A stretch of 64,000 nucleotides of DNA from Methylibium petroleiphilum PM1 (GTDB lineage Bacteria; Pseudomonadota; Gammaproteobacteria; Burkholderiales; Burkholderiaceae_C). The notes beneath the pieces were generated by a model. That model saw nothing but the letters and a program-made list of their open reading frames with translations. It did no database searches and was not told the origin of the DNA. Each line of letters begins with the position of its first letter. Positions within the stretch are counted from its first letter, which is position 1. This document shows positions 1 to 64,000 of the stretch, piece after piece. The stretch is taken from contig NC_008825.1 in the NCBI RefSeq assembly GCF_000015725.1, forward strand, positions 1,984,001 through 2,048,000, read 5' to 3'. The position numbers and the translations under genes are program-made.

Positions 1-3
1 AAT

Positions 4-20
4 GGGAGGGGTCGCCTCCC
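4..20 (+). promoter_or_regulatory. Hairpin enclosing the Shine-Dalgarno sequence of the first gene
   Basis: GGGAGG (4-9) and CCTCCC (15-20) form a perfect 6-bp stem with a 5-nt loop and end directly against the ATG at 21. The GGAGG inside the left arm is the only ribosome binding site candidate, so the stem would hide it. This resembles a translational operator or attenuated start; function is inferred from position only. Confidence 0.5.
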
Positions 21-392
21 ATGAAGCTGAACCTTTACAGCATTGACCATGCGCCCCGTGCACTCCCAATTTGGGAAACGATCCTTGAGGATCTTGGCCG
101 GCCTCCGCCGCACCGTGTCGCACGGGTCCTGGGGGTCGGCTTGAGCACGGTCTACCGATGGAACAAGGCGCGGTCGGCGCCGCGCTCCGCCTGCCTGGCG
201 CTGTACTGGCTGACCCGCTGGGGTCGCTCGGCGGTGCATTGCGCGGCCGTCAACGATGCTACGGCGGCCGTGGGCTACGTCAACGCGCTCCGGCGGGAGA
301 ACGGCGAGCTTCGCGCCCAGCTTGCCCACGTCCTGGCGCTCTCCGACTCTGGCGCTGCCAATGCGCCCCTCCTGGGAGACGGCCGTGGCTGA
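21..392 (+). CDS. Small helix-turn-helix protein of a phage-like element
   Basis: 123-aa protein. Residues about 30-60 look like a helix-turn-helix (VARVLGVGLSTVYRWN), followed by a Trp/Arg-rich segment (LTRWGRS) and a C-terminal coiled-coil-like stretch (LRRENGELRAQL). From memory, similar short proteins occur in filamentous-phage-like prophages of Burkholderiales; that family assignment is uncertain. It probably binds DNA as a regulator of the element. The start at 21 follows a GGAGG motif that is itself inside a hairpin. It lies at the window edge, so the rest of the element would be to the left. Next gene in the same direction is 817-1119, separated by a hairpin-rich gap. Confidence 0.6.
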   Translation: MKLNLYSIDHAPRALPIWETILEDLGRPPPHRVARVLGVGLSTVYRWNKARSAPRSACLALYWLTRWGRSAVHCAAVNDATAAVGYVNALRRENGELRAQLAHVLALSDSGAANAPLLGDGRG

Positions 393-816
393 CCTCCTTC
401 ATCGGATGCCGTGTTCGAAGGGGGGCCCCGCAGGGGGGAGCGCGAAAGCTCCCGGGGGCGGGCAAAGCCCGGTGTGGGGGTGCAACCCCCGCGTGCTGAC
501 GTGCCCTCGGCTAGTGGCTGGTGTTGTAGCGCTGCGGGAGGGTGACCCTGGCAAGCAATCCGAAGGCAGGCCGGGTAGCAGCTGGCCGGACGGACGGGGG
601 TGGGAGACGAGGTACGAGGCGACCGCCCCGGGACGGACGGACAGCGGCGCCCCGGCGACCGCAGGGAGGCGGGGCGGCCGAAGGCCGACCGGCCTAAATT
701 TATTCCTAGGACACTTTAGAACAATGAGTAAACAAAGCCGGCGATCGGCACCCCCCTTCTTCATAGACAGAACGGTGGTGCTAAAGTGATACCACATCAA
801 ACGAAAGGGGGCCCTC
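393..816 (+). other. Hairpin-rich intergenic region of the element
   Basis: A 424-base stretch without a convincing gene. Its left part has three consecutive perfect hairpins (annotated separately). The middle has repeated GGACGGACGG motifs near 588 and 632. The right part turns abruptly AT-richer from about 693 (CTAAA...TTTAG dyad, 694-719). A weak promoter-like pair, TTCATA near 760 and TAAAGT near 781, precedes the gene at 817. The layout resembles the structured intergenic region (origin or packaging signal) of ssDNA phages, but no nicking motif could be recognised. Confidence 0.4.
436..490 (+). repeat. Three tandem perfect hairpins
   Basis: Hairpin 1: GGGAGC (436-441)/GCTCCC (448-453), loop GCGAAA. 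Hairpin 2: CGGGC (459-463)/GCCCG (467-471), loop AAA. Hairpin 3: GGGGGT (476-481)/ACCCCC (485-490), loop GCA. All have perfect stems and short loops within 55 bases. Such clusters occur in filamentous-phage origins and packaging signals, and in some structured RNAs. Confidence 0.6.
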
Positions 817-1119
817 GTGGCGTTCACTGCTCGTCTGCCCGAATCGGTCGAGGCCGATGCCAAAGCCTATGCGGAGTTCGTCGGGGTCAGCATGAATGCG
901 CTCCTGGCGATCGCGCTGCGGGACTACCTCGATGCCCGAATGCCGGATGGCCCGGGTGTGCGCAGGGCGCCCAGGCCCCCTGCCTCGGTCGAAGCGCCCT
1001 CACCGGCCCAGAAACCGGCCTTCAAGGCCCCGGCGAGCCGTTCGGACCCCTGCCCCTGCGGTGCGGTCGATCTGAACGGCCACGCGCTGAAGTGGAAGCA
1101 CTGCCACGGCAAACCCTGA
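817..1119 (+). CDS. Ribbon-helix-helix protein with C-terminal SEC-C-like zinc motif
   Basis: 100-aa protein with a GTG start preceded by a good ribosome binding site (GAAAGGGGG). Residues 1-42 fit a ribbon-helix-helix DNA-binding fold: FTARLPESVEADAKAYAEF, then a second helix NALLAIALRDYL. A Pro/Ala-rich linker (about 48-75) leads to a C-terminal PCPCG...KWKHCHG. This matches the SEC-C zinc-binding motif (C-x-C ... C-H), except that about six residues are inserted between its halves. It is probably a DNA-binding regulator of the element; the target is unknown. It lies 9 bases upstream of the next frame (1129), likely in one transcript. Confidence 0.6.
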   Translation: MAFTARLPESVEADAKAYAEFVGVSMNALLAIALRDYLDARMPDGPGVRRAPRPPASVEAPSPAQKPAFKAPASRSDPCPCGAVDLNGHALKWKHCHGKP

Positions 1120-1405
1120 GGGGGCGTCATGGCTGAGCCCGCGTTCCAAGTTCAGGACGCCTGGGAGCGGATGGCCGATGGCCCCTTCACGCCCTACGAC
1201 CCCTGGGATCGGCTGGCCATGGAGGTGGTCAAGGGTCGCTGGCACCGGGTCCGCTGCTGGCTCTTTGGGTCCGTCGAGGGCGACATATGGCGTCTTCTCA
1301 ACGGTGATCCGCTCTACAGGGCCGCGCACATCGGCGTCGGCTGGGCTTGGGGCCTCGACATCTGGCGCGCAAAGTGGGATTTGCGGCTCAGCTACACGCT
1401 GAGTA

Positions 1406-1442
1406 TGTGGATAAGTGGTATCACGAAACCCCTGGCGGGGTT
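1406..1442. other. DnaA-box-like 9-mer and hairpin at the putative element border
   Basis: TGTGGATAA (1406-1414) is the reverse complement of the consensus DnaA box TTATCCACA. Twelve bases on, AACCCC (1427-1432)/GGGGTT (1437-1442) form a perfect 6-bp hairpin with loop TGGC. Both lie where coding character of the element gene ends, so they may belong to the element end. A single 9-mer can occur by chance. Confidence 0.3.
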
Positions 1443-1544
1443 ATACATTGGCGCGGTTATTCAGGCCATCCCAAGGGTTGATCCAGCCCCTCTCTGGGCC
1501 CCCTCGACACCGCTGATGCGGCGTTCGAGAGCGCTCGCGAACGC

Positions 1545-1793
1545 TCAGATCAACCCGGCAGCGCGCGAGGATGTGGCGATGAACGGCTCAGGGTCTGCCT
1601 CGGGCTCGGCCTCGACGGCGCGATCGAAGGATGCTGCGTCGGCCTCGCCAGGCGTCAGCGTCTGCTTGTCCAGTGGGCGGCAGATGCGACGCTGCAGGCG
1701 GTTCAGGCGATCGGAGTGCTCCATCGCCTGGACCACCGCTTCCGGCTCCATCAACAAAGCGAACGGGTTCGACGTGATCTGGATCGGAAGCAT
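1545..1793 (-). CDS. Conserved small hypothetical protein
   Basis: 82-aa protein starting MLPIQITSNPFALLMEPEAV, with a good AAAGGGA ribosome binding site just upstream (near 1800-1806). The N-terminal half is a probable helix-rich domain (AVVQAMEHSDRLNRLQRRICRPLDK); the C-terminal half is acidic and low-complexity. I recall similar small proteins in Burkholderiales without a known function. It is the first gene on the host side of the putative element border and the last of the minus-strand series from mltG downward. Confidence 0.65.
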   Translation of the reverse strand: MLPIQITSNPFALLMEPEAVVQAMEHSDRLNRLQRRICRPLDKQTLTPGEADAASFDRAVEAEPEADPEPFIATSSRAAGLI

Positions 1794-1834
1794 GCTGTCC
1801 CTTTCGAAGGTGGCGTGGCGATGATCCCAATGTA

Positions 1835-1854
1835 GGCAGGCCGAGTGGCCTGCC
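1835..1854. terminator. 8-bp perfect hairpin between ankyrin gene and small protein gene
   Basis: GGCAGGCC (1835-1842)/GGCCTGCC (1847-1854), loop GAGT. It lies 75 bases beyond the stop of the ankyrin gene. No U-run follows on either strand, so it may stabilise a 3' end rather than terminate by itself. Confidence 0.4.
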
Positions 1855-1928
1855 GTAGTCGTCCCGGCGCCAAATGGCGTGTCGGAATTTGGATGACACG
1901 CTGTCGGGTCGAGACCTCGCCGTGGTCC

Positions 1929-2555
1929 TCAGCGCGCCGGCAAGGCCGCGAGCCGCAACGCGAGCCGTTCGCGTCCGGCCCTCTGCGCCAGGTCGGCCGC
2001 CGTGAGTTCGTTGCGTTCGCGCGCCTGAGGATTCGCGCCGGCAGCCAGCAAGGCGTCGATCAGGTCCTCGCTGGCGTGCAGCACGGCCATCATCAAGGGT
2101 GTGCGTCCGTTCGGCGCCCGGGCATCGACGACGGCACCCTGCTTCAGCAGTAGCTCCAGCACGGGCTGCGAGTTGCCTGCCGCGGCGTAGTGCAGCGGCG
2201 TCCAGCCCGGCGGATCGACGACCGCGCCGCGCTCGATGAGCGCCGATGCCACCTCGGGTTGCCCCTTGAGAGCGGCCACCATCAGCGGCGTCTCGCCCGC
2301 GGTGTTGCGGGCGTTGGGGTCGGTGCCGGGCAGGCGCGCGAGTGTCAGCGCGGCACCGGCGGATTCTGCAAACAGTGCGCGGGAGATGGCGGGTTGGCCC
2401 TTGGGATCGGGCGAATTGGGGTCGAAGCCGAGCGCGACGAGCTTGCGGATCGCCGCACTGTCGTCGCTGACGACGGCTCGGAAAAAGTCGTCGTAAGAGC
2501 CGGCGTTGGCCGAAGAAAATGACAGAGCGACAAGCAGATACAGAAGCTTTTTCAT
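1929..2555 (-). CDS. Exported ankyrin-repeat protein
   Basis: 208 aa. The N-terminus MKKLLYLLVALSFSSANA is a signal peptide, so the protein is probably periplasmic. The rest is about five ankyrin repeats, with recurring motifs such as GETPLMVAALKGQPEVASALIERGA, GWTPLHYAAAGNSQPVLELLLKQGA and GRTPLMMAVLHA. Ankyrin repeats bind partner proteins; none can be inferred here. The gene follows tatD by 8 bases on the same strand and is probably the last gene of the mltG-tmk-holB-PilZ-tatD transcript. Confidence 0.85.
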   Translation of the reverse strand: MKKLLYLLVALSFSSANAGSYDDFFRAVVSDDSAAIRKLVALGFDPNSPDPKGQPAISRALFAESAGAALTLARLPGTDPNARNTAGETPLMVAALKGQPEVASALIERGAVVDPPGWTPLHYAAAGNSQPVLELLLKQGAVVDARAPNGRTPLMMAVLHASEDLIDALLAAGANPQARERNELTAADLAQRAGRERLALRLAALPAR

Positions 2556-2563
2556 GTCATTGA

Positions 2564-3376
2564 TCAGGAGTTTTCAGGCTCCCGCAACTGCACGGCCGGG
2601 CCGAACAGGCGCTCGAAGTTGCGGCTCGTCGCCTCGGCTACGGCCTCGATGGAACAGCCCTTGATCTGCGCCAGTTGCGCGGCGACCAGCGGTACGTAGG
2701 AGGGGTTGTTGGTCTTGCCGCGGTGGGGTGCGGGTGCGAGGTAGGGGCTGTCGGTCTCGATCAGGCAGCGGTCGAGCGGCACTTCGCTCGCCACTTGGCG
2801 CAGTTCGGCAGCGTTCTTGAAGGTCAGGATGCCGGAGAACGAGATCATGAACCCGAGTTCCAGCGCCAGGCGCGCGACCGCGCGGGTCTCGGTGAAGCAG
2901 TGGAAGACACCGGTCACGCCGCCCTCGGGGCCGGCGCCCTCCTCGCGCAAAATCGCCAGCGTGTCGTCGCTGGCGCTGCGGGTGTGGATGATCAGCGGCA
3001 GGCGGCTCTCTCGCGCGGCCCGGATGTGGACGCGAAAGCGCTCGCGCTGCCAGGCCATGTCGGCCACGCTGCGCTCTCCGAGGCGGTAGTAGTCGAGCCC
3101 GGTCTCGCCGATCGCGACAACGCGCGGCTGTGCCGCTAGCGCCAGCAGATCCGCGACACTGGGCTCCCGCACGCCCTCGTTGTCGGGGTGCACGCCGGCG
3201 CTGCACCAGAAGTTGTCGTGCCCCATGGCAAGCGCATGGACGGTGTCGAACTCTTCGAGCGTGGTGCAGATGCACAGGGCGCGATCGACCCGCTCACGCG
3301 CCATCGCAGCGCGGATGGACGGCAAATCGGCCTGCAGTTCGGGGAAGCTCAGGTGGCAATGGGAGTCGACGAACAT
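2564..3376 (-). CDS. tatD: TatD-family metal-dependent DNase/hydrolase
   Basis: 270 aa, usual length for the family. The metal-binding N-terminus DSHCHL, the central GETGLDYYR, H-x-R (IIHTRSASDDTL), HCFTE and the C-terminal TDSPYLAP are all present. The family consists of TIM-barrel metal-dependent phosphoesterases, with 3'-5' exonuclease activity shown for E. coli TatD. Its position between the PilZ gene and holB/tmk/mltG matches the mltG-tmk-holB-pilZ-tatD order common in proteobacteria; which TatD paralogue (TatD or YcfH type) cannot be settled, but this context favours YcfH. Confidence 0.9.
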   Translation of the reverse strand: MFVDSHCHLSFPELQADLPSIRAAMARERVDRALCICTTLEEFDTVHALAMGHDNFWCSAGVHPDNEGVREPSVADLLALAAQPRVVAIGETGLDYYRLGERSVADMAWQRERFRVHIRAARESRLPLIIHTRSASDDTLAILREEGAGPEGGVTGVFHCFTETRAVARLALELGFMISFSGILTFKNAAELRQVASEVPLDRCLIETDSPYLAPAPHRGKTNNPSYVPLVAAQLAQIKGCSIEAVAEATSRNFERLFGPAVQLREPENS

Positions 3377-3466
3377 CGCGGGCAGATTCGTCAGAAGGAA
3401 TTCAGCGGAATGATCGGCGTGGCGCGGGCGGGCCGCCCTCTTCGACTCGGCCGATCCGGCCGCCGG

Positions 3467-3853
3467 CTAGATGGTCTGCGTCGGCTTGGCCGAGGAGATC
3501 GAGGTGCCGAGGATTTCCTCGATCTTGACCTTCAGCAGGCGGGTCTTCTCGTCGGTCGGAAAGCGGACACCGACGCCTTGCGTGCGGCCCCCCGATGCGT
3601 TGGCCGGCGTGACCCAGCCGATCTTTCCGGCCACCGGATAGCGCTGCGGGTCGTCGGGCAGCGAGAGCAGCAGGTAGATGTCCTCGCCGAGCCGGTATTC
3701 GCGCGTGGTGGGCACGAACAGGCCGCCTTCGGCGAACAGCGGGATGTAGGCGGCGTACAGCGCGCCCTTCTCGCGGAACACGAGCTGGATCACGCTCGGG
3801 CGTGCGCTGTTGGCAGCAGCGCTGGCGGGGCCCCGGGCGTTCGATTCGTTCAT
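3467..3853 (-). CDS. PilZ-domain protein (type IV pilus PilZ type)
   Basis: 128 aa. The PilZ fold covers about residues 20-115 (VIQLVFREKGALYAAYIPLF, LGEDIYLLLSLPD, VAGKIGWVTP, GVGVRFP). The N-terminal RxxxR of c-di-GMP-binding PilZ domains is not evident, as in the founding PilZ of type IV pili, which does not bind c-di-GMP. The ATG at 3853 overlaps the holB stop (TGATG), arguing for translational coupling. Holding the position next to holB, it is probably the pilus-biogenesis PilZ protein. Confidence 0.85.
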   Translation of the reverse strand: MNESNARGPASAAANSARPSVIQLVFREKGALYAAYIPLFAEGGLFVPTTREYRLGEDIYLLLSLPDDPQRYPVAGKIGWVTPANASGGRTQGVGVRFPTDEKTRLLKVKIEEILGTSISSAKPTQTI

Positions 3854-4926
3854 CACTTCAGTGTAGCCAATGACGGGCGGCGCGAGTGTTGCGCATCGCC
3901 TTCTTTGCCGGGCCGCAACGCCGCGCGCACCCGCAAGACCAGGGCTTCCACGCCGAGGCCTGCGTTCCATGGATGCTCGGCGTGTCGAGCCGCACGGCGC
4001 AGGTCTGCGGAGCAATCGGTCAGTCGCGCCACGTCGCCGCCGGCCGGCAGGCCGTCGGCCGGGAAGTAGCGGGGCAATGCCCCGACCGCGATCGCCAGTG
4101 CATCGTGGCAGAGCTTCTGCAAGGCATCGATCGCAATCGGCAGCGGCCAGGTCGCCAAGGTGGCGGCCTGGCCTGCCAGCACCTCGCGCGGCAAGCGCAG
4201 CCAGGCCGGTGCATCCACCCCCAACGCGAGCCGCTCGTGCGCTTCCAGCGGCTGGCCGCCAGCCGCCGCCAGCAACACCTCGGGTTGCGCGACCTGCCGT
4301 GCGGCCAGCCAGCCGGCCGCGACATCGGGCGCTGGCAACGGCACGCGCAGGGATTGGCAGCGGCTGCGCACCGTCGGCAGCAGACGCTGCGGCGCGGCGC
4401 TGGCCAGCACGAAACGCGCCCTTCCCGGCGGCTCTTCCAGCGTCTTCAGCAAGGTGTTGGCGCTCGCGGGGTTCATGCGTTCGGCCGGGTAGATCACCGT
4501 CACCTTGGCGCCGCCACGCGACGAAGTCTGCTGGGCAAAGGCCACGGCCGCGCGGACCGCCTCGACCTTGATCTCGCGGCTGGGCTTGGCCTTGCTCTTG
4601 CCGCCCTCGCCGTCGGCGGCCTCGTCGCTCCCCGACCATCCCAGCGCCTCCTGGAGTGCCTCGGGGACCAGGACCATCAGGTCGGGATGGGTGCGAGCCG
4701 CGATCAGCCGGCAGGCCGCACACCCCCGACAGGCGCGGCCACCGGGGCGCGCCGCCGGGTCATCGCCTTCGCACAGCCAGGCCGCCGCCACCGTGAGTGC
4801 CAGCTCGAACTGCCCTACCCCTTGCATGCCGTGCAGCAGCAAGGCATGACCGCGCGTGCCGTGCAGCGCCTGCGCGAGCGGGGCCTCGAGCCAGGGCAGC
4901 AGCCCGTCGTCGGAACTGGCGCTCAC
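3853..4926 (-). CDS. holB: DNA polymerase III subunit delta'
   Basis: 357 aa. AAA+ clamp-loader subunit. A degenerate P-loop ([12 protein letters not shown], near residue 38), a zinc-finger cysteine cluster (CEG...CRGCAACRL) and the delta' region [12 protein letters not shown] are visible, with a C-terminal helical collar domain. The start is set at GTG 4926, which overlaps the tmk stop (TGGTGA); an upstream extension would lie inside tmk. The Lys/Ser-rich insertion [11 protein letters not shown] near residue 125 is a local oddity. Part of the clamp loader with delta and tau/gamma in replication. Confidence 0.9.
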
Positions 4927-5570
4927 CAGCCCCGCTCCGCCAGCATGGCTGCGATCTGCACCGCCACCTGGTCGCGCGATTGCGAGGCGTCGATGCGCAC
5001 GAAGCGCTCCGGCTGGGCCTCGAAACGTGCCCGATAGCCGTCGCGTACGCGATGGAAGAAGGCCTCGTCCTGCCGCTCGAAGCGGTCCGGCGTGCGAGCC
5101 GCCACCAAGCGCTGCGCCGCGACAGCCGGATCCAGGTCGAACCACAGCGTCAGGTCGGGTTGGCGCAGCCCGCCGGGGCCGCGCTGTACCCAGCTCTCCA
5201 GCGTGGTCAGCACCGCAAGGTCGAAGCCGCGGCCAGCCCCCTGGTAGGCGAAGGTCGCATCGGTGAAGCGGTCGCACAGCACCACGGCGCCGCGCTCGAG
5301 TGCAGGCGCGATGCACTGCTGCAGATGGTTGCGCCGCGCCGCGAAGATCAGCAGCGCCTCGGTCAGCGCATCCATGCCCTGGTGCAGCACCAGATCCCTC
5401 AGGGTCTCGGCGAGGGGTGTGCCGCCCGGCTCGCGGGTGCGCACGACCTCCAGGCCGCGGCGCTGCCAGCGCTCGGCCACGGCATCGAGGTGGCTCGACT
5501 TGCCAGCGCCGTCGATGCCCTCGAAGCTGATGAAGCGCCCGGACGGCGGCGCGAGGGGGGCGGCGCTCAT
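4923..5570 (-). CDS. tmk: Thymidylate kinase
   Basis: 215 aa, family length. P-loop [14 protein letters not shown] (residues about 15-28), DR[12 protein letters not shown] and the lid/DRF region ([18 protein letters not shown]) are present. It phosphorylates dTMP to dTDP using ATP in the cytoplasm. It overlaps mltG upstream (ATGA) and holB downstream, so the three are translationally coupled. Confidence 0.95.
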
Positions 5571-6580
5571 GGCGCGGCGCCGCGGCCGCCGCCGCGCTGG
5601 TATCGGTTCACGGCCCGATTATGGTCGGCGAGGTTTTCGCTGAACTGGCTGCTGCCGTCGCCCCGGGCGACGAAGTACAGCGCCCGGCTCGTCTCCGGCC
5701 GCACCGCCGCGATCAACGAGGCCTTGCCCGGCATCGAGATCGGTGTTGGGGTCAGGCCCGTGCGCAGGTAGGTGTTGTAGGGCGTGTCGGCCTGCAGGTC
5801 GCGCCGCCGCAGGTTGCCGTCGAAGGCCTCGCCGAGCCCGTAGATCACCGTGGGGTCGGTCTGCAGCGGCATGCCGATGCGCAGCCGGTTCACGAACACG
5901 CTGGCGACCTTGCCGCGGTCTGCCGTCTGGCCCGTCTCCTTCTCGATGATCGACGCCAGCGTCAGGGCCTCTTCGGGGCTCTTCAGCGGCGTGTCGGGCA
6001 TCCGCTCGAGCCAGGCCGCCTCGAGGCGGCGCTGCATCGCGCGGTGGGCACGCTGCAGCACGGCGAGGTCGCTCGCCCCCTTGCTGTAGGCGTAGGTGTC
6101 GGGGAAGAACCAGCCCTCCGGCGATCGGCCCGGTGAGCCCAGCGCCGCCATCACTTCGGCATCGTTCATCGAGGCTGTGTCCGGCTTCAGCGCCTCGGCC
6201 TTCGCGAGCTCGGCGCGGAACTGCCGGAAGGTCCAGCCTTCGATCAGCCGCACGGTGGCCTGGGCCTCGTCGCCGCGCACCATCTTGTTCAGCAGCGCGA
6301 GCGGCGTGGTGCCCGGGCCGATCTCGTAGCTGCCCGCGCGGATCTTGCGCGCTTGGCCGGACCAGCGGAACCACTCGTAGAGCAGCAGCGGCGGCGCGCG
6401 GACCCCTGCGTCGACCCACCCCTGGGCGATCTCGCGTGGCGACGTGCCCGGCTCCACCGACAGCTCGACGCTGGGCGAGGCCAGCGCCAGGGGCTGCGTC
6501 AGCCACCAGGCCGCCAGACCGCCGCCAGCGAACGCCAGCACCAACAGCAGGAACAGCCCTCGCTTCAGTGCGCGCTTCAT
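5567..6580 (-). CDS. mltG: Endolytic murein transglycosylase MltG (YceG family)
   Basis: 337 aa. One N-terminal membrane anchor ([19 protein letters not shown], about residues 10-28), a LysM-like segment and the YceG catalytic domain with SIIEKETG (catalytic Glu), [21 protein letters not shown] and [17 protein letters not shown]. It cleaves nascent glycan strands at the inner membrane and is thought to terminate them. First gene of the minus-strand operon; only 44 bases separate it from divergent ygfZ. Confidence 0.93.
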
Positions 6581-6624
6581 CGTCGGGAGAGAACTTTCAT
6601 GTCGACGCTGATGATAATCAGGCC

Positions 6625-7596
6625 ATGTCGACCCCTCTCCCCTCCAGCACCTCCGTGGCCGACGGCGCCGTGCGCCTGCTGCACAGCGGAGTGATCCGCG
6701 CGGCCGGTGCCGACGCCGCGAGCTTCCTGCACGGCCAGCTCACCAACGACATGACTGGACTGGGCCTGGGCGAGGCCCGGCTCGCCGCCTACTGCTCGCC
6801 GAAGGGCCGCATGCTTGCGAGCTTCGTGGCCTTCAAGCGCAGCCACGACGAGATCTGGCTGGCCTGCCGCAGCGATGTGCTGCCCGCGACCCTCAAGCGC
6901 CTGCGCATGTTCGTGCTGCGTGCCAAGGCGCAACTGAGCGAAGGGGGCGACGACGCCGTGCTGGTGGGGTTGGCCGGCCGCAGCGCCGCGGCCTGGCTGG
7001 CGCAGGTGCTGCCAGCGGCGGTGAACGGCGCGGTCTGGTCGCGGCATGCGCTGGACGACGCGCTGCTGGTCCGGCTGCCCGACGGCGCTGGCCAGGCGCG
7101 CTGGCTGTGGGCCGGCCCCGCGGCGCAAACCGACGCGGTGCTGAATGCCCTGCCGGCCCTCGCACTGGAGCGCTGGGACTGGCTCGAGGTGCACAGCGGC
7201 GTCGCGCCCATCGTGGCGAACACCGTCGAGGCCTTCGTGCCGCAGATGCTGAACTACGAGCTGGTGGGCGGCGTGAACTTCCAGAAGGGCTGCTACCCCG
7301 GGCAGGAGATCGTCGCGCGCAGCCAGTACCGCGGCACGATCAAGCGCCGCGCCGCGCTCGTGCACGGCGACGCCGCCGCCCTGCCCGGCCAGGAAGTGTT
7401 CTGGAGCGGTGATGACGCCCAACCCAGTGGGCTGATCGCGCTGGCGGCGCCGGCACCCGGCGGCGGGTGGGATGCGCTGGTCGAGCTGAAGCTCTCGGCG
7501 CTCGACGACGGCAGCCTGCACCTCGGCAGCAGCGGCGGCGCCAGGTTGCAGCCGCTGGCGCTGCCCTACGCGGTGCCGCGCGAGAACGCGGCCTGA
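6625..7596 (+). CDS. ygfZ: Folate-binding Fe-S cluster repair protein YgfZ
   Basis: 323 aa. It has the GcvT-like fold and the hallmark KGCYPGQEIVARSQYRG (residues about 222-238), whose Cys is conserved in the YgfZ/IBA57 family involved in maintaining certain Fe-S enzymes via tetrahydrofolate. The ATG at 6625 lacks a clear Shine-Dalgarno sequence, and a -10-like TGATGATAAT ends only seven bases before it, so the message may have a very short or no leader. Divergent from mltG. Confidence 0.92.
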   Translation: MSTPLPSSTSVADGAVRLLHSGVIRAAGADAASFLHGQLTNDMTGLGLGEARLAAYCSPKGRMLASFVAFKRSHDEIWLACRSDVLPATLKRLRMFVLRAKAQLSEGGDDAVLVGLAGRSAAAWLAQVLPAAVNGAVWSRHALDDALLVRLPDGAGQARWLWAGPAAQTDAVLNALPALALERWDWLEVHSGVAPIVANTVEAFVPQMLNYELVGGVNFQKGCYPGQEIVARSQYRGTIKRRAALVHGDAAALPGQEVFWSGDDAQPSGLIALAAPAPGGGWDALVELKLSALDDGSLHLGSSGGARLQPLALPYAVPRENAA

Positions 7597-7603
7597 AGCG
7601 GCG

Positions 7604-7921
7604 ATGCAGGCTGTCTCACCGATGGGGCGGCACGCGCTGTTCATCTATTACCGCGTTCGCGACGTGCACGCCGACGAGTTGATGGCGGCTGCGACGGCAA
7701 TGCAGATCACCCTTCAGGCGGCCCATCCGGCGCTCGATGTGCGTCTGCTGCGCCGGCCTGAAGCGCAGGAGGGTCTGCACACCTGGATGGAGACCTACGG
7801 CCTGCCGCCCGACGCTGATCCGGCTGCGCTGGCGGCCGATGTCGAGCGGGCCGCTCGGGGGCTTGCGCCCTGGCTGGTCGGCGCTCGCCACGTCGAGCAT
7901 TTCGTCGCATGTGCCTCGTAG
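7604..7921 (+). CDS. DUF4936-type small protein
   Basis: 105 aa (99 if the Met at 7622 is used). The core LFIYYRVRDVHADELMAAA and the C-terminal HVEHFVACA match a small uncharacterised family I associate with Burkholderiales; function unknown. It lies 7 bases after ygfZ and overlaps the next gene by 13 bases, so ygfZ, this gene and the NRDE gene probably form one transcript. Confidence 0.75.
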   Translation: MQAVSPMGRHALFIYYRVRDVHADELMAAATAMQITLQAAHPALDVRLLRRPEAQEGLHTWMETYGLPPDADPAALAADVERAARGLAPWLVGARHVEHFVACAS

Positions 7922-8865
7922 CACTGGCGCTCGACCAGGACCGGCGTTTCCCGCTGGTGCTGGCGTCCAACCGCGACGAGTTCTTCGATCGTCCGACCGC
8001 GCGATTGGCCTGGTGGACGCCCCAGGGCGGCGGTCCCGACATCCTGGGCGGTCGTGATCTGCAGGCCGGCGGCACGTGGCTGGGCCTGACCGCTGCCGGT
8101 CGCCTGGCGCTGGTCACGAACGTCCGGGCGCCGGGCAGGCAGGATGCCCAGGCGCCCTCGCGCGGCGGCCTGGTGCCGCACTGGTTGCATGGCGAGCAGC
8201 CGCTCGACCGCTTCTGGACCCAGGTGGCCGTGTCGGGCTACAACGGCTTCAACCTCGTCGCGGCCGATTTCGCGCGCGGCGAATGCTTCTGGGCCAGCAG
8301 TGCGACGGCGCTGCCGCGCCGCATCGAGCGTGGCCTCTACGGGCTGTCGAACGCGGCGCTCGACACACCGTGGCCCAAGGTCGAACACCTGAAGGCACGC
8401 GTGAAAGGCGCCCTCGCCGAAACGGCTGCGGAAGAGCCGGTCGATGCGCTCGCCAGTCGATTGTTCGAAGCGCTGGTCGACCGCAGCGTGGCCGCCGATG
8501 CCGAGCTGCCGTCGACCGGCATTCCGCGTGAGCTGGAGGCGCAACTCTCCGCCGCCTTCATCCGCACGGTGGATGGGCGCTACGGCACGCGCTGCTCCAC
8601 GCTGGTGATCACCGAGCGAGTGAAGCGCCAGCTCGTCACGCACGTGTTCGAGCGCAGCTATGCCGTCGGCGCGGGCGTGGCCCTGTTGCGGCGCTCGCGT
8701 TTGCTGGACTGGCCGCCGCGCTACAGCGGGGTGGGACAGGTGCCGCACGCCGCGGCCGAATCGGTGTCGGAAAGCACCGTGGAGGAGCCCAGCGCGCTGC
8801 CGGCAAAGGACAGCACGCCGCCGCGGCGCATCCGTGCGCGCGGGGTCCTCAAGCCGGCTCGCTGA
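7909..8865 (+). CDS. NRDE-family (TANGO2-like) protein
   Basis: 318 aa beginning MCLVALALDQ; the family-defining ASNRDEFFDRPT is at residues about 19-30. NRDE proteins have an N-terminal-nucleophile-like fold with Cys2 following Met; Cys2 is present. The biochemical role is unsettled; eukaryotic TANGO2 is linked to heme or lipid handling. The last ~50 residues (SESTVEEPSALPAKD...) look disordered. It ends 12 bases from the convergent asparaginase stop. Confidence 0.88.
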   Translation: MCLVALALDQDRRFPLVLASNRDEFFDRPTARLAWWTPQGGGPDILGGRDLQAGGTWLGLTAAGRLALVTNVRAPGRQDAQAPSRGGLVPHWLHGEQPLDRFWTQVAVSGYNGFNLVAADFARGECFWASSATALPRRIERGLYGLSNAALDTPWPKVEHLKARVKGALAETAAEEPVDALASRLFEALVDRSVAADAELPSTGIPRELEAQLSAAFIRTVDGRYGTRCSTLVITERVKRQLVTHVFERSYAVGAGVALLRRSRLLDWPPRYSGVGQVPHAAAESVSESTVEEPSALPAKDSTPPRRIRARGVLKPAR

Positions 8866-8877
8866 GCCGCAGAGGCA

Positions 8878-9825
8878 TCAGGCGCTGCGCGCCATCAGCG
8901 CAAGCATCAGTTCGATGCGGGCCTGGGCTGGTGTCCGGGCTTCGCTGATCGGCAAGGCGTCGTGGCCGGTCGGCAGCACGGCGCCGTCGGCGACGCGCGT
9001 GCAGCGCTGCACCACGATCCCCGCCGCCTGGGCGCTCCGCAACGCCGCTTCCAACGCGTGGTGCAGGCTGCCGTTGCCGGTGCCGGCCACGACGACACCA
9101 TCGACTCCCTGCGCCCGCAAGGCGTCGACCACCGCGCCCGATGCACCGGCGTGGCTGACGACGATCTCGACCCGCGGCTCGGGCCGCTCGAGGACCTCGA
9201 CGCCGAGCGGCAGGCCCGTCGGCCAGTCGCGCAGGCGACGCACGCCGCCTCCTTCGATCAGGGCGATGGCCCCGTCATCGCCAGCGCCGAATGCGTCGAG
9301 CCGATGCGTATGGCGCTTGCGCACATCGAAGGCACCGAACACCGAGCCGGCGAACACCGCGCAGACGCCTGCCGCGCCCGGCTCACGCGCCAACGCAACC
9401 GCATCGAGCAGGTTCTGCGGGCCGTCGGCCTGCACGGCGGTGGCGGGCCGCATGGCACCGGTCAGGACCACCGGCTTGCACGGCGCCAGCACGCGCTGCA
9501 GCAGGTAGGCGGTTTCCTCCAGCGTGTCCGTGCCGTGGGTGACGACGACACCGCTCACCTCGGGGCGTGCGAGATGGTGCGCGACGCGGCGGGTCAGCGA
9601 CCGCCACACCGCCACGCCCATGTCCTTGCTGTCGATCTGGGCCACCTGCTCTGCTTCGATCGGCTGGCCGGTCAAGGCCGGCACCGCTGCCAGCAACTGC
9701 GCGATGCCCAGTTTCGCTGCGGTGTAGCCGAGGCTGTCGGTGGCCGTGGCCGCGGTACCCGCGATGGTGCCGCCGGTGGCCAGAATCACGACGCGCGCCA
9801 CGGGCTGGGGTTCAGGGCTTTGCAT
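8878..9825 (-). CDS. L-asparaginase
   Basis: 315 aa. Two threonine signatures of the asparaginase/glutaminase amidohydrolase family are present: ATGGTIAGT near residue 16 and VVTHGTDTLEETAYLL near residue 95, plus TGAMRP. No signal peptide, so cytoplasmic. It hydrolyses L-asparagine to aspartate and ammonia. The start at 9825 is 11 bases from the first LexA box, which faces the divergent lexA; SOS control of this gene is possible but unproven. Confidence 0.9.
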   Translation of the reverse strand: MQSPEPQPVARVVILATGGTIAGTAATATDSLGYTAAKLGIAQLLAAVPALTGQPIEAEQVAQIDSKDMGVAVWRSLTRRVAHHLARPEVSGVVVTHGTDTLEETAYLLQRVLAPCKPVVLTGAMRPATAVQADGPQNLLDAVALAREPGAAGVCAVFAGSVFGAFDVRKRHTHRLDAFGAGDDGAIALIEGGGVRRLRDWPTGLPLGVEVLERPEPRVEIVVSHAGASGAVVDALRAQGVDGVVVAGTGNGSLHHALEAALRSAQAAGIVVQRCTRVADGAVLPTGHDALPISEARTPAQARIELMLALMARSA

Positions 9826-9836
9826 TTTCTGGGAAG

Positions 9837-9871
9837 CTGGATAAAAATACAGTCACTGGATAAAAATTCAG
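9837..9871 (+). promoter_or_regulatory. Two tandem LexA (SOS) boxes upstream of lexA
   Basis: CTGGATAAAAATACAG (9837-9852) and CTGGATAAAAATTCAG (9856-9871) both fit CTG-N10-CAG and are spaced by three bases (19-bp period, about two helical turns), so two LexA dimers could bind side by side. They lie 50-84 bases before lexA and directly abut the asparaginase start on the other strand. Confidence 0.9.
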
Positions 9872-9920
9872 TGCGCCGGTCTGGTGACAGCCCGGCTCCC
9901 GACACCGCAGGAGCACCCGC

Positions 9921-10598
9921 ATGGACGACGCCCCCAAGCTCACCGCCAGGCAGCAGCAGATCCTTGATCTGGTGCAGACCTCGATCGAGCGCACCGGATC
10001 ACCGCCCACGCGCGCCGAAATCGCCGCCGAACTCGGCTTCCGTTCTGCCAACGCGGCGGAGGAGCACCTGCAGGCCCTGGCACGCAAGGGCGTGATCGAA
10101 CTGGTGGGCGGCACCTCGCGGGGCATCCGTCTGAAGTCTGACACATTGCGTTCGCTGAACCAGTTGCGCAACAAGCAGTTCTCGCTGCCGCTGCCCAGCC
10201 TGTCGCAGCTGATGCTGCCGCTGGTCGGGCGTGTGGCTGCGGGCAGCCCCATCCTGGCGCAGGAACACATCGACCAGAGCTATGCGATCGAGGCCAGCAT
10301 GTTCCCTCGACGGCCCGACTACCTGCTCAAGGTGCGGGGCATGAGCATGCGCGACGCCGGCATCCTCGATGGCGACCTGCTCGCAGTGCAGAAGGCCCGG
10401 GAAGCCAAGAACGGGCAGATCGTCGTCGCCCGCCTGGGCGACGAGGTCACGGTCAAGCGCTTCCGGCGCGTGCGCGGCACGATCGAACTGCTGCCCGAGA
10501 ACCCGGATTTCGAGCCCATTGTCGTCACGCCGGAGAGCGGTGAGTTCGAGATCGAGGGCTTGGCCGTCGGGCTCATCCGCAACACCCTGCTCATGTGA
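9921..10598 (+). CDS. lexA: SOS repressor LexA
   Basis: 225 aa. Winged helix N-terminus (about 1-70: [27 protein letters not shown]), cleavage site Ala107-Gly108 in VAAGSP, catalytic Ser142 (GMSMRDAGI) and Lys179 (EVTVKRF). It represses DNA-damage genes and self-cleaves when RecA is activated. The tandem SOS boxes upstream indicate autoregulation. It is somewhat longer than E. coli LexA (202 aa), mainly between the two domains. Confidence 0.97.
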
Positions 10599-10721
10599 GA
10601 TCGGCTGGCGCCTGAATTCATGGCCCCCGCGGGTGGTGGGCATGCGCGCCAAACGGCGTGTTATCCCGCGGACCAGGCCCATCGACATCAATCCTGCTGA
10701 ACTTCCGATTGGAGATTCACC

Positions 10722-11051
10722 ATGGTCACGGTCTTTTGGAACCCCTTGCGGCGCTGGTGGCAGACCGCCTTCCAGGCCTCCACGCCTGCTACGGTACCGG
10801 CGCTCGTGTTCAGGTCACCGGCATTCCGCACCCGCCCCGTCTCAGCCGCCACACCGCGACCCCGGCCGGTCACGCCCTTCAGGGCCGCGCTGCCCCGCGT
10901 CGCCGGCATCGAGAACGCGCGGCGCGCCGCGAGGCGCTTCTGGATGACCATGGACCCCGAGGACCAGCGGCGTGCCGCGATCGGCGGGTCGTTCGCGGAG
11001 GTGTGTGCAGCGCTCGAGAGCCTGGCAGCGATCGAAGACCGGCGGGCCTGA
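10722..11051 (+). CDS. Small hypothetical protein downstream of lexA
   Basis: 109 aa with a good ribosome binding site (TTGGAG, 7 bases before the ATG). Arg/Pro-rich middle (about 35-62); the C-terminal third looks helical (DPEDQRRAAIGGSFAEVCAALESLAAIEDRRA). No family recognised. It lies 123 bases after lexA on the same strand and is followed by a terminator hairpin, so it may be co-transcribed and SOS-controlled. Confidence 0.6.
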   Translation: MVTVFWNPLRRWWQTAFQASTPATVPALVFRSPAFRTRPVSAATPRPRPVTPFRAALPRVAGIENARRAARRFWMTMDPEDQRRAAIGGSFAEVCAALESLAAIEDRRA

Positions 11052-11073
11052 GTTTCCAGGCGCCGCCGGACAC

Positions 11074-11099
11074 GAGCCGGGCCTTGCGCCCGGCTCTTT
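11074..11099 (+). terminator. Rho-independent terminator after lexA and the small gene
   Basis: GAGCCGGGC (11074-11082)/GCCCGGCTC (11088-11096), 9-bp perfect stem, loop CTTGC, followed by TTT on the plus strand. It lies between the stop of 10722-11051 and the convergent phaB stop, so it may serve both sides, but the short U-run favours the plus strand. Confidence 0.75.
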
Positions 11100-11103
11100 A
11101 CCG

Positions 11104-11841
11104 TCAGCCCATGTGCAGGCCGCCGTTCACCGAGAAGTCGGCACCGGTGGCGAAGCCGGACTCCTCGGAGGCCACCCACGACACCATCGAGGCGATGTCC
11201 TCGGGCGTGCCGAGCCGCTTGACGGGGATGGTCGCCACGATCTTGTCGAGCACGTCCTGGCGGATCGCACGGACCATCTCGGTACCGATGTAGCCCGGGC
11301 TCACGGTATTGACCGTCACACCCTTGCTGGCCACTTCCTGGGCCAGCGCCATCGTGAAGCCGTGCATGCCGGCCTTGGCCGCCGAGTAGTTCGTCTGGCC
11401 GAACTGGCCCTTCTCGCCGTTGACCGAGCTGATGTTGATGATGCGGCCCCAGCCGGCGTCGGTCATTTCGTCGATCACCTGCTTGGTCACGTTGAACAGG
11501 CTGTCGAGGTTGGTGCTGATCACCGCGCTCCAGTCGTCACGGGTCATCTTGCGGAACATGCCGTCACGCGTGATGCCGGCGTTGTTCACCAGCACACTGA
11601 CCGGCCCGTGCTGTGCCTTGACCTCCTTGAAGGCCTCGACGGTCGACTCCCATTCGGCCACGTTGCCCACCGAAGCGTGGAAGCTGTAGCCGAGTGCGGC
11701 CTGCTCGTCGAGCCACTTCTTGAAGTTGCGGCTCGGGCCGCAACCGGCCACGACGGTGAAGCCGTCCTTGTGCAGACGCTGGCAGATCGCGGTACCGATG
11801 CCGCCCATGCCCCCCGTGACGTATGCGACCTTCTTGCTCAT
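11104..11841 (-). CDS. phaB: Acetoacetyl-CoA reductase
   Basis: 245 aa. Short-chain dehydrogenase: GGMGGIG nucleotide-binding motif (residues about 10-16), NNAG, catalytic Ser with YSAAKAG (Tyr/Lys), and SPGYIGTEMV. It reduces acetoacetyl-CoA to (R)-3-hydroxybutyryl-CoA with NADPH for polyhydroxybutyrate synthesis. It is 113 bases downstream of phaA on the same strand; order phaC-phaA-phaB as in Cupriavidus. Confidence 0.95.
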   Translation of the reverse strand: MSKKVAYVTGGMGGIGTAICQRLHKDGFTVVAGCGPSRNFKKWLDEQAALGYSFHASVGNVAEWESTVEAFKEVKAQHGPVSVLVNNAGITRDGMFRKMTRDDWSAVISTNLDSLFNVTKQVIDEMTDAGWGRIINISSVNGEKGQFGQTNYSAAKAGMHGFTMALAQEVASKGVTVNTVSPGYIGTEMVRAIRQDVLDKIVATIPVKRLGTPEDIASMVSWVASEESGFATGADFSVNGGLHMG

Positions 11842-11954
11842 TGTTCTGCTCCTCTGTGGTTTGTCATGGCCGCTCTAGCGTCGCGTGCCGATATGCGTGG
11901 GTCAAGGGTATTCGCCCGATCCGGGCTCACCCTTAATGAATGCGCGGTTGCTCC

Positions 11955-13136
11955 TCAGCGCTCCACGGTCAATGCAACACCCATGCCGCCGCCGATGCAC
12001 AGCGACGCAATGCCGCGCTTGCTGCCGCGGCGCTGCATCTCGTGCAGCAGCGTCACCAGCACGCGGCAACCCGACGCACCGATCGGGTGGCCGATGGCGA
12101 TCGCCCCTCCGTTGACGTTGACCTTGCTGGTGTCCCAGCCCATCTCGTTGTTGACCGCGCAGGCCTGGGCAGCGAAGGCCTCGTTGATCTCCAGCAGATC
12201 CAGGTCGGCCGGCTTCCAGCCCGCCCGCTCCAAGGCACGCTTGCTGGCAGGCACCGGGCCCATGCCCATCAGCGACGGGTCGAGGCCGGCGCTCGCGTAG
12301 GAGGCGATGCGTGCAAGCGGCTTCAGGCCGAGCTGGTCGGCCTTCTTCGCGCTCATGACCAGCACCGCGGCCGCGCCGTCGTTCAGGCCCGAGGCGTTGC
12401 CGGCGGTCACGCCGCCCGCCTTGTCGAAGGCCGGGCGCAGGCCGGCCAGCACGTCGGCGTTGGTCTTGCGGTTGATGAACTCGTCGGCCGCGAACACGAT
12501 CGGGTCGCCCTTCTTCTGGGCGATGCTGAACGGCACGATCTCGTCCTTGAACTTGCCGGCATCCTGGGCTGCGGCCGCCTTCTGCTGCGAACCCAACGCC
12601 AATGCGTCCTGCTGTTCGCGCGTGATGCCGTATTTCTTCGCCACGTTTTCGGCGGTGATGCCCATGTGGTACTGGTTGTACACATCCCACAGGCCGTCGA
12701 CGATCATCGTGTCGATCAGCTTCCAGTCCCCCATGCGCTGACCGTCGCGTGAACCCGGCAGCACGTGCGGCGCCAGGCTCATGTTCTCCTGGCCGCCGGC
12801 GATCACGATCTCGGCATCGCCGTCGCGGATGGCCTGGGCTGCCAGCATCACGGCCTTCAGGCCGGAGCCGCAGACCTTGTTGATGGTCATGGCCGGCACG
12901 CCCTGCGGCAGGCCGGCCTTGATGACCGATTGGCGCGCCGGGTTCTGGCCACTGCCTGCAGTGAGCACCTGACCGAGGATCACCTCGCTGATCTGCTCGC
13001 CGGACAGGCCGCTGCGCGCCAGCAGGGCCTGGATCACTGCGGCGCCGAGTTCCGGCGCCGGGGTCTTGGCGAGCGTGCCGCCGAACTTGCCCACGGCGGT
13101 GCGGGCGGCGCTGACGATCACGATGTCGGTGGTCAT
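11955..13136 (-). CDS. phaA: Acetyl-CoA C-acetyltransferase (beta-ketothiolase)
   Basis: 393 aa from the ATG at 13136, which has an AAGGAG ribosome binding site. Catalytic Cys89 (NKVCGSG), the C-terminal [10 protein letters not shown] (His) and CIGGGMG (Cys) are present. Condenses two acetyl-CoA to acetoacetyl-CoA, first step of PHB synthesis. Located between phaC and phaB. Confidence 0.95.
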
Positions 13137-13209
13137 GGCAATTCTCCTTGCTGAAGTGACCGGGATGGGCGATTCCGCGGTGGAATGAAAAGGGACAGTG
13201 TGGAAGGGG

Positions 13210-14892
13210 TCAGGCCTTGGCCTTGACGTAACGGCCGGGTGCCGGCTCGATGATCTTGTGGTTGCGGTCACCGGGCGCCTTCGGCGCCGGCACCAGCTTG
13301 CCGCCCAGCGGCTTGAGCCAGTCGGTCCAGGCGGGCCACCAGCTGCCGGGATGCTCGGTGGCGCCTTCGAACCAGGCATCCGCAGTCTTGGGCAGGCGGC
13401 TGTTGATCCAGTGGCTGCGCTTGTTCTTCGTCGGGGGGTTGATGACGCCGGCGATATGGCCGGAGGCGCCCAGCACGAACTGCTTCTTGCCCGGCAGCAC
13501 CTCGACGGTCGCGTAGGCGCTCTGCCACGGCACGATGTGGTCCTCGCGCGAGGCGTAGATGAAGGTCGGCAGGTTGACCTTGCGCAGGTCGAGCGGCTCG
13601 CCGCACACCGTCACCTTGCCGGGCTTGATGAGGTTGTTCTCGAGGTAGGTGTGGCGGAGGTACCAGCAGTACATCGGCCCCGGCAGATTGGTGCTGTCGG
13701 AGTTCCAGTACAGCAGGTCGAAAGGCGGCGGCGTCTCGCCCTTCAGGTAGTTGCCGACCACGTAATTCCACACCAGGTCGTTGGGGCGGAGGAAGCTGAA
13801 GGTTGCCGCCAGTTCCTTGCCCTTGAGCAGACCGCCCTGGCCGAGCGCCATCTCGCGCATCGACACCATCTGCTCGTCGACGAACAGGTCGAGCACGCCG
13901 GTGTCGGAGAAATCGAGGAAGCTCGTCAGCATCGTGAGGCTCGCCGACGGGTGCTCCCCGCGGGCGGCCAGCACGGCCAGTGCAGTCGCCAACAGCGTGC
14001 CGCCGATGCAGAAGCCCAGCGTGTTGATCTGTTCCTGCTTCGAGATCGCCTGCACCTCGCGGATCGCGCGGATCACCGCGTGCTCGATGTAGTCGTCCCA
14101 GGTCTTGTCGCCGAGGCTCTCGTCGGCGTTCACCCAGCTCAGCATGAACACGCGATGCCCCTGGCTCACGGCATAGCGCACCAGCGAGTTCTCGGGCTGC
14201 AAGTCCATGATGTAGAACTTGTTGATGCACGGCGGCACGATCAGCAGCGGCCGCTCGTGCACCTTGGCCGTCAGCGGCTTGTACTCGATCAGCTGGAACA
14301 GCGCGTTCTCGAACACCACCGAACCTTCGGTTGTCGCCACGTTGCGGCCGACCTCGAACAGGCTCTCGTCGGTTTGCGACAGATGGCCCTGGCGCACGTC
14401 GTGCCACAGGTGCTGCAGTCCCTGGGTGATGCTTTCGCCCTGGGTCTCGATCGCCTTGCGCTGCGCCTCGGGGTTGAGTGCCAGGTAATTGGCCGGCGAC
14501 GAGGCGTCGATCCACTGCTGGACCGCGAAGCGGATGCGCTGCCGGGTCTTTTCGTCGGCCTGCACCTGGTCGGCGAGCTGCAGCAAGGTGCGGGCGTTGA
14601 GCATGTACATGCCCGCCGTGAAGGCCGCCGCCGGGTTGGACATCCAGTCCTTGGCCGCAAATCGCCGGTCGGCGGGCGGTGGTGCCCCATCGGCACCCTG
14701 CGTCGCCTGGTTCCAGAGTGCGGCCGCTTCGCTCAGGTAGGACGATTGCAGCGCGGGCAATGCGTCGGCCGGAAGCTGCACGCCCGTCATGCCCTTGAGG
14801 GCCTCGGTCCAGCCCTGGGCCAGCTGCTGCGCGGATTGGGCGAAGTCCATCCCCGGGGCAACGCCACCCCAACCGGTTGCGCCTTTGTTCAT
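13210..14892 (-). CDS. phaC: Class I polyhydroxyalkanoate synthase
   Basis: 560 aa. The lipase-like box GFCIGG places catalytic Cys295; REDHIVPW and GASGHIAGV supply Asp and His. PHA synthase N-terminal domain (about 60-230) precedes the alpha/beta hydrolase core. It polymerises (R)-3-hydroxyacyl-CoA on the granule surface. Class I is judged from the length, slightly under the ~590 aa of Cupriavidus, and the absence of a nearby phaE or phaR. Ribosome binding site GAGGAG upstream of 14892. Confidence 0.95.
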
Positions 14893-15018
14893 GTGTCTCC
14901 TCGCCTGTCGGCCACTCGCCTACGATGGTCGGCTGCACACGAAGTTTCGCTGAACCCCTTGCCGTTGCTTGCAGCCCTGATTCATTATGCGACTCACCCT
15001 TGCGCAGAACTGAATCCA

Positions 15019-15303
15019 ATGTACTTGGTTGCAATCGCCTGGCTGTACGTGGCACTGCTGATGGCGGCCGCCGAAGCCACCCACAGCCAGGGCAGCGTGC
15101 TCGGCGCATTCTTCACCTTCTTGCTGTACGGCTTGGGCCCGGTGGCGCTGATGATCTACCTGCTTGGAACGCCGGCGCGTCGTGCCGCGCGGCGTCGCGC
15201 CGAGGCGTCGCAGGCCTCAACGCCGCTCGATCCAGATGGCAGCGGCCATGCGCCCGCTGTTGCCATGGCGCGGACGGTCGCGACGGAACGAAAAGAAACG
15301 TGA
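15019..15303 (+). CDS. Small membrane protein, hypothetical
   Basis: 94 aa from the ATG at 15019. Two hydrophobic segments (about 3-17 and 27-49: GAFFTFLLYGLGPVALMIYL) followed by a basic cluster (RRAARRRAEA) and a disordered tail. Probably an inner-membrane protein with both ends cytoplasmic. Its last 87 bases overlap convergently with the 3' end of the laccase-domain gene, so the tail sequence is constrained by the other strand. Divergent from phaC. No function known. Confidence 0.6.
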   Translation: MYLVAIAWLYVALLMAAAEATHSQGSVLGAFFTFLLYGLGPVALMIYLLGTPARRAARRRAEASQASTPLDPDGSGHAPAVAMARTVATERKET

Positions 15304-15990
15304 GGCTTCCTCGACAGTGCACCAGGTTCCGCCCTCGATGCGCTCGAGGCCAAGCGCCGCCAGTCGGTCGCGTGCCAGGCCTGCCAGATCGGCTAGCCAC
15401 TTCCCCGCCGTATGGGACTTGAAACGCCCGTGGGGCGTTGCCTGCGACACGCCGAAGCCGGCCAGCACGTCAGCCCCCACCTCGAACTGACGTGGCCCGA
15501 TGCAGGGGCCAAGCCAGGCCTCCAGCTCGGCCGCGGGGCAGCCGGCCGCCTGGCACAGAGCGGACACGGTCGTCTCCAGCACCCCGGCCGACAGACCTCG
15601 CCAGCCGGCGTGAGCGGCAGCGACGCCGAGGCCTCCCGGCGCAGCGAACAGCACTGGCAGGCAGTCGGCGACCTGGATCACGCAGGCCACGCCAGGGTCG
15701 GTGGTCCAGCAGGCGTCGGCTTCGGGCACGGAGTCCGAGGGTTCGGTCAGCGGCAGACGCAGCGCACGCACGCCGTGAACCTGGCGCAGGAAGACCGGCG
15801 TGCCGCCCAGTGCGGCCGCGTAGCGACGCCGGTTCTCCGCCACGGCGAGCGGATCGTCGCCGACCGCACTGCCGAGATTGAGCGACTCGAACACGCCCCT
15901 GCTCACGCCGCCGGCGCGCGTGCTCATCAGCGCACCGACCCTGGCCGTCGCAAAGCGAGGCCGGAGCGCCTCGGAGAGAGGGTTGGTCAC
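15217..15990 (-). CDS. pgeF: Multicopper polyphenol oxidase / laccase-domain protein (YfiH, PgeF)
   Basis: 257 aa from GTG 15990, which overlaps the stop of the upstream glutathione-transferase gene (CCGTGA). Family motifs: STRAGGVS, LRQVHG, ADC (VADCLPVLF), HAGWRGL and GPCIGP, including the His/Cys metal ligands. Once called laccase; E. coli YfiH was shown to remove misincorporated serine from peptidoglycan precursors (PgeF). Which role applies here is not visible in sequence. Confidence 0.88.
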   Translation of the reverse strand: MTNPLSEALRPRFATARVGALMSTRAGGVSRGVFESLNLGSAVGDDPLAVAENRRRYAAALGGTPVFLRQVHGVRALRLPLTEPSDSVPEADACWTTDPGVACVIQVADCLPVLFAAPGGLGVAAAHAGWRGLSAGVLETTVSALCQAAGCPAAELEAWLGPCIGPRQFEVGADVLAGFGVSQATPHGRFKSHTAGKWLADLAGLARDRLAALGLERIEGGTWCTVEEASRFFSFRRDRPRHGNSGRMAAAIWIERR

Positions 15991-16628
15991 GGCTCGAAAT
16001 CCGGGCAGGCCGAAGGCTGCGCGCGCTGGAAGGCCGGCTCGGCCATGCAGGCCTCGAACACCCGCATCACCGTGGGTACGTGGTCCAACCGGCAATCGAA
16101 GCGCTGCGCATTGAAGATCTGCGGCACCAGCACGCAGTCCGCCAGCGTCGGTGACTCCCCGTGGCAGTAGCGTCCGGTGCCCGGCTCCTGCGCGAGTCGC
16201 TGCTCGACCACACCCAGGCCCTGCTCGACCCAGTGCCGATACCAGGTGTTCTTGGCCACCTCACCCACCTGCAGCTCCCGCACCAGGTAGCGCAGCACCC
16301 GGAGGTTGTTCAGCGGGTGGATCTCGCAGGCGATGTCGAGCGCCAGCGAGCGGATGCGCGCGCGATCGAGTGCCGTGCCCGGCAGCAGCGGCGGCTGCGG
16401 GTGCACTTCGTCGAGGTATTCGATGATCGCCAGCGACTGGCTGATCGACGCCTCACCGTCGATCAGCTGCGGGACGAGCCGGGCGCTCGACACCGCGCCA
16501 TAGGCCGCGGCGAGGTGCTCGTTGCGCGCCAGGTGCACCGCGCGGTAATCGTGGGCCAGTCCCTTGAGCGCCAGCGCGATCCGCACACGGAACGCGGCCG
16601 AGGAGCGGAAGTAGCTGTACAGCTCCAC
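15987..16628 (-). CDS. Zeta-class glutathione transferase: maleylacetoacetate or maleylpyruvate isomerase
   Basis: 213 aa, family length. The active-site motif SSAAFRVRIAL (residues about 9-19) and the GSH-site region LVPQLIDGEASISQSLAIIEYL are present. It isomerises maleyl- to fumaryl-substrates with glutathione. The 11-base distance to a fumarylpyruvate-hydrolase-like gene suggests the pair completes a gentisate-type or homogentisate-type aromatic pathway. The ring-cleaving dioxygenase is not in the window, so the exact substrate is open (maiA versus nagL). Confidence 0.85.
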   Translation of the reverse strand: MELYSYFRSSAAFRVRIALALKGLAHDYRAVHLARNEHLAAAYGAVSSARLVPQLIDGEASISQSLAIIEYLDEVHPQPPLLPGTALDRARIRSLALDIACEIHPLNNLRVLRYLVRELQVGEVAKNTWYRHWVEQGLGVVEQRLAQEPGTGRYCHGESPTLADCVLVPQIFNAQRFDCRLDHVPTVMRVFEACMAEPAFQRAQPSACPDFEP

Positions 16629-16639
16629 GGCGCGTCCGC

Positions 16640-17347
16640 TCAGCCGGTGATGTGCACGCGCAGCGGCTCCAGGCCCTCGACGCGTGCCTCGAGCAGGTCA
16701 CCGGGCACGACCGCTGCCACACCCTCCGGCGTCCCGGTGTAGATCAGGTCGCCCGGCGCTAGCGTCCATGCGGCCGACAGGTGCTCGATGATCTCAGCCA
16801 CGCTCCAGATCATGCGGTTGATGTGGCTGACCTGGCGTACCGTGCCGTTGACGTCGAGCACGATCGGCGCCGTGTGGATGCCGGGCACCTGCGCGGCGGG
16901 CGTCAGCGGCCCGATCGGCGCCGACGCCTCGAAACTCTTGCCGATCTCCCAGGGCCGGCCGGCCTTCTTCATGTCGTTCTGCAGGTCGCGCCGCGTCATG
17001 TCCAGCCCGACCGCGTAGCCCCACACATGGTCGAGGGCGGCTGCGGCCGGGATGTCACGCCCGCCCTTGCCAAGAGCCACCACGAGCTCGACTTCATGGT
17101 GCAGGCTCTTCGTCAGGCCCGGATAGGGCATCTCGCCGGTCGTGCCGGCGTCCACCGCCAGCACCGCGTCGGCCGGCTTCATGAAGAAGAACGGCGCCTC
17201 GCGGCCGGTGTGGCCCATCTCGATGGCGTGCTCGGCGTAGTTGCGGCCGACGCAGTAGATGCGGCGCACCGGGAAGCGCTCGCTGCGGCCTTGCACCGGA
17301 ACGCTGGGCGTGGAAGGAAGTTCGATCACATGGTGAAGGATGGGCAT
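16640..17347 (-). CDS. Fumarylacetoacetate hydrolase family protein (fumarylpyruvate hydrolase type)
   Basis: 235 aa from the ATG at 17347. Metal-site motifs HHEVELVV, YAVGLDMTRRDLQ and GDLIYTGTPEGV are present; the N-terminus YCVGRNYAEHAIEMGH and PFFFMKPADAV resembles NagK-type fumarylpyruvate hydrolases, which have this short length. It would hydrolyse the fumaryl product of the neighbouring isomerase. Divergent from the NUDIX gene with 104 bases between starts. Confidence 0.87.
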   Translation of the reverse strand: MPILHHVIELPSTPSVPVQGRSERFPVRRIYCVGRNYAEHAIEMGHTGREAPFFFMKPADAVLAVDAGTTGEMPYPGLTKSLHHEVELVVALGKGGRDIPAAAALDHVWGYAVGLDMTRRDLQNDMKKAGRPWEIGKSFEASAPIGPLTPAAQVPGIHTAPIVLDVNGTVRQVSHINRMIWSVAEIIEHLSAAWTLAPGDLIYTGTPEGVAAVVPGDLLEARVEGLEPLRVHITG

Positions 17348-17451
17348 GGTCGTTGGGCGAACTTCATCAAGGCGCCGAAGATGATGCCACGCGGACCCGG
17401 GCACAGGTCCGCCATGGGTTCGTCGCGAGGGCCCCGGTACACTCGCTCGCC

Positions 17452-17997
17452 ATGTTCTCCGCACGCAGTTTCCGGCATTGCAAGACCTGCGGAGGTCCCG
17501 TCGGTTACCGCATTCCGGCCGACGACAGCCGTGAACGCGCGGTCTGCACGGTCTGCGAGGCGATCCACTACGAGAACCCGCTGAACGTGGTCGGCACGCT
17601 GCCGACCTGGGACGACCAGGTGCTGCTGTGCCGGCGGGCCATCGAACCGCGCCACGGCCTTTGGACGCTGCCGGCCGGCTTCATGGAACTCGGCGAGACG
17701 CTGGAGCAAGGCGCGCTGCGCGAGACCGACGAGGAGGCCGGCGCGCGCGTGCAGTTGCAGGGGCTGTTCTCGGTCCTGAACGTGGTGCGGGTCGGCCAGG
17801 TCCATTTCTTCTACCGCGCCGCGCTGCAGGATCTCGATTTCGCGCCCGGCGTCGAGTCGCTGGAGGTGGCGCTGTTCCGCGAAGCCGAGGTGCCGTGGGA
17901 GCACCTGGCCTTCCGCACGACGGCCGAGACGTTGCGCCGTTACTTCGCCGACCGGGCCGGGGGTCAATTCGGGCTGCACTGTGCCGATATCGCATGA
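17452..17997 (+). CDS. NUDIX hydrolase with N-terminal zinc ribbon
   Basis: 181 aa. Two CxxC pairs (CKTCGG, CTVCEA) form an N-terminal zinc ribbon as in NADH pyrophosphatase-like NUDIX proteins. The NUDIX box GFMELGETLEQGALRETDEEAG (residues about 77-98) is complete. It hydrolyses a nucleoside diphosphate-linked substrate, unidentified. It lies 16 bases upstream of lapB, possibly co-transcribed, but no functional link with adhesion is evident. Confidence 0.88.
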   Translation: MFSARSFRHCKTCGGPVGYRIPADDSRERAVCTVCEAIHYENPLNVVGTLPTWDDQVLLCRRAIEPRHGLWTLPAGFMELGETLEQGALRETDEEAGARVQLQGLFSVLNVVRVGQVHFFYRAALQDLDFAPGVESLEVALFREAEVPWEHLAFRTTAETLRRYFADRAGGQFGLHCADIA

Positions 17998-18013
17998 GCA
18001 CACGCCTGTCCCG

Positions 18014-20179
18014 ATGACGCTACCGCCCTCTTCCACCGCCACGACCCGCCTGCGCGAAGACCTGATCCACCCCGACCCGCTGCTGGACTGTCTGCTGGAA
18101 GTCTGCCGCGTGCACGGCGTGGCCGCATCGCGCGCATCGCTGTCGGCGGGCCTGCCGCTGGTCGACGGCCGCCTGACGCTGGCCTTGGCCGAACGTGCTG
18201 CCGACCGGGCGGCGATGACCGCGCGTCTGCAGCGCATGGCGCTCGATGCGGTCGATACGGCCACGCTCCCCGCCATCGCCGTGCTGCACGACGAGCGCGC
18301 CTGCGTGCTCCTTGGCCGCGATGCCTCCGGCGCCTGGCAGGTGCTGATGCCGGAGACCGGCGCCGGTGCCGTGACGCTGGACGCCGACCAGCTGGCCGAG
18401 CGCTACAGCGGCGTGATGCTGTTCGTGCGGCCGCAGTTCCGCTTCGACGAACGTGCGCCCGAGGTGCGCGCCACCCGCGCCGGCCACTGGTTCTGGGGCG
18501 CCGTGCTGGCGCAGCGGAACGTGTACCGCGACGTGCTGTGGGCGGCACTGCTGATCAACCTGTTCGCGATCGCCTTCCCGCTGTTCTCGATGAACGTCTA
18601 CGACCGCGTGGTGCCCAACCATGCGGAGGAGACGCTGTGGGCGCTGGCGATCGGGGTGCTGATCGTCATCAGCGCCGATCTGTTCATGCGCACGCTGCGC
18701 AGCCATTTCGTCGACGAGGCCAGCGCCCGCATCGACGTGCAGATCTCGGCCACGCTGATGGAGCGCGTGCTGGGGATGCAGCTCTCTCACAGGCCGGCGG
18801 CAGTCGGCTCGTTCGCGTCCAATCTGCGCGGCTTCGAGCAGGTGCGCGACTTCATCGCCTCGAGCACCGTCACGGCGCTGATCGACCTGCCGTTCGCCCT
18901 GCTGTTCATCGGCGTGATGTTCTGGCTGTCGCCCTGGCTCGCTGCGCCCGTGGTAGTCGCCTTCGTGCTGGTCGTGGTGGTCGGCTACATCCTGCAGCAC
19001 CGGCTGCACGAGCTGTCGCAGGCCACCTGGCAGGCCGGCGCCCAGCGCAACGCGACGCTGATCGAGAGCCTGACCGCGATCGAGACCGTCAAGACCCAGG
19101 GTGCCGAAAGCGTGATCCAGGCCCGCTGGGAGCAGACCAATGCCTACCTGGCCGGCATCAACATGCGCATGCGCGGCCTGTCGTCCACCGCGCTGTCGGC
19201 CACGGCCTGGCTGACGCAGTTGGTGAGCGTGTCGCTGATCGTCATCGGCGTCTACCTGATCGGCGACCGCCAGCTGACGATGGGTGCGCTGATCGCCGCC
19301 ACGATGCTCAGCGGCCGTGCGCTGGCGCCGGCCGGGCAGATCGTCGGCCTGCTGCTGCAGTACCAGGGGGCGGTGACGGCGCTCGAATCGCTGGAGAAGA
19401 TCATGGCCCAGCCCGTCGAGCGGCCGGCCGGCAATGCCTTCATCCACCGGCGCGAACTGCGCGGCGAGATCGAGTTCCGGGACGTCCATTTCGCCTACCC
19501 GGGACGTTCCGACAGTGCGCTCGACGGCGTGAGTTTCAAGATCGCCGCCGGCGAACGGGTGGCGCTGATCGGCAAGGTCGGCTCCGGCAAGAGCACGATC
19601 GAGAAGCTGATGCTGGGCCTGTACGCCCCCACCGCGGGCGCCGTGCTGCTCGACGGCATCGACCTGCGCCAGCTCGACCCGGCCGACGTGCGACGCAACC
19701 TCGGCTACGTGTCGCAGGACGTGACGCTGTTCTTCGGCAACCTGCGCGAGAACATCGCCTTCGGTCTGCCCTACGCCGATGACGAGGCCATCGTCGCGGC
19801 GGCCGAGGTGGCCGGACTCAGCGAGTTCGTCAACCGCCATCCCCGCGGCTTCGACATGCCGGTGGGCGAACGCGGCGAATCGCTGTCGGGCGGCCAGCGC
19901 CAGAGCGTCGGACTGGCCCGCGCAGTGCTGCACAACGCGCCGATCCTGCTGCTCGACGAGCCGACCAGCGCCATGGATTTCGCCACCGAAGCTCACGTCA
20001 CGTCGCGCCTCGCTTCGATCGCCAGCAACAAGACGGTGGTGCTGGTCACGCACCGCACCTCGCTGCTGCCGATGGCCACGCGGCTGATCGTCGTCGACCA
20101 GGGACGTGTTGTCGCCGACGGGCCGCGTGAGCAGATCATGCAGGCGCTTGCCGCCGGTCGCATCACGAGGGCGGCCTAG
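18014..20179 (+). CDS. lapB: Type I secretion ABC transporter/ATPase, LapB type
   Basis: 721 aa from the ATG at 18014; an earlier start at 17981 would overlap the NUDIX gene. Domains: C39-peptidase-like N-terminus (about 15-140) without a recognisable cleavage-competent arrangement, as in LapB-type exporters; six-helix ABC transmembrane domain (about 165-450); ATPase with GKVGSGKST (about 519), LSGGQRQ (about 624), LLLDEPTSAMD and THRTS. It exports the adhesin LapA in one step with LapC and LapE. lapC follows 1 base after its stop. Confidence 0.92.
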   Translation: MTLPPSSTATTRLREDLIHPDPLLDCLLEVCRVHGVAASRASLSAGLPLVDGRLTLALAERAADRAAMTARLQRMALDAVDTATLPAIAVLHDERACVLLGRDASGAWQVLMPETGAGAVTLDADQLAERYSGVMLFVRPQFRFDERAPEVRATRAGHWFWGAVLAQRNVYRDVLWAALLINLFAIAFPLFSMNVYDRVVPNHAEETLWALAIGVLIVISADLFMRTLRSHFVDEASARIDVQISATLMERVLGMQLSHRPAAVGSFASNLRGFEQVRDFIASSTVTALIDLPFALLFIGVMFWLSPWLAAPVVVAFVLVVVVGYILQHRLHELSQATWQAGAQRNATLIESLTAIETVKTQGAESVIQARWEQTNAYLAGINMRMRGLSSTALSATAWLTQLVSVSLIVIGVYLIGDRQLTMGALIAATMLSGRALAPAGQIVGLLLQYQGAVTALESLEKIMAQPVERPAGNAFIHRRELRGEIEFRDVHFAYPGRSDSALDGVSFKIAAGERVALIGKVGSGKSTIEKLMLGLYAPTAGAVLLDGIDLRQLDPADVRRNLGYVSQDVTLFFGNLRENIAFGLPYADDEAIVAAAEVAGLSEFVNRHPRGFDMPVGERGESLSGGQRQSVGLARAVLHNAPILLLDEPTSAMDFATEAHVTSRLASIASNKTVVLVTHRTSLLPMATRLIVVDQGRVVADGPREQIMQALAAGRITRAA

Positions 20180-20180
20180 C

Positions 20181-21608
20181 ATGGGCAGTCCCGCCCCCCG
20201 CCTGATGGGCTTCGGCCGCGCGCTGCTGGCCGGGCTGGAGCGCACCCGCCTCTGGCTCGAACCGCTGACGAAGCGGGTGTTCGGCCCGGTGGCGCCGTCC
20301 GCCGCGGTGGGCAGCACCGGCTACGAGGCAGAGCCCGAGGCCTTGCTGGCCCGCGCCCGCACTCAGCGGGCACAGGTGATCGTGCGGGCCGCGGTCTGCG
20401 TGGTCGCGGTGCTGCTGGTCTGGGCTGCGCTCGCCCGGATCGACGAGGTGACACGCGGTGACGGCAAGGTGATCCCGTCGCGGCAGTTGCAGGTGATCCA
20501 GTCGCTCGATGGCGGGGTGGTGTCTGAGATCCTGGTCAAGGAGGGCCAGGTGGTCGAGGCTGGCCAGCTGCTGTTGCGCATCGACGAGACGCGCGCCACG
20601 TCGGGGGTGCGCGAGAACGCCGCGCAGAGCTTCGCGCTGCTGGCCCGGCAGGCCCGGCTGCGTGCGCTGGCCGAGGGCAACCCGTTTCAGCCGCCCCCGC
20701 CGAGCAAGGACCCGGAAGAGCGCCGCATCATCGAGGAGGAACGCCGACTCTACGAGTCGCGCCAGTCCGAGCTCTCGACCATCGTGTCGATCAGCCGTCA
20801 GCAGCTGATGCAGCGCGAGCAGGAGCTCAACGAGGCCCGCTCGCGCCGCGCCTCGGCCGAACGGGGTCTGGACCTGTCGCAGCAGGAGCTGGCGAAGACG
20901 CGGCCGCTGCTGGCCTCCGGCGCAGTGTCGGAGGTCGACATCCTGCGGCTCGAGCGCGACCTGAGCAAGTACCGCGGCGATGTCGAGCAGGCCGGCGCGC
21001 AGATCGCCCGGGTGTCGGCGGCCGTCGGCGAGGCGCAGCGCAAGATCCAGGAGACCGAGATCGCCTTTCGCAACGAGGCCCGCAAGGAACTGGCCGATGT
21101 GCTGGGCCGCATGAACGCGCTGACAGAGGGGCGCGTCGCGCTGAGCGACAAGGTCGACAAGGCCCAGGTCAAGTCGCCGGTGCGCGGCCGTGTGCAGCGT
21201 CTGCTGGCCAACACCGTCGGCGGCGTGGTGCAACCTGGCCGCGACATCGTCGAGGTCGTCCCGCTCGACGACGCGCTGGTGCTCGAAGCCCGGGTGTTCC
21301 CGCGCGACATCGGCTTCATCCACCCAGGCCAGCAGGCGACGGTGAAGTTCACGGCCTACGACTTCTCGATCTACGGCGGCCTCGATGCGACCGTCGAGAA
21401 CATCAGCCCCGACACCGTGATCGACGAGAAGGGCAATGCCTTCTACGTCGTGCGCGTGCGCACGCGCCTGGCTCAGCTGGGCGACAAGCTGCCGATCATT
21501 CCCGGCATGACGGCCGAGGTCGACATCCTGACCGGCAAGAAGACGGTGATGTCCTACCTGCTCAAGCCGGTGCTGCGGGGCAAGGCCTACGCGCTGTCGG
21601 AACGCTGA
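20181..21608 (+). CDS. lapC: Type I secretion membrane-fusion protein, LapC type (HlyD family)
   Basis: 475 aa from the ATG at 20181. Single membrane helix at about residues 66-84 (QVIVRAAVCVVAVLLVWAAL), then biotinyl-lipoyl half motifs (GDGKVIPSRQLQVIQSLDGG, EGQVVEAGQLLLRID), a long periplasmic coiled coil (about 175-340) and the C-terminal beta domain typical of HlyD. It bridges LapB to the outer-membrane channel. Directly downstream of lapB and 225 bases upstream of lapA. Confidence 0.92.
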   Translation: MGSPAPRLMGFGRALLAGLERTRLWLEPLTKRVFGPVAPSAAVGSTGYEAEPEALLARARTQRAQVIVRAAVCVVAVLLVWAALARIDEVTRGDGKVIPSRQLQVIQSLDGGVVSEILVKEGQVVEAGQLLLRIDETRATSGVRENAAQSFALLARQARLRALAEGNPFQPPPPSKDPEERRIIEEERRLYESRQSELSTIVSISRQQLMQREQELNEARSRRASAERGLDLSQQELAKTRPLLASGAVSEVDILRLERDLSKYRGDVEQAGAQIARVSAAVGEAQRKIQETEIAFRNEARKELADVLGRMNALTEGRVALSDKVDKAQVKSPVRGRVQRLLANTVGGVVQPGRDIVEVVPLDDALVLEARVFPRDIGFIHPGQQATVKFTAYDFSIYGGLDATVENISPDTVIDEKGNAFYVVRVRTRLAQLGDKLPIIPGMTAEVDILTGKKTVMSYLLKPVLRGKAYALSER

Positions 21609-21833
21609 CTGACCACCGGCTCATCGCCGCCGCAGGCCGCCCGCCGGGCTCTTCGAGGCAGCATGAGCGATCGCGCTGGAGACCGACTTCCCGGCGTACT
21701 AAGTCGCGTAACAACGTCGATTCCGTGCGCGGGATCACGTTCGCCTGCCGGGTCGGCCACTTAAGGCGGCCCAATGCCCGATATGCTCGACCTCACGCTT
21801 CGCGGCCCCGCCGCTCGCCCTTAAAGGATTGCC

Positions 21834-24800
21834 GTGCCCATCGTCGCCACCGTCCAGCTTGGAAAAGTCACCGCCGTCTGGGGCCTTGCCCGGATCCGGC
21901 TACCCGATGGCAGCACCCGCCAGATCCAGGTTGGCGACATCGTGCACAAGGGCGACCTGATCCTGACGGCGCAGAACAGCATCGTCGAGATCAAGAACGA
22001 CGGCAGCGAAGCCACGTTCGCCGTGGCCGATGGACAACTCACCGAAACGCCGGCCATTGCCCAGGCCGTTGGGCCCGAAGACATCGATCGCGTGATCCAG
22101 GCCTTGAACGAAGGCGACCCCGATGCCGCCACTGCGGCCGGCGGACCGGCCAGCGGCGGTGAGGCTTCCCCGGCGTTGCGTGTCGGCCGCATCTCCGAGT
22201 CGGTGGGTGGCGACACGCTTCTGATCGACACCGCGCGTGCAGGCCGCGAACCCGCGTCCTTCTTCGACGCCGAGATCCAGGACGCCGGCCAGCGCGGCGC
22301 AGCGGCCCCTGCGCCCGCCCCGGCGCCCAACCAGAGCCCCGTGCCGGTCATCACGCCGGCCGGCGGCCTCGAGGACGCGAGTTCGATCCCGATCAATCTG
22401 TCGGGCACCGATCCGGAGGACGGTACGGCGCCGATCGTCACGGTGACCACCCTGCCGCCGGCGTCGCAAGGTCAACTGTTCCTGGCGGACGGGACGACGC
22501 CTGTCGTGGCGGGTACTCCGCTGACGGCCGCTCAGGCGGGCTCGCTGGTGTTCGTGCCGGCTCCGAACTTCACCGGCACTGCGAATGTCGACTTCACGGT
22601 CACGGATTCCGCCGGGGCCACGAGTCCCCCGGTCACCGCCAGCATCGTCGTCGCCCCGGTCAACGACGCGCCGGTCGCGATCGGCAGCACCCTCACGGCC
22701 GTGGAGGACACGCCCATCTCGCTGAGCATGGGTGGCATCGACATCGAAGACGGCACGGCGCCGATCGTCACGGTCATCCTGTTGCCGACGGCTTCGCGCG
22801 GCACGCTCTTCCTGGCCGATGGGGTGACACCGGTCGTGGGCGGACAGCCGCTGACCGCAGCCCAGGCTGCGTCGCTGGTGTTCGTGCCCGCGCCCGACTT
22901 CACCGGCACAGTCAACATCCCGTTCACCGTGACCGACTCCGAAGGTGCGAGTTCGACCACGGGCGCCGTCCTGATCACGGTGAACCCCGTCAACGACGCC
23001 CCCATCGGCACGCCAGTGACGGCCACGGGCATTGAAGACGCCACGACGATTCCGATCAGCCTGGGCGGCACCGACGTCGAGGACGGCATTGCGCAGACCG
23101 TGACCGTGATCCTGCTGCCTCCGGCCGCGCGCGGAACGCTCTATCTCGCCGACGGCGTCACACCGGTGGTGGGTGGTGCTCCGCTGACGGCCGAGCAGGC
23201 GCAATCGCTGGTGTTCGTGCCCGCACCCGACTTCACGGGCACGGTGAACATTCCCTTCACGGTCACCGACTCCGAGGGTGCCGTGTCGGCCACCACCACG
23301 GCGGCGATCACCGTCACGCCGGTCGCCGATGCCCCCACGCAGACGCTGCCCGCCAGCCAATCGCTTCCCGAAGACACGCTGCACACCTTCACCGCGCTCG
23401 CCGGCAACGGCATCACCGTGGCCGACGTCGACAGCGACTTCGTCACCACCACGCTGACCGTCGGGCACGGCGTCCTTACGGCCGTCGAAGGGAACGGCGT
23501 GGCCATCGCCGGCAACGGCAGCGGTACTGTCGTGCTGTCCGGCACGCCCGACCAGATCAACGCTGCGTTGGAGGGCTTGCGCTACCAGCCCGACGTGAAC
23601 TACAGCGGATCGGACGCCTTGATGGTGAGCACCACCGACGGCGAGACCGCACCGGTCGTGGCGAACGTGGCAATCACCGTGGTGCCGGTGGCCGATGCGC
23701 CGGTGATCAACGTCGGCACGGCCGGCACGGTGCTCTACGACCAGCTGCCCGGCGCCGTCGAAGGTGCGACCTTCCAGCGCTACGACAACGTGGCGACGAT
23801 CGACCCCGACTCCGCACGCGATCCCGCGTCGCTGGCCGCGGCGCTGGCTGGCGTGACGCCGACGGCAACCACGGTGCAATCCAGCTACGCCGCCCCGACG
23901 ATCGCCGAGGACCAGGCCTACCGCATGACCGGGCTGGTGTTCCTGGAGGCCGGCCACACCTACACCTTCACCGGCGAGCGCGACGACACCGCCCTGATGG
24001 TGCTCGGGGGGCAGACCGTGTTCCAGCAGGGCTTCGACAACGCCGGCTTCTACCAGGCCGCGCCGTTCGTCGCGAGCGCCTCCGGTTACTACACGATCGA
24101 CTTCATCTTCTACAACGGCGACGGCCCCGGCAACGCCGTGCTCACCGTCAGCACCGACGGCGCCCCCCCCATCGCCTTCGACAGCAGCAACTTCACGCTG
24201 GTGCCCAGCATCGAAGCGCTCGATGCGGCGAACGCTCCGCACGACGCGCTGGTCGGCGGCACGGGCGGCGGCTATTACCCGGTGACGAGCACCGCTCCGG
24301 ACAAGGGCACGATCGGCTTGCCGCCCGTCGGCGTGGCTCTGTCGGACACTGACGGCTCGGAAGCGATCTCGGTCGTGACCATCGGGCAGATCCCGGTCGG
24401 CGCCACGCTGTCGGACGGTACGCACAGCTTCACGGCCACGGCCGGCAACACCAGCACGGCCGTCACCGACTGGGCGCTCTTCCAACTGGTGATCACGCCG
24501 CCGCCGCAGTACAGCGGCAGCTTCGACCTGCTCGTGACCGCCACCAGCCAGGAGGCCGCCAACGGCGACGCCGCCTCCAGCACGGCGACGATCCCGGTCA
24601 CGGTGGTCTACACGAATGAGGCGCCCGTCCAGACGGTGCCCGGAACGCAGGCCGTCAACGAGGACACGCCGCTGGTGTTCTCGGCCGCGAACGGCAATGC
24701 CCTGAGCGTTGCCGACGTCGACAGCCCGTCGCTGACCACGACCGTCAGCGTGAGCAACGGCATTTTCACGCTGGGCTCGACGGCCGGCGTCACGGTGGTC

Positions 24801-26933
24801 GGCAACGGCAGCAACCTCGTCAGCCTGATTGGCTCGGCCGCAGCAATAAATGCCGCGCTGGAAGGCTCGCAGTTCATCGGTCCCGCCGACTTTAACGGCG
24901 CGGCGCAACTGACCCTGACTACCTCGGACGGCGTGGCCGCCCCGACCGTCGGCAATGTCGGCATCTCCATCGTGCCGGTCGCCGACATCGCGACCGACGT
25001 GGCTTCCACTGTCGAGAATCGAGCGGTAGTGATCGACGTGAACGCGAATGACACGTTCTCGAACGCCGACCACACCATCACCGCCGTCAACGGCACGCCG
25101 ATCGCGGCGGGCACCGCGGTGGCAGTCGCCAACGGTAGCGTGCTGCTGCAGGGCGATGGCACGCTGCTCTTCACGCCGGATCCCGGCTATCACACCTCCA
25201 CCGGCGTGCCGACGAGCTTCTCCTACACCGTCACGTCGGGCGGTCTCACCGAAACGGCGGCCGTCGCCGTCGACGTGCGTCCGGTGAACGATACGGTCAC
25301 GCCGACGCTCAACGTGACGTCGGTCGGCCGCTGGACTTTCGACGAAGCCGCGGCGGGCTCGACCACCGACCGCTACAACGCGCACACTGGCGCGCTGACC
25401 GACTCCACGCCGTCGCCGGCGGCCGTGGCTCCGACCTGGGTGGCCGGACACGACGGCGCCTCGGGCAGCGCCCTGCGTTTCGACGGCGCCGGCAGCTTCG
25501 TCGCGCTGGATGCCCAGACCACGGCGCCGCTGATGGGCACCGCTTCACTGACCTTCTGGATCAAGACGACGCAGATCGGCTCCAGCCGCACGACGGGCTG
25601 GAATTCACCCGCCGTCATCGCCAGCGAGCAGCACGGCGGACAGAACGACATCCAGTGGGGCGTTATCAACGATGCGGGCCAGATCGGCTTCGGCATCGGC
25701 GACGTGACCGGCGTCTACAGTACGACCAGCATCGACGACAACGCATGGCACCAGGTGGCGATCACGCGCGACGCGGCGACCAAGCTCGTGCAAGTCTTCG
25801 TCGACGGCAGGCTGGAAGCCAGCGGCTCACCCAACGACGCCGCCTTCACGGCCACGTTGAACCGGCTGGCGGGCTTCGGTGCCACGAATGTCTTCGCCAA
25901 CGACGCGGCCGGGACGAACATGGTCGACAACCACTTCCTGAGGGCCGATCTCGACGATGTCCGCATCTACAACCACGCGCTCACGGCCGATCAGGTGGCG
26001 GCGATCCGATCGGTCGAATCGGGCCATCGGGATATCGCCGTGGCCAACGACGGCGATCCGATCAAGCTGAACGTCACCGCAGACCACTACACCACGCTGT
26101 CGGTCGCGGGCCTGAACGCGGGCATGACCCTGACCGACGGCACGCCGGGCCACGCCGTCACGGCCGCCGGAACCGACGACACGATCGACCTGACCGGCTG
26201 GAACCTGAGCAACCTGTCGGTGACCGGTGCGGGCTCGGCGCTGCTCGAATTCACGGCGACCAACACGGTTGCCGACGAGAGCCGGTCCAGCACCCAGTAC
26301 ATGAACATCGTGGACGGTACGTCCCTCCTCGCCGGCGGGGCCGGCAACGACACCCTCAACGGCACCGCGAACGCAGACCTGCTGATCGGCAACGGCGGCA
26401 ACGACACGCTCAACGGCGGTGGCGGCAACGATCGGCTGATTGGTGGTGCTGGCAACGACACCCTGAACGGCGCCGCCGGCCACGACGTGCTGCAGGGAGG
26501 CGCTGGCGACGACCTGCTGACGGGCGGCGCCGGTTCTGACACCTTTGCGTGGTCGCTCGCCGATCGGGGCGCCAGCGGGGCGCCGGCCCGCGACACGATT
26601 GCCGATTTCAACGTCGCGCCGGTGTCGGCCGGTGGCGATTCGCTGGACCTGCGGGACCTTCTGGTGGGTGCCAATCACGTGGGCACTGATCCCGGCAACC
26701 TCGAAAGCTACCTGGACTTCGACACCAGTTCCACGCCGGGCAGCACCATCATCCACATCAGTTCGTCCGGCGGCTTCGCCAATGGGGCTTACTCGGCCGG
26801 CAGCGAGGATCAGCGCATCACGCTCGAATCCGTCGACCTGCGCAGCGCGCTGAGCCTGGGTTCAGCGGCCTCCGACAATCAGATCATTCAGGAACTGTTG
26901 ACGCGCGGCAAGCTGATCGCCGACGGGCACTGA
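21834..26933 (+). CDS. lapA: LapA-type RTX adhesin with retention module
   Basis: 1,699 aa, GTG start with AAAGGA upstream. Order: N-terminal retention module (1-~100) ending in TAAG (Thr100-Gly103), the LapG cleavage motif; three ~110-aa cadherin-like repeats (about 170-495); a VCBS/cadherin-like repeat (about 500-620); a PA14-like domain (about 628-785, with GLVFLEAGHTYTFTGERDD); further Ig-like repeats (about 830-1150); a LamG/concanavalin-like domain (about 1161-1395); RTX repeats GGxGxDxL (about 1495-1570); and a type I secretion C-terminus. It is small for a LapA. The module keeps the protein in the outer-membrane pore until LapG cuts it. No N-terminal signal peptide, as expected for this route. 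Confidence 0.92.
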   Translation: MPIVATVQLGKVTAVWGLARIRLPDGSTRQIQVGDIVHKGDLILTAQNSIVEIKNDGSEATFAVADGQLTETPAIAQAVGPEDIDRVIQALNEGDPDAATAAGGPASGGEASPALRVGRISESVGGDTLLIDTARAGREPASFFDAEIQDAGQRGAAAPAPAPAPNQSPVPVITPAGGLEDASSIPINLSGTDPEDGTAPIVTVTTLPPASQGQLFLADGTTPVVAGTPLTAAQAGSLVFVPAPNFTGTANVDFTVTDSAGATSPPVTASIVVAPVNDAPVAIGSTLTAVEDTPISLSMGGIDIEDGTAPIVTVILLPTASRGTLFLADGVTPVVGGQPLTAAQAASLVFVPAPDFTGTVNIPFTVTDSEGASSTTGAVLITVNPVNDAPIGTPVTATGIEDATTIPISLGGTDVEDGIAQTVTVILLPPAARGTLYLADGVTPVVGGAPLTAEQAQSLVFVPAPDFTGTVNIPFTVTDSEGAVSATTTAAITVTPVADAPTQTLPASQSLPEDTLHTFTALAGNGITVADVDSDFVTTTLTVGHGVLTAVEGNGVAIAGNGSGTVVLSGTPDQINAALEGLRYQPDVNYSGSDALMVSTTDGETAPVVANVAITVVPVADAPVINVGTAGTVLYDQLPGAVEGATFQRYDNVATIDPDSARDPASLAAALAGVTPTATTVQSSYAAPTIAEDQAYRMTGLVFLEAGHTYTFTGERDDTALMVLGGQTVFQQGFDNAGFYQAAPFVASASGYYTIDFIFYNGDGPGNAVLTVSTDGAPPIAFDSSNFTLVPSIEALDAANAPHDALVGGTGGGYYPVTSTAPDKGTIGLPPVGVALSDTDGSEAISVVTIGQIPVGATLSDGTHSFTATAGNTSTAVTDWALFQLVITPPPQYSGSFDLLVTATSQEAANGDAASSTATIPVTVVYTNEAPVQTVPGTQAVNEDTPLVFSAANGNALSVADVDSPSLTTTVSVSNGIFTLGSTAGVTVVGNGSNLVSLIGSAAAINAALEGSQFIGPADFNGAAQLTLTTSDGVAAPTVGNVGISIVPVADIATDVASTVENRAVVIDVNANDTFSNADHTITAVNGTPIAAGTAVAVANGSVLLQGDGTLLFTPDPGYHTSTGVPTSFSYTVTSGGLTETAAVAVDVRPVNDTVTPTLNVTSVGRWTFDEAAAGSTTDRYNAHTGALTDSTPSPAAVAPTWVAGHDGASGSALRFDGAGSFVALDAQTTAPLMGTASLTFWIKTTQIGSSRTTGWNSPAVIASEQHGGQNDIQWGVINDAGQIGFGIGDVTGVYSTTSIDDNAWHQVAITRDAATKLVQVFVDGRLEASGSPNDAAFTATLNRLAGFGATNVFANDAAGTNMVDNHFLRADLDDVRIYNHALTADQVAAIRSVESGHRDIAVANDGDPIKLNVTADHYTTLSVAGLNAGMTLTDGTPGHAVTAAGTDDTIDLTGWNLSNLSVTGAGSALLEFTATNTVADESRSSTQYMNIVDGTSLLAGGAGNDTLNGTANADLLIGNGGNDTLNGGGGNDRLIGGAGNDTLNGAAGHDVLQGGAGDDLLTGGAGSDTFAWSLADRGASGAPARDTIADFNVAPVSAGGDSLDLRDLLVGANHVGTDPGNLESYLDFDTSSTPGSTIIHISSSGGFANGAYSAGSEDQRITLESVDLRSALSLGSAASDNQIIQELLTRGKLIADGH
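22350..23330 (+). repeat. Three in-frame ~330-bp tandem repeats in lapA
   Basis: The marker TCGCTGGTGTTCGTGCC recurs at 22542, 22872 and 23205, periods of 330 and 333 bases (110-111 codons). Repeats 2 and 3 are most alike (GTVNIPFTVTDSEGA in both). The copies encode cadherin-like domains and are prone to recombination or assembly collapse. Confidence 0.8.
26320..26545 (+). repeat. RTX calcium-binding nonapeptide repeats
   Basis: About eight GGxGxDxLx units (GGAGNDTLN, GNGGNDTLN, GGGGNDRLI, GGAGNDTLN, GGAGDDLLT and variants) near the C-terminus of LapA. In type I substrates such repeats fold on calcium binding outside the cell and help drive secretion. Confidence 0.9.
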
Positions 26934-26993
26934 TCGGTCCGGGAGCGAGGCACGCCGCGCCCGCGGCGGCCGAAGCTCCGAGCAACCCGCCGC

Positions 26994-28910
26994 TCAACGC
27001 AGTGGCTGCGTGCTGACCCAGGGACCGGTGATCCCGTCGAGCCCGCAGGCCCACAAGGCCTGCGCGTCGGCAGCGTCCGCCACGCCCTCGGCCAGCACCC
27101 TGATCTCCAGGCCATGCAGCGTCCAAGCCAGGCCCCGCACGAAGTCCGCACGGGTGCTGTCCTGCGCAAGGCCGCTCGCCAAGGCGCCATCGAGCTTCAC
27201 GTAGTCGAGTCCGGCTTCGTAGAGCCGGTCGATGCGCGCCAGGCGCTCGCCGGCGTGCTCGAGTCCGAGTTGCACACCGAGTGGCCGCAGTTGCTGCCCC
27301 AGGTCCCGCAACACCGGCAATTGCTCGACGGCTGCGCGTTCGCCCACCTCCAGCCACAGCACCCGAGCCGCCTGTGCATGGGCCGAGACCAGGCCGCGCA
27401 AGCTGGCGAGGAAGCCGCTGTCTGCCAGGGAATCGGCCGCGAGATTCACCCCGCGTGGCACTCCGTCGAGCGCGATCTGCTCCAGTGCCAGACGCACCGC
27501 CAGGAGATCGGTGCTGGCACTGAACTGACTGCGCAGGACCCAGGGCAACCAGCGTGCGGCAGGCTCGAACGCCCCGCCCTCGTGCAGGCGCAGCCGCAAG
27601 GGGCTCTCCAGGTGGAGCAGCCGCGCGTCGCGGCCGATCACCGGGAAGCTGCCCAACTGGGCGTCGCCGCGCTCCAGCGCCTGCCGGAGCAACAGCCTCC
27701 AGCCGCTTTCGCCCAGTGCGGTCTCGGCGTTCGTTTCGGACAGCCCGTCGACCGCCAAACCGAAGCCGTCCTGCGTCTCGGCCCGCACCAGCGCCGCGTC
27801 GGCAGCCTGCATCAGCGTAGCGACGCTGTCTCCGGCCCGCCACGACACGGCCCCGATGGCCACGCGCACCCCGGTCCAGGGCTTCAAGGCTGTCTTCACA
27901 GCGGTCTGCAGAACGGCGGCGACGTGGGCGGCGTCGGCATCGGCGGCTTGCACGGCGAAGTCGGCGCCGTTGAGGCGTCCCGTCATCGGGGCGGCGCCGC
28001 CCGCTGTTGCGCTCCGCAGGCTCAAGGCCAGAGTCTGCAGCAGGGCGTCGGTGGCCGCGTGGCCTGCATTGCGGTTGAGGCCCGCGAGGTCGTGCACTCG
28101 CGCCAGCAGCAAGACGCCGGCGCGTGGCGTGTCTTCGCGCACCAGCATTGAGCTCAGTTGAGCAAGGAAGTGGCTGCGGTTGGACAGCCCGGTGAGCGGA
28201 TCCGTCTGCGCCTGCTGGCGCAGCGCCTCGAGCTGTGCGCCTTGCTCCCCGAACACGGCCTGCAACCGTTGCACCATGGCGTTCATCGCCCGGCTGAGCT
28301 GGCGCAGTTCTGGGACGCGTGGTTCGGGTACGGTAACGAAACGCCGTTCGACGATGGCGCGCGCCTGGTCGACCGTTGCCTGCAGCGGCGCGCGGATCCG
28401 CCGGAGCACCAGCGAACCGAGCGCACCTGCCAGCAGCCCGATCAGGACCAGCCAGCCGGCCGACCGCAGGCTGCTCTGCCAAAGATCGTCGAGCGCAAAA
28501 CTCGACGCGCTCACCACCTCGAGGGTGCCCAGCGACCGCCAGCCGTCGGAGACCTGCGCGACACCGGGAAGCGACTGGATCGGCACCAGCCCCCTGAACC
28601 AGGTCGGCACCTCTGTCGGCTCGGCCGCGCCAAGGCGTTCGACGAGCATCTGCCCTTCCGGTCCCCTCAGGCTGATGCGCTCATAGAAGCCGGTGTCGAA
28701 CTGTGCGCTGATGGCGAGTTCGGCCAGCGCGAGATCGCCGTTCTGCTGCGACAGCGTGAGTGCCAGCGCCTGGGCGTTGTCGCTGTTCTTCAGGCGCAGC
28801 TGCGTTTCGAGGTAACCGCGTGCCGAACCCACGGTGACCAGCGCGCTGCCCAGCACGCCGACCATGACGGTCGCGAGCAGCAGCAACCAGAGTTGTCGGA
28901 TCAGCGACAT
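26994..28910 (-). CDS. lapD: LapD-type c-di-GMP receptor (degenerate GGDEF-EAL)
   Basis: 638 aa from the ATG at 28910. TM1 at about 5-28; periplasmic LapD domain about 30-150 with the conserved GW (Trp124 in VSDGWRSLG) that in LapD contacts LapG; TM2 about 152-170; HAMP about 170-222; GGDEF about 235-385 with the active-site motif replaced by NGADF; EAL about 400-638 with ESPLR in place of EALLR. Both enzymatic sites look dead, as in LapD, which binds c-di-GMP in its EAL domain and then holds LapG. Convergent with lapA, 61 bases apart; downstream of lapG. Confidence 0.9.
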   Translation of the reverse strand: MSLIRQLWLLLLATVMVGVLGSALVTVGSARGYLETQLRLKNSDNAQALALTLSQQNGDLALAELAISAQFDTGFYERISLRGPEGQMLVERLGAAEPTEVPTWFRGLVPIQSLPGVAQVSDGWRSLGTLEVVSASSFALDDLWQSSLRSAGWLVLIGLLAGALGSLVLRRIRAPLQATVDQARAIVERRFVTVPEPRVPELRQLSRAMNAMVQRLQAVFGEQGAQLEALRQQAQTDPLTGLSNRSHFLAQLSSMLVREDTPRAGVLLLARVHDLAGLNRNAGHAATDALLQTLALSLRSATAGGAAPMTGRLNGADFAVQAADADAAHVAAVLQTAVKTALKPWTGVRVAIGAVSWRAGDSVATLMQAADAALVRAETQDGFGLAVDGLSETNAETALGESGWRLLLRQALERGDAQLGSFPVIGRDARLLHLESPLRLRLHEGGAFEPAARWLPWVLRSQFSASTDLLAVRLALEQIALDGVPRGVNLAADSLADSGFLASLRGLVSAHAQAARVLWLEVGERAAVEQLPVLRDLGQQLRPLGVQLGLEHAGERLARIDRLYEAGLDYVKLDGALASGLAQDSTRADFVRGLAWTLHGLEIRVLAEGVADAADAQALWACGLDGITGPWVSTQPLR

Positions 28911-28941
28911 TGCCCGCCCCTCGATGTGCACAGTGCCATGT

Positions 28942-29658
28942 TCATACGAAACCTTCCGCTCGGGCCTTGCCGAGCACCTCTCGCCAGCGCGACAGCCTCG
29001 CCGTCGGATCGCCGGCCTTCTGCGCACCCGTGCCCTGCCAAAGTCCCTCGGCGTTGAAGCTGAACACCGGACTCAGGTCGCGCCGCAACGAGGCGGGCCG
29101 GATCTCTGCGATCAGGTTGTCGAGGATCAGGGGTTCGGCAGCGGGCTGGGCGTAGTAGGCCAACACCATGTGGGCCCGCACATGGCCACCCAGATCGGCA
29201 CGCACATAAACCATTCTCAGCTTGGCGGGCGGCAACCCCGCGGCGATCAGCGAAAAGTACTTGGCGATCGCGAAATCCTCGCAGTCGCCGGCCCCGCGCG
29301 CCAGCAGCTCCAGCGGACTGGCCCACTGGTCCACCTGACCCACGGTGTCGATGTCCTCGGCGAACACGATGTGCTCGTTGAACAGCCGGTTGAATGCCTG
29401 GAGACGAGCCTCCTCCGACATCGACTGCGAAGCCACGATCGTCGATTGCAACAGGCGGACGCCCCGCTCCGCCTCAGGCCCCTGACGCTGTGCAGCGGCG
29501 AGCATCCGGTCGCGATCCCAGGCCCGCGGAAGCACCCCCGGCACGAGCAGCGCCAGCACCAGCAGCCACAGCGTCAGCGCCCACGACCGTGAACAGACGA
29601 CGCGGGGAAGCGCGGGGATTCGTGGAGCAGGAAGGGACGCGATCGCGCTCGGAGCCAT
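28942..29658 (-). CDS. lapG: LapG-type periplasmic cysteine protease
   Basis: 238 aa from the ATG at 29658. N-terminal hydrophobic segment (about 27-43: ALTLWLLVLALLVPGV) acts as signal or anchor. Bacterial transglutaminase-like fold with catalytic Cys126 (GDCEDF), His163 (AHMVLAY) and Asp180 (LDNL). Asp125 and Glu127 flanking Cys126 match the calcium-binding positions of LapG. It should cut LapA at the TAAG site and release the cell. It precedes lapD by 31 bases, the usual lapGD order. Confidence 0.92.
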   Translation of the reverse strand: MAPSAIASLPAPRIPALPRVVCSRSWALTLWLLVLALLVPGVLPRAWDRDRMLAAAQRQGPEAERGVRLLQSTIVASQSMSEEARLQAFNRLFNEHIVFAEDIDTVGQVDQWASPLELLARGAGDCEDFAIAKYFSLIAAGLPPAKLRMVYVRADLGGHVRAHMVLAYYAQPAAEPLILDNLIAEIRPASLRRDLSPVFSFNAEGLWQGTGAQKAGDPTARLSRWREVLGKARAEGFV

Positions 29659-29917
29659 CGGGGTGTCTTCGGCCTTTTTGCCGATGGACTTGAACCGCCT
29701 GTATCCGATCGTGCGCCCACGTCCCTGTCCACGAGGCCATGCGAGGCGCGGTGTTGCGAAATTCACGACGTTCGCCAGCATCTTGCGTCATCCGGTCGGC
29801 GGCCCCGTGGATCAGGGAACGAGGGCTCCGGGGGTGCATGAGAAACTCGGGATCCACTCAATACTGCTTCATGAAGCGCGAGTGCTCGCCTCGTTTCCAA
29901 ACACTGGATCTTCTGCA

Positions 29918-31396
29918 ATGACTGTTTCGCGCGCCCTGACTTTCTCCTTGCTGATCGCCACCTCGACCGCAGCTCTCTCCCAGACTGACGACCCGCTCAA
30001 GGCCGCTGCACAGAAAGCCATCCAGACCAATCCAGAAGTCACGGCCCGTTTCAACGCCTTTCGCGCCGCCAGCAACGAGGTCGATGTCGCACGCGGCGCC
30101 TACTATCCCCGGGTGGACCTGAACGCCGACGTCGGTCGCTCGCGCGACAGCATCGATACGCGGAACCCGAAAGACCAGAGCCTGTCGCGCACCGGCGTCG
30201 GAGTCAGCCTGACCCAGCTGCTGTGGGACGGCCAGTTGACCCAGTCTGAAGTCAGCCGCTTCGGCCACGCCCGCAGCAGCCGCTATTTCGAGTTCATCGA
30301 GGCCACCGAGCAGACTGCCCTGGAAGCCAGCCGTGCCTACTACGACGTGCTGCGTTTCCGCAGGCTCGTGCTGCTGGCAGAAGACAACTACGTGCAGCAT
30401 AAGGTCTCGCACGACCAGATCCAGAACCGCTTCAAGGCCGGGGTCGGGCGCGGCGTCGATGTCGAGCAAGCGGCAGCGCGGCTGGCCCTGGCCGAAACGA
30501 ACCTGTCCACCGAGACCGCCAACCTCCACGACGTGGTGGCGCGCTACCAGCGCGTGGTCGGTGAAGCGCCGCCTGCGCAGCTGACACTGGGCGCCGGACT
30601 GACCCAGGGCATGCCGGCCAGCGCCAGCGAGGTGCAGACACAGGCCACGCTGCGCAACGCGGGCATCTCGGCGGCCGTGGAAAACCTGCGGGCCCTGCGA
30701 TCGCAATCCGAGGGGCAGCGCAGCGCCTTCCAGCCGCGCGTCGAGGCACGCGCCCGCGGCAGCGAGGGACACAATCTCAATGGCTTGCAGGACCAGCGAC
30801 GCGAGGCCGCTGCGGAGGTGGTGCTGAGCTGGAATCTCTTCAATGGCGGCTCCGATCAGGCGCGCGTGCGCCAGTTCGCCGATCTCGTCACCCAGGCGGC
30901 CGACCTGCGCGACCGTACCTGCCGCGACGCTCGCCAGACCGCCTCGATCGCGTTCAACGACACGCTCAAGCTCGTCGAGCAGCTGCGTTATCTCGAGCGC
31001 AACGTCGTTGCGATCGAGCGGGCGCGCGATGCTTACCGCCAGCAGTTCGAGATCGGCCAGCGCAGCCTGCTCGACCTGCTGAATGCGGAGAACGAGGTCT
31101 ACACCGCGCGGCGCGCCTATGCCAACGCGGAGCACGAACTGCGCATTGCCTACGTGCGCACGCACGCGGCGACCAACACCCTGACCGCCGCGCTCGGCCT
31201 GTCGCGGATCGACACCGGCGCCCTGCCGGACGACAACTGGAACGCCGGCGACGATGCCGCGGCACGCTGCCCGATCACGGCCGCTCCGCTGGCGACCACG
31301 TCCCGCGAGGAGCTCGACGCGCGCGCGAAGGCGCTGTCCGAGGCACGCCCCGGCGTCACGCCGACCCCGGCCACCAAGGCCCCGGTGGCACGCTGA
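29918..31396 (+). CDS. lapE: TolC-family outer-membrane channel, LapE type
   Basis: 492 aa from the ATG at 29918. Signal peptide MTVSRALTFSLLIATSTAALS, then two repeats of the outer-membrane efflux protein fold (about 30-220 and 245-430) with coiled-coil heptads and RSLLDLLNAENEVYTARR typical of TolC-like T1SS channels. The C-terminal ~60 residues (AAPLATTSREELDARAK...) are probably periplasmic and disordered. It completes the secretion machinery for LapA and is divergent from lapG (260-base gap). Confidence 0.9.
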   Translation: MTVSRALTFSLLIATSTAALSQTDDPLKAAAQKAIQTNPEVTARFNAFRAASNEVDVARGAYYPRVDLNADVGRSRDSIDTRNPKDQSLSRTGVGVSLTQLLWDGQLTQSEVSRFGHARSSRYFEFIEATEQTALEASRAYYDVLRFRRLVLLAEDNYVQHKVSHDQIQNRFKAGVGRGVDVEQAAARLALAETNLSTETANLHDVVARYQRVVGEAPPAQLTLGAGLTQGMPASASEVQTQATLRNAGISAAVENLRALRSQSEGQRSAFQPRVEARARGSEGHNLNGLQDQRREAAAEVVLSWNLFNGGSDQARVRQFADLVTQAADLRDRTCRDARQTASIAFNDTLKLVEQLRYLERNVVAIERARDAYRQQFEIGQRSLLDLLNAENEVYTARRAYANAEHELRIAYVRTHAATNTLTAALGLSRIDTGALPDDNWNAGDDAAARCPITAAPLATTSREELDARAKALSEARPGVTPTPATKAPVAR

Positions 31397-31485
31397 GCGC
31401 AGCCCTCCCGACATAGTGAGTGATCGAAGCCAGCGCCGCCGGTCGCGCGGCGCGCTTCATGGCCTGGAGAGTACAGTCTCTGGGC

Positions 31486-31491
31486 TATACT
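31486..31491 (+). promoter_or_regulatory. -10 element of the tRNA-Pro gene
   Basis: TATACT, 11 bases before the tRNA 5' end, would start transcription near 31498. A -35 hexamer is not clear. Confidence 0.5.
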
Positions 31492-31501
31492 GCGCGGCTT
31501 G

Positions 31502-31579
<78 letters not shown>

Positions 31580-31582
31580 AAG

Positions 31583-31633
31583 AAAAGACGAGGCCTAGCC
31601 GGTGATCACCACGGGCTAGGCCTTTTGTCTTTT
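31583..31633 (+). terminator. Strong terminator after tRNA-Pro
   Basis: GGCCTAGCC (31592-31600)/GGCTAGGCC (31614-31622), 9-bp perfect stem, followed by TTTT and GTCTTTT. The outer AAAAGAC (31583-31589) can also pair with GTCTTTT (31627-31633). On the minus strand the A-run becomes a U-run, so it may also end the merR transcript. Confidence 0.9.
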
Positions 31634-31644
31634 CCCATGTGTCG

Positions 31645-31658
31645 CGGGTTCGAACCCG
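31645..31658. other. T-arm-like palindrome next to tRNA-Pro
   Basis: CGGGTTCGAACCCG is a perfect 14-bp palindrome containing the tRNA T-loop core GTTCGAA. The surroundings do not form a cloverleaf and there is no CCA. It may be a decayed tRNA fragment or an integration scar; may also be chance. Confidence 0.3.
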
Positions 31659-31689
31659 GGTGTCGCGTCGCGCACATCGAGCGATGGCG

Positions 31690-32163
31690 CTAGGGCAGCA
31701 GCAGTTGCCGGATCGACACGAGTTCGTCGCGCATCGTCGCCAGCGTCGGTGGAACGGCGTTGACTCGAACGCGCGCCACGGCGGCGGTCGGAGCAACTGC
31801 CGCTGCCTCCATGGCCTCGGCCTCCGGCAGTATTTCGTCGGCCGACGGCAGGCCTCCATCGTCCTGCGTCGGCACCTGGGCCGCCTCGGCCGCGAGGGCG
31901 GCACGCACACCCGCCTCAGAAAGACGGTTGCGCGCACCGCTGATGGTGAAACCCTGCTCGTACAGTAGTTCCCGGATCCGCCGGATCAGCAGGACCTCGT
32001 GGTGCTGGTAATAGCGACGGTTGCCACGCCGCTTCATGGGCTTGAGTTGCGAGAACTCCTGCTCCCAATACCGCAGCACATAGGGCTTGACGCCGCACAG
32101 CTCGCTGACTTCACCGATCGTGAAATACCGCTTGGCGGGGATCGGCGGCAGCGATTTTTCCAT
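31690..32163 (-). CDS. MerR-family regulator downstream of ihfA
   Basis: 157 aa. The N-terminal winged helix (about 12-75: YFTIGEVSELCGVKPYVLRYWEQEF) is MerR-like, followed by RRIRELLYEQGFTISGARNRL. The C-terminal half is Ala-rich and lacks a metal-ligand Cys cluster, so the effector is unknown. It is the last gene of the thrS-...-ihfA series; a MerR gene after ihfA is a common arrangement in proteobacteria. Confidence 0.88.
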   Translation of the reverse strand: MEKSLPPIPAKRYFTIGEVSELCGVKPYVLRYWEQEFSQLKPMKRRGNRRYYQHHEVLLIRRIRELLYEQGFTISGARNRLSEAGVRAALAAEAAQVPTQDDGGLPSADEILPEAEAMEAAAVAPTAAVARVRVNAVPPTLATMRDELVSIRQLLLP

Positions 32164-32199
32164 TGGAAATCAAAGGCCTGTGGCGTATGACCTCAGACT

Positions 32200-32541
32200 T
32201 TACTCGAACTCCTCCGCGCTCGGTATGTCACCTTGCACGACGCCCTTGAGTTTGTGGCTTGCGTGGAACGTCACCACATTGCGCGCCTTGATCGGGATCG
32301 CCTCCCCGGTGCGCGGGTTGCGCCCGGGCCGGGGGGCCTTGCGCCGGATCTGGAAGTTGCCGAAGCCGGAAAGCTTGACGTCCTGCCCCTCGACCAGTTG
32401 GCCGTGGATCAGTTCGAAGAAGGCCTCGACCATGTCTTTGGATTCACGCTTGTTCAGGCCCAGGCGCTCGAACAGCAGTTCGGCGAGTTCGGCCTTGGTC
32501 AGCGTCGGTGTCTCGAGGGTCGGGAGCAGCACTCGGTCCAT
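32200..32541 (-). CDS. ihfA: Integration host factor subunit alpha
   Basis: 113 aa. HU/IHF fold with [26 protein letters not shown] and the DNA-minor-groove arm [15 protein letters not shown] containing the intercalating Pro. Slightly longer than E. coli IhfA at both ends. It bends DNA as a heterodimer with IhfB. Follows pheT by 27 bases as in most gammaproteobacteria and betaproteobacteria. Confidence 0.96.
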
Positions 32542-32568
32542 GGTCGGATTCTTCCGTATCGGCGCCGG

Positions 32569-34989
32569 TCAGGCCCGCAGGCGGGCGCCCAGTTGCGCAG
32601 AAAGTGTGTCCAGCACGGAGCGGACTGCGGCGTCGATGCGCTCGTCGGTCAGCGTGCCATGCTCGTCCAACAGTTCAAGCCGTATGGCCAGGCTGCGCTC
32701 ACCGGCAGCCACCTCGGCACTTGGGTTCTTGGGGCGGTAGACATCGAACAGGCGTGCGCTGCGCACGACGCCGCTGCTGGGTGCTACGGAGATCGATTGC
32801 ATCAGTGCATCGTGAGCTACGTGATCGCCGACGATCAGGGCGATGTCCCGAACCGCCGCCTGCTGCTTCGGGATGGCTGTATAGATGGGCACACCGCCCT
32901 CCGACAGCGCCTGCGCATCAAGTTCGAACACGACCGGCGCTTGCGGCAACTCGTAGGCCTGGCGCCAGCGCGGGTGCAACTCGCCGATCCAGCCGACTGT
33001 CCGGCCGTCGCACTCGATGCGGGCGCTGCGCCCCGGATGCAGGGCTGGGTGCTCCGCCGCGACGAAGCGCGGTCGGCGTGGCACCAGCAGCGCTTCCACA
33101 TCGCCCTTCACGTCGAAGAAGTCGACGCCGCGTTCGGTGGTGCCCCATTGCGGTTCATCGCAGCCCCCATAGGCCAGGCCTCCCAGTCGCAGCGGCTGGT
33201 CGACGCCGGCGACACCCGAATCGCTGTCGACGGCGGCGGGATCGCGCAGGAATACGCGGCCGATCTCGAACACGCGCACCCGCGCCGCCTTGCGCGCGAG
33301 GTTGAAGCGCAACACGTTGATCAGGCTGCCGATCAAGCTGGATCGCATCACGGCCAGCGGCGCAGCGATCGGATTGAGCAGCCGGATCGGGGCCTCGTTG
33401 CCGGCGAAGTCGCGCTCCCAGCGTGCCTCGACGAAGCTGAAATTCACGGTTTCCTGGTAATCCAGACCGGCCATCGCGTGCCGTAGCGTGTGCAACCCGC
33501 GGCGCGATTCCGACATCACGCGGGGCGTCACGGGGGCCAGCGGCGGTGTGTCGGGCAGCATCGAGTAGCCGAGGACACGGATGACCTCCTCGATCAGGTC
33601 TTCCTCGATCTGCAGATCGAAACGCCAGCTCGGCGGCGTGACGATGATGCGTCCATCCTCCTCGCGACACGCCAGACCCAGCCGCTGGAAGACGCCGACG
33701 CACTGGGACTGCGAGACCGGCATGCCGATCACGCGGCAGGCACGATCGACGCGCATCGCGACCGGCGTGCGCTCGGGCAGCGCGAGGATCTGGTCGTCCA
33801 TCGGACCGGCTTCGCCACCGCAGACGTCGAGGATCAGCTGCGTGATGCGCTCGATGTGCTCGACCGTCTGCGCCGGATCGACGCCGCGCTCGAAGCGGTG
33901 CCCGGCGTCGGTGCTGAAGTTGTAGCGGCGTGAGCGTCCTGCGATCGACTGCGGCCACCAGAATGCGGCCTCGACGTACACGTTGCGGGTGTCGTCGGTC
34001 ACCGCGGTGGCCTGGCCGCCCATGATCCCGGCCAGCGATTCGACTTGCCGATCGTCGGCGATCACCCCCACCGCTGCGTCGACCTCGATGGTGCTGCCGT
34101 TCAGCAGTTCCAAGGACTCACCGGACCGACCCCAGCGCACTTCGAGCCCCCCATGGATCTTGTCGAGATCGAAGATGTGCGAAGGACGGCCGAACTCGAA
34201 CATCACATAGTTCGAGATGTCGACCAGTGCACTCACAGAGCGCTGGCCGCAGCGTGCGAGGCGCTCCACCATCCAGGGCGGTGTCGCCGCCCGCGGGTTC
34301 ACGCCGTGGACGATGCGCCCCGAGAAGCGGCCGCACAATTCGGGCGCTGCGACGCGAACCGGCAGCTTTGCGCCGTGCGTCGGCAGCACCGGCGCAAAGG
34401 CCGGTTGCTTGAGCGGCACGCCCGTCAGCGCCGACACCTCGCGTGCGATGCCGTAGACGCTCAGGCAATGGGCCAGGTTGGGCGTGAGCTTCAACGTGAA
34501 TAGCGTGTCGTCGAGCTGGAGATGGCTGCGGATGCTCGTACCGACCGGGGCATCGTCGGCCAGGATCAACAGGCCGCCATGGTCTTCCGACAGCTTGAGC
34601 TCGCGCGCTGAGCACAGCATGCCCTGGCTCTCCACGCCGCGCAGCTTGCCGAGCTTGATCTGGAACGGAGCACCGCCCGCCTCGGCCGGAGGCAGTTCCG
34701 CGCCCACCAGCGCGCAGGGAACCTTGATCCCGGCTCGCACGTTCGGCGCACCGCAGACGATCGACAGTGGCGTACCGGCGCCCACATCGACCCGGCAGAT
34801 ATGAAGCCGGTCGGCGTTGGGGTGCTTCTCGATAGCGAGCACCTCAGCCACGACCACCTTGTCAAACGGCGGCGCCACAGGGCGCAGTTCCTCGACCTCG
34901 AGGCCGGCCATGGTCAACGTCTCGGCCAGCGCGGGGGTCGATAGCGGCGGATTGCAGAACTCGCGCAACCAGGATTCAGGAAATTGCAT
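32569..34989 (-). CDS. pheT: Phenylalanyl-tRNA synthetase beta subunit
   Basis: 806 aa, the normal length. EMAP/tRNA-binding N-terminus (about 40-150: [24 protein letters not shown]), B3/B4 editing domain, B5 domain and a C-terminal anticodon-binding domain ([10 protein letters not shown]...). Partner of PheS in the (alpha beta)2 enzyme that charges tRNA-Phe. 27 bases after pheS. Confidence 0.97.
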
Positions 34990-35016
34990 GACGCCTGTGT
35001 CGTTGGGGAAGTCGGA

Positions 35017-36054
35017 TCACTTGAACTGCGACAGGAAGCGCAGGTCACCGTCGAAGAACAGCCGAAGGTCGCTGACGCCATAGCGCAGCATCGCCAGCCG
35101 GTCGATGCCCGAGCCGAAGGCGAAGCCGATGTAGCGCTCTGGGTCCAGGCCCATGTTGCGGATCACCTGCGGGTGCACCTGTCCGGACCCCGACACCTCG
35201 AGCCAGCGGCCCTTCAGCGGACCGCTGCCGAACATCATGTCGATCTCGGCGCTCGGTTCGGTGAACGGAAAGTAGCTGGGCCGGAAGCGGATCTGCAGGT
35301 CACTGGTCTCGAAGAAGGCTCGGATGAAGCTCACGTAGACCGACTTCAGGTCCTTGAAGCTGATGTTCTGCCCCACCCACAGCCCCTCGACCTGGTGGAA
35401 CATCGGCGAGTGCGTCGCATCGCTGTCGACGCGGTAGGTGCGCCCCGGAGCGATGACGCGGATCTCCGGCATCGGCAGCCCGGCATCGAGCGCGGCGCGG
35501 TGCGCTTTCACGTGCCGTACCGCGTGGCGGATCTGCATCGGGCTGGTGTGGGTGCGGAGCACCTGGCCGCCCTCGACATAGAAGGTGTCGTGCATCGAGC
35601 GCGCCGGATGGTCGGCTGGCGTGTTCAGTGCAGTGAAATTGAACCAGTCGGTTTCGATCTCCGGGCCGTCGGCCACCTCGAAGCCCATCGAGCCGAAGAT
35701 CGCCTCGATGCGCTCCATCGCGCGAGTGATCGGATGCAGGCCGCCGCTGCCGCGGCGCCGGCCCGGCAGAGTCACATCGAGCGACTCGGCGCGCAGCTGC
35801 TGCGCCAGTTCGGCATCGGCCATGGCCTGGCGGCGCGCCGTCAACGCCGCTTCGACCTGCTGCTTGGCCGCGTTGATCTCGGCGCCGCGCGCCTTCTTCT
35901 CGTCGACCGGCAGGCTCGCCAGCTGCTTCATTCGCGCCGTGAGTTCACCGCTCTTGCCGAGGAACGCAGCCTTCGCATCCTCGAGCTCGGCCGGGGTACG
36001 GGCCTTCTCGAAGGCCTGAGCCGCCTGTTGCACCAGTTGACTGAAGGCTTCCAT
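35017..36054 (-). CDS. pheS: Phenylalanyl-tRNA synthetase alpha subunit
   Basis: 345 aa from the ATG at 36054. N-terminal coiled coil (about 1-85) and class II synthetase core with [30 protein letters not shown]-type motif 1/2 region and [14 protein letters not shown] (motif 3). A frame extending further upstream has no support because it runs through a terminator-like hairpin. Confidence 0.97.
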
Positions 36055-36089
36055 CAGATCTCTGTCTTGCGGATGAAGAGGTGACGCTG

Positions 36090-36124
36090 AAAAAGCGAGG
36101 GGCCGACGCTTGCGCCTCGGCCCC
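36090..36124 (-). terminator. Terminator-like hairpin between rplT and pheS
   Basis: On the minus strand GGGGCCGA/TCGGCCCC (36124-36117/36106-36099) is an 8-bp perfect stem, followed after TCGC by UUUUU (36094-36090). A second 6-bp hairpin CGGGCC/GGCCCG lies just upstream (36153-36137). It may reduce transcription from the ribosomal-protein genes into pheST or act as an attenuator. No Phe-rich leader peptide was found before it. Confidence 0.6.
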
Positions 36125-36160
36125 TGCAGTGCACATCGGGCCTGCAAGGCCCGACGTCGA

Positions 36161-36517
36161 TCAGGCGAGCTGGGCCTTCACCTTCTCGACGATGCTGCCG
36201 AAAGCGGCCGGATCGTTGACGGCCAGTTCCGCGAGCATCTTGCGGTCGATGTCGATCGCGGCCTTCTTGATGCCGGCGATGAAGCGGCTGTAGGTGATGC
36301 CGTGGCTGCGCGAAGCCGCGTTGATGCGGGCGATCCATAGGCGACGGAAGACGCGCTTGCGGTTGCGGCGGTCACGATAGGCGTATTGGCCCGCCTTCAT
36401 CACCGCCTGTTTGGCGATGCGATAGACGTTCTTGCGACGGCCGCGGAAGCCCTTGGCGAGCTCCAGGACCTTCTTGTGACGAGCGCGTGCGGTGACACCA
36501 CGTTTGACGCGAGGCAT
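36161..36517 (-). CDS. rplT: 50S ribosomal protein L20
   Basis: 118 aa beginning [18 protein letters not shown], with [17 protein letters not shown] and [11 protein letters not shown], all canonical. It binds 23S rRNA and is needed for 50S assembly; in E. coli it also represses rpmI-rplT translation. 45 bases after rpmI. Confidence 0.98.
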
Positions 36518-36562
36518 GTTTCTACTCCTTCAAGAATTGATCTGAGACCTGGACGTCGCGAC

Positions 36563-36766
36563 TCAAAGGCCTGCGAACGGCAGCATCTGGGCCATATGGC
36601 CCATGTTGGTCTCGTGCACCGTCGCCGTACCCCGCAGGTGGCGCTTGTTCTTGGTGCTCTTCTTGGTGAGGATGTGGCGCTTGAACGCCTGACCTCGCTT
36701 GACGGTGCCGCCCGGGCGGACACGGAAACGCTTGGCAGCGCTCTTCTTGGTCTTCATCTTGGGCAT
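36563..36766 (-). CDS. rpmI: 50S ribosomal protein L35
   Basis: 67 aa starting [20 protein letters not shown] at 36766; basic KR-rich sequence and C-terminal MLPFAGL fit L35. A longer upstream extension in frame is not supported. Between infC and rplT. Confidence 0.97.
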
Positions 36767-36876
36767 GACTGCTCCTTCTAGTTTGTTCCCGCAGGCGCCG
36801 CGAACCACTCGCGGACTTGGGGCCTGTCGGTCACTTGTGCCTTCGTTGCGGCGACCAGACCGCAACGACGGTGAAC

Positions 36877-37425
36877 TCACTTCTTTCGCTTCGGCCCGAG
36901 CACCATGATCATCTGGCGCCCTTCGAGCTTGGGCATGTTCTCCACCACCGAGACATCGGCGAGTTCGTCGCGGATGCGCTCGAGCAGCCGCATGCCGATG
37001 TCCTGGTGCGTGATCTCGCGGCCGCGGTACCGCAGGGTCACCTTGCCCTTGTCGCCTTCTTCGAGGAAGCGACGCAGGTTGCGCATCTTGATCGCGTAAT
37101 CGCCTTCGTCGGTACCGGGCCGGAACTTCACTTCCTTGATGTCGATGACGTGCTGCTTGGCCTTGGCTTCCGCGGCCTTCTTCTGCTCCGCGTACTTGAA
37201 CTTGCCGTAGTCCATCAGCCGGCAGACCGGAGGGTCTGCCGTGGCTGAGATCTCCACCAGATCGACGTCCGCCTCACCCGCCAGGCGCAAGGCCTCCTGG
37301 ATGCTGACGATGCCAAGCGGCTCGTTCTCGGGCCCGTTCAGGCGCACTTCCGGCGCCATGATTTCCCGGTTCAGCCGGTGCTTGCGTTCGTCGTTACGGG
37401 TGCGACGGTCAAAGAAATTAGCGAT
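36877..37425 (-). CDS. infC: Translation initiation factor IF-3 (ATC start)
   Basis: 182 aa if begun at the ATC codon at 37423-37425. The first in-frame ATG (37359) would omit 22 residues, including the conserved [14 protein letters not shown] beginning of the N-domain. AAAGGA lies 8 bases before the ATC. IF-3 genes are known to use rare non-NUG start codons (AUU in E. coli) so that IF-3 represses its own translation. The C-terminal domain ([30 protein letters not shown]) is intact. Confidence 0.93.
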
Positions 37426-37532
37426 GGTCAGAATCCTTTCGAGCCCTTTGCGTTCCTGCGCTCAGGCTCCACATCGAACACACACGCGCCTGGACAACCA
37501 AGGCGTGGGGCGGGAAACGAACTCCTCCCGCA

Positions 37533-39440
37533 TCACACCTTGTGGGCGATGTCGCTAGCCATCCTCTGGGAAAAGGCATCTAGAGGCATCACGCCGAGGT
37601 CTTGGTTACCCCGGGCGCGCACCGCAACGGCCCCCGCAGCCTTTTCCTTGTCGCCAACGACAAGGATGTACGGAAGCTTTTGCATGGAATGCTCTCGGAT
37701 TTTATACGTGATTTTCTCGTTGCGCAAATCGACGCCGGCTCTAACTCCTTGTTTTTGCAGCGTTTTCGCAATCTCTGCGGCGTAGTCGGCCTGCCCGTCG
37801 GTGATGTTGAGCACCATCACCTGCACCGGGGCGAGCCACGCCGGTAGCGCGCCGGCATGCTGTTCGATGAGGATGCCGATGAAGCGCTCGAGGCTGCCGA
37901 CGATCGCCCGGTGCAGCATCACCGGGAACAAGCGCTCTCCGCTTTCGGCCACGTAGACCGCATCCAGGCGCTCCGGCAGCGAGAAATCGACCTGCATCGT
38001 GCCGCACTGCCACTGGCGACCCAGGGCGTCCTTCAGCGTGTACTCGATCTTCGGGCCGTAGAACGCGCCATCACCCGGCGACACGACGAATTCGCAGCCC
38101 GACGCCCGCAGGCTCTCCATCAGCGCGTGCTCGGCCTTGTCCCAGACCGCATCGGAGCCGATCCGCTTCTCGGGCCGGGTGGCGACCTTGTAGATGATGT
38201 CGTTGAAGCCGAAGTCCTTGTAGACCTTCTGCAGCAAGGCCGTGTAGGCCACGCACTCCGGCAGGATGTGCTCCTCGGTGCAGAAGATGTGTCCGTCGTC
38301 CTGCGTGAAGCCGCGCACCCGCATGATGCCGTGCAGGCCGCCGGTGGGTTCGTTGCGGTGGCACTGCCCGAACTCGCCATAACGCAGCGGCAGGTCGCGA
38401 TAGCTCTTGATGCCCTGCTTGTAGATGAGGATGTGGCCCGGGCAGTTCATCGGCTTGAGCGCGTAATCACGCTTCTCCGACTCCGTGACGAACATGTTCT
38501 CCCTGTACTTGTCCCAGTGTCCGGTCTTCTCCCACAGACCCTGGTCGAGAATCTGCGGCCCCTTGACCTCGAGATAGCCGTTGTCGCGGTAGACCGCGCG
38601 CATGTACTGCTCGACCTGCTGCCAAACCGTCCAGCCCTTCGGGTGCCAGAACACGAGGCCCGGCGCGTGCTCGTCGAGGTGGAACAGGTCGAGTTCGCGG
38701 CCGAGCTTGCGGTGATCGCGCTTCTCGGCCTCCTCCAGCATGTGCAGATACTGCTGCAGTTCGTCCTTGCTGGCCCAGGCCGTGCCGTAGATGCGCTGCA
38801 GCATCTCGTTGCGGTGGTCGCCGCGCCAGTAGGCGCCGGCCACCTTCATCAGCTTGAAGTGCCTGAGCTTGCCCGTGCTCGGCACGTGCGGGCCGCGGCA
38901 CAGGTCCTCGAACCGCCCTTCACGGTACAGCGACACATCCTGGCCGGCCGGAATGCCGGCGATGATCTCGGCCTTGTAGTCCTCGCCGATCGACTTGAAG
39001 TACGCCACGGCCTCGTCGCGCGGCAGCACGCGGCGCTCGACCTTCTCGTCCTTCTTCGCCAGTTCCGTCATCTTGGCCTCGATGGCCGCCAGATCCTCCG
39101 GCGTGAACGGGCGCTTGTACGAGAAGTCGTAGTAGAAGCCGTTCTCGATGACCGGTCCGATCGTCACCTGCGCTTCGGGGAACAGTTCCTTCACTGCGTA
39201 CGCCAGCAGGTGGGCCGTCGAGTGGCGGATCAGGTCGAGGCCGTCGGCATCCTTGTCGGTGACGATGGCGAGCCGTGCATCGCCCTCGATGCGATGGCCC
39301 GTGTCGACCAGCTTGCCGTCGACACGGCCGCCCAGCGCCGCCTTCGCGAGCCCGGTGCCGATCGATGCCGCGACCTCGGCCACGGTGACCGGGCCGGGGA
39401 ACTCGCGTTGCGAGCCGTCGGGAAGCGTGATCACGATCAT
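37533..39440 (-). CDS. thrS: Threonyl-tRNA synthetase
   Basis: 635 aa, normal length. TGS domain (about 1-60), editing domain with HSTAH and, further on, CRGPH, class II core ([50 protein letters not shown]) and C-terminal anticodon-binding domain. Charges tRNA-Thr. First gene of the thrS-infC-rpmI-rplT-pheST-ihfA series. Its leader holds a Thr-rich peptide and a terminator hairpin (separate entries), suggesting control by charged tRNA-Thr. Confidence 0.97.
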
Positions 39441-39458
39441 GAAAGAGCCTCTGAAATG

Positions 39459-39484
39459 AAAAAAGCGCGGTGGAGACCGCGCTT
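39459..39484 (-). terminator. Attenuator hairpin in the thrS leader
   Basis: On the minus strand AAGCGCGG (39484-39477)/CCGCGCTT (39470-39463), loop TCTCCA, runs straight into a six-base U-run (39464-39459), ending 18 bases before the thrS ATG. GCGGTC (39480-39475) of its left arm and loop can instead pair with GACCGC (39520-39515) inside the leader peptide gene, which would prevent the terminator. Confidence 0.8.
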
Positions 39485-39507
39485 CGAGACGAAAAGAACA
39501 GACGTGC

Positions 39508-39561
39508 TCAGACTGCGGTCGGACAACCCTGGTGCATGGTGGTCGACGTTCGCGGTGTCAT
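39508..39561 (-). CDS. Threonine-rich leader peptide of thrS
   Basis: 17-codon frame, [17 protein letters not shown], ending in TGA 24 bases before the terminator stem. Five of 17 residues are Thr, with adjacent ACC ACC at positions 7-8. A possible ribosome binding site AAAGG lies 11 bases upstream. By analogy with thr, his and phe operon leaders, stalling at Thr codons 5-8 would leave GACCGC (codons 14-16) free to form the antiterminator. Completing the peptide would cover it and let the terminator form. Identified here by reading the sequence; expression is inferred. Confidence 0.65.
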
Positions 39562-39606
39562 AACCCGGCGTGCCTTTCTCGTCCTTGTTCGTGGATGCGA
39601 GCGCGC

Positions 39607-39612
39607 ATTGTA
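39607..39612 (-). promoter_or_regulatory. Candidate -10 element of the thrS operon
   Basis: TACAAT on the minus strand (5 of 6 to TATAAT) places the transcript start near 39600, giving a leader of about 160 nt that includes the Thr peptide and attenuator. The -35 region (ATCGGG, overlapping the aceA stop dyad) is poor. Confidence 0.5.
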
Positions 39613-39634
39613 GGCGCCGCCCGCTGATCCCCGA

Positions 39635-40951
39635 TCAGTGGAACTGCTCTTCCTCGGTCGAGCCGGTCAGCGCCTTGACGCTGGACGAGCCGCCCTGAAT
39701 CACCGTGGTGACGTCGTCGAAGTAGCCGGCGCCGACTTCCTGCTGGTGCGACACGAAGGTGTAGCCCTGCTCGCGCGCCTTGAACTCGGGCTCCTGCACC
39801 ATCTCGACGTAGTGCTTCATGCCCTCGCCCTTCGCATAGGCCTGGGCGAACTGGAAGGTGTTGTACCAGTTGATGTGGATGCCTGCGAGGGTGATGAACT
39901 GGTACTTGTAGCCCAGCTCCGAGAGCTTCTCCTGGAACACGGCGATCGTCTTGTCGTCCAGGTTCTTCTTCCAGTTGAACGACGGCGAGCAGTTGTAGCT
40001 CAGCAGCTTGCCCGGGTGCTTGGCATGCACGGCCTGCGCGAACTCACGGGCGAATCCCAGGTCCGGCGTGCCGGTCTCGCACCACACGAGGTCAGCGTAG
40101 GCGGCGTAGGCAACACCGCGGCTGATGGCCTGCTCCAGGCCGTTCTTCACGCGGTAGAAGCCTTCCTGGGTGCGTTCGCCGGTCAGGAATGGCTTGTCGT
40201 TGGCGTCGTGGTCGCTGGTGATCAGGTTGGCGGCCTCGGCATCGGTCCGGGCCAGCACGATGGTCGACACGCCCATCACGTCGGCGGCGAAGCGCGCGGC
40301 GATCAGCTTCTCGCAGGCTTCCTGGGTCGGCACCAGCACCTTGCCACCCATGTGGCCGCACTTCTTCACTGCGGCGAGCTGGTCCTCGAAGTGCACGCCG
40401 GCGGCGCCCGCGGCGATCATGTTCTTCATCAGTTCGAAGGCGTTCAGCACGCCGCCGAAGCCGGCTTCCGCATCGGCCACGATCGGCAGGAAGTAATCGA
40501 TGAAGTCCTTGTCGCCGGGGCCCGTGCCGCGCGACCACTGGATCTCGTCGGCGCGCTTGAAGGTATTGTTGATGCGGCGGACCATGGTCGGCACCGAGTC
40601 GTAGGCGTACAGCGACTGGTCGGGATACATGGTCTCGGAGGTGTTGCCGTCGGCGGCAACCTGCCAGCCTGACAGATACACGGCCTCGACGCCGGCCTTG
40701 GCCTGCTGCATCGCCTGACCGGCGGTGATCGCGCCGAAGGCATTGACGTAGCCCTTCTTCGACGCGCCGTTGCACTGTGCCCACAGCTTTTCGGCGCCGC
40801 GCTTGGCGATCGTGTACTCGGGCTGCAGGCTGCCGCGCAGGCGAACCACGTCGGCAGCGCTGTAGCCGCGCTTCAGGCCTTTCCAGCGCGGGTTCTCCGC
40901 CCAATCTTTCTCGAGGGCGGCGATCTGTTGTTCACGGGTCGGTTGGCTCAT
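39635..40951 (-). CDS. aceA: Isocitrate lyase
   Basis: 438 aa. The catalytic loop KKCGHMGGK (near residue 190), ARTDAEAA and [12 protein letters not shown] identify the enzyme. It splits isocitrate into glyoxylate and succinate in the glyoxylate shunt for growth on acetate, fatty acids or PHB-derived C2 units. No malate synthase is next to it. Its stop overlaps a CTGATC-GGG-GATCAG dyad. The upstream region has a repeated motif and a palindrome. Confidence 0.96.
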
Positions 40952-41025
40952 GTCGGGCTCCGGAAGTGGTGAATGAGGTGGTGGGGAAACGCTACCTCAG
41001 CGTAAGGCCAAACGCCGCGCCGAAG

Positions 41026-41054
41026 AAGACTTCTATCTTATATAAGACTTCTAT
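41026..41054. promoter_or_regulatory. Direct repeats and palindrome at the aceA promoter
   Basis: AAGACTTCTAT occurs at 41026-41036 and 41044-41054 (18-bp period), flanking the perfect palindrome TCTTATATAAGA (41036-41047). On the minus strand the palindrome contains TATAAG (41042-41037), a -10 candidate for aceA with a weak TTGGAT 16 bases upstream. A regulator bound here would block RNA polymerase. The rest of the 41055-41240 gap is AT-richer than its surroundings and holds paired TGCAGCA motifs (about 41138 and 41161). Confidence 0.55.
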
Positions 41055-41240
41055 GTAAATCCAATAAAAACAATGACTTGAGAACAATATTTCCGCATGT
41101 GAAATCAGTTCTTTCGCCATGAAAAAATCTGCGGCACTGCAGCATCGTAGCTTTTTGCATTGCAGCACAACCATTTCTCATCGTGGAAATTCGAGGCGGG
41201 GGCGCGCTTCGCTCGCCGCGCCGGGCCGCGAGCGACGATG

Positions 41241-42185
41241 ATGGCGGCCATGACTTCCTTCGCCTTCCTCTCCGGCAGCAGCTTCCTGAAGCTTCCATCA
41301 CAAGCCGATCGGCCCTATGCCATCGCCGGCCTCGCGTGGGATGGCGCGGTCACCAACCGACCGGGCGCTCGCTTCGGTCCGCGCGCCATCCGCGAAGCAA
41401 GCCACATGCTGTGCGACGGCATCCATCCGCACTTCAACATCGACCCCGCGCCCTACCTGACCGACCTCGGTGACCTGCCGCTGCCCAACACCAGCCTCGA
41501 AGCCATGCGCGTGGCCATGGCGCCGAGCGTGAACGCGATGATCCGCGCCCACCACATGGCCTGGATCGGCGGCGATCACTCGGTCACGCTGCCACTTCTG
41601 CGGGCCTACAAGTCCTGGCTCGGCCGACCGCTGGCGGTGATCCATTTCGATGCCCACTGCGACACCTGGGAAGACCACTTCGGCGAGCCCAGCGGCCATG
41701 GAACGTGGGTCTACGAGGCCCTCCAGGAGGGCCTGGTGCTGCCCGAATGCTTCACCCAGATCGGCATCCGCTCGGCGGGCGCACGCGAGGCACGCGACTA
41801 TGTGCGGACCCGGGGCGGACAGATCTTCGACGCGCGGCAACTGCGTGGCCTCGAGAGCCCGGCGCAGCTGGCGCCCGTGACCACCGCGATTCGGAAGCGG
41901 CTCGCCGCCCACGGCAACCCGCCGCTCTACCTCAGCCTCGACATCGATTGCCTCGACCCGGCGTTCGCACCAGGCACCGGCACACCCGAACCCGGCGGCA
42001 TGACGACGAACCAGGTGCTGTCGCTGCTGGAGGAACTGGCTGATCTCGATTTCGTCGGCATGGATTGCGTGGAGGTCGCTCCACCCTACGACCACGCCGA
42101 ACTCACGAGCTACGCTGCGGCAAGTTTCGTGTGGACCTACCTGTGCGGTCAGCTGGCGCGCCGCGGCGCCACACGGCCGGCCTGA
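41241..42185 (+). CDS. Ureohydrolase, probable agmatinase
   Basis: 314 aa from the ATG at 41241; 41238 and 41250 are alternatives, none with a clear ribosome binding site. Binuclear manganese motifs GGDHSVTL, DAHCDT and SLDIDCLDPAFAPGTGTPEPGG are complete. The N-terminus FLKLP...RFGPRAIREAS resembles SpeB. Agmatinase would make putrescine, which fits a genome with a putrescine island; guanidinobutyrase or related activities are also possible. The last 83 bases overlap convergently with the mxaL-like gene. Confidence 0.82.
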   Translation: MAAMTSFAFLSGSSFLKLPSQADRPYAIAGLAWDGAVTNRPGARFGPRAIREASHMLCDGIHPHFNIDPAPYLTDLGDLPLPNTSLEAMRVAMAPSVNAMIRAHHMAWIGGDHSVTLPLLRAYKSWLGRPLAVIHFDAHCDTWEDHFGEPSGHGTWVYEALQEGLVLPECFTQIGIRSAGAREARDYVRTRGGQIFDARQLRGLESPAQLAPVTTAIRKRLAAHGNPPLYLSLDIDCLDPAFAPGTGTPEPGGMTTNQVLSLLEELADLDFVGMDCVEVAPPYDHAELTSYAAASFVWTYLCGQLARRGATRPA

Positions 42186-43164
42186 GTCCGTCGGGGCGCC
42201 GCCTCGGCAGGTAGACCGCCAGCAGCGCCAGCAGGCCGAGCACACCGAACGGCCAACGCAGATCCACGCGCGACGCGACCGGATGCGCCAGTTGCTCGCT
42301 GGTCAGCGCCGCATACAGCGCCTGGGGCGTGGTGAGTCGCTGGTAGGCCAGGCCCGTTTCGCTGGCCAGCAGTTGCAGATAGGGCTCGCGCAGCGACGAC
42401 AAGTGCTCGCTGCCGGGCGTGGAACCCAGCATCACGCCCGTGCGTTCGCTGCCGTCCTCGACCATCTGTTCGCCCGCCACGCTGCCGCCCCGCCCGTAGC
42501 TGCGCGGGTCGAGCTGCATGACTTCGTTGGCCTCCCAGTAGCCGTAGGCGCGGCCCTCGAGGTCGTGCTTCGGGATGCGTGCCGGCAACAGGCCGCCCAC
42601 GCCCACCACCAAGCCCGGCGCGACGCGCACCGCGCCGTCGTCGCTGGGCCGGTACTGCGGGTTGACCGGCGGGGCCTCCTGCCCGTCAGTCACGAACACC
42701 AGGGCCGGTCTCGACGGCAACGCCTTGGCGATCTTCAGCCCGCTGTACAGGCCCTTGGCCACCTCGCTGTTGCCGGTCCAGGCCATGCGGCCGTCGATGT
42801 TCGACAGCACGGCCAGCAACTCCCGCTGGTTCTCGCACACCTCCACCGGATCCATCAGAAGGAAGGAGCGGTATTCGGTGAACAGGCCCCAGCCGATGCG
42901 GCTTCCGCACGGCAGCTTGCGCAGCGCTTCGCCGATCACGAGCTTGGCCTGCGCCAGACGCGTGACCGAACGGCCTTCGTGCTGTTGGTCGGCGACCTCC
43001 ATGCTCTGGGTCACGTCGAGCACGATCACCATGTCGCTCTGGGGCCGTGCCCAGGTGAGGTACGGCGACGCGAAGGTGATGGTCAGCGCCAGCGCGGCGA
43101 GCGCCAGGCAGGCGCGCGCGGTCCCACCCTGCAGCAGCAGCGCCCGCAGGCCGGGGCCCTTCAC
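42103..43164 (-). CDS. mxaL: von Willebrand A membrane protein, MxaL-like
   Basis: 353 aa from GTG 43164, overlapping the previous stop (CCGTGA) with CGGGGG as ribosome binding site. TM segment near the N-terminus (ACLALAALALTITFASPYL), VWA domain with DVTQSM MIDAS-like motif (about 53-58), VFVTDG, and a C-terminal helix (WPFGVLGLLALLAVYL). In methanol dehydrogenase clusters MxaL is needed with MxaA and MxaK for calcium insertion into MxaF. Assignment rests on the R-S-A-C-K-L order and lengths. Confidence 0.65.
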   Translation of the reverse strand: MKGPGLRALLLQGGTARACLALAALALTITFASPYLTWARPQSDMVIVLDVTQSMEVADQQHEGRSVTRLAQAKLVIGEALRKLPCGSRIGWGLFTEYRSFLLMDPVEVCENQRELLAVLSNIDGRMAWTGNSEVAKGLYSGLKIAKALPSRPALVFVTDGQEAPPVNPQYRPSDDGAVRVAPGLVVGVGGLLPARIPKHDLEGRAYGYWEANEVMQLDPRSYGRGGSVAGEQMVEDGSERTGVMLGSTPGSEHLSSLREPYLQLLASETGLAYQRLTTPQALYAALTSEQLAHPVASRVDLRWPFGVLGLLALLAVYLPRRRPDGLRPAVWRRGAPADRTGRSTRNLPQRSS

Positions 43165-43709
43165 GGCAGCCCCCGCGACACGCCACGCATCGTCGTGGCG
43201 GCGCGCTCGGCGTTCTCCGGCGGCCCGCCGGCATCCGGGTCCGCGTCGTCGGGGTCGGGTTGCAGCCGCTGGGCGCGCTCGAGGTTGTATCGGGCCTCCC
43301 AGTGCTCCGGGTCCTGCCGCAGCACCTCGCGGTAGCTCGCCTTCGCAAGCTCGATCAACGGCAGCGCCTGGCCCGGCAGGGCCGAGCCACGCAACACCAG
43401 CGCCTGCAGCAGCAGCTGGTTCGCGGCGTTGTAGCGGGCGGCACGCCCGAGCGCGCTGTCGTCCTGCAGCACGCGGTAGGCATCGATCGCCGCCTCGTGC
43501 TCGCCACGTCGGGCCAGCTCGGTGGCATGCGCGAAGCGCAGCTCGGCGCGCGCCGTCGGGTCGGGCCGCTCGGCGATGCCGGCACGGATCATCGCGTTGT
43601 CGCGCTGCTTGTCCTGCCAGCGCCAGCCGTCGATGACGGCTGCCAACGCGAGGAGCGCCAGGGCCCCCCAGGCCAGCCTCAACCGGGTCCGCGGCGTCAT
43701 CAGCGCCAT
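43161..43709 (-). CDS. mxaK: Membrane-anchored TPR-like protein, MxaK-like
   Basis: 182 aa; GAGGGG ribosome binding site supports 43709, overlapping the upstream VWA gene by 10 bases. One N-terminal TM helix (LRLAWGALALLALAAVIDGW), then a TPR-like helical repeat region (HATELARRGEHEAAIDAYRVL, EVLRQDPEHWEARYNLERAQRL) and an acidic tail. Sits between two VWA proteins, as MxaK does in mxa clusters. Confidence 0.65.
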   Translation of the reverse strand: MALMTPRTRLRLAWGALALLALAAVIDGWRWQDKQRDNAMIRAGIAERPDPTARAELRFAHATELARRGEHEAAIDAYRVLQDDSALGRAARYNAANQLLLQALVLRGSALPGQALPLIELAKASYREVLRQDPEHWEARYNLERAQRLQPDPDDADPDAGGPPENAERAATTMRGVSRGLP

Positions 43710-44761
43710 GATCGCCCCTCGGCCCAGCGGCTGGCGAACAGCAGCAGCACCGCCGCCAGCGCCAGCGCGTAGGCATGCGCCGACAGGTCGCGGCGCGGCA
43801 CCAGATCCTGGTAGGTGATGGGCAGATTCTCCAGCCGGCCCACGTCTGCGATCGCGCGCTTCAGCGCCTCGGGGTTCTCGGCCTCGTAGGCGCGGTAGGG
43901 CACGCCGGCCGACTGGAAGAAGCGATCGAGGAAGATCTCCGGTACGGTGTCCGCGGCGCCGGGCGCATCGCCCGCGTTCGCGTGCAGCCCCGGACTGCGC
44001 GCCGAGCGGATGTAGATCCAGTACAGCGACACGCGTTGCGCCTGCAACCGGTCGACGATGAGCTGACGCACACCCGGTTCGATGTGGTCGCCGCCGTCCG
44101 AGACCAGCAGCACGATGCGCGAGCCGGTGTAGGGCCGGTCATCGAAGAAGCGCAGGCCCTCGAGCAGGGCCGCGGCGATGTCGGTCTCGCCCAGGCCGCG
44201 CCCGATCTCGCCGGCGGCGATGGCCGCCTGCACAACATCGGTCTTCTGGGTGAAGTCGAGTACCCGGATCGGCAAGGTGCTGAACACCGCCATCGCGAAG
44301 CGGTCCTGCTGCCGGCTGGCTGCGAACTCGCCCAGCAACTGGCGCGCCGCCTGCCCCTTGCTGACGCGCACGCTCTGGTCCTGCTGGTTGTAGGCATACC
44401 AGGCGGCCGAGCCCGGGGTCGGGCCATTGACCGACGCCGAGCTGCTGACGAAGCGCTCGTCCATGCTGCGGCTGCGATCGAGCAGCAACGCGATCTCGGC
44501 GCCCTGCCCCACCCGCTCGACCGCGTACTCGGCGCGGTACATCCCGGCCAGCGCCACCACGATGCTCGCAATGGCGAAGGCTCCCAGCACGCGCAGCAGC
44601 CACTTGAGCAGCACCGAAGGGCGGTCCGCCGGCAGCAGCGCGAGCCATGAATGGCGCTGGGTCGCGCGGCCGTCGCGCCACAGCGGCAGCAGTGCCAGCG
44701 GCAGCAGGCAGAGCCAGGCCGGGTGCGCCCAGCCGATCGAGTCGAGCGGGTTCATCGCCAT
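43700..44761 (-). CDS. mxaC: von Willebrand A membrane protein, MxaC-like (BatA type)
   Basis: 353 aa from ATG 44761 (44755 is an alternative), one base after the previous stop. N-terminal hydrophobic hairpin (WAHPAWLCLLPLALLPLW and VLGAFAIASIVVALAGMY), VWA domain with MIDAS DRSRSM (about 100) and VSDGGDH, and a C-terminal TM helix (ALALAAVLLLFASRW). Probably inner-membrane, with the VWA domain facing the periplasm or cytoplasm as in BatA proteins. Confidence 0.7.
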   Translation of the reverse strand: MAMNPLDSIGWAHPAWLCLLPLALLPLWRDGRATQRHSWLALLPADRPSVLLKWLLRVLGAFAIASIVVALAGMYRAEYAVERVGQGAEIALLLDRSRSMDERFVSSSASVNGPTPGSAAWYAYNQQDQSVRVSKGQAARQLLGEFAASRQQDRFAMAVFSTLPIRVLDFTQKTDVVQAAIAAGEIGRGLGETDIAAALLEGLRFFDDRPYTGSRIVLLVSDGGDHIEPGVRQLIVDRLQAQRVSLYWIYIRSARSPGLHANAGDAPGAADTVPEIFLDRFFQSAGVPYRAYEAENPEALKRAIADVGRLENLPITYQDLVPRRDLSAHAYALALAAVLLLFASRWAEGRSWR

Positions 44762-44762
44762 C

Positions 44763-45728
44763 TCACGCCCGTCCCCGCTCGATGTCGAAGCAGCGCCGGC
44801 AGAAGTCACGCAACCACAGGCGATCGGCCTCGAGCGGCGCCTGCCCGCCGAAGAAGAAGCGCTCCGAGCGCTCGAAGAACTGCAGCATCTCGCCACGCAC
44901 CGCCGCGTAGGCCGGCTGCTCGGCCACGAAGCGATCGACCGCGCCGGCATGGAGCACGCGGCGGGCCGTGGCATCGAGCGCCGCATGCAGGGTGCGCCAC
45001 GCGTCCAGCCATTCATCGGTCGGTGCGGTCACCAGCACGCCCTGGAGCTGTCGGCGCGCCCGCGCGAACGGCCGCTGCCGACGTCGCCACCACGGCCAGC
45101 CCAGATAGACCATCGCCAGATGGGCCAGCGGCAGCAGCGCCAACGCGGCATACAGGCCCAGGCGTCGCCGCTCCGGCAGGGTGTCGACCCGCAGCGCCGG
45201 CGTATCGGGGCGCAGGGTGCCCAGGCCGGCCCGCAACGGCGCCTCGACCGGGGCCAGCGGTGCGAGGCCGACCGGCGCGAAATCGATGCGCAGCTCTTCG
45301 CCACGCGGCTGGCCGTCGAAGCGCAGCGTGAACGACGGCAGGTCCAGCACCACCGGTTCGCTGGGCGCGCGGAACACCTGGTAATCGAACCCCAGGGTGT
45401 AGCGCCGGCCCCGCAGCGTGGGCCGCCAATCCTGCGTGACCCGCCGCAGCTCGAAGGAGTGCCCGATCCGCCCAGGCGTCGGGATCGACGCCTCGTCCAG
45501 CGTCAGGCGGCCCGGCACGTCGAGCACGATGGTTCGCGTGAGCACGTCGCCCACCCGATGACCGTAGGCCCGTGGATCGTTGACCTGCGCGACGATCGGC
45601 TCGGTGTCCTCGGCATCGGCCGCAGCGAGGCCGCTCGCCGACAGCAGGCCGCAGGCGACGGCGAGCATGGCCGCCCGTGCAGCGTCACCGGGCCGGGACG
45701 TGCCGCGCGGAAGGCGCCGGATTGCCAC
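44763..45728 (-). CDS. mxaA: MxaA-like protein with N-terminal export signal
   Basis: 321 aa from GTG 45728, two bases after the previous stop; ATG 45668 would give a 301-aa form, still with a signal peptide. Signal segment AAMLAVACGLLSASGLAAA, a beta-rich periplasmic domain (about 45-200), one TM helix (LGLYAALALLPLAHLAMVYLGW) and a cytoplasmic helical end with FFERSERFFFGG and DFCRRCFDIERG. That tail is the feature I associate with MxaA. In Methylobacterium MxaA is required for active calcium-containing methanol dehydrogenase. Confidence 0.65.
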   Translation of the reverse strand: MAIRRLPRGTSRPGDAARAAMLAVACGLLSASGLAAADAEDTEPIVAQVNDPRAYGHRVGDVLTRTIVLDVPGRLTLDEASIPTPGRIGHSFELRRVTQDWRPTLRGRRYTLGFDYQVFRAPSEPVVLDLPSFTLRFDGQPRGEELRIDFAPVGLAPLAPVEAPLRAGLGTLRPDTPALRVDTLPERRRLGLYAALALLPLAHLAMVYLGWPWWRRRQRPFARARRQLQGVLVTAPTDEWLDAWRTLHAALDATARRVLHAGAVDRFVAEQPAYAAVRGEMLQFFERSERFFFGGQAPLEADRLWLRDFCRRCFDIERGRA

Positions 45729-45730
45729 GC

Positions 45731-46585
45731 TCAGCCCTGCACGAAATGGGCGCTCACCGCATCGGCCCGGTAGCCGTCGTCGAGGACGAGCGGATCGAGG
45801 CGATGCCGGTGGAACAGCGCCTGCAACGCGGCGCGCCGCCCGGCCTGGACGGCGCGCCAGCGCTCGCGCAGCGCCGGCCGCACCCAGACCAGCGTCTGCT
45901 CGCCGCTTTCGGGGTCGGCCAGCTGGATCAGGCCGTTGCGGGGCGGGTCGAACTCCTGCCGATCCCACACCATCACCGGCACCACCTCGTGATGGGCCAG
46001 CCCCCCCAGCACGGTCTCGAGATCGGCGATCGGCAGGTGGAAATCGGACACCAGGAAGACCAGCGCGCGCCGGTGCGGCAGCGCACGCGCCGCCTCAGCC
46101 AGACCGATCGCCGAGCCCTGCGGATCGAGCCGGCGCAGGCGTTGCGCCAGCAGGCCGCCGAGGCCGCGCCGGCGCGTCGGCGGCAGCAGCCAGTCGCGCC
46201 GCAACCGCTCGTCGCAACCGATGAAGCCGAAGGAGTCGCCGGCGCGCCACGCCGACTCGGCCGCTGCCTGCGTGAAGTCGGCCAGCACGTCGAGCTTGCG
46301 GCGCACGCCGCGGTAGCCCATCGAGGCAGACAGGTCCGCGATCACGACGACCGCCACCGCCTTGCGTTCGCTGAACACGCGCACCTGCCATTGACCGAAG
46401 GCGTCGCGCAGGCTGGCGTGCACGTCGATGCGCCGCGTGTCGGGCGCTTGCGTGAGCGGCACGTGGCCGCGGAACTCGAGGCCGGCCTCGCCGCGCCGGC
46501 TGCGGTGCGCACCCGGCACGTGGCCGGCGGCGCCGTGCCGCACACGGTAGTGGAACTCGCGCACTGCAGGGGCCGCCGGCTTCAC
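45731..46585 (-). CDS. mxaS: DUF58 protein, MxaS-like
   Basis: 284 aa from GTG 46585, overlapping the MoxR stop (CCGTGA), with AAGGTGG upstream. DUF58/VWA-like fold: N-terminal FHYRVRHGAAGHVPGAHRS, ADLSASMGYRG (degenerate MIDAS) and FLVSDFHLP. DUF58 proteins accompany MoxR ATPases and act as their VWA partner. No TM helix, so cytoplasmic. Confidence 0.72.
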   Translation of the reverse strand: MKPAAPAVREFHYRVRHGAAGHVPGAHRSRRGEAGLEFRGHVPLTQAPDTRRIDVHASLRDAFGQWQVRVFSERKAVAVVVIADLSASMGYRGVRRKLDVLADFTQAAAESAWRAGDSFGFIGCDERLRRDWLLPPTRRRGLGGLLAQRLRRLDPQGSAIGLAEAARALPHRRALVFLVSDFHLPIADLETVLGGLAHHEVVPVMVWDRQEFDPPRNGLIQLADPESGEQTLVWVRPALRERWRAVQAGRRAALQALFHRHRLDPLVLDDGYRADAVSAHFVQG

Positions 46586-47604
46586 GGCGCGGCCACCTTC
46601 GAGACGATGCCCTCCATGAGGGCCGCAATGATCTCGGTGCGCCGCAATTCGTAGACCGGCTGCAGGCAAAGGCGGTGGGCGATGGTCTCGTAGAACACCG
46701 AGCGCAGGTCCTCCGGCGTGGCGTAGCTGCGGCCGTCCAGCCAGGCTGCAGTACGCGCGGCCCGCAGCATCAGACTCATGCCGCGCGGGCTGGCGCCCGC
46801 GAGCATCAGGTCGGCGGTGTCGGCCTCATCCAGTGCCACGCCGTAGTCGGCCGGCGCGGCGGTGGCGCGCCACAGGTGCAGCGCATAGTCGCGCAGCGCC
46901 TCGGACGCCTGCACGCCGCGCTGCACCGCCGCCGCCACGGCCGGCAACTCGCGGTAGGGCAGCATGCCGGCCGGCAACTCGTCGATCAGCGCATCGGTGT
47001 CGTGGAAGCGCGGGTCGAACATCAGCGCGCGGCGATCCTCGTCGCTGGCCGGCGCGTCGATGGTGATCTCCATCATGAAGCGGTCGCGCGCCGCGGAGGA
47101 GATCTCGAAGGTCTCCTCGCGTTCGACACGGTTGCGGTCGGCGAACACCAGCAGGTGTGGGAACCGGAACTCGCGGTTGAACGCCGTCAGGCTGCGTTCG
47201 GCCATCACGCGCAGCAGCAGCGCATGCACCTGGGGGCGTGCACGGTTGATCTCGTTGAAGAAGAAGATGGCCAGCTCGTCGCCGTGCTGCGTCAACGGTC
47301 CCGGGTCGACCTGCGGTCGCCCCTCGCTGCTGATGTGTGTGTGGTAGACGAGGTCGTTGGGCATCAGGTCGATCGTGCCCTCGGTGCGCCCGAAAGCGCC
47401 ACCGATCAGGTGCGCCACGCTGCGCAGCAGCGTCGTCTTGCCGACTCCCACGTCGCCCTGCAACAGCACGTGTCCGCGGGCGAACACCGCCATCGTGATC
47501 AACCGCAGGGCGCGCTGCTGCCCGATCACTGCGCGCGCCGCCAGCGACTCCAGCTGCAGCGCCCGCTCGCGCCAGTCGCTCAGCTGCGCGTCATTCAACT
47601 CCAT
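46582..47604 (-). CDS. mxaR: MoxR-family AAA+ ATPase, MxaR-like
   Basis: 340 aa; AAGGAG ribosome binding site. Walker A GDVGVGKTT (residues 50-58), Walker B FFFNEINRA, sensor region FADRNRVEREETFEI and a C-terminal lid with ASPRGMSLMLRAARTAAWLDGR. MoxR ATPases act as chaperone-like factors for assembly of enzymes with metal cofactors. First gene of the six-gene operon; the next upstream gene is an unrelated Lrp regulator, with no mxaFJGI. Confidence 0.82.
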   Translation of the reverse strand: MELNDAQLSDWRERALQLESLAARAVIGQQRALRLITMAVFARGHVLLQGDVGVGKTTLLRSVAHLIGGAFGRTEGTIDLMPNDLVYHTHISSEGRPQVDPGPLTQHGDELAIFFFNEINRARPQVHALLLRVMAERSLTAFNREFRFPHLLVFADRNRVEREETFEISSAARDRFMMEITIDAPASDEDRRALMFDPRFHDTDALIDELPAGMLPYRELPAVAAAVQRGVQASEALRDYALHLWRATAAPADYGVALDEADTADLMLAGASPRGMSLMLRAARTAAWLDGRSYATPEDLRSVFYETIAHRLCLQPVYELRRTEIIAALMEGIVSKVAAP

Positions 47605-47710
47605 GGGGCTCCTTCGCGGGTCTGGACGGACCCGATGAAAACGAGCATGTCAAAGCCATGAGACGAACACAAGCTGCGGGCTTCCCCGTGGTGCTCCGCA
47701 AAGGAGCAAA

Positions 47711-48202
47711 TCAGACCTGCAGAGCTGTCGTCTTCTTGACCGTGCGCAGCACGAGCATCGAATTCGACCGCAGCACGCCCGGCAGGCGCATCAGCACCTG
47801 GGTGTGGAAGCGCTCCAGGTCGTCCGCATCCTTGTAGGTGAAGCGGATCAGGTAGTCGTTGGTGCCGGCGACGTAGAAGCAGTCGAGGATGCTCGGCACG
47901 TCGAGCACGGCCCGCTCGAAGGCCTCGATCGCCACCGTGGTCAGCCGCTCCAGGTTGACGATCGTGTAGCTGGTGCCCGGCTGGCCGACGGCGCGCGGGT
48001 TGATCAGTGCCACGTAGCCGGCGATCACCCCGCCGTCCTCGAGCTGCTTGACCCGTCGCAGGCAGGCTGAGGGCGACAGATGGACGCGCTGCGCGAGGTC
48101 CTGGTTCGAGACCCGGCCGTCGGTCTGGAGCTCGCGCAGGATGCTCCGGTCGACGGCATCGAGCTGCGCATCCGATTGCTTGCGATCCTGCTTGTTTGCC
48201 AT
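47711..48202 (-). CDS. Lrp/AsnC-family transcriptional regulator
   Basis: 163 aa. N-terminal winged helix (LDAVDRSILRELQTDGRVSNQDLAQRVHLSPSACLRRVK) and C-terminal RAM ligand-binding domain (about 75-150: VPSILDCFYVAGTNDYLIR). It is divergent from the aminotransferase at the head of the polyamine island, so it probably controls that island in response to an amino acid or polyamine; the ligand is unknown. Confidence 0.9.
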   Translation of the reverse strand: MANKQDRKQSDAQLDAVDRSILRELQTDGRVSNQDLAQRVHLSPSACLRRVKQLEDGGVIAGYVALINPRAVGQPGTSYTIVNLERLTTVAIEAFERAVLDVPSILDCFYVAGTNDYLIRFTYKDADDLERFHTQVLMRLPGVLRSNSMLVLRTVKKTTALQV

Positions 48203-48361
48203 CGTATTTCAGGATTTATTGATTTATTCGAATTTTATGCGAATCACGCGGGTTCATCCCGGCCGTTTGCGCAAGCACATTGCGTCACGCGACGACTAGA
48301 CTGAAGTCCAGTGACACACCGCCGCGGCAGCATGCGTCGCGCGCTTGCAAGGACCGGTTCC
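48203..48361. promoter_or_regulatory. AT-rich divergent control region, lrp-type gene / aminotransferase
   Basis: The first 45 bases after the regulator start are AT-rich (GATTTATTGATTTATTCGAA, TTTTATGCGAATC) and contain the palindrome ATTCGAAT (48226-48233), the kind of site Lrp-family proteins bind. The right part is GC-rich and ends with the AAGGA ribosome binding site of the aminotransferase. Confidence 0.45.
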
Positions 48362-49669
48362 ATGACCACAGACCTCGACGCCTACTGGATGCCCTTCACC
48401 GCCAACCGGCAGTTCAAGAAGGCGCCGCGGCTGTTGTCCAAGGCCTCGGGCATGCATTTCTGGACGCCCGAGGGCCGCGAGGTGCTGGACGGCATCGCCG
48501 GGCTGTGGTGCGTCAACGCGGGCCACGCCCGCCCGAAGATCGTCGAGGCCATCCGTGCCCAGGCGCTGGAGCTCGACTTCGCTCCGCCCTTCAACATGGC
48601 TCACCCCAAGGCCTTCGAGCTGGCGGAGCGTCTGGTCCAGCTGACGCCGGCCGGGCTGAACAAGGTCTTCTACACGAACTCGGGCTCGGAGTCGGTCGAG
48701 ACCGCGCTGAAGATGGCGATCGCCTACCACCGCGCCCGCGGGGAAGGCTCGCGCACCCGGCTGATCGGTCGCGAGCGCGGCTACCACGGCGTCAACTTCG
48801 GCGGCATTTCGGTAGGCGGCATGGTCGCCAATCGCAAGATGTTCGGATCGATGCTGACCGGCGTCGATCACATCCGCCACACACACGATCCGGCGCGCAA
48901 CGCCTTCTCGATCGGCCAGCCGCAGCACGGCGCCGAACTGGCCGACGACCTGGAGCGTCTGGTGGCGCTGCACGACGCCAGCACGATCGCCGCAGTGATC
49001 GTCGAGCCGGTCGCCGGTTCCACCGGCGTGCTGCTGCCGCCGCAGGGCTACCTGGAGCGCTTGCGCGCGATCTGCGACAAGCACGGCATCCTGCTGATCT
49101 TCGACGAGGTGATCACCGGGTTCGGTCGCACCGGCGCGCCGTTCGCGGCACAGCGTTTCGGCGTTACGCCCGATCTGATGACGGTCGCCAAGGGTCTGAC
49201 CAACGGCTGCGTGCCGATGGGTGCGGTGTTCGCGAAGCAGCACATCCACGATGTGTTCATGAACGGCCCGGAGCACCTGATCGAGTTCTTCCACGGCTAC
49301 ACCTACTCCGGCCACCCACTGGCCTGCGCCGCGGCGCTCGGCACGCTCGACACCTATGCCGAGGAAGGCCTGCTGACGCGCGCGTCGGAAATGGAGGCTT
49401 ATTTCGCCGACGCGCTGCACAGCCTGAAGGGCCTGCCGCACGTGATCGACATCCGCAACATCGGGCTGGTCGGCGGCATTGAGCTGGCACCGATCGACGG
49501 CTCACCGGGCAAGCGCGCGTTCGACATCTTCCTCGAGTGCTGGGAACGCGGCGTGCTGATCCGCACCACCGGCGACACCGTGGCGCTGTCGCCGCCGCTG
49601 ATCATCTCGAAGACGCACGTCGACCAGATCGTCGGCACGCTGGCCGACGCGCTGAAACGTGCGGGCTGA
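48362..49669 (+). CDS. Class III aminotransferase, omega-amino acid:pyruvate type
   Basis: 435 aa from ATG 48362 (AAGGACC upstream). PLP-binding motifs: FDEVITGFGRTG and the lysine in TVAKGLTNG; N-terminus DAYWMPFTANRQFKK and GIAGLWCVNAGHA match beta-alanine/omega-amino acid:pyruvate transaminases. In this island it may act on putrescine, beta-alanine or cadaverine-derived amino acids. First gene of the rightward cluster. Confidence 0.88.
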   Translation: MTTDLDAYWMPFTANRQFKKAPRLLSKASGMHFWTPEGREVLDGIAGLWCVNAGHARPKIVEAIRAQALELDFAPPFNMAHPKAFELAERLVQLTPAGLNKVFYTNSGSESVETALKMAIAYHRARGEGSRTRLIGRERGYHGVNFGGISVGGMVANRKMFGSMLTGVDHIRHTHDPARNAFSIGQPQHGAELADDLERLVALHDASTIAAVIVEPVAGSTGVLLPPQGYLERLRAICDKHGILLIFDEVITGFGRTGAPFAAQRFGVTPDLMTVAKGLTNGCVPMGAVFAKQHIHDVFMNGPEHLIEFFHGYTYSGHPLACAAALGTLDTYAEEGLLTRASEMEAYFADALHSLKGLPHVIDIRNIGLVGGIELAPIDGSPGKRAFDIFLECWERGVLIRTTGDTVALSPPLIISKTHVDQIVGTLADALKRAG

Positions 49670-49740
49670 GCCCGCCCCGGCAGCCCCTTCTTCCCCTCGC
49701 GCAACCCCTTTCTCCGAGAGCACTGCCTAGCGCCTACCGT

Positions 49741-51090
49741 ATGAGCCTCCTTCGCGCCGATCAGGACCTCACGCGAGACTCGTATTACGCCGCCACCGCG
49801 CCGCGTGAGGCGGATCTGCCGCCGTTGCAGGAGGACCTGACAGCCGATGTCGCGGTGGTCGGCGGTGGCCTGGCCGGCCTGTCGGCCGCCATCGAACTGG
49901 CCGATCGCGGCTTCAACGTGGTGCTGCTCGAGGCGCGGCAGATCGGCTGGGGGGCTTCCGGCCGCAACGGCGGCCAGGCGATCCATGGGCTGGCCTGCGA
50001 CCAGTCGGAGATCGAGGCGCAACTCGGGCTCGCCGAGGCGCAGCGCATCTGGAACATGTCGATCGAGGCGCTCGACCTGATCCGCGCGCGCTGCCGCCGC
50101 TTTGCCATCGACTGCGACTGGCAGGACGGCTACCTGGGCCTGGCCGTCAATGCTCGCAAGGCGCGCGAACTGCAGACCTGGCACGAGCGCATGGCCAGCG
50201 TCTACGGCTACCCAATGCAGTGGATCGCTCCCGACGAACTGCCCCGCTGGATCGCCAGCCCGCGTTTCCACAGCGGCCTGCACGATGCGCGCTCCGGTCA
50301 CCTGCACCCATTGAAGTACAGCCTGGGGTTGGCCCGCGCGGCGCGTTCACTCGGGGTGCGCCTGTTCGAGCACTCCGCGGTCACCGCGCTCGAACAGGCC
50401 GCGGCCCCCGGCACCTCCAGCACCGTGCGCACCGCGTACGGCAGCGTGCGGGCACGGCAGGTGCTGCTGGCTGGCAATGTCTACCTGCAGGAGCTCGCGC
50501 CGCAGATCGCACCGTCGCTCAACGCCCGCATCATGCCGGTCGGCACCTACATCGTGTGTTCCGAGCCGCTCGATCAGGCTCGCTGCGACGCCCTGATCCC
50601 GTCGCGCTCGGCGGTGTGCGACACCAACTTCGTGCTTGACTACTTCCGGCCGACCGCCGACGCCCGCCTGCTGTACGGCGGCCGCGTGAGCTACAGCACG
50701 GTGACTCCGGCGAACCTCGCGGCAGGCATGCAGCAGCGCATGGTCGCCACCTTCCCCCAACTCGCCGGCACGCGCATCGACCACGCCTGGGGCGGCTTCG
50801 TCGACATCTCGATGAATCGAGCACCCGATTTCGGGCGCCTGCCCGCACGCGGTGCGGGCGGCGGCGCGGCCACCGCGTCGAACATCTATTACCTGCAAGG
50901 CTTCTCCGGTCACGGGCTGGCGCTCACCGGGCTGGCCGGCCAACTGGTGGCCGAGGCGATGGCCGGCGACGCCTCGCGCTTCGACACCTTCGCACGCCTG
51001 AAACACCACGCCTTTCCCGGCGGCCGTCTGCTGCGCACGCCCGCGCTGGTGCTCGGCATGGCGTACTACCGACTGAAGGACGCCCTGTGA
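49741..51090 (+). CDS. puuB: FAD-dependent oxidoreductase, gamma-glutamylputrescine oxidase type
   Basis: 449 aa. DAO-family FAD fold: VVGGGLAGLSAAIELADRG near residue 40, GASGRNGGQ, and a C-terminal QGFSGHGLALTGLAG. PuuB oxidises gamma-glutamylputrescine to the aldehyde with release of ammonia and H2O2. Adjacent puuD- and puuA-like genes support the assignment. Confidence 0.88.
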   Translation: MSLLRADQDLTRDSYYAATAPREADLPPLQEDLTADVAVVGGGLAGLSAAIELADRGFNVVLLEARQIGWGASGRNGGQAIHGLACDQSEIEAQLGLAEAQRIWNMSIEALDLIRARCRRFAIDCDWQDGYLGLAVNARKARELQTWHERMASVYGYPMQWIAPDELPRWIASPRFHSGLHDARSGHLHPLKYSLGLARAARSLGVRLFEHSAVTALEQAAAPGTSSTVRTAYGSVRARQVLLAGNVYLQELAPQIAPSLNARIMPVGTYIVCSEPLDQARCDALIPSRSAVCDTNFVLDYFRPTADARLLYGGRVSYSTVTPANLAAGMQQRMVATFPQLAGTRIDHAWGGFVDISMNRAPDFGRLPARGAGGGAATASNIYYLQGFSGHGLALTGLAGQLVAEAMAGDASRFDTFARLKHHAFPGGRLLRTPALVLGMAYYRLKDAL

Positions 51091-51214
51091 TGCCCTTCCG
51101 CCCCCTCCTCCGTCCTGGCGAGACAGTCTGCTGCAGCCGTGGCATGCTGCTTGCACACCATGGCTGCATCCGGCATGCCTCGCACCCCGACTGTGCTCCT
51201 GTGCGACTCGCCTC

Positions 51215-52018
51215 ATGAACCGCCCTGACCTCCCTCGCGCTCCGGCCCGCGCTGTCGTGCTGGTGCCGGCCTGCAACCGCATCATCGGCCTGCACCCCTT
51301 CCACGTGGCCGGGCAGAAGTACATCGACGCGGTTCGCCTGGCCGGCTGCCTGCCGCTGGTGGTGCCATCGGCCCAGGCGCACGAGATCGATGAGTTGCTC
51401 GACCTCGCCGACGGCGTGTTCCTGACCGGCTCGCCAAGCAACGTGCACCCGCGCCACTTCGACGAGGTGGTGCACGACCCCAGCCTGCCGCTCGACCCGG
51501 TGCGCGACGACTGGACGCTGCCGCTGATCCCGCGTGCGCTCGAGCGCGGCATCCCGCTGTTCGCCATCTGCCGCGGCTTCCAGGAAACCAACGTGGCCCT
51601 GGGTGGCACGCTGCACCAGGCGGTGCAGGAGCGGCCGGGACTGATGGACCATCGCTCTGACGACGCCCAGGCGGTGGACGTGCAGTACGGCCCGGCTCAC
51701 GCCGTGAGCGTGGTCCCCGGCGGCCTGCTCGACACCCTGCTCGGCGGCGCCGACTTCAAGGTCAACAGCCTGCACGGCCAGGGCGTGAACCGCCTGGCCC
51801 CGGGGCTGCGCGCAGAGGCTACAGCCCCGGACGGCATCATCGAGGCTTTCAGCCTGCCTTCGGCGCCGGCCTTCAACCTCGGGGTGCAGTGGCACCCCGA
51901 ATGGCAGGCGCGCGACAACCCGGTGTCGATGAAGCTGCTGCGCGCCTTCGGTGACGCCTGCCGCAGCTTCCGTGAACTCAACCGTGAATCCGTCCGCGAG
52001 CGTCCTCGCGTGCCCTAG
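51215..52018 (+). CDS. puuD: Gamma-glutamyl-gamma-aminobutyrate hydrolase
   Basis: 267 aa. Class I glutamine-amidotransferase-like peptidase C26: nucleophile Cys in FAICRGFQE (about residue 114) and His/Glu in VQWHPEWQ. It releases GABA and glutamate from gamma-glutamyl-GABA. 125 bases after puuB. Confidence 0.9.
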   Translation: MNRPDLPRAPARAVVLVPACNRIIGLHPFHVAGQKYIDAVRLAGCLPLVVPSAQAHEIDELLDLADGVFLTGSPSNVHPRHFDEVVHDPSLPLDPVRDDWTLPLIPRALERGIPLFAICRGFQETNVALGGTLHQAVQERPGLMDHRSDDAQAVDVQYGPAHAVSVVPGGLLDTLLGGADFKVNSLHGQGVNRLAPGLRAEATAPDGIIEAFSLPSAPAFNLGVQWHPEWQARDNPVSMKLLRAFGDACRSFRELNRESVRERPRVP

Positions 52019-52029
52019 ATCCCTGCCAG

Positions 52030-52050
52030 GCTCCGCAACGACCGCGGAGC
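52030..52050 (+). other. Hairpin between puuD and puuA
   Basis: GCTCCGC (52030-52036)/GCGGAGC (52044-52050), 7-bp perfect stem, loop AACGACC, no U-run. It may act as an mRNA-processing or stabilising element between the two genes. Confidence 0.35.
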
Positions 52051-52109
52051 TCGATGCGACGGCGCGCCGCTCCCCTCCCAAAGCGCGCAGCGAATGAAAC
52101 AGGTGACTT

Positions 52110-53477
52110 ATGGTGGTCCGCGACAACTTCACATTCAGCGAACTCGAACAGTGGCTCAACGAACGCCGCGTGACGGAGATCGAGTGCCTCGTGCCCGATC
52201 TCACCGGCGTGGCACGCGGCAAGATCCTGCCGCGCGAGAAGTTCACCGAAGACCGCGGCATGCGGCTGCCCGAGGCGGTGGTCGCGATGGGCGTGACCGG
52301 CGAATTCCCGGAGGAAGGGCCGTACTACGACGTCATCAGCCCGACCGACCAGGACATGCACCTGCGTCCCGACCCGACCACGGTGCGTATCGTGCCCTGG
52401 GCGACCGACCCCACCGCGCAGGTGATCCACGACTGCTTCGACCGCAACGGCAAGCTGGTGCCGTTCGCGCCGCGTTCGGTGCTGCGCCGGGTCTGCGAGC
52501 TGTTCGAGTCCGAGGGCTGGAATCCGGTGGTCGCGCCCGAACTGGAGTTCTACCTGGTGGCGCGCAACACCGATCCCGACGTGCCGCTGAAGGCCCCGGT
52601 CGGCCGCAGCGGCCGCTCCGAGACCTCGCGCCAGGCCTACTCGATCGATGCGGTCAACGAGTTCGATCCGCTGTTCGAGGACGTGTACGACTACTGCGAG
52701 AAGATGGAGCTCAACGTCGACACGCTGATCCACGAAGTGGGTGCCGGCCAGATGGAGATCAACTTCTTCCACGCCCACCCGCTGGGTCTGGCCGACGAGG
52801 TGTTCTTCTTCAAGCGTACGGTGCGCGAGGCGGCGATGCGCCACAACATGTTCGCCACCTTCATGGCCAAGCCGATCGCCGGCGAGCCGGGCAGCGCGAT
52901 GCACATCCACCAGAGCATCGTCAGCAAGGCCACCGGCCGCAACATCTTCAGCAATGCCGACGGCACGCCGAGCCAGGAGTTCTACTGGTACATCGGCGGC
53001 CTGCAGAAGTACGTGCCGGCGGCGATGGCGCTGTTCGCCCCCTACGTGAACAGCTACCGCCGCCTGGTGCGCTCGAACGCCGCACCGATCAACATCCAGT
53101 GGGGCACCGACAACCGCACCGTCGGCATCCGCTCGCCGGTCGCCACCGCGGCCGCCCGACGCATCGAGAACCGCGTCATCGGCGCCGACGCCAACCCCTA
53201 CGCTGCGCTGGCCGCCACGCTGGCCTGCGGTTACCTGGGCATCAAGAACCGCATCGAGCCCACGCCGGAATGCAAGGGCGACGCCTACCTGGGCGACTTC
53301 CAGCTGCCGCGCAGCCTGGGCGAGGCGCTCGAGCTGCTGCGTGCCGAGAAGGATCTGGCCGAGGTGCTGGGCGAGTCCTTCGTCACCGTCTACACCGAGG
53401 TCAAGGAGATCGAATACGCCGAGTTCATGAAGGTGATCTCACCGTGGGAGCGTGAACACCTCCTCCTGCACGTCTGA
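52110..53477 (+). CDS. puuA: Glutamine synthetase family protein, gamma-glutamylputrescine synthetase type
   Basis: 455 aa. GS fold: N-terminal beta-grasp (about 15-105: CLVPDLTGVARGKILP), catalytic domain with APELEFYL, GAGQMEINF, MHIHQS and NRTVGIR. PuuA ligates glutamate to putrescine with ATP. In other bacteria such genes are called glnA3 or spuI. A spuC-type aminotransferase gene follows 18 bases after its stop. Confidence 0.9.
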   Translation: MVVRDNFTFSELEQWLNERRVTEIECLVPDLTGVARGKILPREKFTEDRGMRLPEAVVAMGVTGEFPEEGPYYDVISPTDQDMHLRPDPTTVRIVPWATDPTAQVIHDCFDRNGKLVPFAPRSVLRRVCELFESEGWNPVVAPELEFYLVARNTDPDVPLKAPVGRSGRSETSRQAYSIDAVNEFDPLFEDVYDYCEKMELNVDTLIHEVGAGQMEINFFHAHPLGLADEVFFFKRTVREAAMRHNMFATFMAKPIAGEPGSAMHIHQSIVSKATGRNIFSNADGTPSQEFYWYIGGLQKYVPAAMALFAPYVNSYRRLVRSNAAPINIQWGTDNRTVGIRSPVATAAARRIENRVIGADANPYAALAATLACGYLGIKNRIEPTPECKGDAYLGDFQLPRSLGEALELLRAEKDLAEVLGESFVTVYTEVKEIEYAEFMKVISPWEREHLLLHV

Positions 53478-53495
53478 CCGAGCGGAGCGAACGAA

Positions 53496-54875
53496 ATGAG
53501 CCGAACCACGCAAGACTGGCAGGCCGCCGACGCGGCGCACTTCCTGCACCCCTTCACCGACTTCGACGCCCTGGCGAAGAAGGGCTCGCGCATCATCGAG
53601 CGAGCCGAGAACATCTACCTCTGGGACAGCGAGGGCCACAAGATCCTCGACGCGATGAGCGGGCTGTGGTGCGTCAACGTCGGCTACGGCCGGCAGGAAC
53701 TGATCGACGCCGCGACCGCCCAGCTCAAGCAGTTGCCCTTCTACAACGCCTTCTTCCAGACCGCCACCCCGCCGGCGATCGAGCTGGCGGAGCTGCTGAG
53801 CGAGGTGACGCCGCCGCAGTTCAGGCACGTGTTCTTCTCGGGCTCCGGCTCCGAGGGGAACGACACCGTGGTGCGCATGGTGCGTCGCTACTGGGACGTG
53901 CTCGGGCAGCCCGAGCGCAAGGTGATCATCAGCCGAAACAATGCCTACCATGGCTCGACGATGGCCGGCGCCTCGCTCGGCGGCATGAGCGGCATGCACG
54001 CCCAGGGCGGCCTGCCGATCCCCGACATCACCCACATCGAGCAGCCCTACTGGTACGAGCTGGGCCGCCCGCAGGGTCTGAGCCGCGACGACTTCGGACG
54101 CCTTGCTGCAAGCTGGCTGGAGAAGAAGATCCTCGAGGTCGGGCCCGAGCGCGTGGCCGCCTTCATCGGCGAGCCGGTCCAGGGCGCCGGCGGCGTGATC
54201 ATCCCGCCGGCCACCTACTGGCCCGCCATCCAGGCGATCTGCGACAAGTACGGCATCCTGCTGGTGTCCGACGAGGTGATCTGCGGCTTCGGCCGCACCG
54301 GCCGCTGGTGGGGCTGCGAGACCATGGGCACCCGCCCCGACCTGATGACCTTCGCCAAGGGCGTGACCTCCGGCTACATCCCGCTGGGCGGCGTGATGGT
54401 CGGCGAGCGTGTCGCCCGAGTGCTGATCGAACAGGGCGGCGAGTTCAACCACGGCTATACCTACAGCGGCCATCCGGTGGCCTGCGCCGTGGCCCTGGCG
54501 AACATCCGCCTGATCCAGCGCGAGCGGCTGGTGGACCGGGTGCGCGACGACCTCGGCCCCTACCTGGCCCAGCACTTCGAGGCGCTGAAGGCCCATCCGC
54601 TGGTCGGCGACGCCGAGACCTGCGGCCTGATGGGGGCGGTGGTGCTGGCCAGGGACAAGGCCAGCGGCACGCCATTTGCATCCGATCTGGAGGTCGGCAT
54701 GGTCTGCCGTGGGCACTGCTTCGGCAACGGGCTGATCATGCGCGCGGTTGGCGACAGAATGATCATCGCGCCACCGCTGGTGATGACCCGCGACCAGATC
54801 GACGAGATGATGGTGCTGATCAAGCGTTGCCTGGATCTGACATGGGCGGACGTCAAGGCCCGGGGCTGGGTCTGA
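53496..54875 (+). CDS. spuC: Class III aminotransferase, putrescine:pyruvate (SpuC) type
   Basis: 459 aa. PLP motifs VSDEVICGFGRTG and FAKGVTSGY (Lys); the N-terminus HFLHPFTDF and SGLWCVNVGYG match SpuC-like enzymes. SpuC converts putrescine to 4-aminobutyraldehyde in Pseudomonas, so this gene offers a second degradation route beside gamma-glutamylation. Precedes the transporter genes. Confidence 0.87.
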   Translation: MSRTTQDWQAADAAHFLHPFTDFDALAKKGSRIIERAENIYLWDSEGHKILDAMSGLWCVNVGYGRQELIDAATAQLKQLPFYNAFFQTATPPAIELAELLSEVTPPQFRHVFFSGSGSEGNDTVVRMVRRYWDVLGQPERKVIISRNNAYHGSTMAGASLGGMSGMHAQGGLPIPDITHIEQPYWYELGRPQGLSRDDFGRLAASWLEKKILEVGPERVAAFIGEPVQGAGGVIIPPATYWPAIQAICDKYGILLVSDEVICGFGRTGRWWGCETMGTRPDLMTFAKGVTSGYIPLGGVMVGERVARVLIEQGGEFNHGYTYSGHPVACAVALANIRLIQRERLVDRVRDDLGPYLAQHFEALKAHPLVGDAETCGLMGAVVLARDKASGTPFASDLEVGMVCRGHCFGNGLIMRAVGDRMIIAPPLVMTRDQIDEMMVLIKRCLDLTWADVKARGWV

Positions 54876-54966
54876 CCGAATTGCCTGGGGGTCATCGTCT
54901 CGGGGAAGCTGTGCGTTAGCGCGTTGCGTTCTTACTTTGTCTTTGTCTCAACCCGGAGGATTCCAT

Positions 54967-56097
54967 ATGAAGCTGTTGTCGTCGCGCCGTGCGGTCGGTG
55001 CCCTGGGCCTGGTCGCCAGCGTCGCTGCCGCGTGCGGCCTGCTGAGCAGCCCGGTGCATGCTCAGGAGGAGAAGGTCCTCAATGTCTACAACTGGTCCGA
55101 CTACATTGCCGAGGACACGCTGGCCAACTTCGAGAAGGAAACCGGCATCAAGGTTCGCTACGACAACTTCGACAACAACGAGATCGTCCATGCCAAGCTG
55201 GTGGCCGGCAAGACCGGCTACGACGTGGTGGTGCCCTCCTCCTACTGGGCCAAGCTGCAGGCCGACGGCGGCCTCCTGCAGAAGCTGGACAAGGCGCAGC
55301 TGCCGAATCTGAAGCACCTCGACCCGGCGCTGCAGGAGCAGCTCGCCAAGCTCGACCCGGGCAACCAGTACCAGGTCAACTGGCTGTGGGGCTACACCAC
55401 CGTCGGCATCAACGTCGACAAGGTCAAGGCCGCCCTGGGCAACCTGCCGATGCCCGACAACGCCTGGGACCTGGTCTTCAAGCCGGAGTACATCTCCAAG
55501 CTCAAGAGCTGCGGCGTGAGCATGCTGGACTCCGCCACCGAGGTGGTCCCGGCGGCCCTGCACTACCTGGGCAAGCCCGCGTACAGCAAGAACCAGGCTG
55601 ACTACGCCGGCGTCGCACCGCTGCTCAAGAGCGTGCGGCCCTACGTGACGCTGTTCAGCTCGTCCGGCTACATCAACGACATGGCCAACGGCTCGATCTG
55701 TCTTGCACTGGGTTGGTCGGGCGACATCAACATCGCGAGGCAGCGTGCCATCGACGGCAAGACCGGCCAGAAGATCGAGGCCCTGATCCCGAAGACCGGC
55801 GGCGTGCTGTTCTTCGATGTGATGGTGATCCCGGCCGATGCCCCGCACCCCGGCAATGCCCACAAGTTCATCAACTACATCCTGCGGCCCGAGGTGGCGG
55901 CCAGCCTGACCAACAAGGTGTTCTACGCCAACCCGAACAAGGAATCGAAGAAGTTCGTCAAGCCCGAGATCGCCGGCAATGCCACCGTGTTCCTGAACGA
56001 GGCCGACCTGAAGAAGATGGCCGCGCCCGACAGCATCGGCAGCGACATCCGGCGGACCATGACGAGGCTGTACACGTCGTTCAAGACCGGTATCTGA
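54967..56097 (+). CDS. potF: Polyamine ABC transporter substrate-binding protein
   Basis: 376 aa from the ATG at 54967 with GGAGGA upstream. Signal peptide (about 1-36, ending SSPVHAQ). The mature protein starts with LNVYNWSDYIAEDTL, the polyamine-binding hallmark; WGYTTVGIN and LALGWSGDIN follow. Periplasmic binding of putrescine or spermidine. Heads potFGHI. Confidence 0.95.
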   Translation: MKLLSSRRAVGALGLVASVAAACGLLSSPVHAQEEKVLNVYNWSDYIAEDTLANFEKETGIKVRYDNFDNNEIVHAKLVAGKTGYDVVVPSSYWAKLQADGGLLQKLDKAQLPNLKHLDPALQEQLAKLDPGNQYQVNWLWGYTTVGINVDKVKAALGNLPMPDNAWDLVFKPEYISKLKSCGVSMLDSATEVVPAALHYLGKPAYSKNQADYAGVAPLLKSVRPYVTLFSSSGYINDMANGSICLALGWSGDINIARQRAIDGKTGQKIEALIPKTGGVLFFDVMVIPADAPHPGNAHKFINYILRPEVAASLTNKVFYANPNKESKKFVKPEIAGNATVFLNEADLKKMAAPDSIGSDIRRTMTRLYTSFKTGI

Positions 56098-56125
56098 CCG
56101 TTCGGCCATAACGAGGGAGGGCGTG

Positions 56126-57241
56126 ATGGCGAACGACAACGGCGGCGCAAAGGCCGCCAGCGGCTACCTGCAGATCCAGGACGTGGTGAAGGACTTCGGC
56201 GGCGGTGCCGTCGCGGTCAACCACGTCAGCATCGACATCGCCCAGGGCGAAATCTTTGCGCTGCTGGGCTCGTCGGGCTGCGGCAAGACCACGCTGCTGC
56301 GGATGCTGGCGGGCTTCGAGACGCCGACGTCCGGGCGCATCGTGCTCAACGGGCAGGACCTGGCCGGCATGCCGCCCTACGAGCGGCCGATCAACATGAT
56401 GTTCCAGTCGTATGCGCTGTTCCCGCACCTCACGGTGTGGGACAACATCGCGTTCGGCCTGCGTCGCGACGGCATGCCCCGGGATGAGGTCGCGCAGCGG
56501 GTCGACGCGATGCTCAAGCTGGTCCAGCTCGGCAAGTACGGCAAGCGCAAGCCGCACCAGCTCTCGGGTGGTCAGCAGCAGCGTGTCGCGCTGGCGCGCA
56601 GCCTGGCCAAGCGGCCCAAGCTGCTGCTGCTCGACGAGCCGCTCGGCGCGCTCGACAAGAAGCTGCGCGAGGAAACGCAGATCGAGCTGGTCAACATCAT
56701 CGAGGAGGTCGGCGTGACCTGCGTGATGGTGACGCACGACCAGGAAGAAGCCATGACCATGGCCTCGCGCATCGCGATCATGAGCGAGGGCAAGGTGCTG
56801 CAGGTCGGTGCGCCGGCCGACGTCTACGAGACGCCGGCCACGCGCTTCGTGGCCGACTTCATCGGCAACGTGAACCTGATGGAAGGGACACTGAGCGAGG
56901 ACCACCCCGATCACGTTGTGATCTCCTGCAAGGACTGCAGCCACCTCGTCGGTCACGGCATCACCGGCACCGAGGGCATGACGGTCAGCGTCGCGGTGCG
57001 ACCCGAGAAAATCGGCCTCGGCCCCGACGAGCCACCGGGCCCGCACAACCGCGCGCGCGGCACGATCAAGGACCTGTCCTACTTCGGCAGCTTCACCGTC
57101 TACCACCTCCAGCTCGACAGCGGCGCCGTGCTGAAGATCAGCCAGAGCAACGTCGAGCGGCATCGCGACGTCGAGCTGACCTGGGGCGACACCGCCTGGG
57201 CCTCGTGGTCGCCGTCGTCGCAAGTGGTGCTGACGCAATGA
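56126..57241 (+). CDS. potG: Polyamine ABC transporter ATP-binding protein
   Basis: 371 aa from ATG 56126 (a GTG is adjacent at 56123). Walker A GSSGCGKTT, signature LSGGQQQR, Walker B LLLLDEPLGALD, and a C-terminal TOBE domain (about 290-365). GAGGGAGGG lies upstream. Energises uptake of polyamines. Confidence 0.95.
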   Translation: MANDNGGAKAASGYLQIQDVVKDFGGGAVAVNHVSIDIAQGEIFALLGSSGCGKTTLLRMLAGFETPTSGRIVLNGQDLAGMPPYERPINMMFQSYALFPHLTVWDNIAFGLRRDGMPRDEVAQRVDAMLKLVQLGKYGKRKPHQLSGGQQQRVALARSLAKRPKLLLLDEPLGALDKKLREETQIELVNIIEEVGVTCVMVTHDQEEAMTMASRIAIMSEGKVLQVGAPADVYETPATRFVADFIGNVNLMEGTLSEDHPDHVVISCKDCSHLVGHGITGTEGMTVSVAVRPEKIGLGPDEPPGPHNRARGTIKDLSYFGSFTVYHLQLDSGAVLKISQSNVERHRDVELTWGDTAWASWSPSSQVVLTQ

Positions 57242-58206
57242 GCGGCGACCCCGACCTGATGGCGAGGGTACGGCAGGTGCCGCTGCTGGGGCGTCTGGCC
57301 GGCCTGCTGGGCGGCCGGCGCTCCGTCATCGGCATCCCCTACGTCTGGCTGCTGGTGTTTTTCCTGTTTCCGTTCCTGATCGTCATGAAGATCAGCGTCT
57401 CCGAAATGGAGAACGTGCACTTCAAGGACCTGATCACGGTCAGCGACGGCGTGATGAACCTGTCGCTGAAGTTCAGCAACTACATCTACATCACGCAGGA
57501 CGACCTCTATTTCTCCACGTACCTGTCGAGCCTGAAGTACGCCGCCGTCACGACGGTGCTGTGCCTGGCGATCGGCTACCCCTTCGCCTACTTCATGGCG
57601 CGCGCCAAGGCGACGCTGCAGCCGGCGCTGCTGATGCTGGTGATGTTGCCGTTCTGGACCTCGTTCCTGCTGCGCGTCTACGCGTGGAAGGGGCTGCTGG
57701 GCGAGAACGGCTGGGTCGCCGACCTGTTGATCGCGCTGCGCATCGACCACCTGTTGCTGGCCGGCGGCCTGATTCCCTCGCTCGGCAAGTTCATGAACTC
57801 GCCGTTCTCGCTGGTGATCGGCATGGTCTACACCTACCTGCCGTTCATGATCCTGCCGCTGTACGCGAACCTGTCCAAGATGGACCTGCGGCTGCTGGAG
57901 GCGGCCACCGACCTGGGCGCCACGCCGGCCACAGCCTTCTGGAAGATCACCGTGCCGCTGTCCAAGGCCGGCATCATCGCCGGCTCGATGCTGGTGTTCA
58001 TCCCCTGCGTCGGCGAGTTCGTGATTCCCGAACTGCTGGGCGGGCCGCAGACGCTGATGATCGGCCGCGTGCTGTGGGACGAATTTTTCAGCAACAACGA
58101 CTGGCCGATGGCATCGACCGTCGCGGTGGTGATGATCCTGCTGATCATCGTGCCGCTGGCGATCTTCAACCGCTACCAGGCCCAGACGCAGGAGGCCCGG
58201 CGATGA
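57238..58206 (+). CDS. potH: Polyamine ABC transporter permease 1
   Basis: 322 aa from ATG 57238, overlapping potG by 4 bases (ATGA). Six predicted TM helices beginning VWLLVFFLFPFLIVMKISVS; EAA loop EAATDLGATPATAFWKITVPLS. Pairs with PotI. Confidence 0.94.
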   Translation: MSGDPDLMARVRQVPLLGRLAGLLGGRRSVIGIPYVWLLVFFLFPFLIVMKISVSEMENVHFKDLITVSDGVMNLSLKFSNYIYITQDDLYFSTYLSSLKYAAVTTVLCLAIGYPFAYFMARAKATLQPALLMLVMLPFWTSFLLRVYAWKGLLGENGWVADLLIALRIDHLLLAGGLIPSLGKFMNSPFSLVIGMVYTYLPFMILPLYANLSKMDLRLLEAATDLGATPATAFWKITVPLSKAGIIAGSMLVFIPCVGEFVIPELLGGPQTLMIGRVLWDEFFSNNDWPMASTVAVVMILLIIVPLAIFNRYQAQTQEARR

Positions 58207-59069
58207 GCAGCGGACGCCGTACCCTGTTCGGCGCCGGCTTCGCGCGGCTGTTCGCCCGGGGCTGGCTGGGCGCCGGCTACCTGTTCCTGTACCTGCCGAT
58301 CGTCGCGCTGGTCATCTACTCGTTCAACGATTCGCCGCTGCCCAGCGTCTGGGCCGGCTTCACGCTGAAGTGGTACGCCAAGCTCGCCACCGACAACGAG
58401 ATGCTCTCGGGCCTGTGGCTGAGCCTGAAGATCGCCTTCTTCACGGCCTGCGGCTCGGTGGTGCTCGGCACGCTGGCGGCCTTCGCGCTGGTGAAGTACA
58501 CGCGCTTTCGCGGCCGCACACTGTTCGGCGGCATGGTGAGCGCGCCGCTGGTGATGCCCGAAGTGATCGTCGGCCTGTCGCTGCTGCTGATGCTGGTGTC
58601 GGTGCAGCGTGCGCTGGGTTTCCCGGAGCGCGGCACGCTGACCATCTGGCTCGGCCACCTGCTGCTCGGGATGGCCTACGCCACCGTCGTCGTGCAGGCG
58701 AGATTGCAGGAACTCAACCCGCAGCTCGAGGAAGCAGCGATGGACCTGGGCGCGCGGCCGGCGCAGGTGTTCACGCTGGTCACGCTGCCGATGATCGCGC
58801 AGTCGCTGGTCTCGGCGTGGCTGCTCACCTTCACCATCTCGCTCGACGACGTGGTGTTGTCGGCCTTCCTGTCCGGGCCGGGCTCGACCACGATGCCGCT
58901 GGTGATCTTCTCGCGCGCGCGCCTGGGCGTGAATCCCAGCGTCAACGCAATGGCGACCGTGATCATCACCATCGTGTTCATCGGTGTGATCACGGCGAGC
59001 TACCTGATCGCCCGCGCCGAGCGCGAACGCAGCCGCGCCATGGCGCAGGCGCAACGCGACGGCGGCTGA
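58203..59069 (+). CDS. potI: Polyamine ABC transporter permease 2
   Basis: 288 aa from ATG 58203, overlapping potH by 4 bases. Six TM helices; N-terminus GAGYLFLYLPIVALVIYSFN and EAA loop EEAAMDLGARPAQVFTLVTLP. Completes the potFGHI transporter. Confidence 0.94.
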   Translation: MSSGRRTLFGAGFARLFARGWLGAGYLFLYLPIVALVIYSFNDSPLPSVWAGFTLKWYAKLATDNEMLSGLWLSLKIAFFTACGSVVLGTLAAFALVKYTRFRGRTLFGGMVSAPLVMPEVIVGLSLLLMLVSVQRALGFPERGTLTIWLGHLLLGMAYATVVVQARLQELNPQLEEAAMDLGARPAQVFTLVTLPMIAQSLVSAWLLTFTISLDDVVLSAFLSGPGSTTMPLVIFSRARLGVNPSVNAMATVIITIVFIGVITASYLIARAERERSRAMAQAQRDGG

Positions 59070-59124
59070 CGAATCCCTGCCTCCCCGAAGAAAACCGAAC
59101 AACCGTCAACAGGAGTCCCGACCG

Positions 59125-60513
59125 ATGAAGAACCTGCAATCCACGGCGCTTGTGCTCGCGCTGGCCGCGGCCTTCCCCGCCGCCCGGGCGCAGAGCAATG
59201 CCGACCTCCTCAAGGAACTGCAGTCGCTGAAGGACCGCGTGACCGAGCTCGAGAGCAAGCTCAAGTCGGCCGAGAGCAAGGCCGCCGCACCGGCCGCGGC
59301 GCCCGCCGCAGCGCAATGGGGCATGACGCCGGAGCAGGCGCAGGAGTTCGCGCGCGTTCAGGTCAAGACCGAGTCGATCGAGGACAACCTCGAGGCCTGG
59401 GGTTTCAAGGGCCTGACGATCACCGGTTACGTGGAGCCGGTCTTCATCTACAACCAGCGCCAGGACCGCGCAGGTTTCCAGTTCCTCAACCAGCAGGGTG
59501 ACGGCTATTTCTACGACACGTCCTACATGGGCGCGGCGTCGATCGACTTCACCAAGGAAACCGACAGCGGTACGCGCTGGAAGCTCACCCTGACGCCGAA
59601 CCGCGGCGTCGGTGCCGCCATCGACGGCCTGAGCATCGTGCAGGAGGCCTCGGTCTCGGTGCCGCTCGGCGACCTGCAGACGCGGCTGATCGCCGGTCAG
59701 ATTCCGGACTGGTCAGGCTACGAGTACCAGCAGCCCACGCTCAACCCCTTTACCACCCACAACCTGCTGTACGACTTCACGCTGCCGCTCGGCTACACCG
59801 GCGTCGGACTCGACGTGACCAGCGGCAAGTGGTGGATGCGCGGCATGATCGCCAACGTCAACGCCACCCAGCGCGGCCCGGGCGAGAAGTCGCCGGCGCT
59901 GGTCTACCGCGTCGACTACTCCAAGGGCGAGTTCAACGGCTTCGGCTTCGCCGGCCTGCACGGCAAGTCACCGAACTTCAATACCGGCTACAACACCATG
60001 GCCCACCTGTTCGAGGTGGACGGCTACTTCATCCGCGGTGACTGGACGGTCCAGGGTCAGCTCAGCTACGGCCAGCAGAAGGAAGGCGCGGTCACGCCCG
60101 ATGCCTCGGGCCGTTACCGCGATGCGCGCTGGTACGGCGTCTCGGGCCTCGCCGGCTACGCGATCACGCCGCGATTGCAGGGCCTCGTGCGCGCCGACTA
60201 TCTCAAGAACGAGAAGAACGGCGGCGGTCTGTACACCTACAACGGCTACTCGTTCATCGATGAGAACGGCTTGCTGGTCTACGGCAACGACGGCCGCAAC
60301 GGCATCGGCCCGGATCTCGCCGGTGACCTGGACCGCGGCGCGAACCGCTACGCGCTGACAGTGGGCCTGAAGTACGCACTCAACCAGAACACCACGCTGA
60401 AGGCGGAGTACCGATTCGACGGCGCGGATCGCGCCGTGTTCGAGGATGTCGACGGCGGCGGCTTCAAGAAGACCAACCAGCTGCTCGGGGCCTCGATCGT
60501 CGTGTTCTTCTGA
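59125..60513 (+). CDS. Outer-membrane porin-like protein (DUF3138-like)
   Basis: 462 aa. Signal peptide (MKNLQSTALVLALAAAFPAARA), a coiled coil (about 25-58: DLLKELQSLKDRVTELESKLKSAESK), then a beta-barrel-like region of alternating residues ending in a hydrophobic FF (ASIVVFF). I associate this architecture with the Burkholderiales family DUF3138. Following potFGHI, it is probably the outer-membrane channel for polyamine uptake. Specificity is inferred. Confidence 0.8.
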   Translation: MKNLQSTALVLALAAAFPAARAQSNADLLKELQSLKDRVTELESKLKSAESKAAAPAAAPAAAQWGMTPEQAQEFARVQVKTESIEDNLEAWGFKGLTITGYVEPVFIYNQRQDRAGFQFLNQQGDGYFYDTSYMGAASIDFTKETDSGTRWKLTLTPNRGVGAAIDGLSIVQEASVSVPLGDLQTRLIAGQIPDWSGYEYQQPTLNPFTTHNLLYDFTLPLGYTGVGLDVTSGKWWMRGMIANVNATQRGPGEKSPALVYRVDYSKGEFNGFGFAGLHGKSPNFNTGYNTMAHLFEVDGYFIRGDWTVQGQLSYGQQKEGAVTPDASGRYRDARWYGVSGLAGYAITPRLQGLVRADYLKNEKNGGGLYTYNGYSFIDENGLLVYGNDGRNGIGPDLAGDLDRGANRYALTVGLKYALNQNTTLKAEYRFDGADRAVFEDVDGGGFKKTNQLLGASIVVFF

Positions 60514-60518
60514 ACCGT

Positions 60519-60548
60519 GTCCTGCCGCGGCCCCGGCTGCGGCAGGAC
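60519..60548 (+). terminator. Long perfect hairpin after the porin gene
   Basis: GTCCTGCCGC (60519-60528)/GCGGCAGGAC (60539-60548), 10-bp perfect stem, loop of ten bases. No U-run follows. It lies 9 bases before the cupin gene. It may partly end transcription or protect the upstream mRNA, separating transporter/porin from puuC expression. Confidence 0.6.
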
Positions 60549-60557
60549 CCTCCAACC

Positions 60558-60929
60558 ATGGTCCGGCGCCCTCTCCCCTTCCACACTGCCGCCACCGCCG
60601 CCGAGCCGGGCGGTCCGGCGCCGGAGCGGCGGCTGCGCGGCGATCCGCGCTTCGAGACGCTGAACCACTACACCGATCCGAGCGGACAGTTCTTCTCCGG
60701 CGTCTGGTCGGGTGGCATCGGCGCCTGGCGCGTGGTGTACGCGGACCATGAGGAGGAGTTCTGCCAGCTGCTCGAAGGCGAAGTGCAGCTCACCGATGCC
60801 GACGGCGCGCAGACCCGCCTGAAAGCCGGCGACGCCTTCGTGGTGCCGGGCGGCTACCAGGGTGTGTGGGAGAACCTCACGCCGGTGAAGAAGCTGTACG
60901 CGATCATGATCCTGAAGGAGACCCCATGA
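60558..60929 (+). CDS. Cupin-domain protein of the polyamine island
   Basis: 123 aa. Single cupin domain (about 45-115: GGIGAWRVVYADHEEEFCQLLEGEVQLTDADG, RLKAGDAFVVPGGYQGVWENL), typical of the cupin_3 group often found beside aldehyde dehydrogenases in amine catabolism. Metal ligands are incomplete (Glu-rich, few His). It overlaps puuC by 4 bases. Function unknown; may be a binding or sensing protein. Confidence 0.85.
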   Translation: MVRRPLPFHTAATAAEPGGPAPERRLRGDPRFETLNHYTDPSGQFFSGVWSGGIGAWRVVYADHEEEFCQLLEGEVQLTDADGAQTRLKAGDAFVVPGGYQGVWENLTPVKKLYAIMILKETP

Positions 60930-62425
60930 CCACCGCCACGATCGACTGGCATGCCCGCTCCGCCGCCCTGACGTTGGATGGGCGCGCCGTGATCGGCGGC
61001 GAGCGCCATCCGGCACGGGCCGGCGAATCCTTCGACTGCATATCGCCGATCGATGGCCGCGTGCTCGGCCGCGTCGCGCGTGGCCAGTCGGCCGACATCG
61101 ACGACGCGGTCGCCTCGGCACGTGCCGCCTTCGACGACGGCCGCTGGTCGCGGCGCCCCCCGGCCGCGCGCAAGCGCGTGCTGCAGGCCTTCGCCGAGAA
61201 GATCCTCTCCGCGAAGGAGGAACTCGCGCTGCTCGAGACGCTGGACATGGGCAAGCCCATCCAGTATTCGCTCAGCGTCGACGTGCCCTCCACCGCACGC
61301 TGCATCGCCTGGTATGCCGAGGCGATCGACAAGGTGTACGACGAGATTGCGCCCACCGGGCCCGGCGCGCTGGCGCTGATCCGTCGCGAGGCGATGGGCG
61401 TGATCGGCGCCATCGTGCCCTGGAACTACCCGATGATCATGGCCGCCTGGAAGCTCGGCCCCGCGCTGGCGGCCGGCAACTCGGTGGTGCTCAAGCCCAG
61501 TGAGAAGAGTCCGCTGACCGCGCTGCGCCTGGCCGAACTGGCGCTGGCTGCAGGCTTGCCACCCGGCGTGTTCAACGTGGTGCCCGGTTATGGCCACGAG
61601 GCCGGCGAGGCGCTGGCGCTGCACCCGCAGGTCGACGCGATCGGCTTCACCGGCTCCACCCGCGTGGGTCGCAAGATGCTGGAGTACGCCGGGCGCAGCA
61701 ACCTCAAGCGCGTCTACAATGAGCTCGGCGGCAAGAGCGCCTTCCTGGTGTTTCCCGACTTCGATGACCTCGACCGCTGCGCCGCCACCGTGGCCGGCAG
61801 CATGTTCTTCAACCAGGGCGAAAGCTGCAACGCGCCCTCGCGGCTGCTGGTGCACGAGAGCATCGCCGACGACTTCGCGAGGCGCGTCGCCGCCGAGGCG
61901 CCGCAGTACCGACCCGCCGACCCGCTGGACGCCAAGACCGTGATGGGCGCGCTGGTCGACGACGGCCAGCTGCGCACGGTCATGGGCTACATCGATGCCG
62001 GACGGTCCGAAGGGGCCACCGTGCTGGCCGGGGGCACGCAGGCGCGCACCGACAGCGGCGGCTACTACGTCGAGCCCACGGTCTTCGACGGTGTGCGCAA
62101 CGACATGAAGATCGCACGCGAGGAGATCTTCGGGCCGGTTCTGTCGATCATCCGCTTCAAGGACGAGGCCGAGGCGATCCGCCTCGCCAACGATTCGCCG
62201 TACGGGCTGCAGGCCAGCGTGTGGAGCTCGCACATCGATCGTGCGCACCGTGTCGCCGCATCGCTGCGTGCCGGTACGGTGCACGTGAACCAGTACGACG
62301 AGGACGACATCACCGTGCCCTTCGGTGGTTTCAAGCAGAGCGGCAACGGCCGCGACAAGTCGCTGCACGCCTTCGACAAGTACACGGAGCTGAAGACGAC
62401 CTGGCTGCGCATCAACGCGGCCTGA
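60926..62425 (+). CDS. puuC: Aldehyde dehydrogenase, gamma-glutamyl-gamma-aminobutyraldehyde type
   Basis: 499 aa from ATG 60926, overlapping the cupin gene (ATGA). Catalytic Cys in FNQGESCNAPSR, general base Glu in NELGGKSAF, cofactor motif GFTGSTRVGRKM, and FGGFKQSGNGRDKS at the C-terminus. It oxidises the aldehyde formed by PuuB to gamma-glutamyl-GABA with NAD(P). Confidence 0.9.
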   Translation: MTTATIDWHARSAALTLDGRAVIGGERHPARAGESFDCISPIDGRVLGRVARGQSADIDDAVASARAAFDDGRWSRRPPAARKRVLQAFAEKILSAKEELALLETLDMGKPIQYSLSVDVPSTARCIAWYAEAIDKVYDEIAPTGPGALALIRREAMGVIGAIVPWNYPMIMAAWKLGPALAAGNSVVLKPSEKSPLTALRLAELALAAGLPPGVFNVVPGYGHEAGEALALHPQVDAIGFTGSTRVGRKMLEYAGRSNLKRVYNELGGKSAFLVFPDFDDLDRCAATVAGSMFFNQGESCNAPSRLLVHESIADDFARRVAAEAPQYRPADPLDAKTVMGALVDDGQLRTVMGYIDAGRSEGATVLAGGTQARTDSGGYYVEPTVFDGVRNDMKIAREEIFGPVLSIIRFKDEAEAIRLANDSPYGLQASVWSSHIDRAHRVAASLRAGTVHVNQYDEDDITVPFGGFKQSGNGRDKSLHAFDKYTELKTTWLRINAA

Positions 62426-62473
62426 AGACCTTGTTGGGCCGCTCCGCCCACCGAGCCGGCAGAGGAGACGAGC

Positions 62474-63754
62474 ATGAAGATCTCGCGCAACGAACAGCTG
62501 ATGGCCCGCAAGGCCGCCGCCACGCCGCGCGGCGTGGGCGTGATGGCCGGCTTCTTCGCCGACCGCGCCGAGAACGCGCTGCTGTGGGACGTGCAGGGTC
62601 AGCGCTACATCGATTTCGCCGGTGGCATCGCGGTGCTCAACACCGGCCACCGCCATCCGAAGGTGGTGGCTGCCATCGAGGCCCAGCTGCAGCGCTTCAC
62701 GCACAGCTGCTACCAGGTCGTGCCCTACGAGAGCTACGTCGCGCTGGCCGAGAAGCTCAACGCCATGACGCCCGGCAAGCACGCCAAGAAGACCGCCTTC
62801 TTCTCGACCGGCGCCGAGGCGGTGGAGAATGCCGTCAAGATCGCCCGCGCCCACACCCGGCGCGGCGGCGTGATCGCCTTCGGCGGTGCCTTCCACGGCC
62901 GCTCGCTGTTCGCGGTGGCGCTGACCGGCAAGGTGCAGCCCTACAAGGCCGGCTTCGGCCCCTTCCCGCCGGAGATCTACCACGCCCCCTTCCCTTGCCA
63001 CGGCGCCTCGCTCGATGCGGCGAAGAAGGCGGTCGAGCAACTCTTCAAGGCCGACATCGAGCCCAGCCGCGTCGCGGCCATCGTGTTCGAGCCGGTGCAG
63101 GGCGAAGGCGGCTTCAACGTGATCCAGGCCGAGGCGGTGAAGTGGCTGCGCAAGCTGTGCGACGAGCACGGCATCGTGATGATCGCCGACGAGGTGCAGA
63201 CCGGCTTCGGTCGCACCGGCAAGATGTTCGCGATGCAGCACTTCAACGTCGTGCCCGACCTGCTCGTCAGCGCCAAGAGCCTGGCCGCCGGCCTGCCGCT
63301 GTCTGCGGTGACCGGCAGCGCCGAGATCATGGACGCACCGGCCCCGGGTGGCCTGGGCGGCACCTATGCCGGCAACCCGCTGGCCATCGCCGCGGCCCAC
63401 GCCGTGATCGAGGTGATGGCCGAGGAGAAGCTGCCCGAGCGCGGGCAACAGCTCGGCAACGAGCTCAAGACCCTGCTCAACGGCCTGCGGGCCGAGGTCC
63501 CGCAGATCGCCGACGTGCGGGGGCTGGGTGCGATGGTCGCGGTCGAGTTCCAGCACCCCAAGACCCAGGCGCCCGACGCCGACATGACCAAGCGCGTACA
63601 GGCCGAGGCGCTGCGCCGACACCTCATCCTGCTGAGCTGCGGCGTCGACGGCAACGTGCTGCGCTTCCTGTTCCCGCTGACCATCGAGCATGCGGTGTTC
63701 GGCGAGGCCCTGGGCATCCTCAGCGATGCGCTGAAGGCAGCCTCGCGTGGCTGA
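62474..63754 (+). CDS. gabT: 4-aminobutyrate transaminase
   Basis: 426 aa. Class III PLP motifs [17 protein letters not shown] and [11 protein letters not shown] (Lys); N-terminus [20 protein letters not shown]. It transfers the amino group of GABA to 2-oxoglutarate, giving succinate semialdehyde. Ribosome binding site GGAGA. A succinate-semialdehyde dehydrogenase is not in the window. Confidence 0.92.
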
Positions 63755-64000
63755 CGCGCCCAGTTCGCTCGCCGAGTTCGCACGCTCGGCGGGCGCATCG
63801 CTCGCCGCCGAGGGCGTGCACACGCTGCTGGTGCAGTTCACCGACCTGCACGGCGTCGCCAAGGGCAAGCTGGTGCCACTGCACCAGCTGGAGACCGTGC
63901 TGACCGATGGCGCCGGATTCGCCGGCCCGTCGATCTGGGGCACCGGCCTGCCGCGCACCGGCCCCAGGGCCGAGTACTACGCACGCGGTGACGCCGCCAC
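63747..64000 (+). CDS. Second glutamine synthetase family protein (truncated by window end)
   Basis: The visible 84 codons begin at GTG 63747, overlapping gabT by 8 bases. VQFTDLHGVAKGKLVPLHQL matches the N-terminal beta-grasp of GS-like gamma-glutamylamine ligases, of the GlnT / GlnA-type-III group. The catalytic domain lies past the right edge. A second ligase in the same island may act on another amine. Confidence 0.8.
   Translation, partial: MADAPSSLAEFARSAGASLAAEGVHTLLVQFTDLHGVAKGKLVPLHQLETVLTDGAGFAGPSIWGTGLPRTGPRAEYYARGDAA

Follow-up and report, generated by a model that had tools for sequence, protein, structure and literature searches.

A threonine-coding leader upstream of thrS in Methylibium petroleiphilum and other Burkholderiales: a probable ribosome-mediated transcription attenuator

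How do Burkholderiales control the gene for threonyl-tRNA synthetase? The question is raised by the short region that precedes thrS in a 64,000-nt stretch of the Methylibium petroleiphilum PM1 genome (hereafter, the window), where thrS shares its strand with aceA, infC, rplT, pheS, and pheT (NCBIfam names); the L35 gene was recognised by eye. The nearest named thrS, 90% identical, belongs to a Methylibium MAG (L031). An original prediction made from the sequence had described, in front of thrS, a TACAAT hexamer, a 17-residue frame with five Thr codons, and a GC-rich hairpin ending in six U, and had proposed that GACCGC within the frame pairs with the terminator arm as an antiterminator. All of these elements are present where they were described (Table 1), with the Thr codons of the upstream open reading frame (uORF) at positions 2, 5, 7, 8, and 15 and the U-run 18 nt from thrS. 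One feature, a near-invariant 17-nt core at the start of the uORF, had been missed.

Table 1. The thrS leader and flanking genes, in window coordinates
Feature	Position	Strand	Remarks
aceA (isocitrate lyase)	39635-40951	-	Upstream of thrS on the same strand; NCBIfam name
-10-like hexamer TACAAT	39607-39612	-	Read from the sequence
Putative transcription start	near 39600	-	Inferred from the position of TACAAT
Purine-rich ribosome-binding block GAGAAAGG of the uORF	39573-39580	-	From the sequence and relatives
Near-invariant 17-nt core GTTATGACACCGCGAAC	39548-39564	-	Takes in the ATG and codons 2-5; contributes to strand 1 of the 1:2 helix
Leader peptide uORF, 17 codons	39508-39561	-	ATG 39561-39559, TGA 39510-39508
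Region 2, GACCGC, candidate antiterminator strand	39515-39520	-	Pairs with 39480-39475; lineage-matched in relatives; stalled-ribosome folding
Region 3, GCGGTC, part of the terminator 5' arm	39475-39480	-	Complementary to GACCGC
Intrinsic terminator hairpin AAGCGCGGTCTCCACCGCGCTTTTTT	39459-39484	-	Six T at 39464-39459 (U6 in RNA)
thrS, threonyl-tRNA synthetase (proposed controlled gene)	37533-39440	-	NCBIfam TIGR00418 thrS equivalog, 711.5 bits

We consider it very likely that this leader is a classical ribosome-mediated transcription attenuator through which thrS expression responds to charged tRNA-Thr, and the interpretation offered by the original prediction is largely supported. In the proposed mechanism, RNA polymerase would start near position 39600 and a ribosome would begin to translate the 17-codon leader. 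If charged tRNA-Thr were scarce, the ribosome would stall early, at Thr codon 2, 5, or 7, and cover the 5' strand of the leader (the core and the Thr codons), region 2 would be freed to pair with the 5' arm of the terminator (2:3 pairing), the terminator would fail to form, and thrS would be transcribed. With plentiful Thr the ribosome would instead reach the stop codon and cover region 2, and with no ribosome at all region 2 would be held by the 5' strand (1:2 pairing); the terminator would form in both cases. The proposal is built on the anatomy of the leader and its conservation, on lineage-matched pairing, and on static folding of pre-terminator RNA with masked ribosomes, all computed here. 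We infer where transcription starts, that the uORF is translated, that the folds compete kinetically, and that the response depends on Thr.

The window by itself makes a weak case, and the significance comes from relatives. A terminator scan of the window was at chance level (1 site versus 0.8 in shuffles), folding of the leader was unremarkable (z = -0.74), and GACCGC and GCGGTC, although complementary, did not pair significantly in the window alone (p 0.19, 100 shuffles). The window scan found neither a two-hexamer sigma-70 site nor a -35 element, so the promoter call rests on one -10-like hexamer.

Upstream DNA taken from 110 thrS loci found by protein similarity (30 + 80, including some near-duplicates) contained GGTTATGACACCGCG with at most two mismatches in 64 regions and exactly in 56. 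A census of the window's own family that was not based on the motif gave a usable thrS start in 33 of 36 genomes; the 17-nt core was exact at 27 of these 33 loci, within two mismatches at 29, and absent from four (L017, L026, L027, and L186). Across 399 genomes of the order, the 17-mer occurred with at most one mismatch in 50, one copy each, compared with 4 matches for the reversed pattern. All 45 exact matches and one of the five one-mismatch matches sit upstream of thrS; the other four do not (G299, G193, G201, and G051). Among 200 genomes drawn from the phylum, all five exact matches fell within the order, and three one-mismatch matches lay outside it, compared with five for the reversed pattern.

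For the analysis of the leader itself we used 113 loci that had the core (at most three mismatches to a 15-mer) and a start codon, 107 of them unique. L042 was left out: in this Polaromonas MAG the core has decayed and ATA stands in place of the start codon, so that the leader ORF has apparently been lost. In the 107 leaders, codon 2 is ACA in 104, codon 3 CCG in 106, codon 4 CGA in 101, and codon 5 ACT in 87 and ACG in 19. These codons are uncommon in thrS itself: over 66 of these loci, ACA accounts for 3.6% and ACT for 4.5% of the Thr codons in the gene, and CGA for 3.5% of those for Arg. At 73 conserved four-fold sites in thrS (61 genes), the mean share of the commonest codon is 0.68 and its highest share is no more than 0.90. 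The core is fixed even at rare synonymous codons, and codon choice does not explain its sequence. Choosing loci by motif inflates this conservation, although bases +11 to +13, which lie outside the choosing 15-mer, are also conserved (101, 106, and 106 of 106). In 99 of the 107 leaders, GAAAGG or one of eight variants starts 13-20 nt ahead of the ATG, and the ribosome site together with positions -3 to +13 corresponds roughly to the footprint of an initiating ribosome.

Several explanations of the core were considered. Its role as strand 1 of the 1:2 helix accounts for part of the conservation; pairing with region 2 as the whole reason was rejected, because region 2 varies between lineages and the core does not. 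A trans-acting role found no favor in near-matches within the core's own genome (both strands, at most three mismatches), which numbered nine including the site itself versus seven for the reversed pattern. We rejected an anticodon mimic for ThrRS by eye only.

The leaders are 10-27 codons long, and outside the core Thr is their commonest residue. In frame, Thr occupies 192 of 940 codons (20.4%) after codon 5, whereas the other two frames have 2.3% and 3.8%. The number of Thr codons per leader nevertheless runs from two, in 25 of the 107, up to seven, and judged by these leaders Thr richness is not essential. Some lineages without the core have short Thr-rich ORFs of their own, among them Aquitalea (..KHWRTTTTRHSHAS), Vogesella (MFKRTTTTRISR), Mesosutterella (MFDCIVFGQTTLTRF), and Rhodanobacter, where the ORF ends in MATTRFHC. 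ORFs with three Thr in seven codons were present at 79 of 114 core loci versus 7.0 expected (the core's own Thr codons counted), at 11 of 63 non-core Burkholderiales-side loci versus 3.2 expected, and at 2 of 59 other gammaproteobacterial loci versus 3.0 expected. Two of the 11 non-core ORFs belong to frames within the end of aceA, and the non-core loci have an excess of Ala as well (14 versus 5.5 expected). The three-in-seven test is coarse, as excesses of Phe at core loci (22 versus 1.2) and of Val at other gammaproteobacterial loci (19 versus 5.8) make clear. By this measure the Thr signal is strong where the core is present, weak in the pooled non-core loci though plain in some of their lineages, and absent outside. 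Five of the 182 loci were left out of these counts and of the operator counts below: three on the Lysobacterales side (L098, L102, and L109) and two of unclear place (L100 and L101).

The Lysobacterales-side thrS leaders (L098, L102, and L109, with L219 placed among them by likeness) have another common block, GCCGGYCGAGYGTGYGACATG, noticed by eye, whose last bases are the start codon of a short ORF; this ORF codes for one to three Thr, and in three of the four leaders two or three Thr stand in a row. By eye, this block is a parallel element.

The strict conservation at the start of the uORF might point to a different sensor, a leader that responds to ribosome initiation or to generally slow translation, with the core as the signal and the Thr codons incidental. 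Such a sensor would suit the match between the conserved stretch and the initiating-ribosome footprint, a core that stays fixed at rare codons while the Thr count drops to two, and the presence of the IF3 and L20 genes after thrS. The prominence of Thr outside the core and the Thr-rich uORFs of several core-less lineages argue against it, and we regard it as unlikely. A related idea, which we put forward tentatively and with more doubt than conviction, gives GTTATGACACCGCGAAC itself a signalling role at the RNA level: the ribosome that initiates on the leader or makes its first elongation steps, or some other factor, would read it as leader translation begins. The decisive step would then be the holding of a ribosome at codon 2 (ACA), and the remaining peptide could drift almost freely. 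In that case thrS, together with infC, rpmI, rplT, and pheST if these are co-transcribed, would respond to the state of early translation in addition to Thr.

Attenuation responsive to tRNA-Thr requires a terminator and a competing strand, and both are maintained in relatives. A terminator is present in 102 of the 107 unique core leaders, and region 2, located around the uORF stop codon, pairs with its 5' arm. GACCGC lies inside the peptide gene in the window, as had been predicted, but in many relatives region 2 sits just past the stop codon. The paired sequences differ between lineages and include, besides GACCGC:GCGGTC of the window, GTTCGCGC:GCGCGGAC, GCCGCG:CGCGGC, CCGCGCA:TGCGCGG, TAGTCG:CGGCTA, and AGCTGCGT:GTGCGGCT. 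Grouping the 102 leaders into 87 clusters, which lessens but does not remove shared ancestry, we found that the 2:3 complementarity score averaged 17.55 with a leader's own arm and 16.35 (sd 0.24) with the arms of other clusters, a difference reached in none of 20,000 permutations. The best pairings fell within -21 to +22 of the stop codon in 82 of 87 clusters versus 56.2 expected; tested leader by leader, only 12 of 61 reached p 0.05. With the Thr codons also kept, neither of the two features whose loss in relatives the original prediction had named as evidence against it has been lost. The stop codon lies in a hairpin loop in 19 of 107 leaders versus 6.7 in shuffled ones, a sub-lineage feature that we rejected as a general one.

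Four loci without the core (L017, L041, L053, and L085) have a -10-like hexamer and, from there to thrS, have kept a GCGCGG-type hairpin with a U-run. The hairpin starts within some 20 nt of the likely transcription start in L041, L053, and L085 (by eye), and is possibly a remnant or a 5' stabiliser.

We folded the RNA of 102 leaders up to the terminator loop with the ribosome footprint masked, a static calculation for which shuffled leaders are the fair control. A ribosome at codon 2 brought 2:3 pairing to 0.505, compared with 0.295 in shuffled leaders; the real leader was higher in 73 of 102 cases (p 2.5e-9), and the other 29 did no better than shuffled. Without a ribosome, 2:3 pairing was the same as in shuffled leaders (0.207 versus 0.211), and 1:2 pairing was 0.316 versus 0.203, with the real leader higher in 65 of 102.

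For the window leader with an assumed start at 39600, 2:3 pairing rose from 0.009 without a ribosome to 0.69 with one stalled at codon 2, 5, or 7; a stall at codon 8 gave 0.07, and a ribosome at the stop codon gave 0.003. Six assumed starts from 39602 to 39585 gave 0.52-0.70 for stalls at codons 2-7 and at most 0.08 at the stop; the value at codon 8 ranged from 0.05 to 0.67 depending on the assumed start, and the ribosome-free value was 0.19-0.29 for starts 39602, 39590, and 39585. A start at 39606 lengthens the RNA by six bases; its 5' end is then a competitor for region 3, and pairing under a stall is only 0.14-0.15. When any upstream partner of the terminator arm was counted, stalled exceeded stop in 50 of 102 leaders and the reverse held in 18, with no difference in the window (0.695 versus 0.686). 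With the partners separated, the counts were 70 and 7, a contrast to be expected in part, since region 2 is masked whenever the ribosome stands at the stop codon. The folding check that had been proposed fits for pre-terminator RNA with masked ribosomes and does not discriminate for the full-length leader, where the equilibrium probability of the terminator is 0.87-0.90 in every ribosome state. Because equilibrium always favors the terminator, any switch must be kinetic; other attenuators likewise make their choice while RNA polymerase is moving.

The position of the promoter bears on a simpler explanation, in which the hairpin is an ordinary terminator of aceA, thrS has its own promoter after the hairpin, and the uORF arose by chance. 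In the stretch from 75 to 22 nt ahead of the uORF, 49 of 105 leaders have the pattern TA[ACG]AAT, compared with 4.25 expected from shuffling, and in 33 of those 49 it stands at -48 to -51; past the uORF its frequency is that of chance (3 of 107 versus 3.55 expected). This conserved hexamer lies 5' of the uORF and may place the transcription start upstream of the peptide gene, whereas a start downstream of it had been named as evidence against the original prediction. At least 27 of the 107 leaders, by a narrow pattern, have a tRNA T-arm upstream of the uORF (L076, L082, L112, L153, and L160 are of this type), and no leader has both a T-arm and TA[ACG]AAT. The tRNA matches in L076, L082, and L112 have, by eye, the anticodon GAC (Val). 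Since these leaders have a T-arm upstream and no promoter hexamer in the searched stretch, they may be transcribed from the tRNA promoter. An aceA terminator would agree with the gene order of the window and with its chance-level terminator scan. The leader, however, stays with thrS where a tRNA gene takes the upstream place, the U-run comes very close to thrS in the window, promoter-like hexamers lie before the uORF and are at chance level after it, and the Thr enrichment is frame-specific, which together make an aceA terminator with a chance uORF highly improbable.

The attenuator that we favor resembles the E. coli thr operon leader (Rfam Thr_leader) in its short ORF with control codons, its alternative 1:2, 2:3, and 3:4 pairings, and its U-tract terminator. 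It differs from leaders of amino-acid operons in that it controls an aminoacyl-tRNA synthetase, has a near-invariant RNA core, and in many members has few Thr codons. The Thr_leader covariance model had no match in the window, nor in 39400-39700 at E up to 10, and the T-box model had none either, the only gathering-level match in the window being a tRNA. No Rfam family fits the leader: the only one appearing in 39400-39700 at E up to 10 was RF02871 (ncS54, a Burkholderia sRNA; E 6.7), which we took as a chance match, with no gathering-level match at the loci of eight relatives, five of them of Burkholderia/Paraburkholderia type. Among the literature matches listed, as far as their excerpts go, we saw no leader-peptide attenuator of a proteobacterial thrS; the likeliest source, Lopatovskaya et al. 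2010, which reportedly deals with attenuation of amino-acid and aminoacyl-tRNA operons, lay outside that search.

The original prediction knew of no described case, but a Thr leader, thrL, had been predicted directly upstream of thrS in Streptomyces lividans, according to an excerpt of that report (PMC8079986). The likeness lies in a Thr-containing leader peptide before thrS; the excerpt describes a different peptide with two Thr, a leaderless start, and one hairpin, and reports no U-rich tract (PMC8079986), whereas the Burkholderiales leader is broadly conserved and combines a U-tract terminator with a paired antiterminator. Leader attenuators of pheST, trpS, and leuS are excerpted as classical attenuation of synthetase genes, for other amino acids and genes, in gammaproteobacteria and Streptomyces (PMC1262725). 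Classical attenuation of synthetase genes and a predicted Thr leader before a Streptomyces thrS are already known. The tandem T-boxes on thrS of Bacillota also place the gene under leader-RNA control that senses tRNA-Thr status, and differ in binding the tRNA directly and having no leader peptide (PMC12452182, excerpt). In Burkholderia cenocepacia, short 5' UTR transcripts include those of the tRNA-synthetase genes BCAL3373 and BCAL3436, according to the part of the report at hand (PMC5688073).

Feedback control of the same gene takes another form in E. coli, where, in the excerpted accounts, ThrRS binds anticodon-like hairpins in its own mRNA and blocks the ribosome (PMC11088916, PMC9976931). 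We wrote a pattern for this operator hairpin after reading the sampled loci; this post hoc pattern finds the E. coli operator (L252) and places a hairpin just before the ribosome-binding site of thrS at 25 of 60 loci sampled across the rest of the class, with none in shuffles of those 60. The leader core and the operator hairpin do not co-occur in the sample. Repression by ThrRS through such an anticodon-mimicking operator, although it is the known mode in E. coli (PMC11088916, excerpt) and would fit the hairpins of other gammaproteobacteria, is scarcely credible here, as the pattern matches none of the 177 sampled Burkholderiales-side loci (114 core and 63 non-core), with the proviso that it could miss divergent operators. 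The expectation that this solution differs from that of E. coli agrees with that count. The search upstream of betaproteobacterial thrS that had been suggested turned up a Thr-coding uORF with a U-run terminator in many relatives.

If the attenuator is real, many Burkholderiales would control an essential synthetase by leader-peptide attenuation and not by E. coli-style self-repression, which would make thrS a clear case of one gene switching its sensing mechanism within a class, and the leader could readily serve to report Thr-tRNA charging. Behind thrS, the genes for IF3, L20, L35, and PheRS would possibly come under the same control. Between rplT and pheS, a GC-rich hairpin (GGGGCCGA...TCGGCCCC, window 36124-36090, minus strand) is followed after a few bases by five U and could be a second attenuator; by eye, we saw no Phe-rich ORF near it. 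The infC gene probably begins at an AUC codon (window 37425-37423, minus strand), as its reading frame extends upstream of the first ATG and an ATG-started IF3 would not have the first 12 positions of TIGR00168. IF3 genes are known to use rare start codons, which fits an AUC start.
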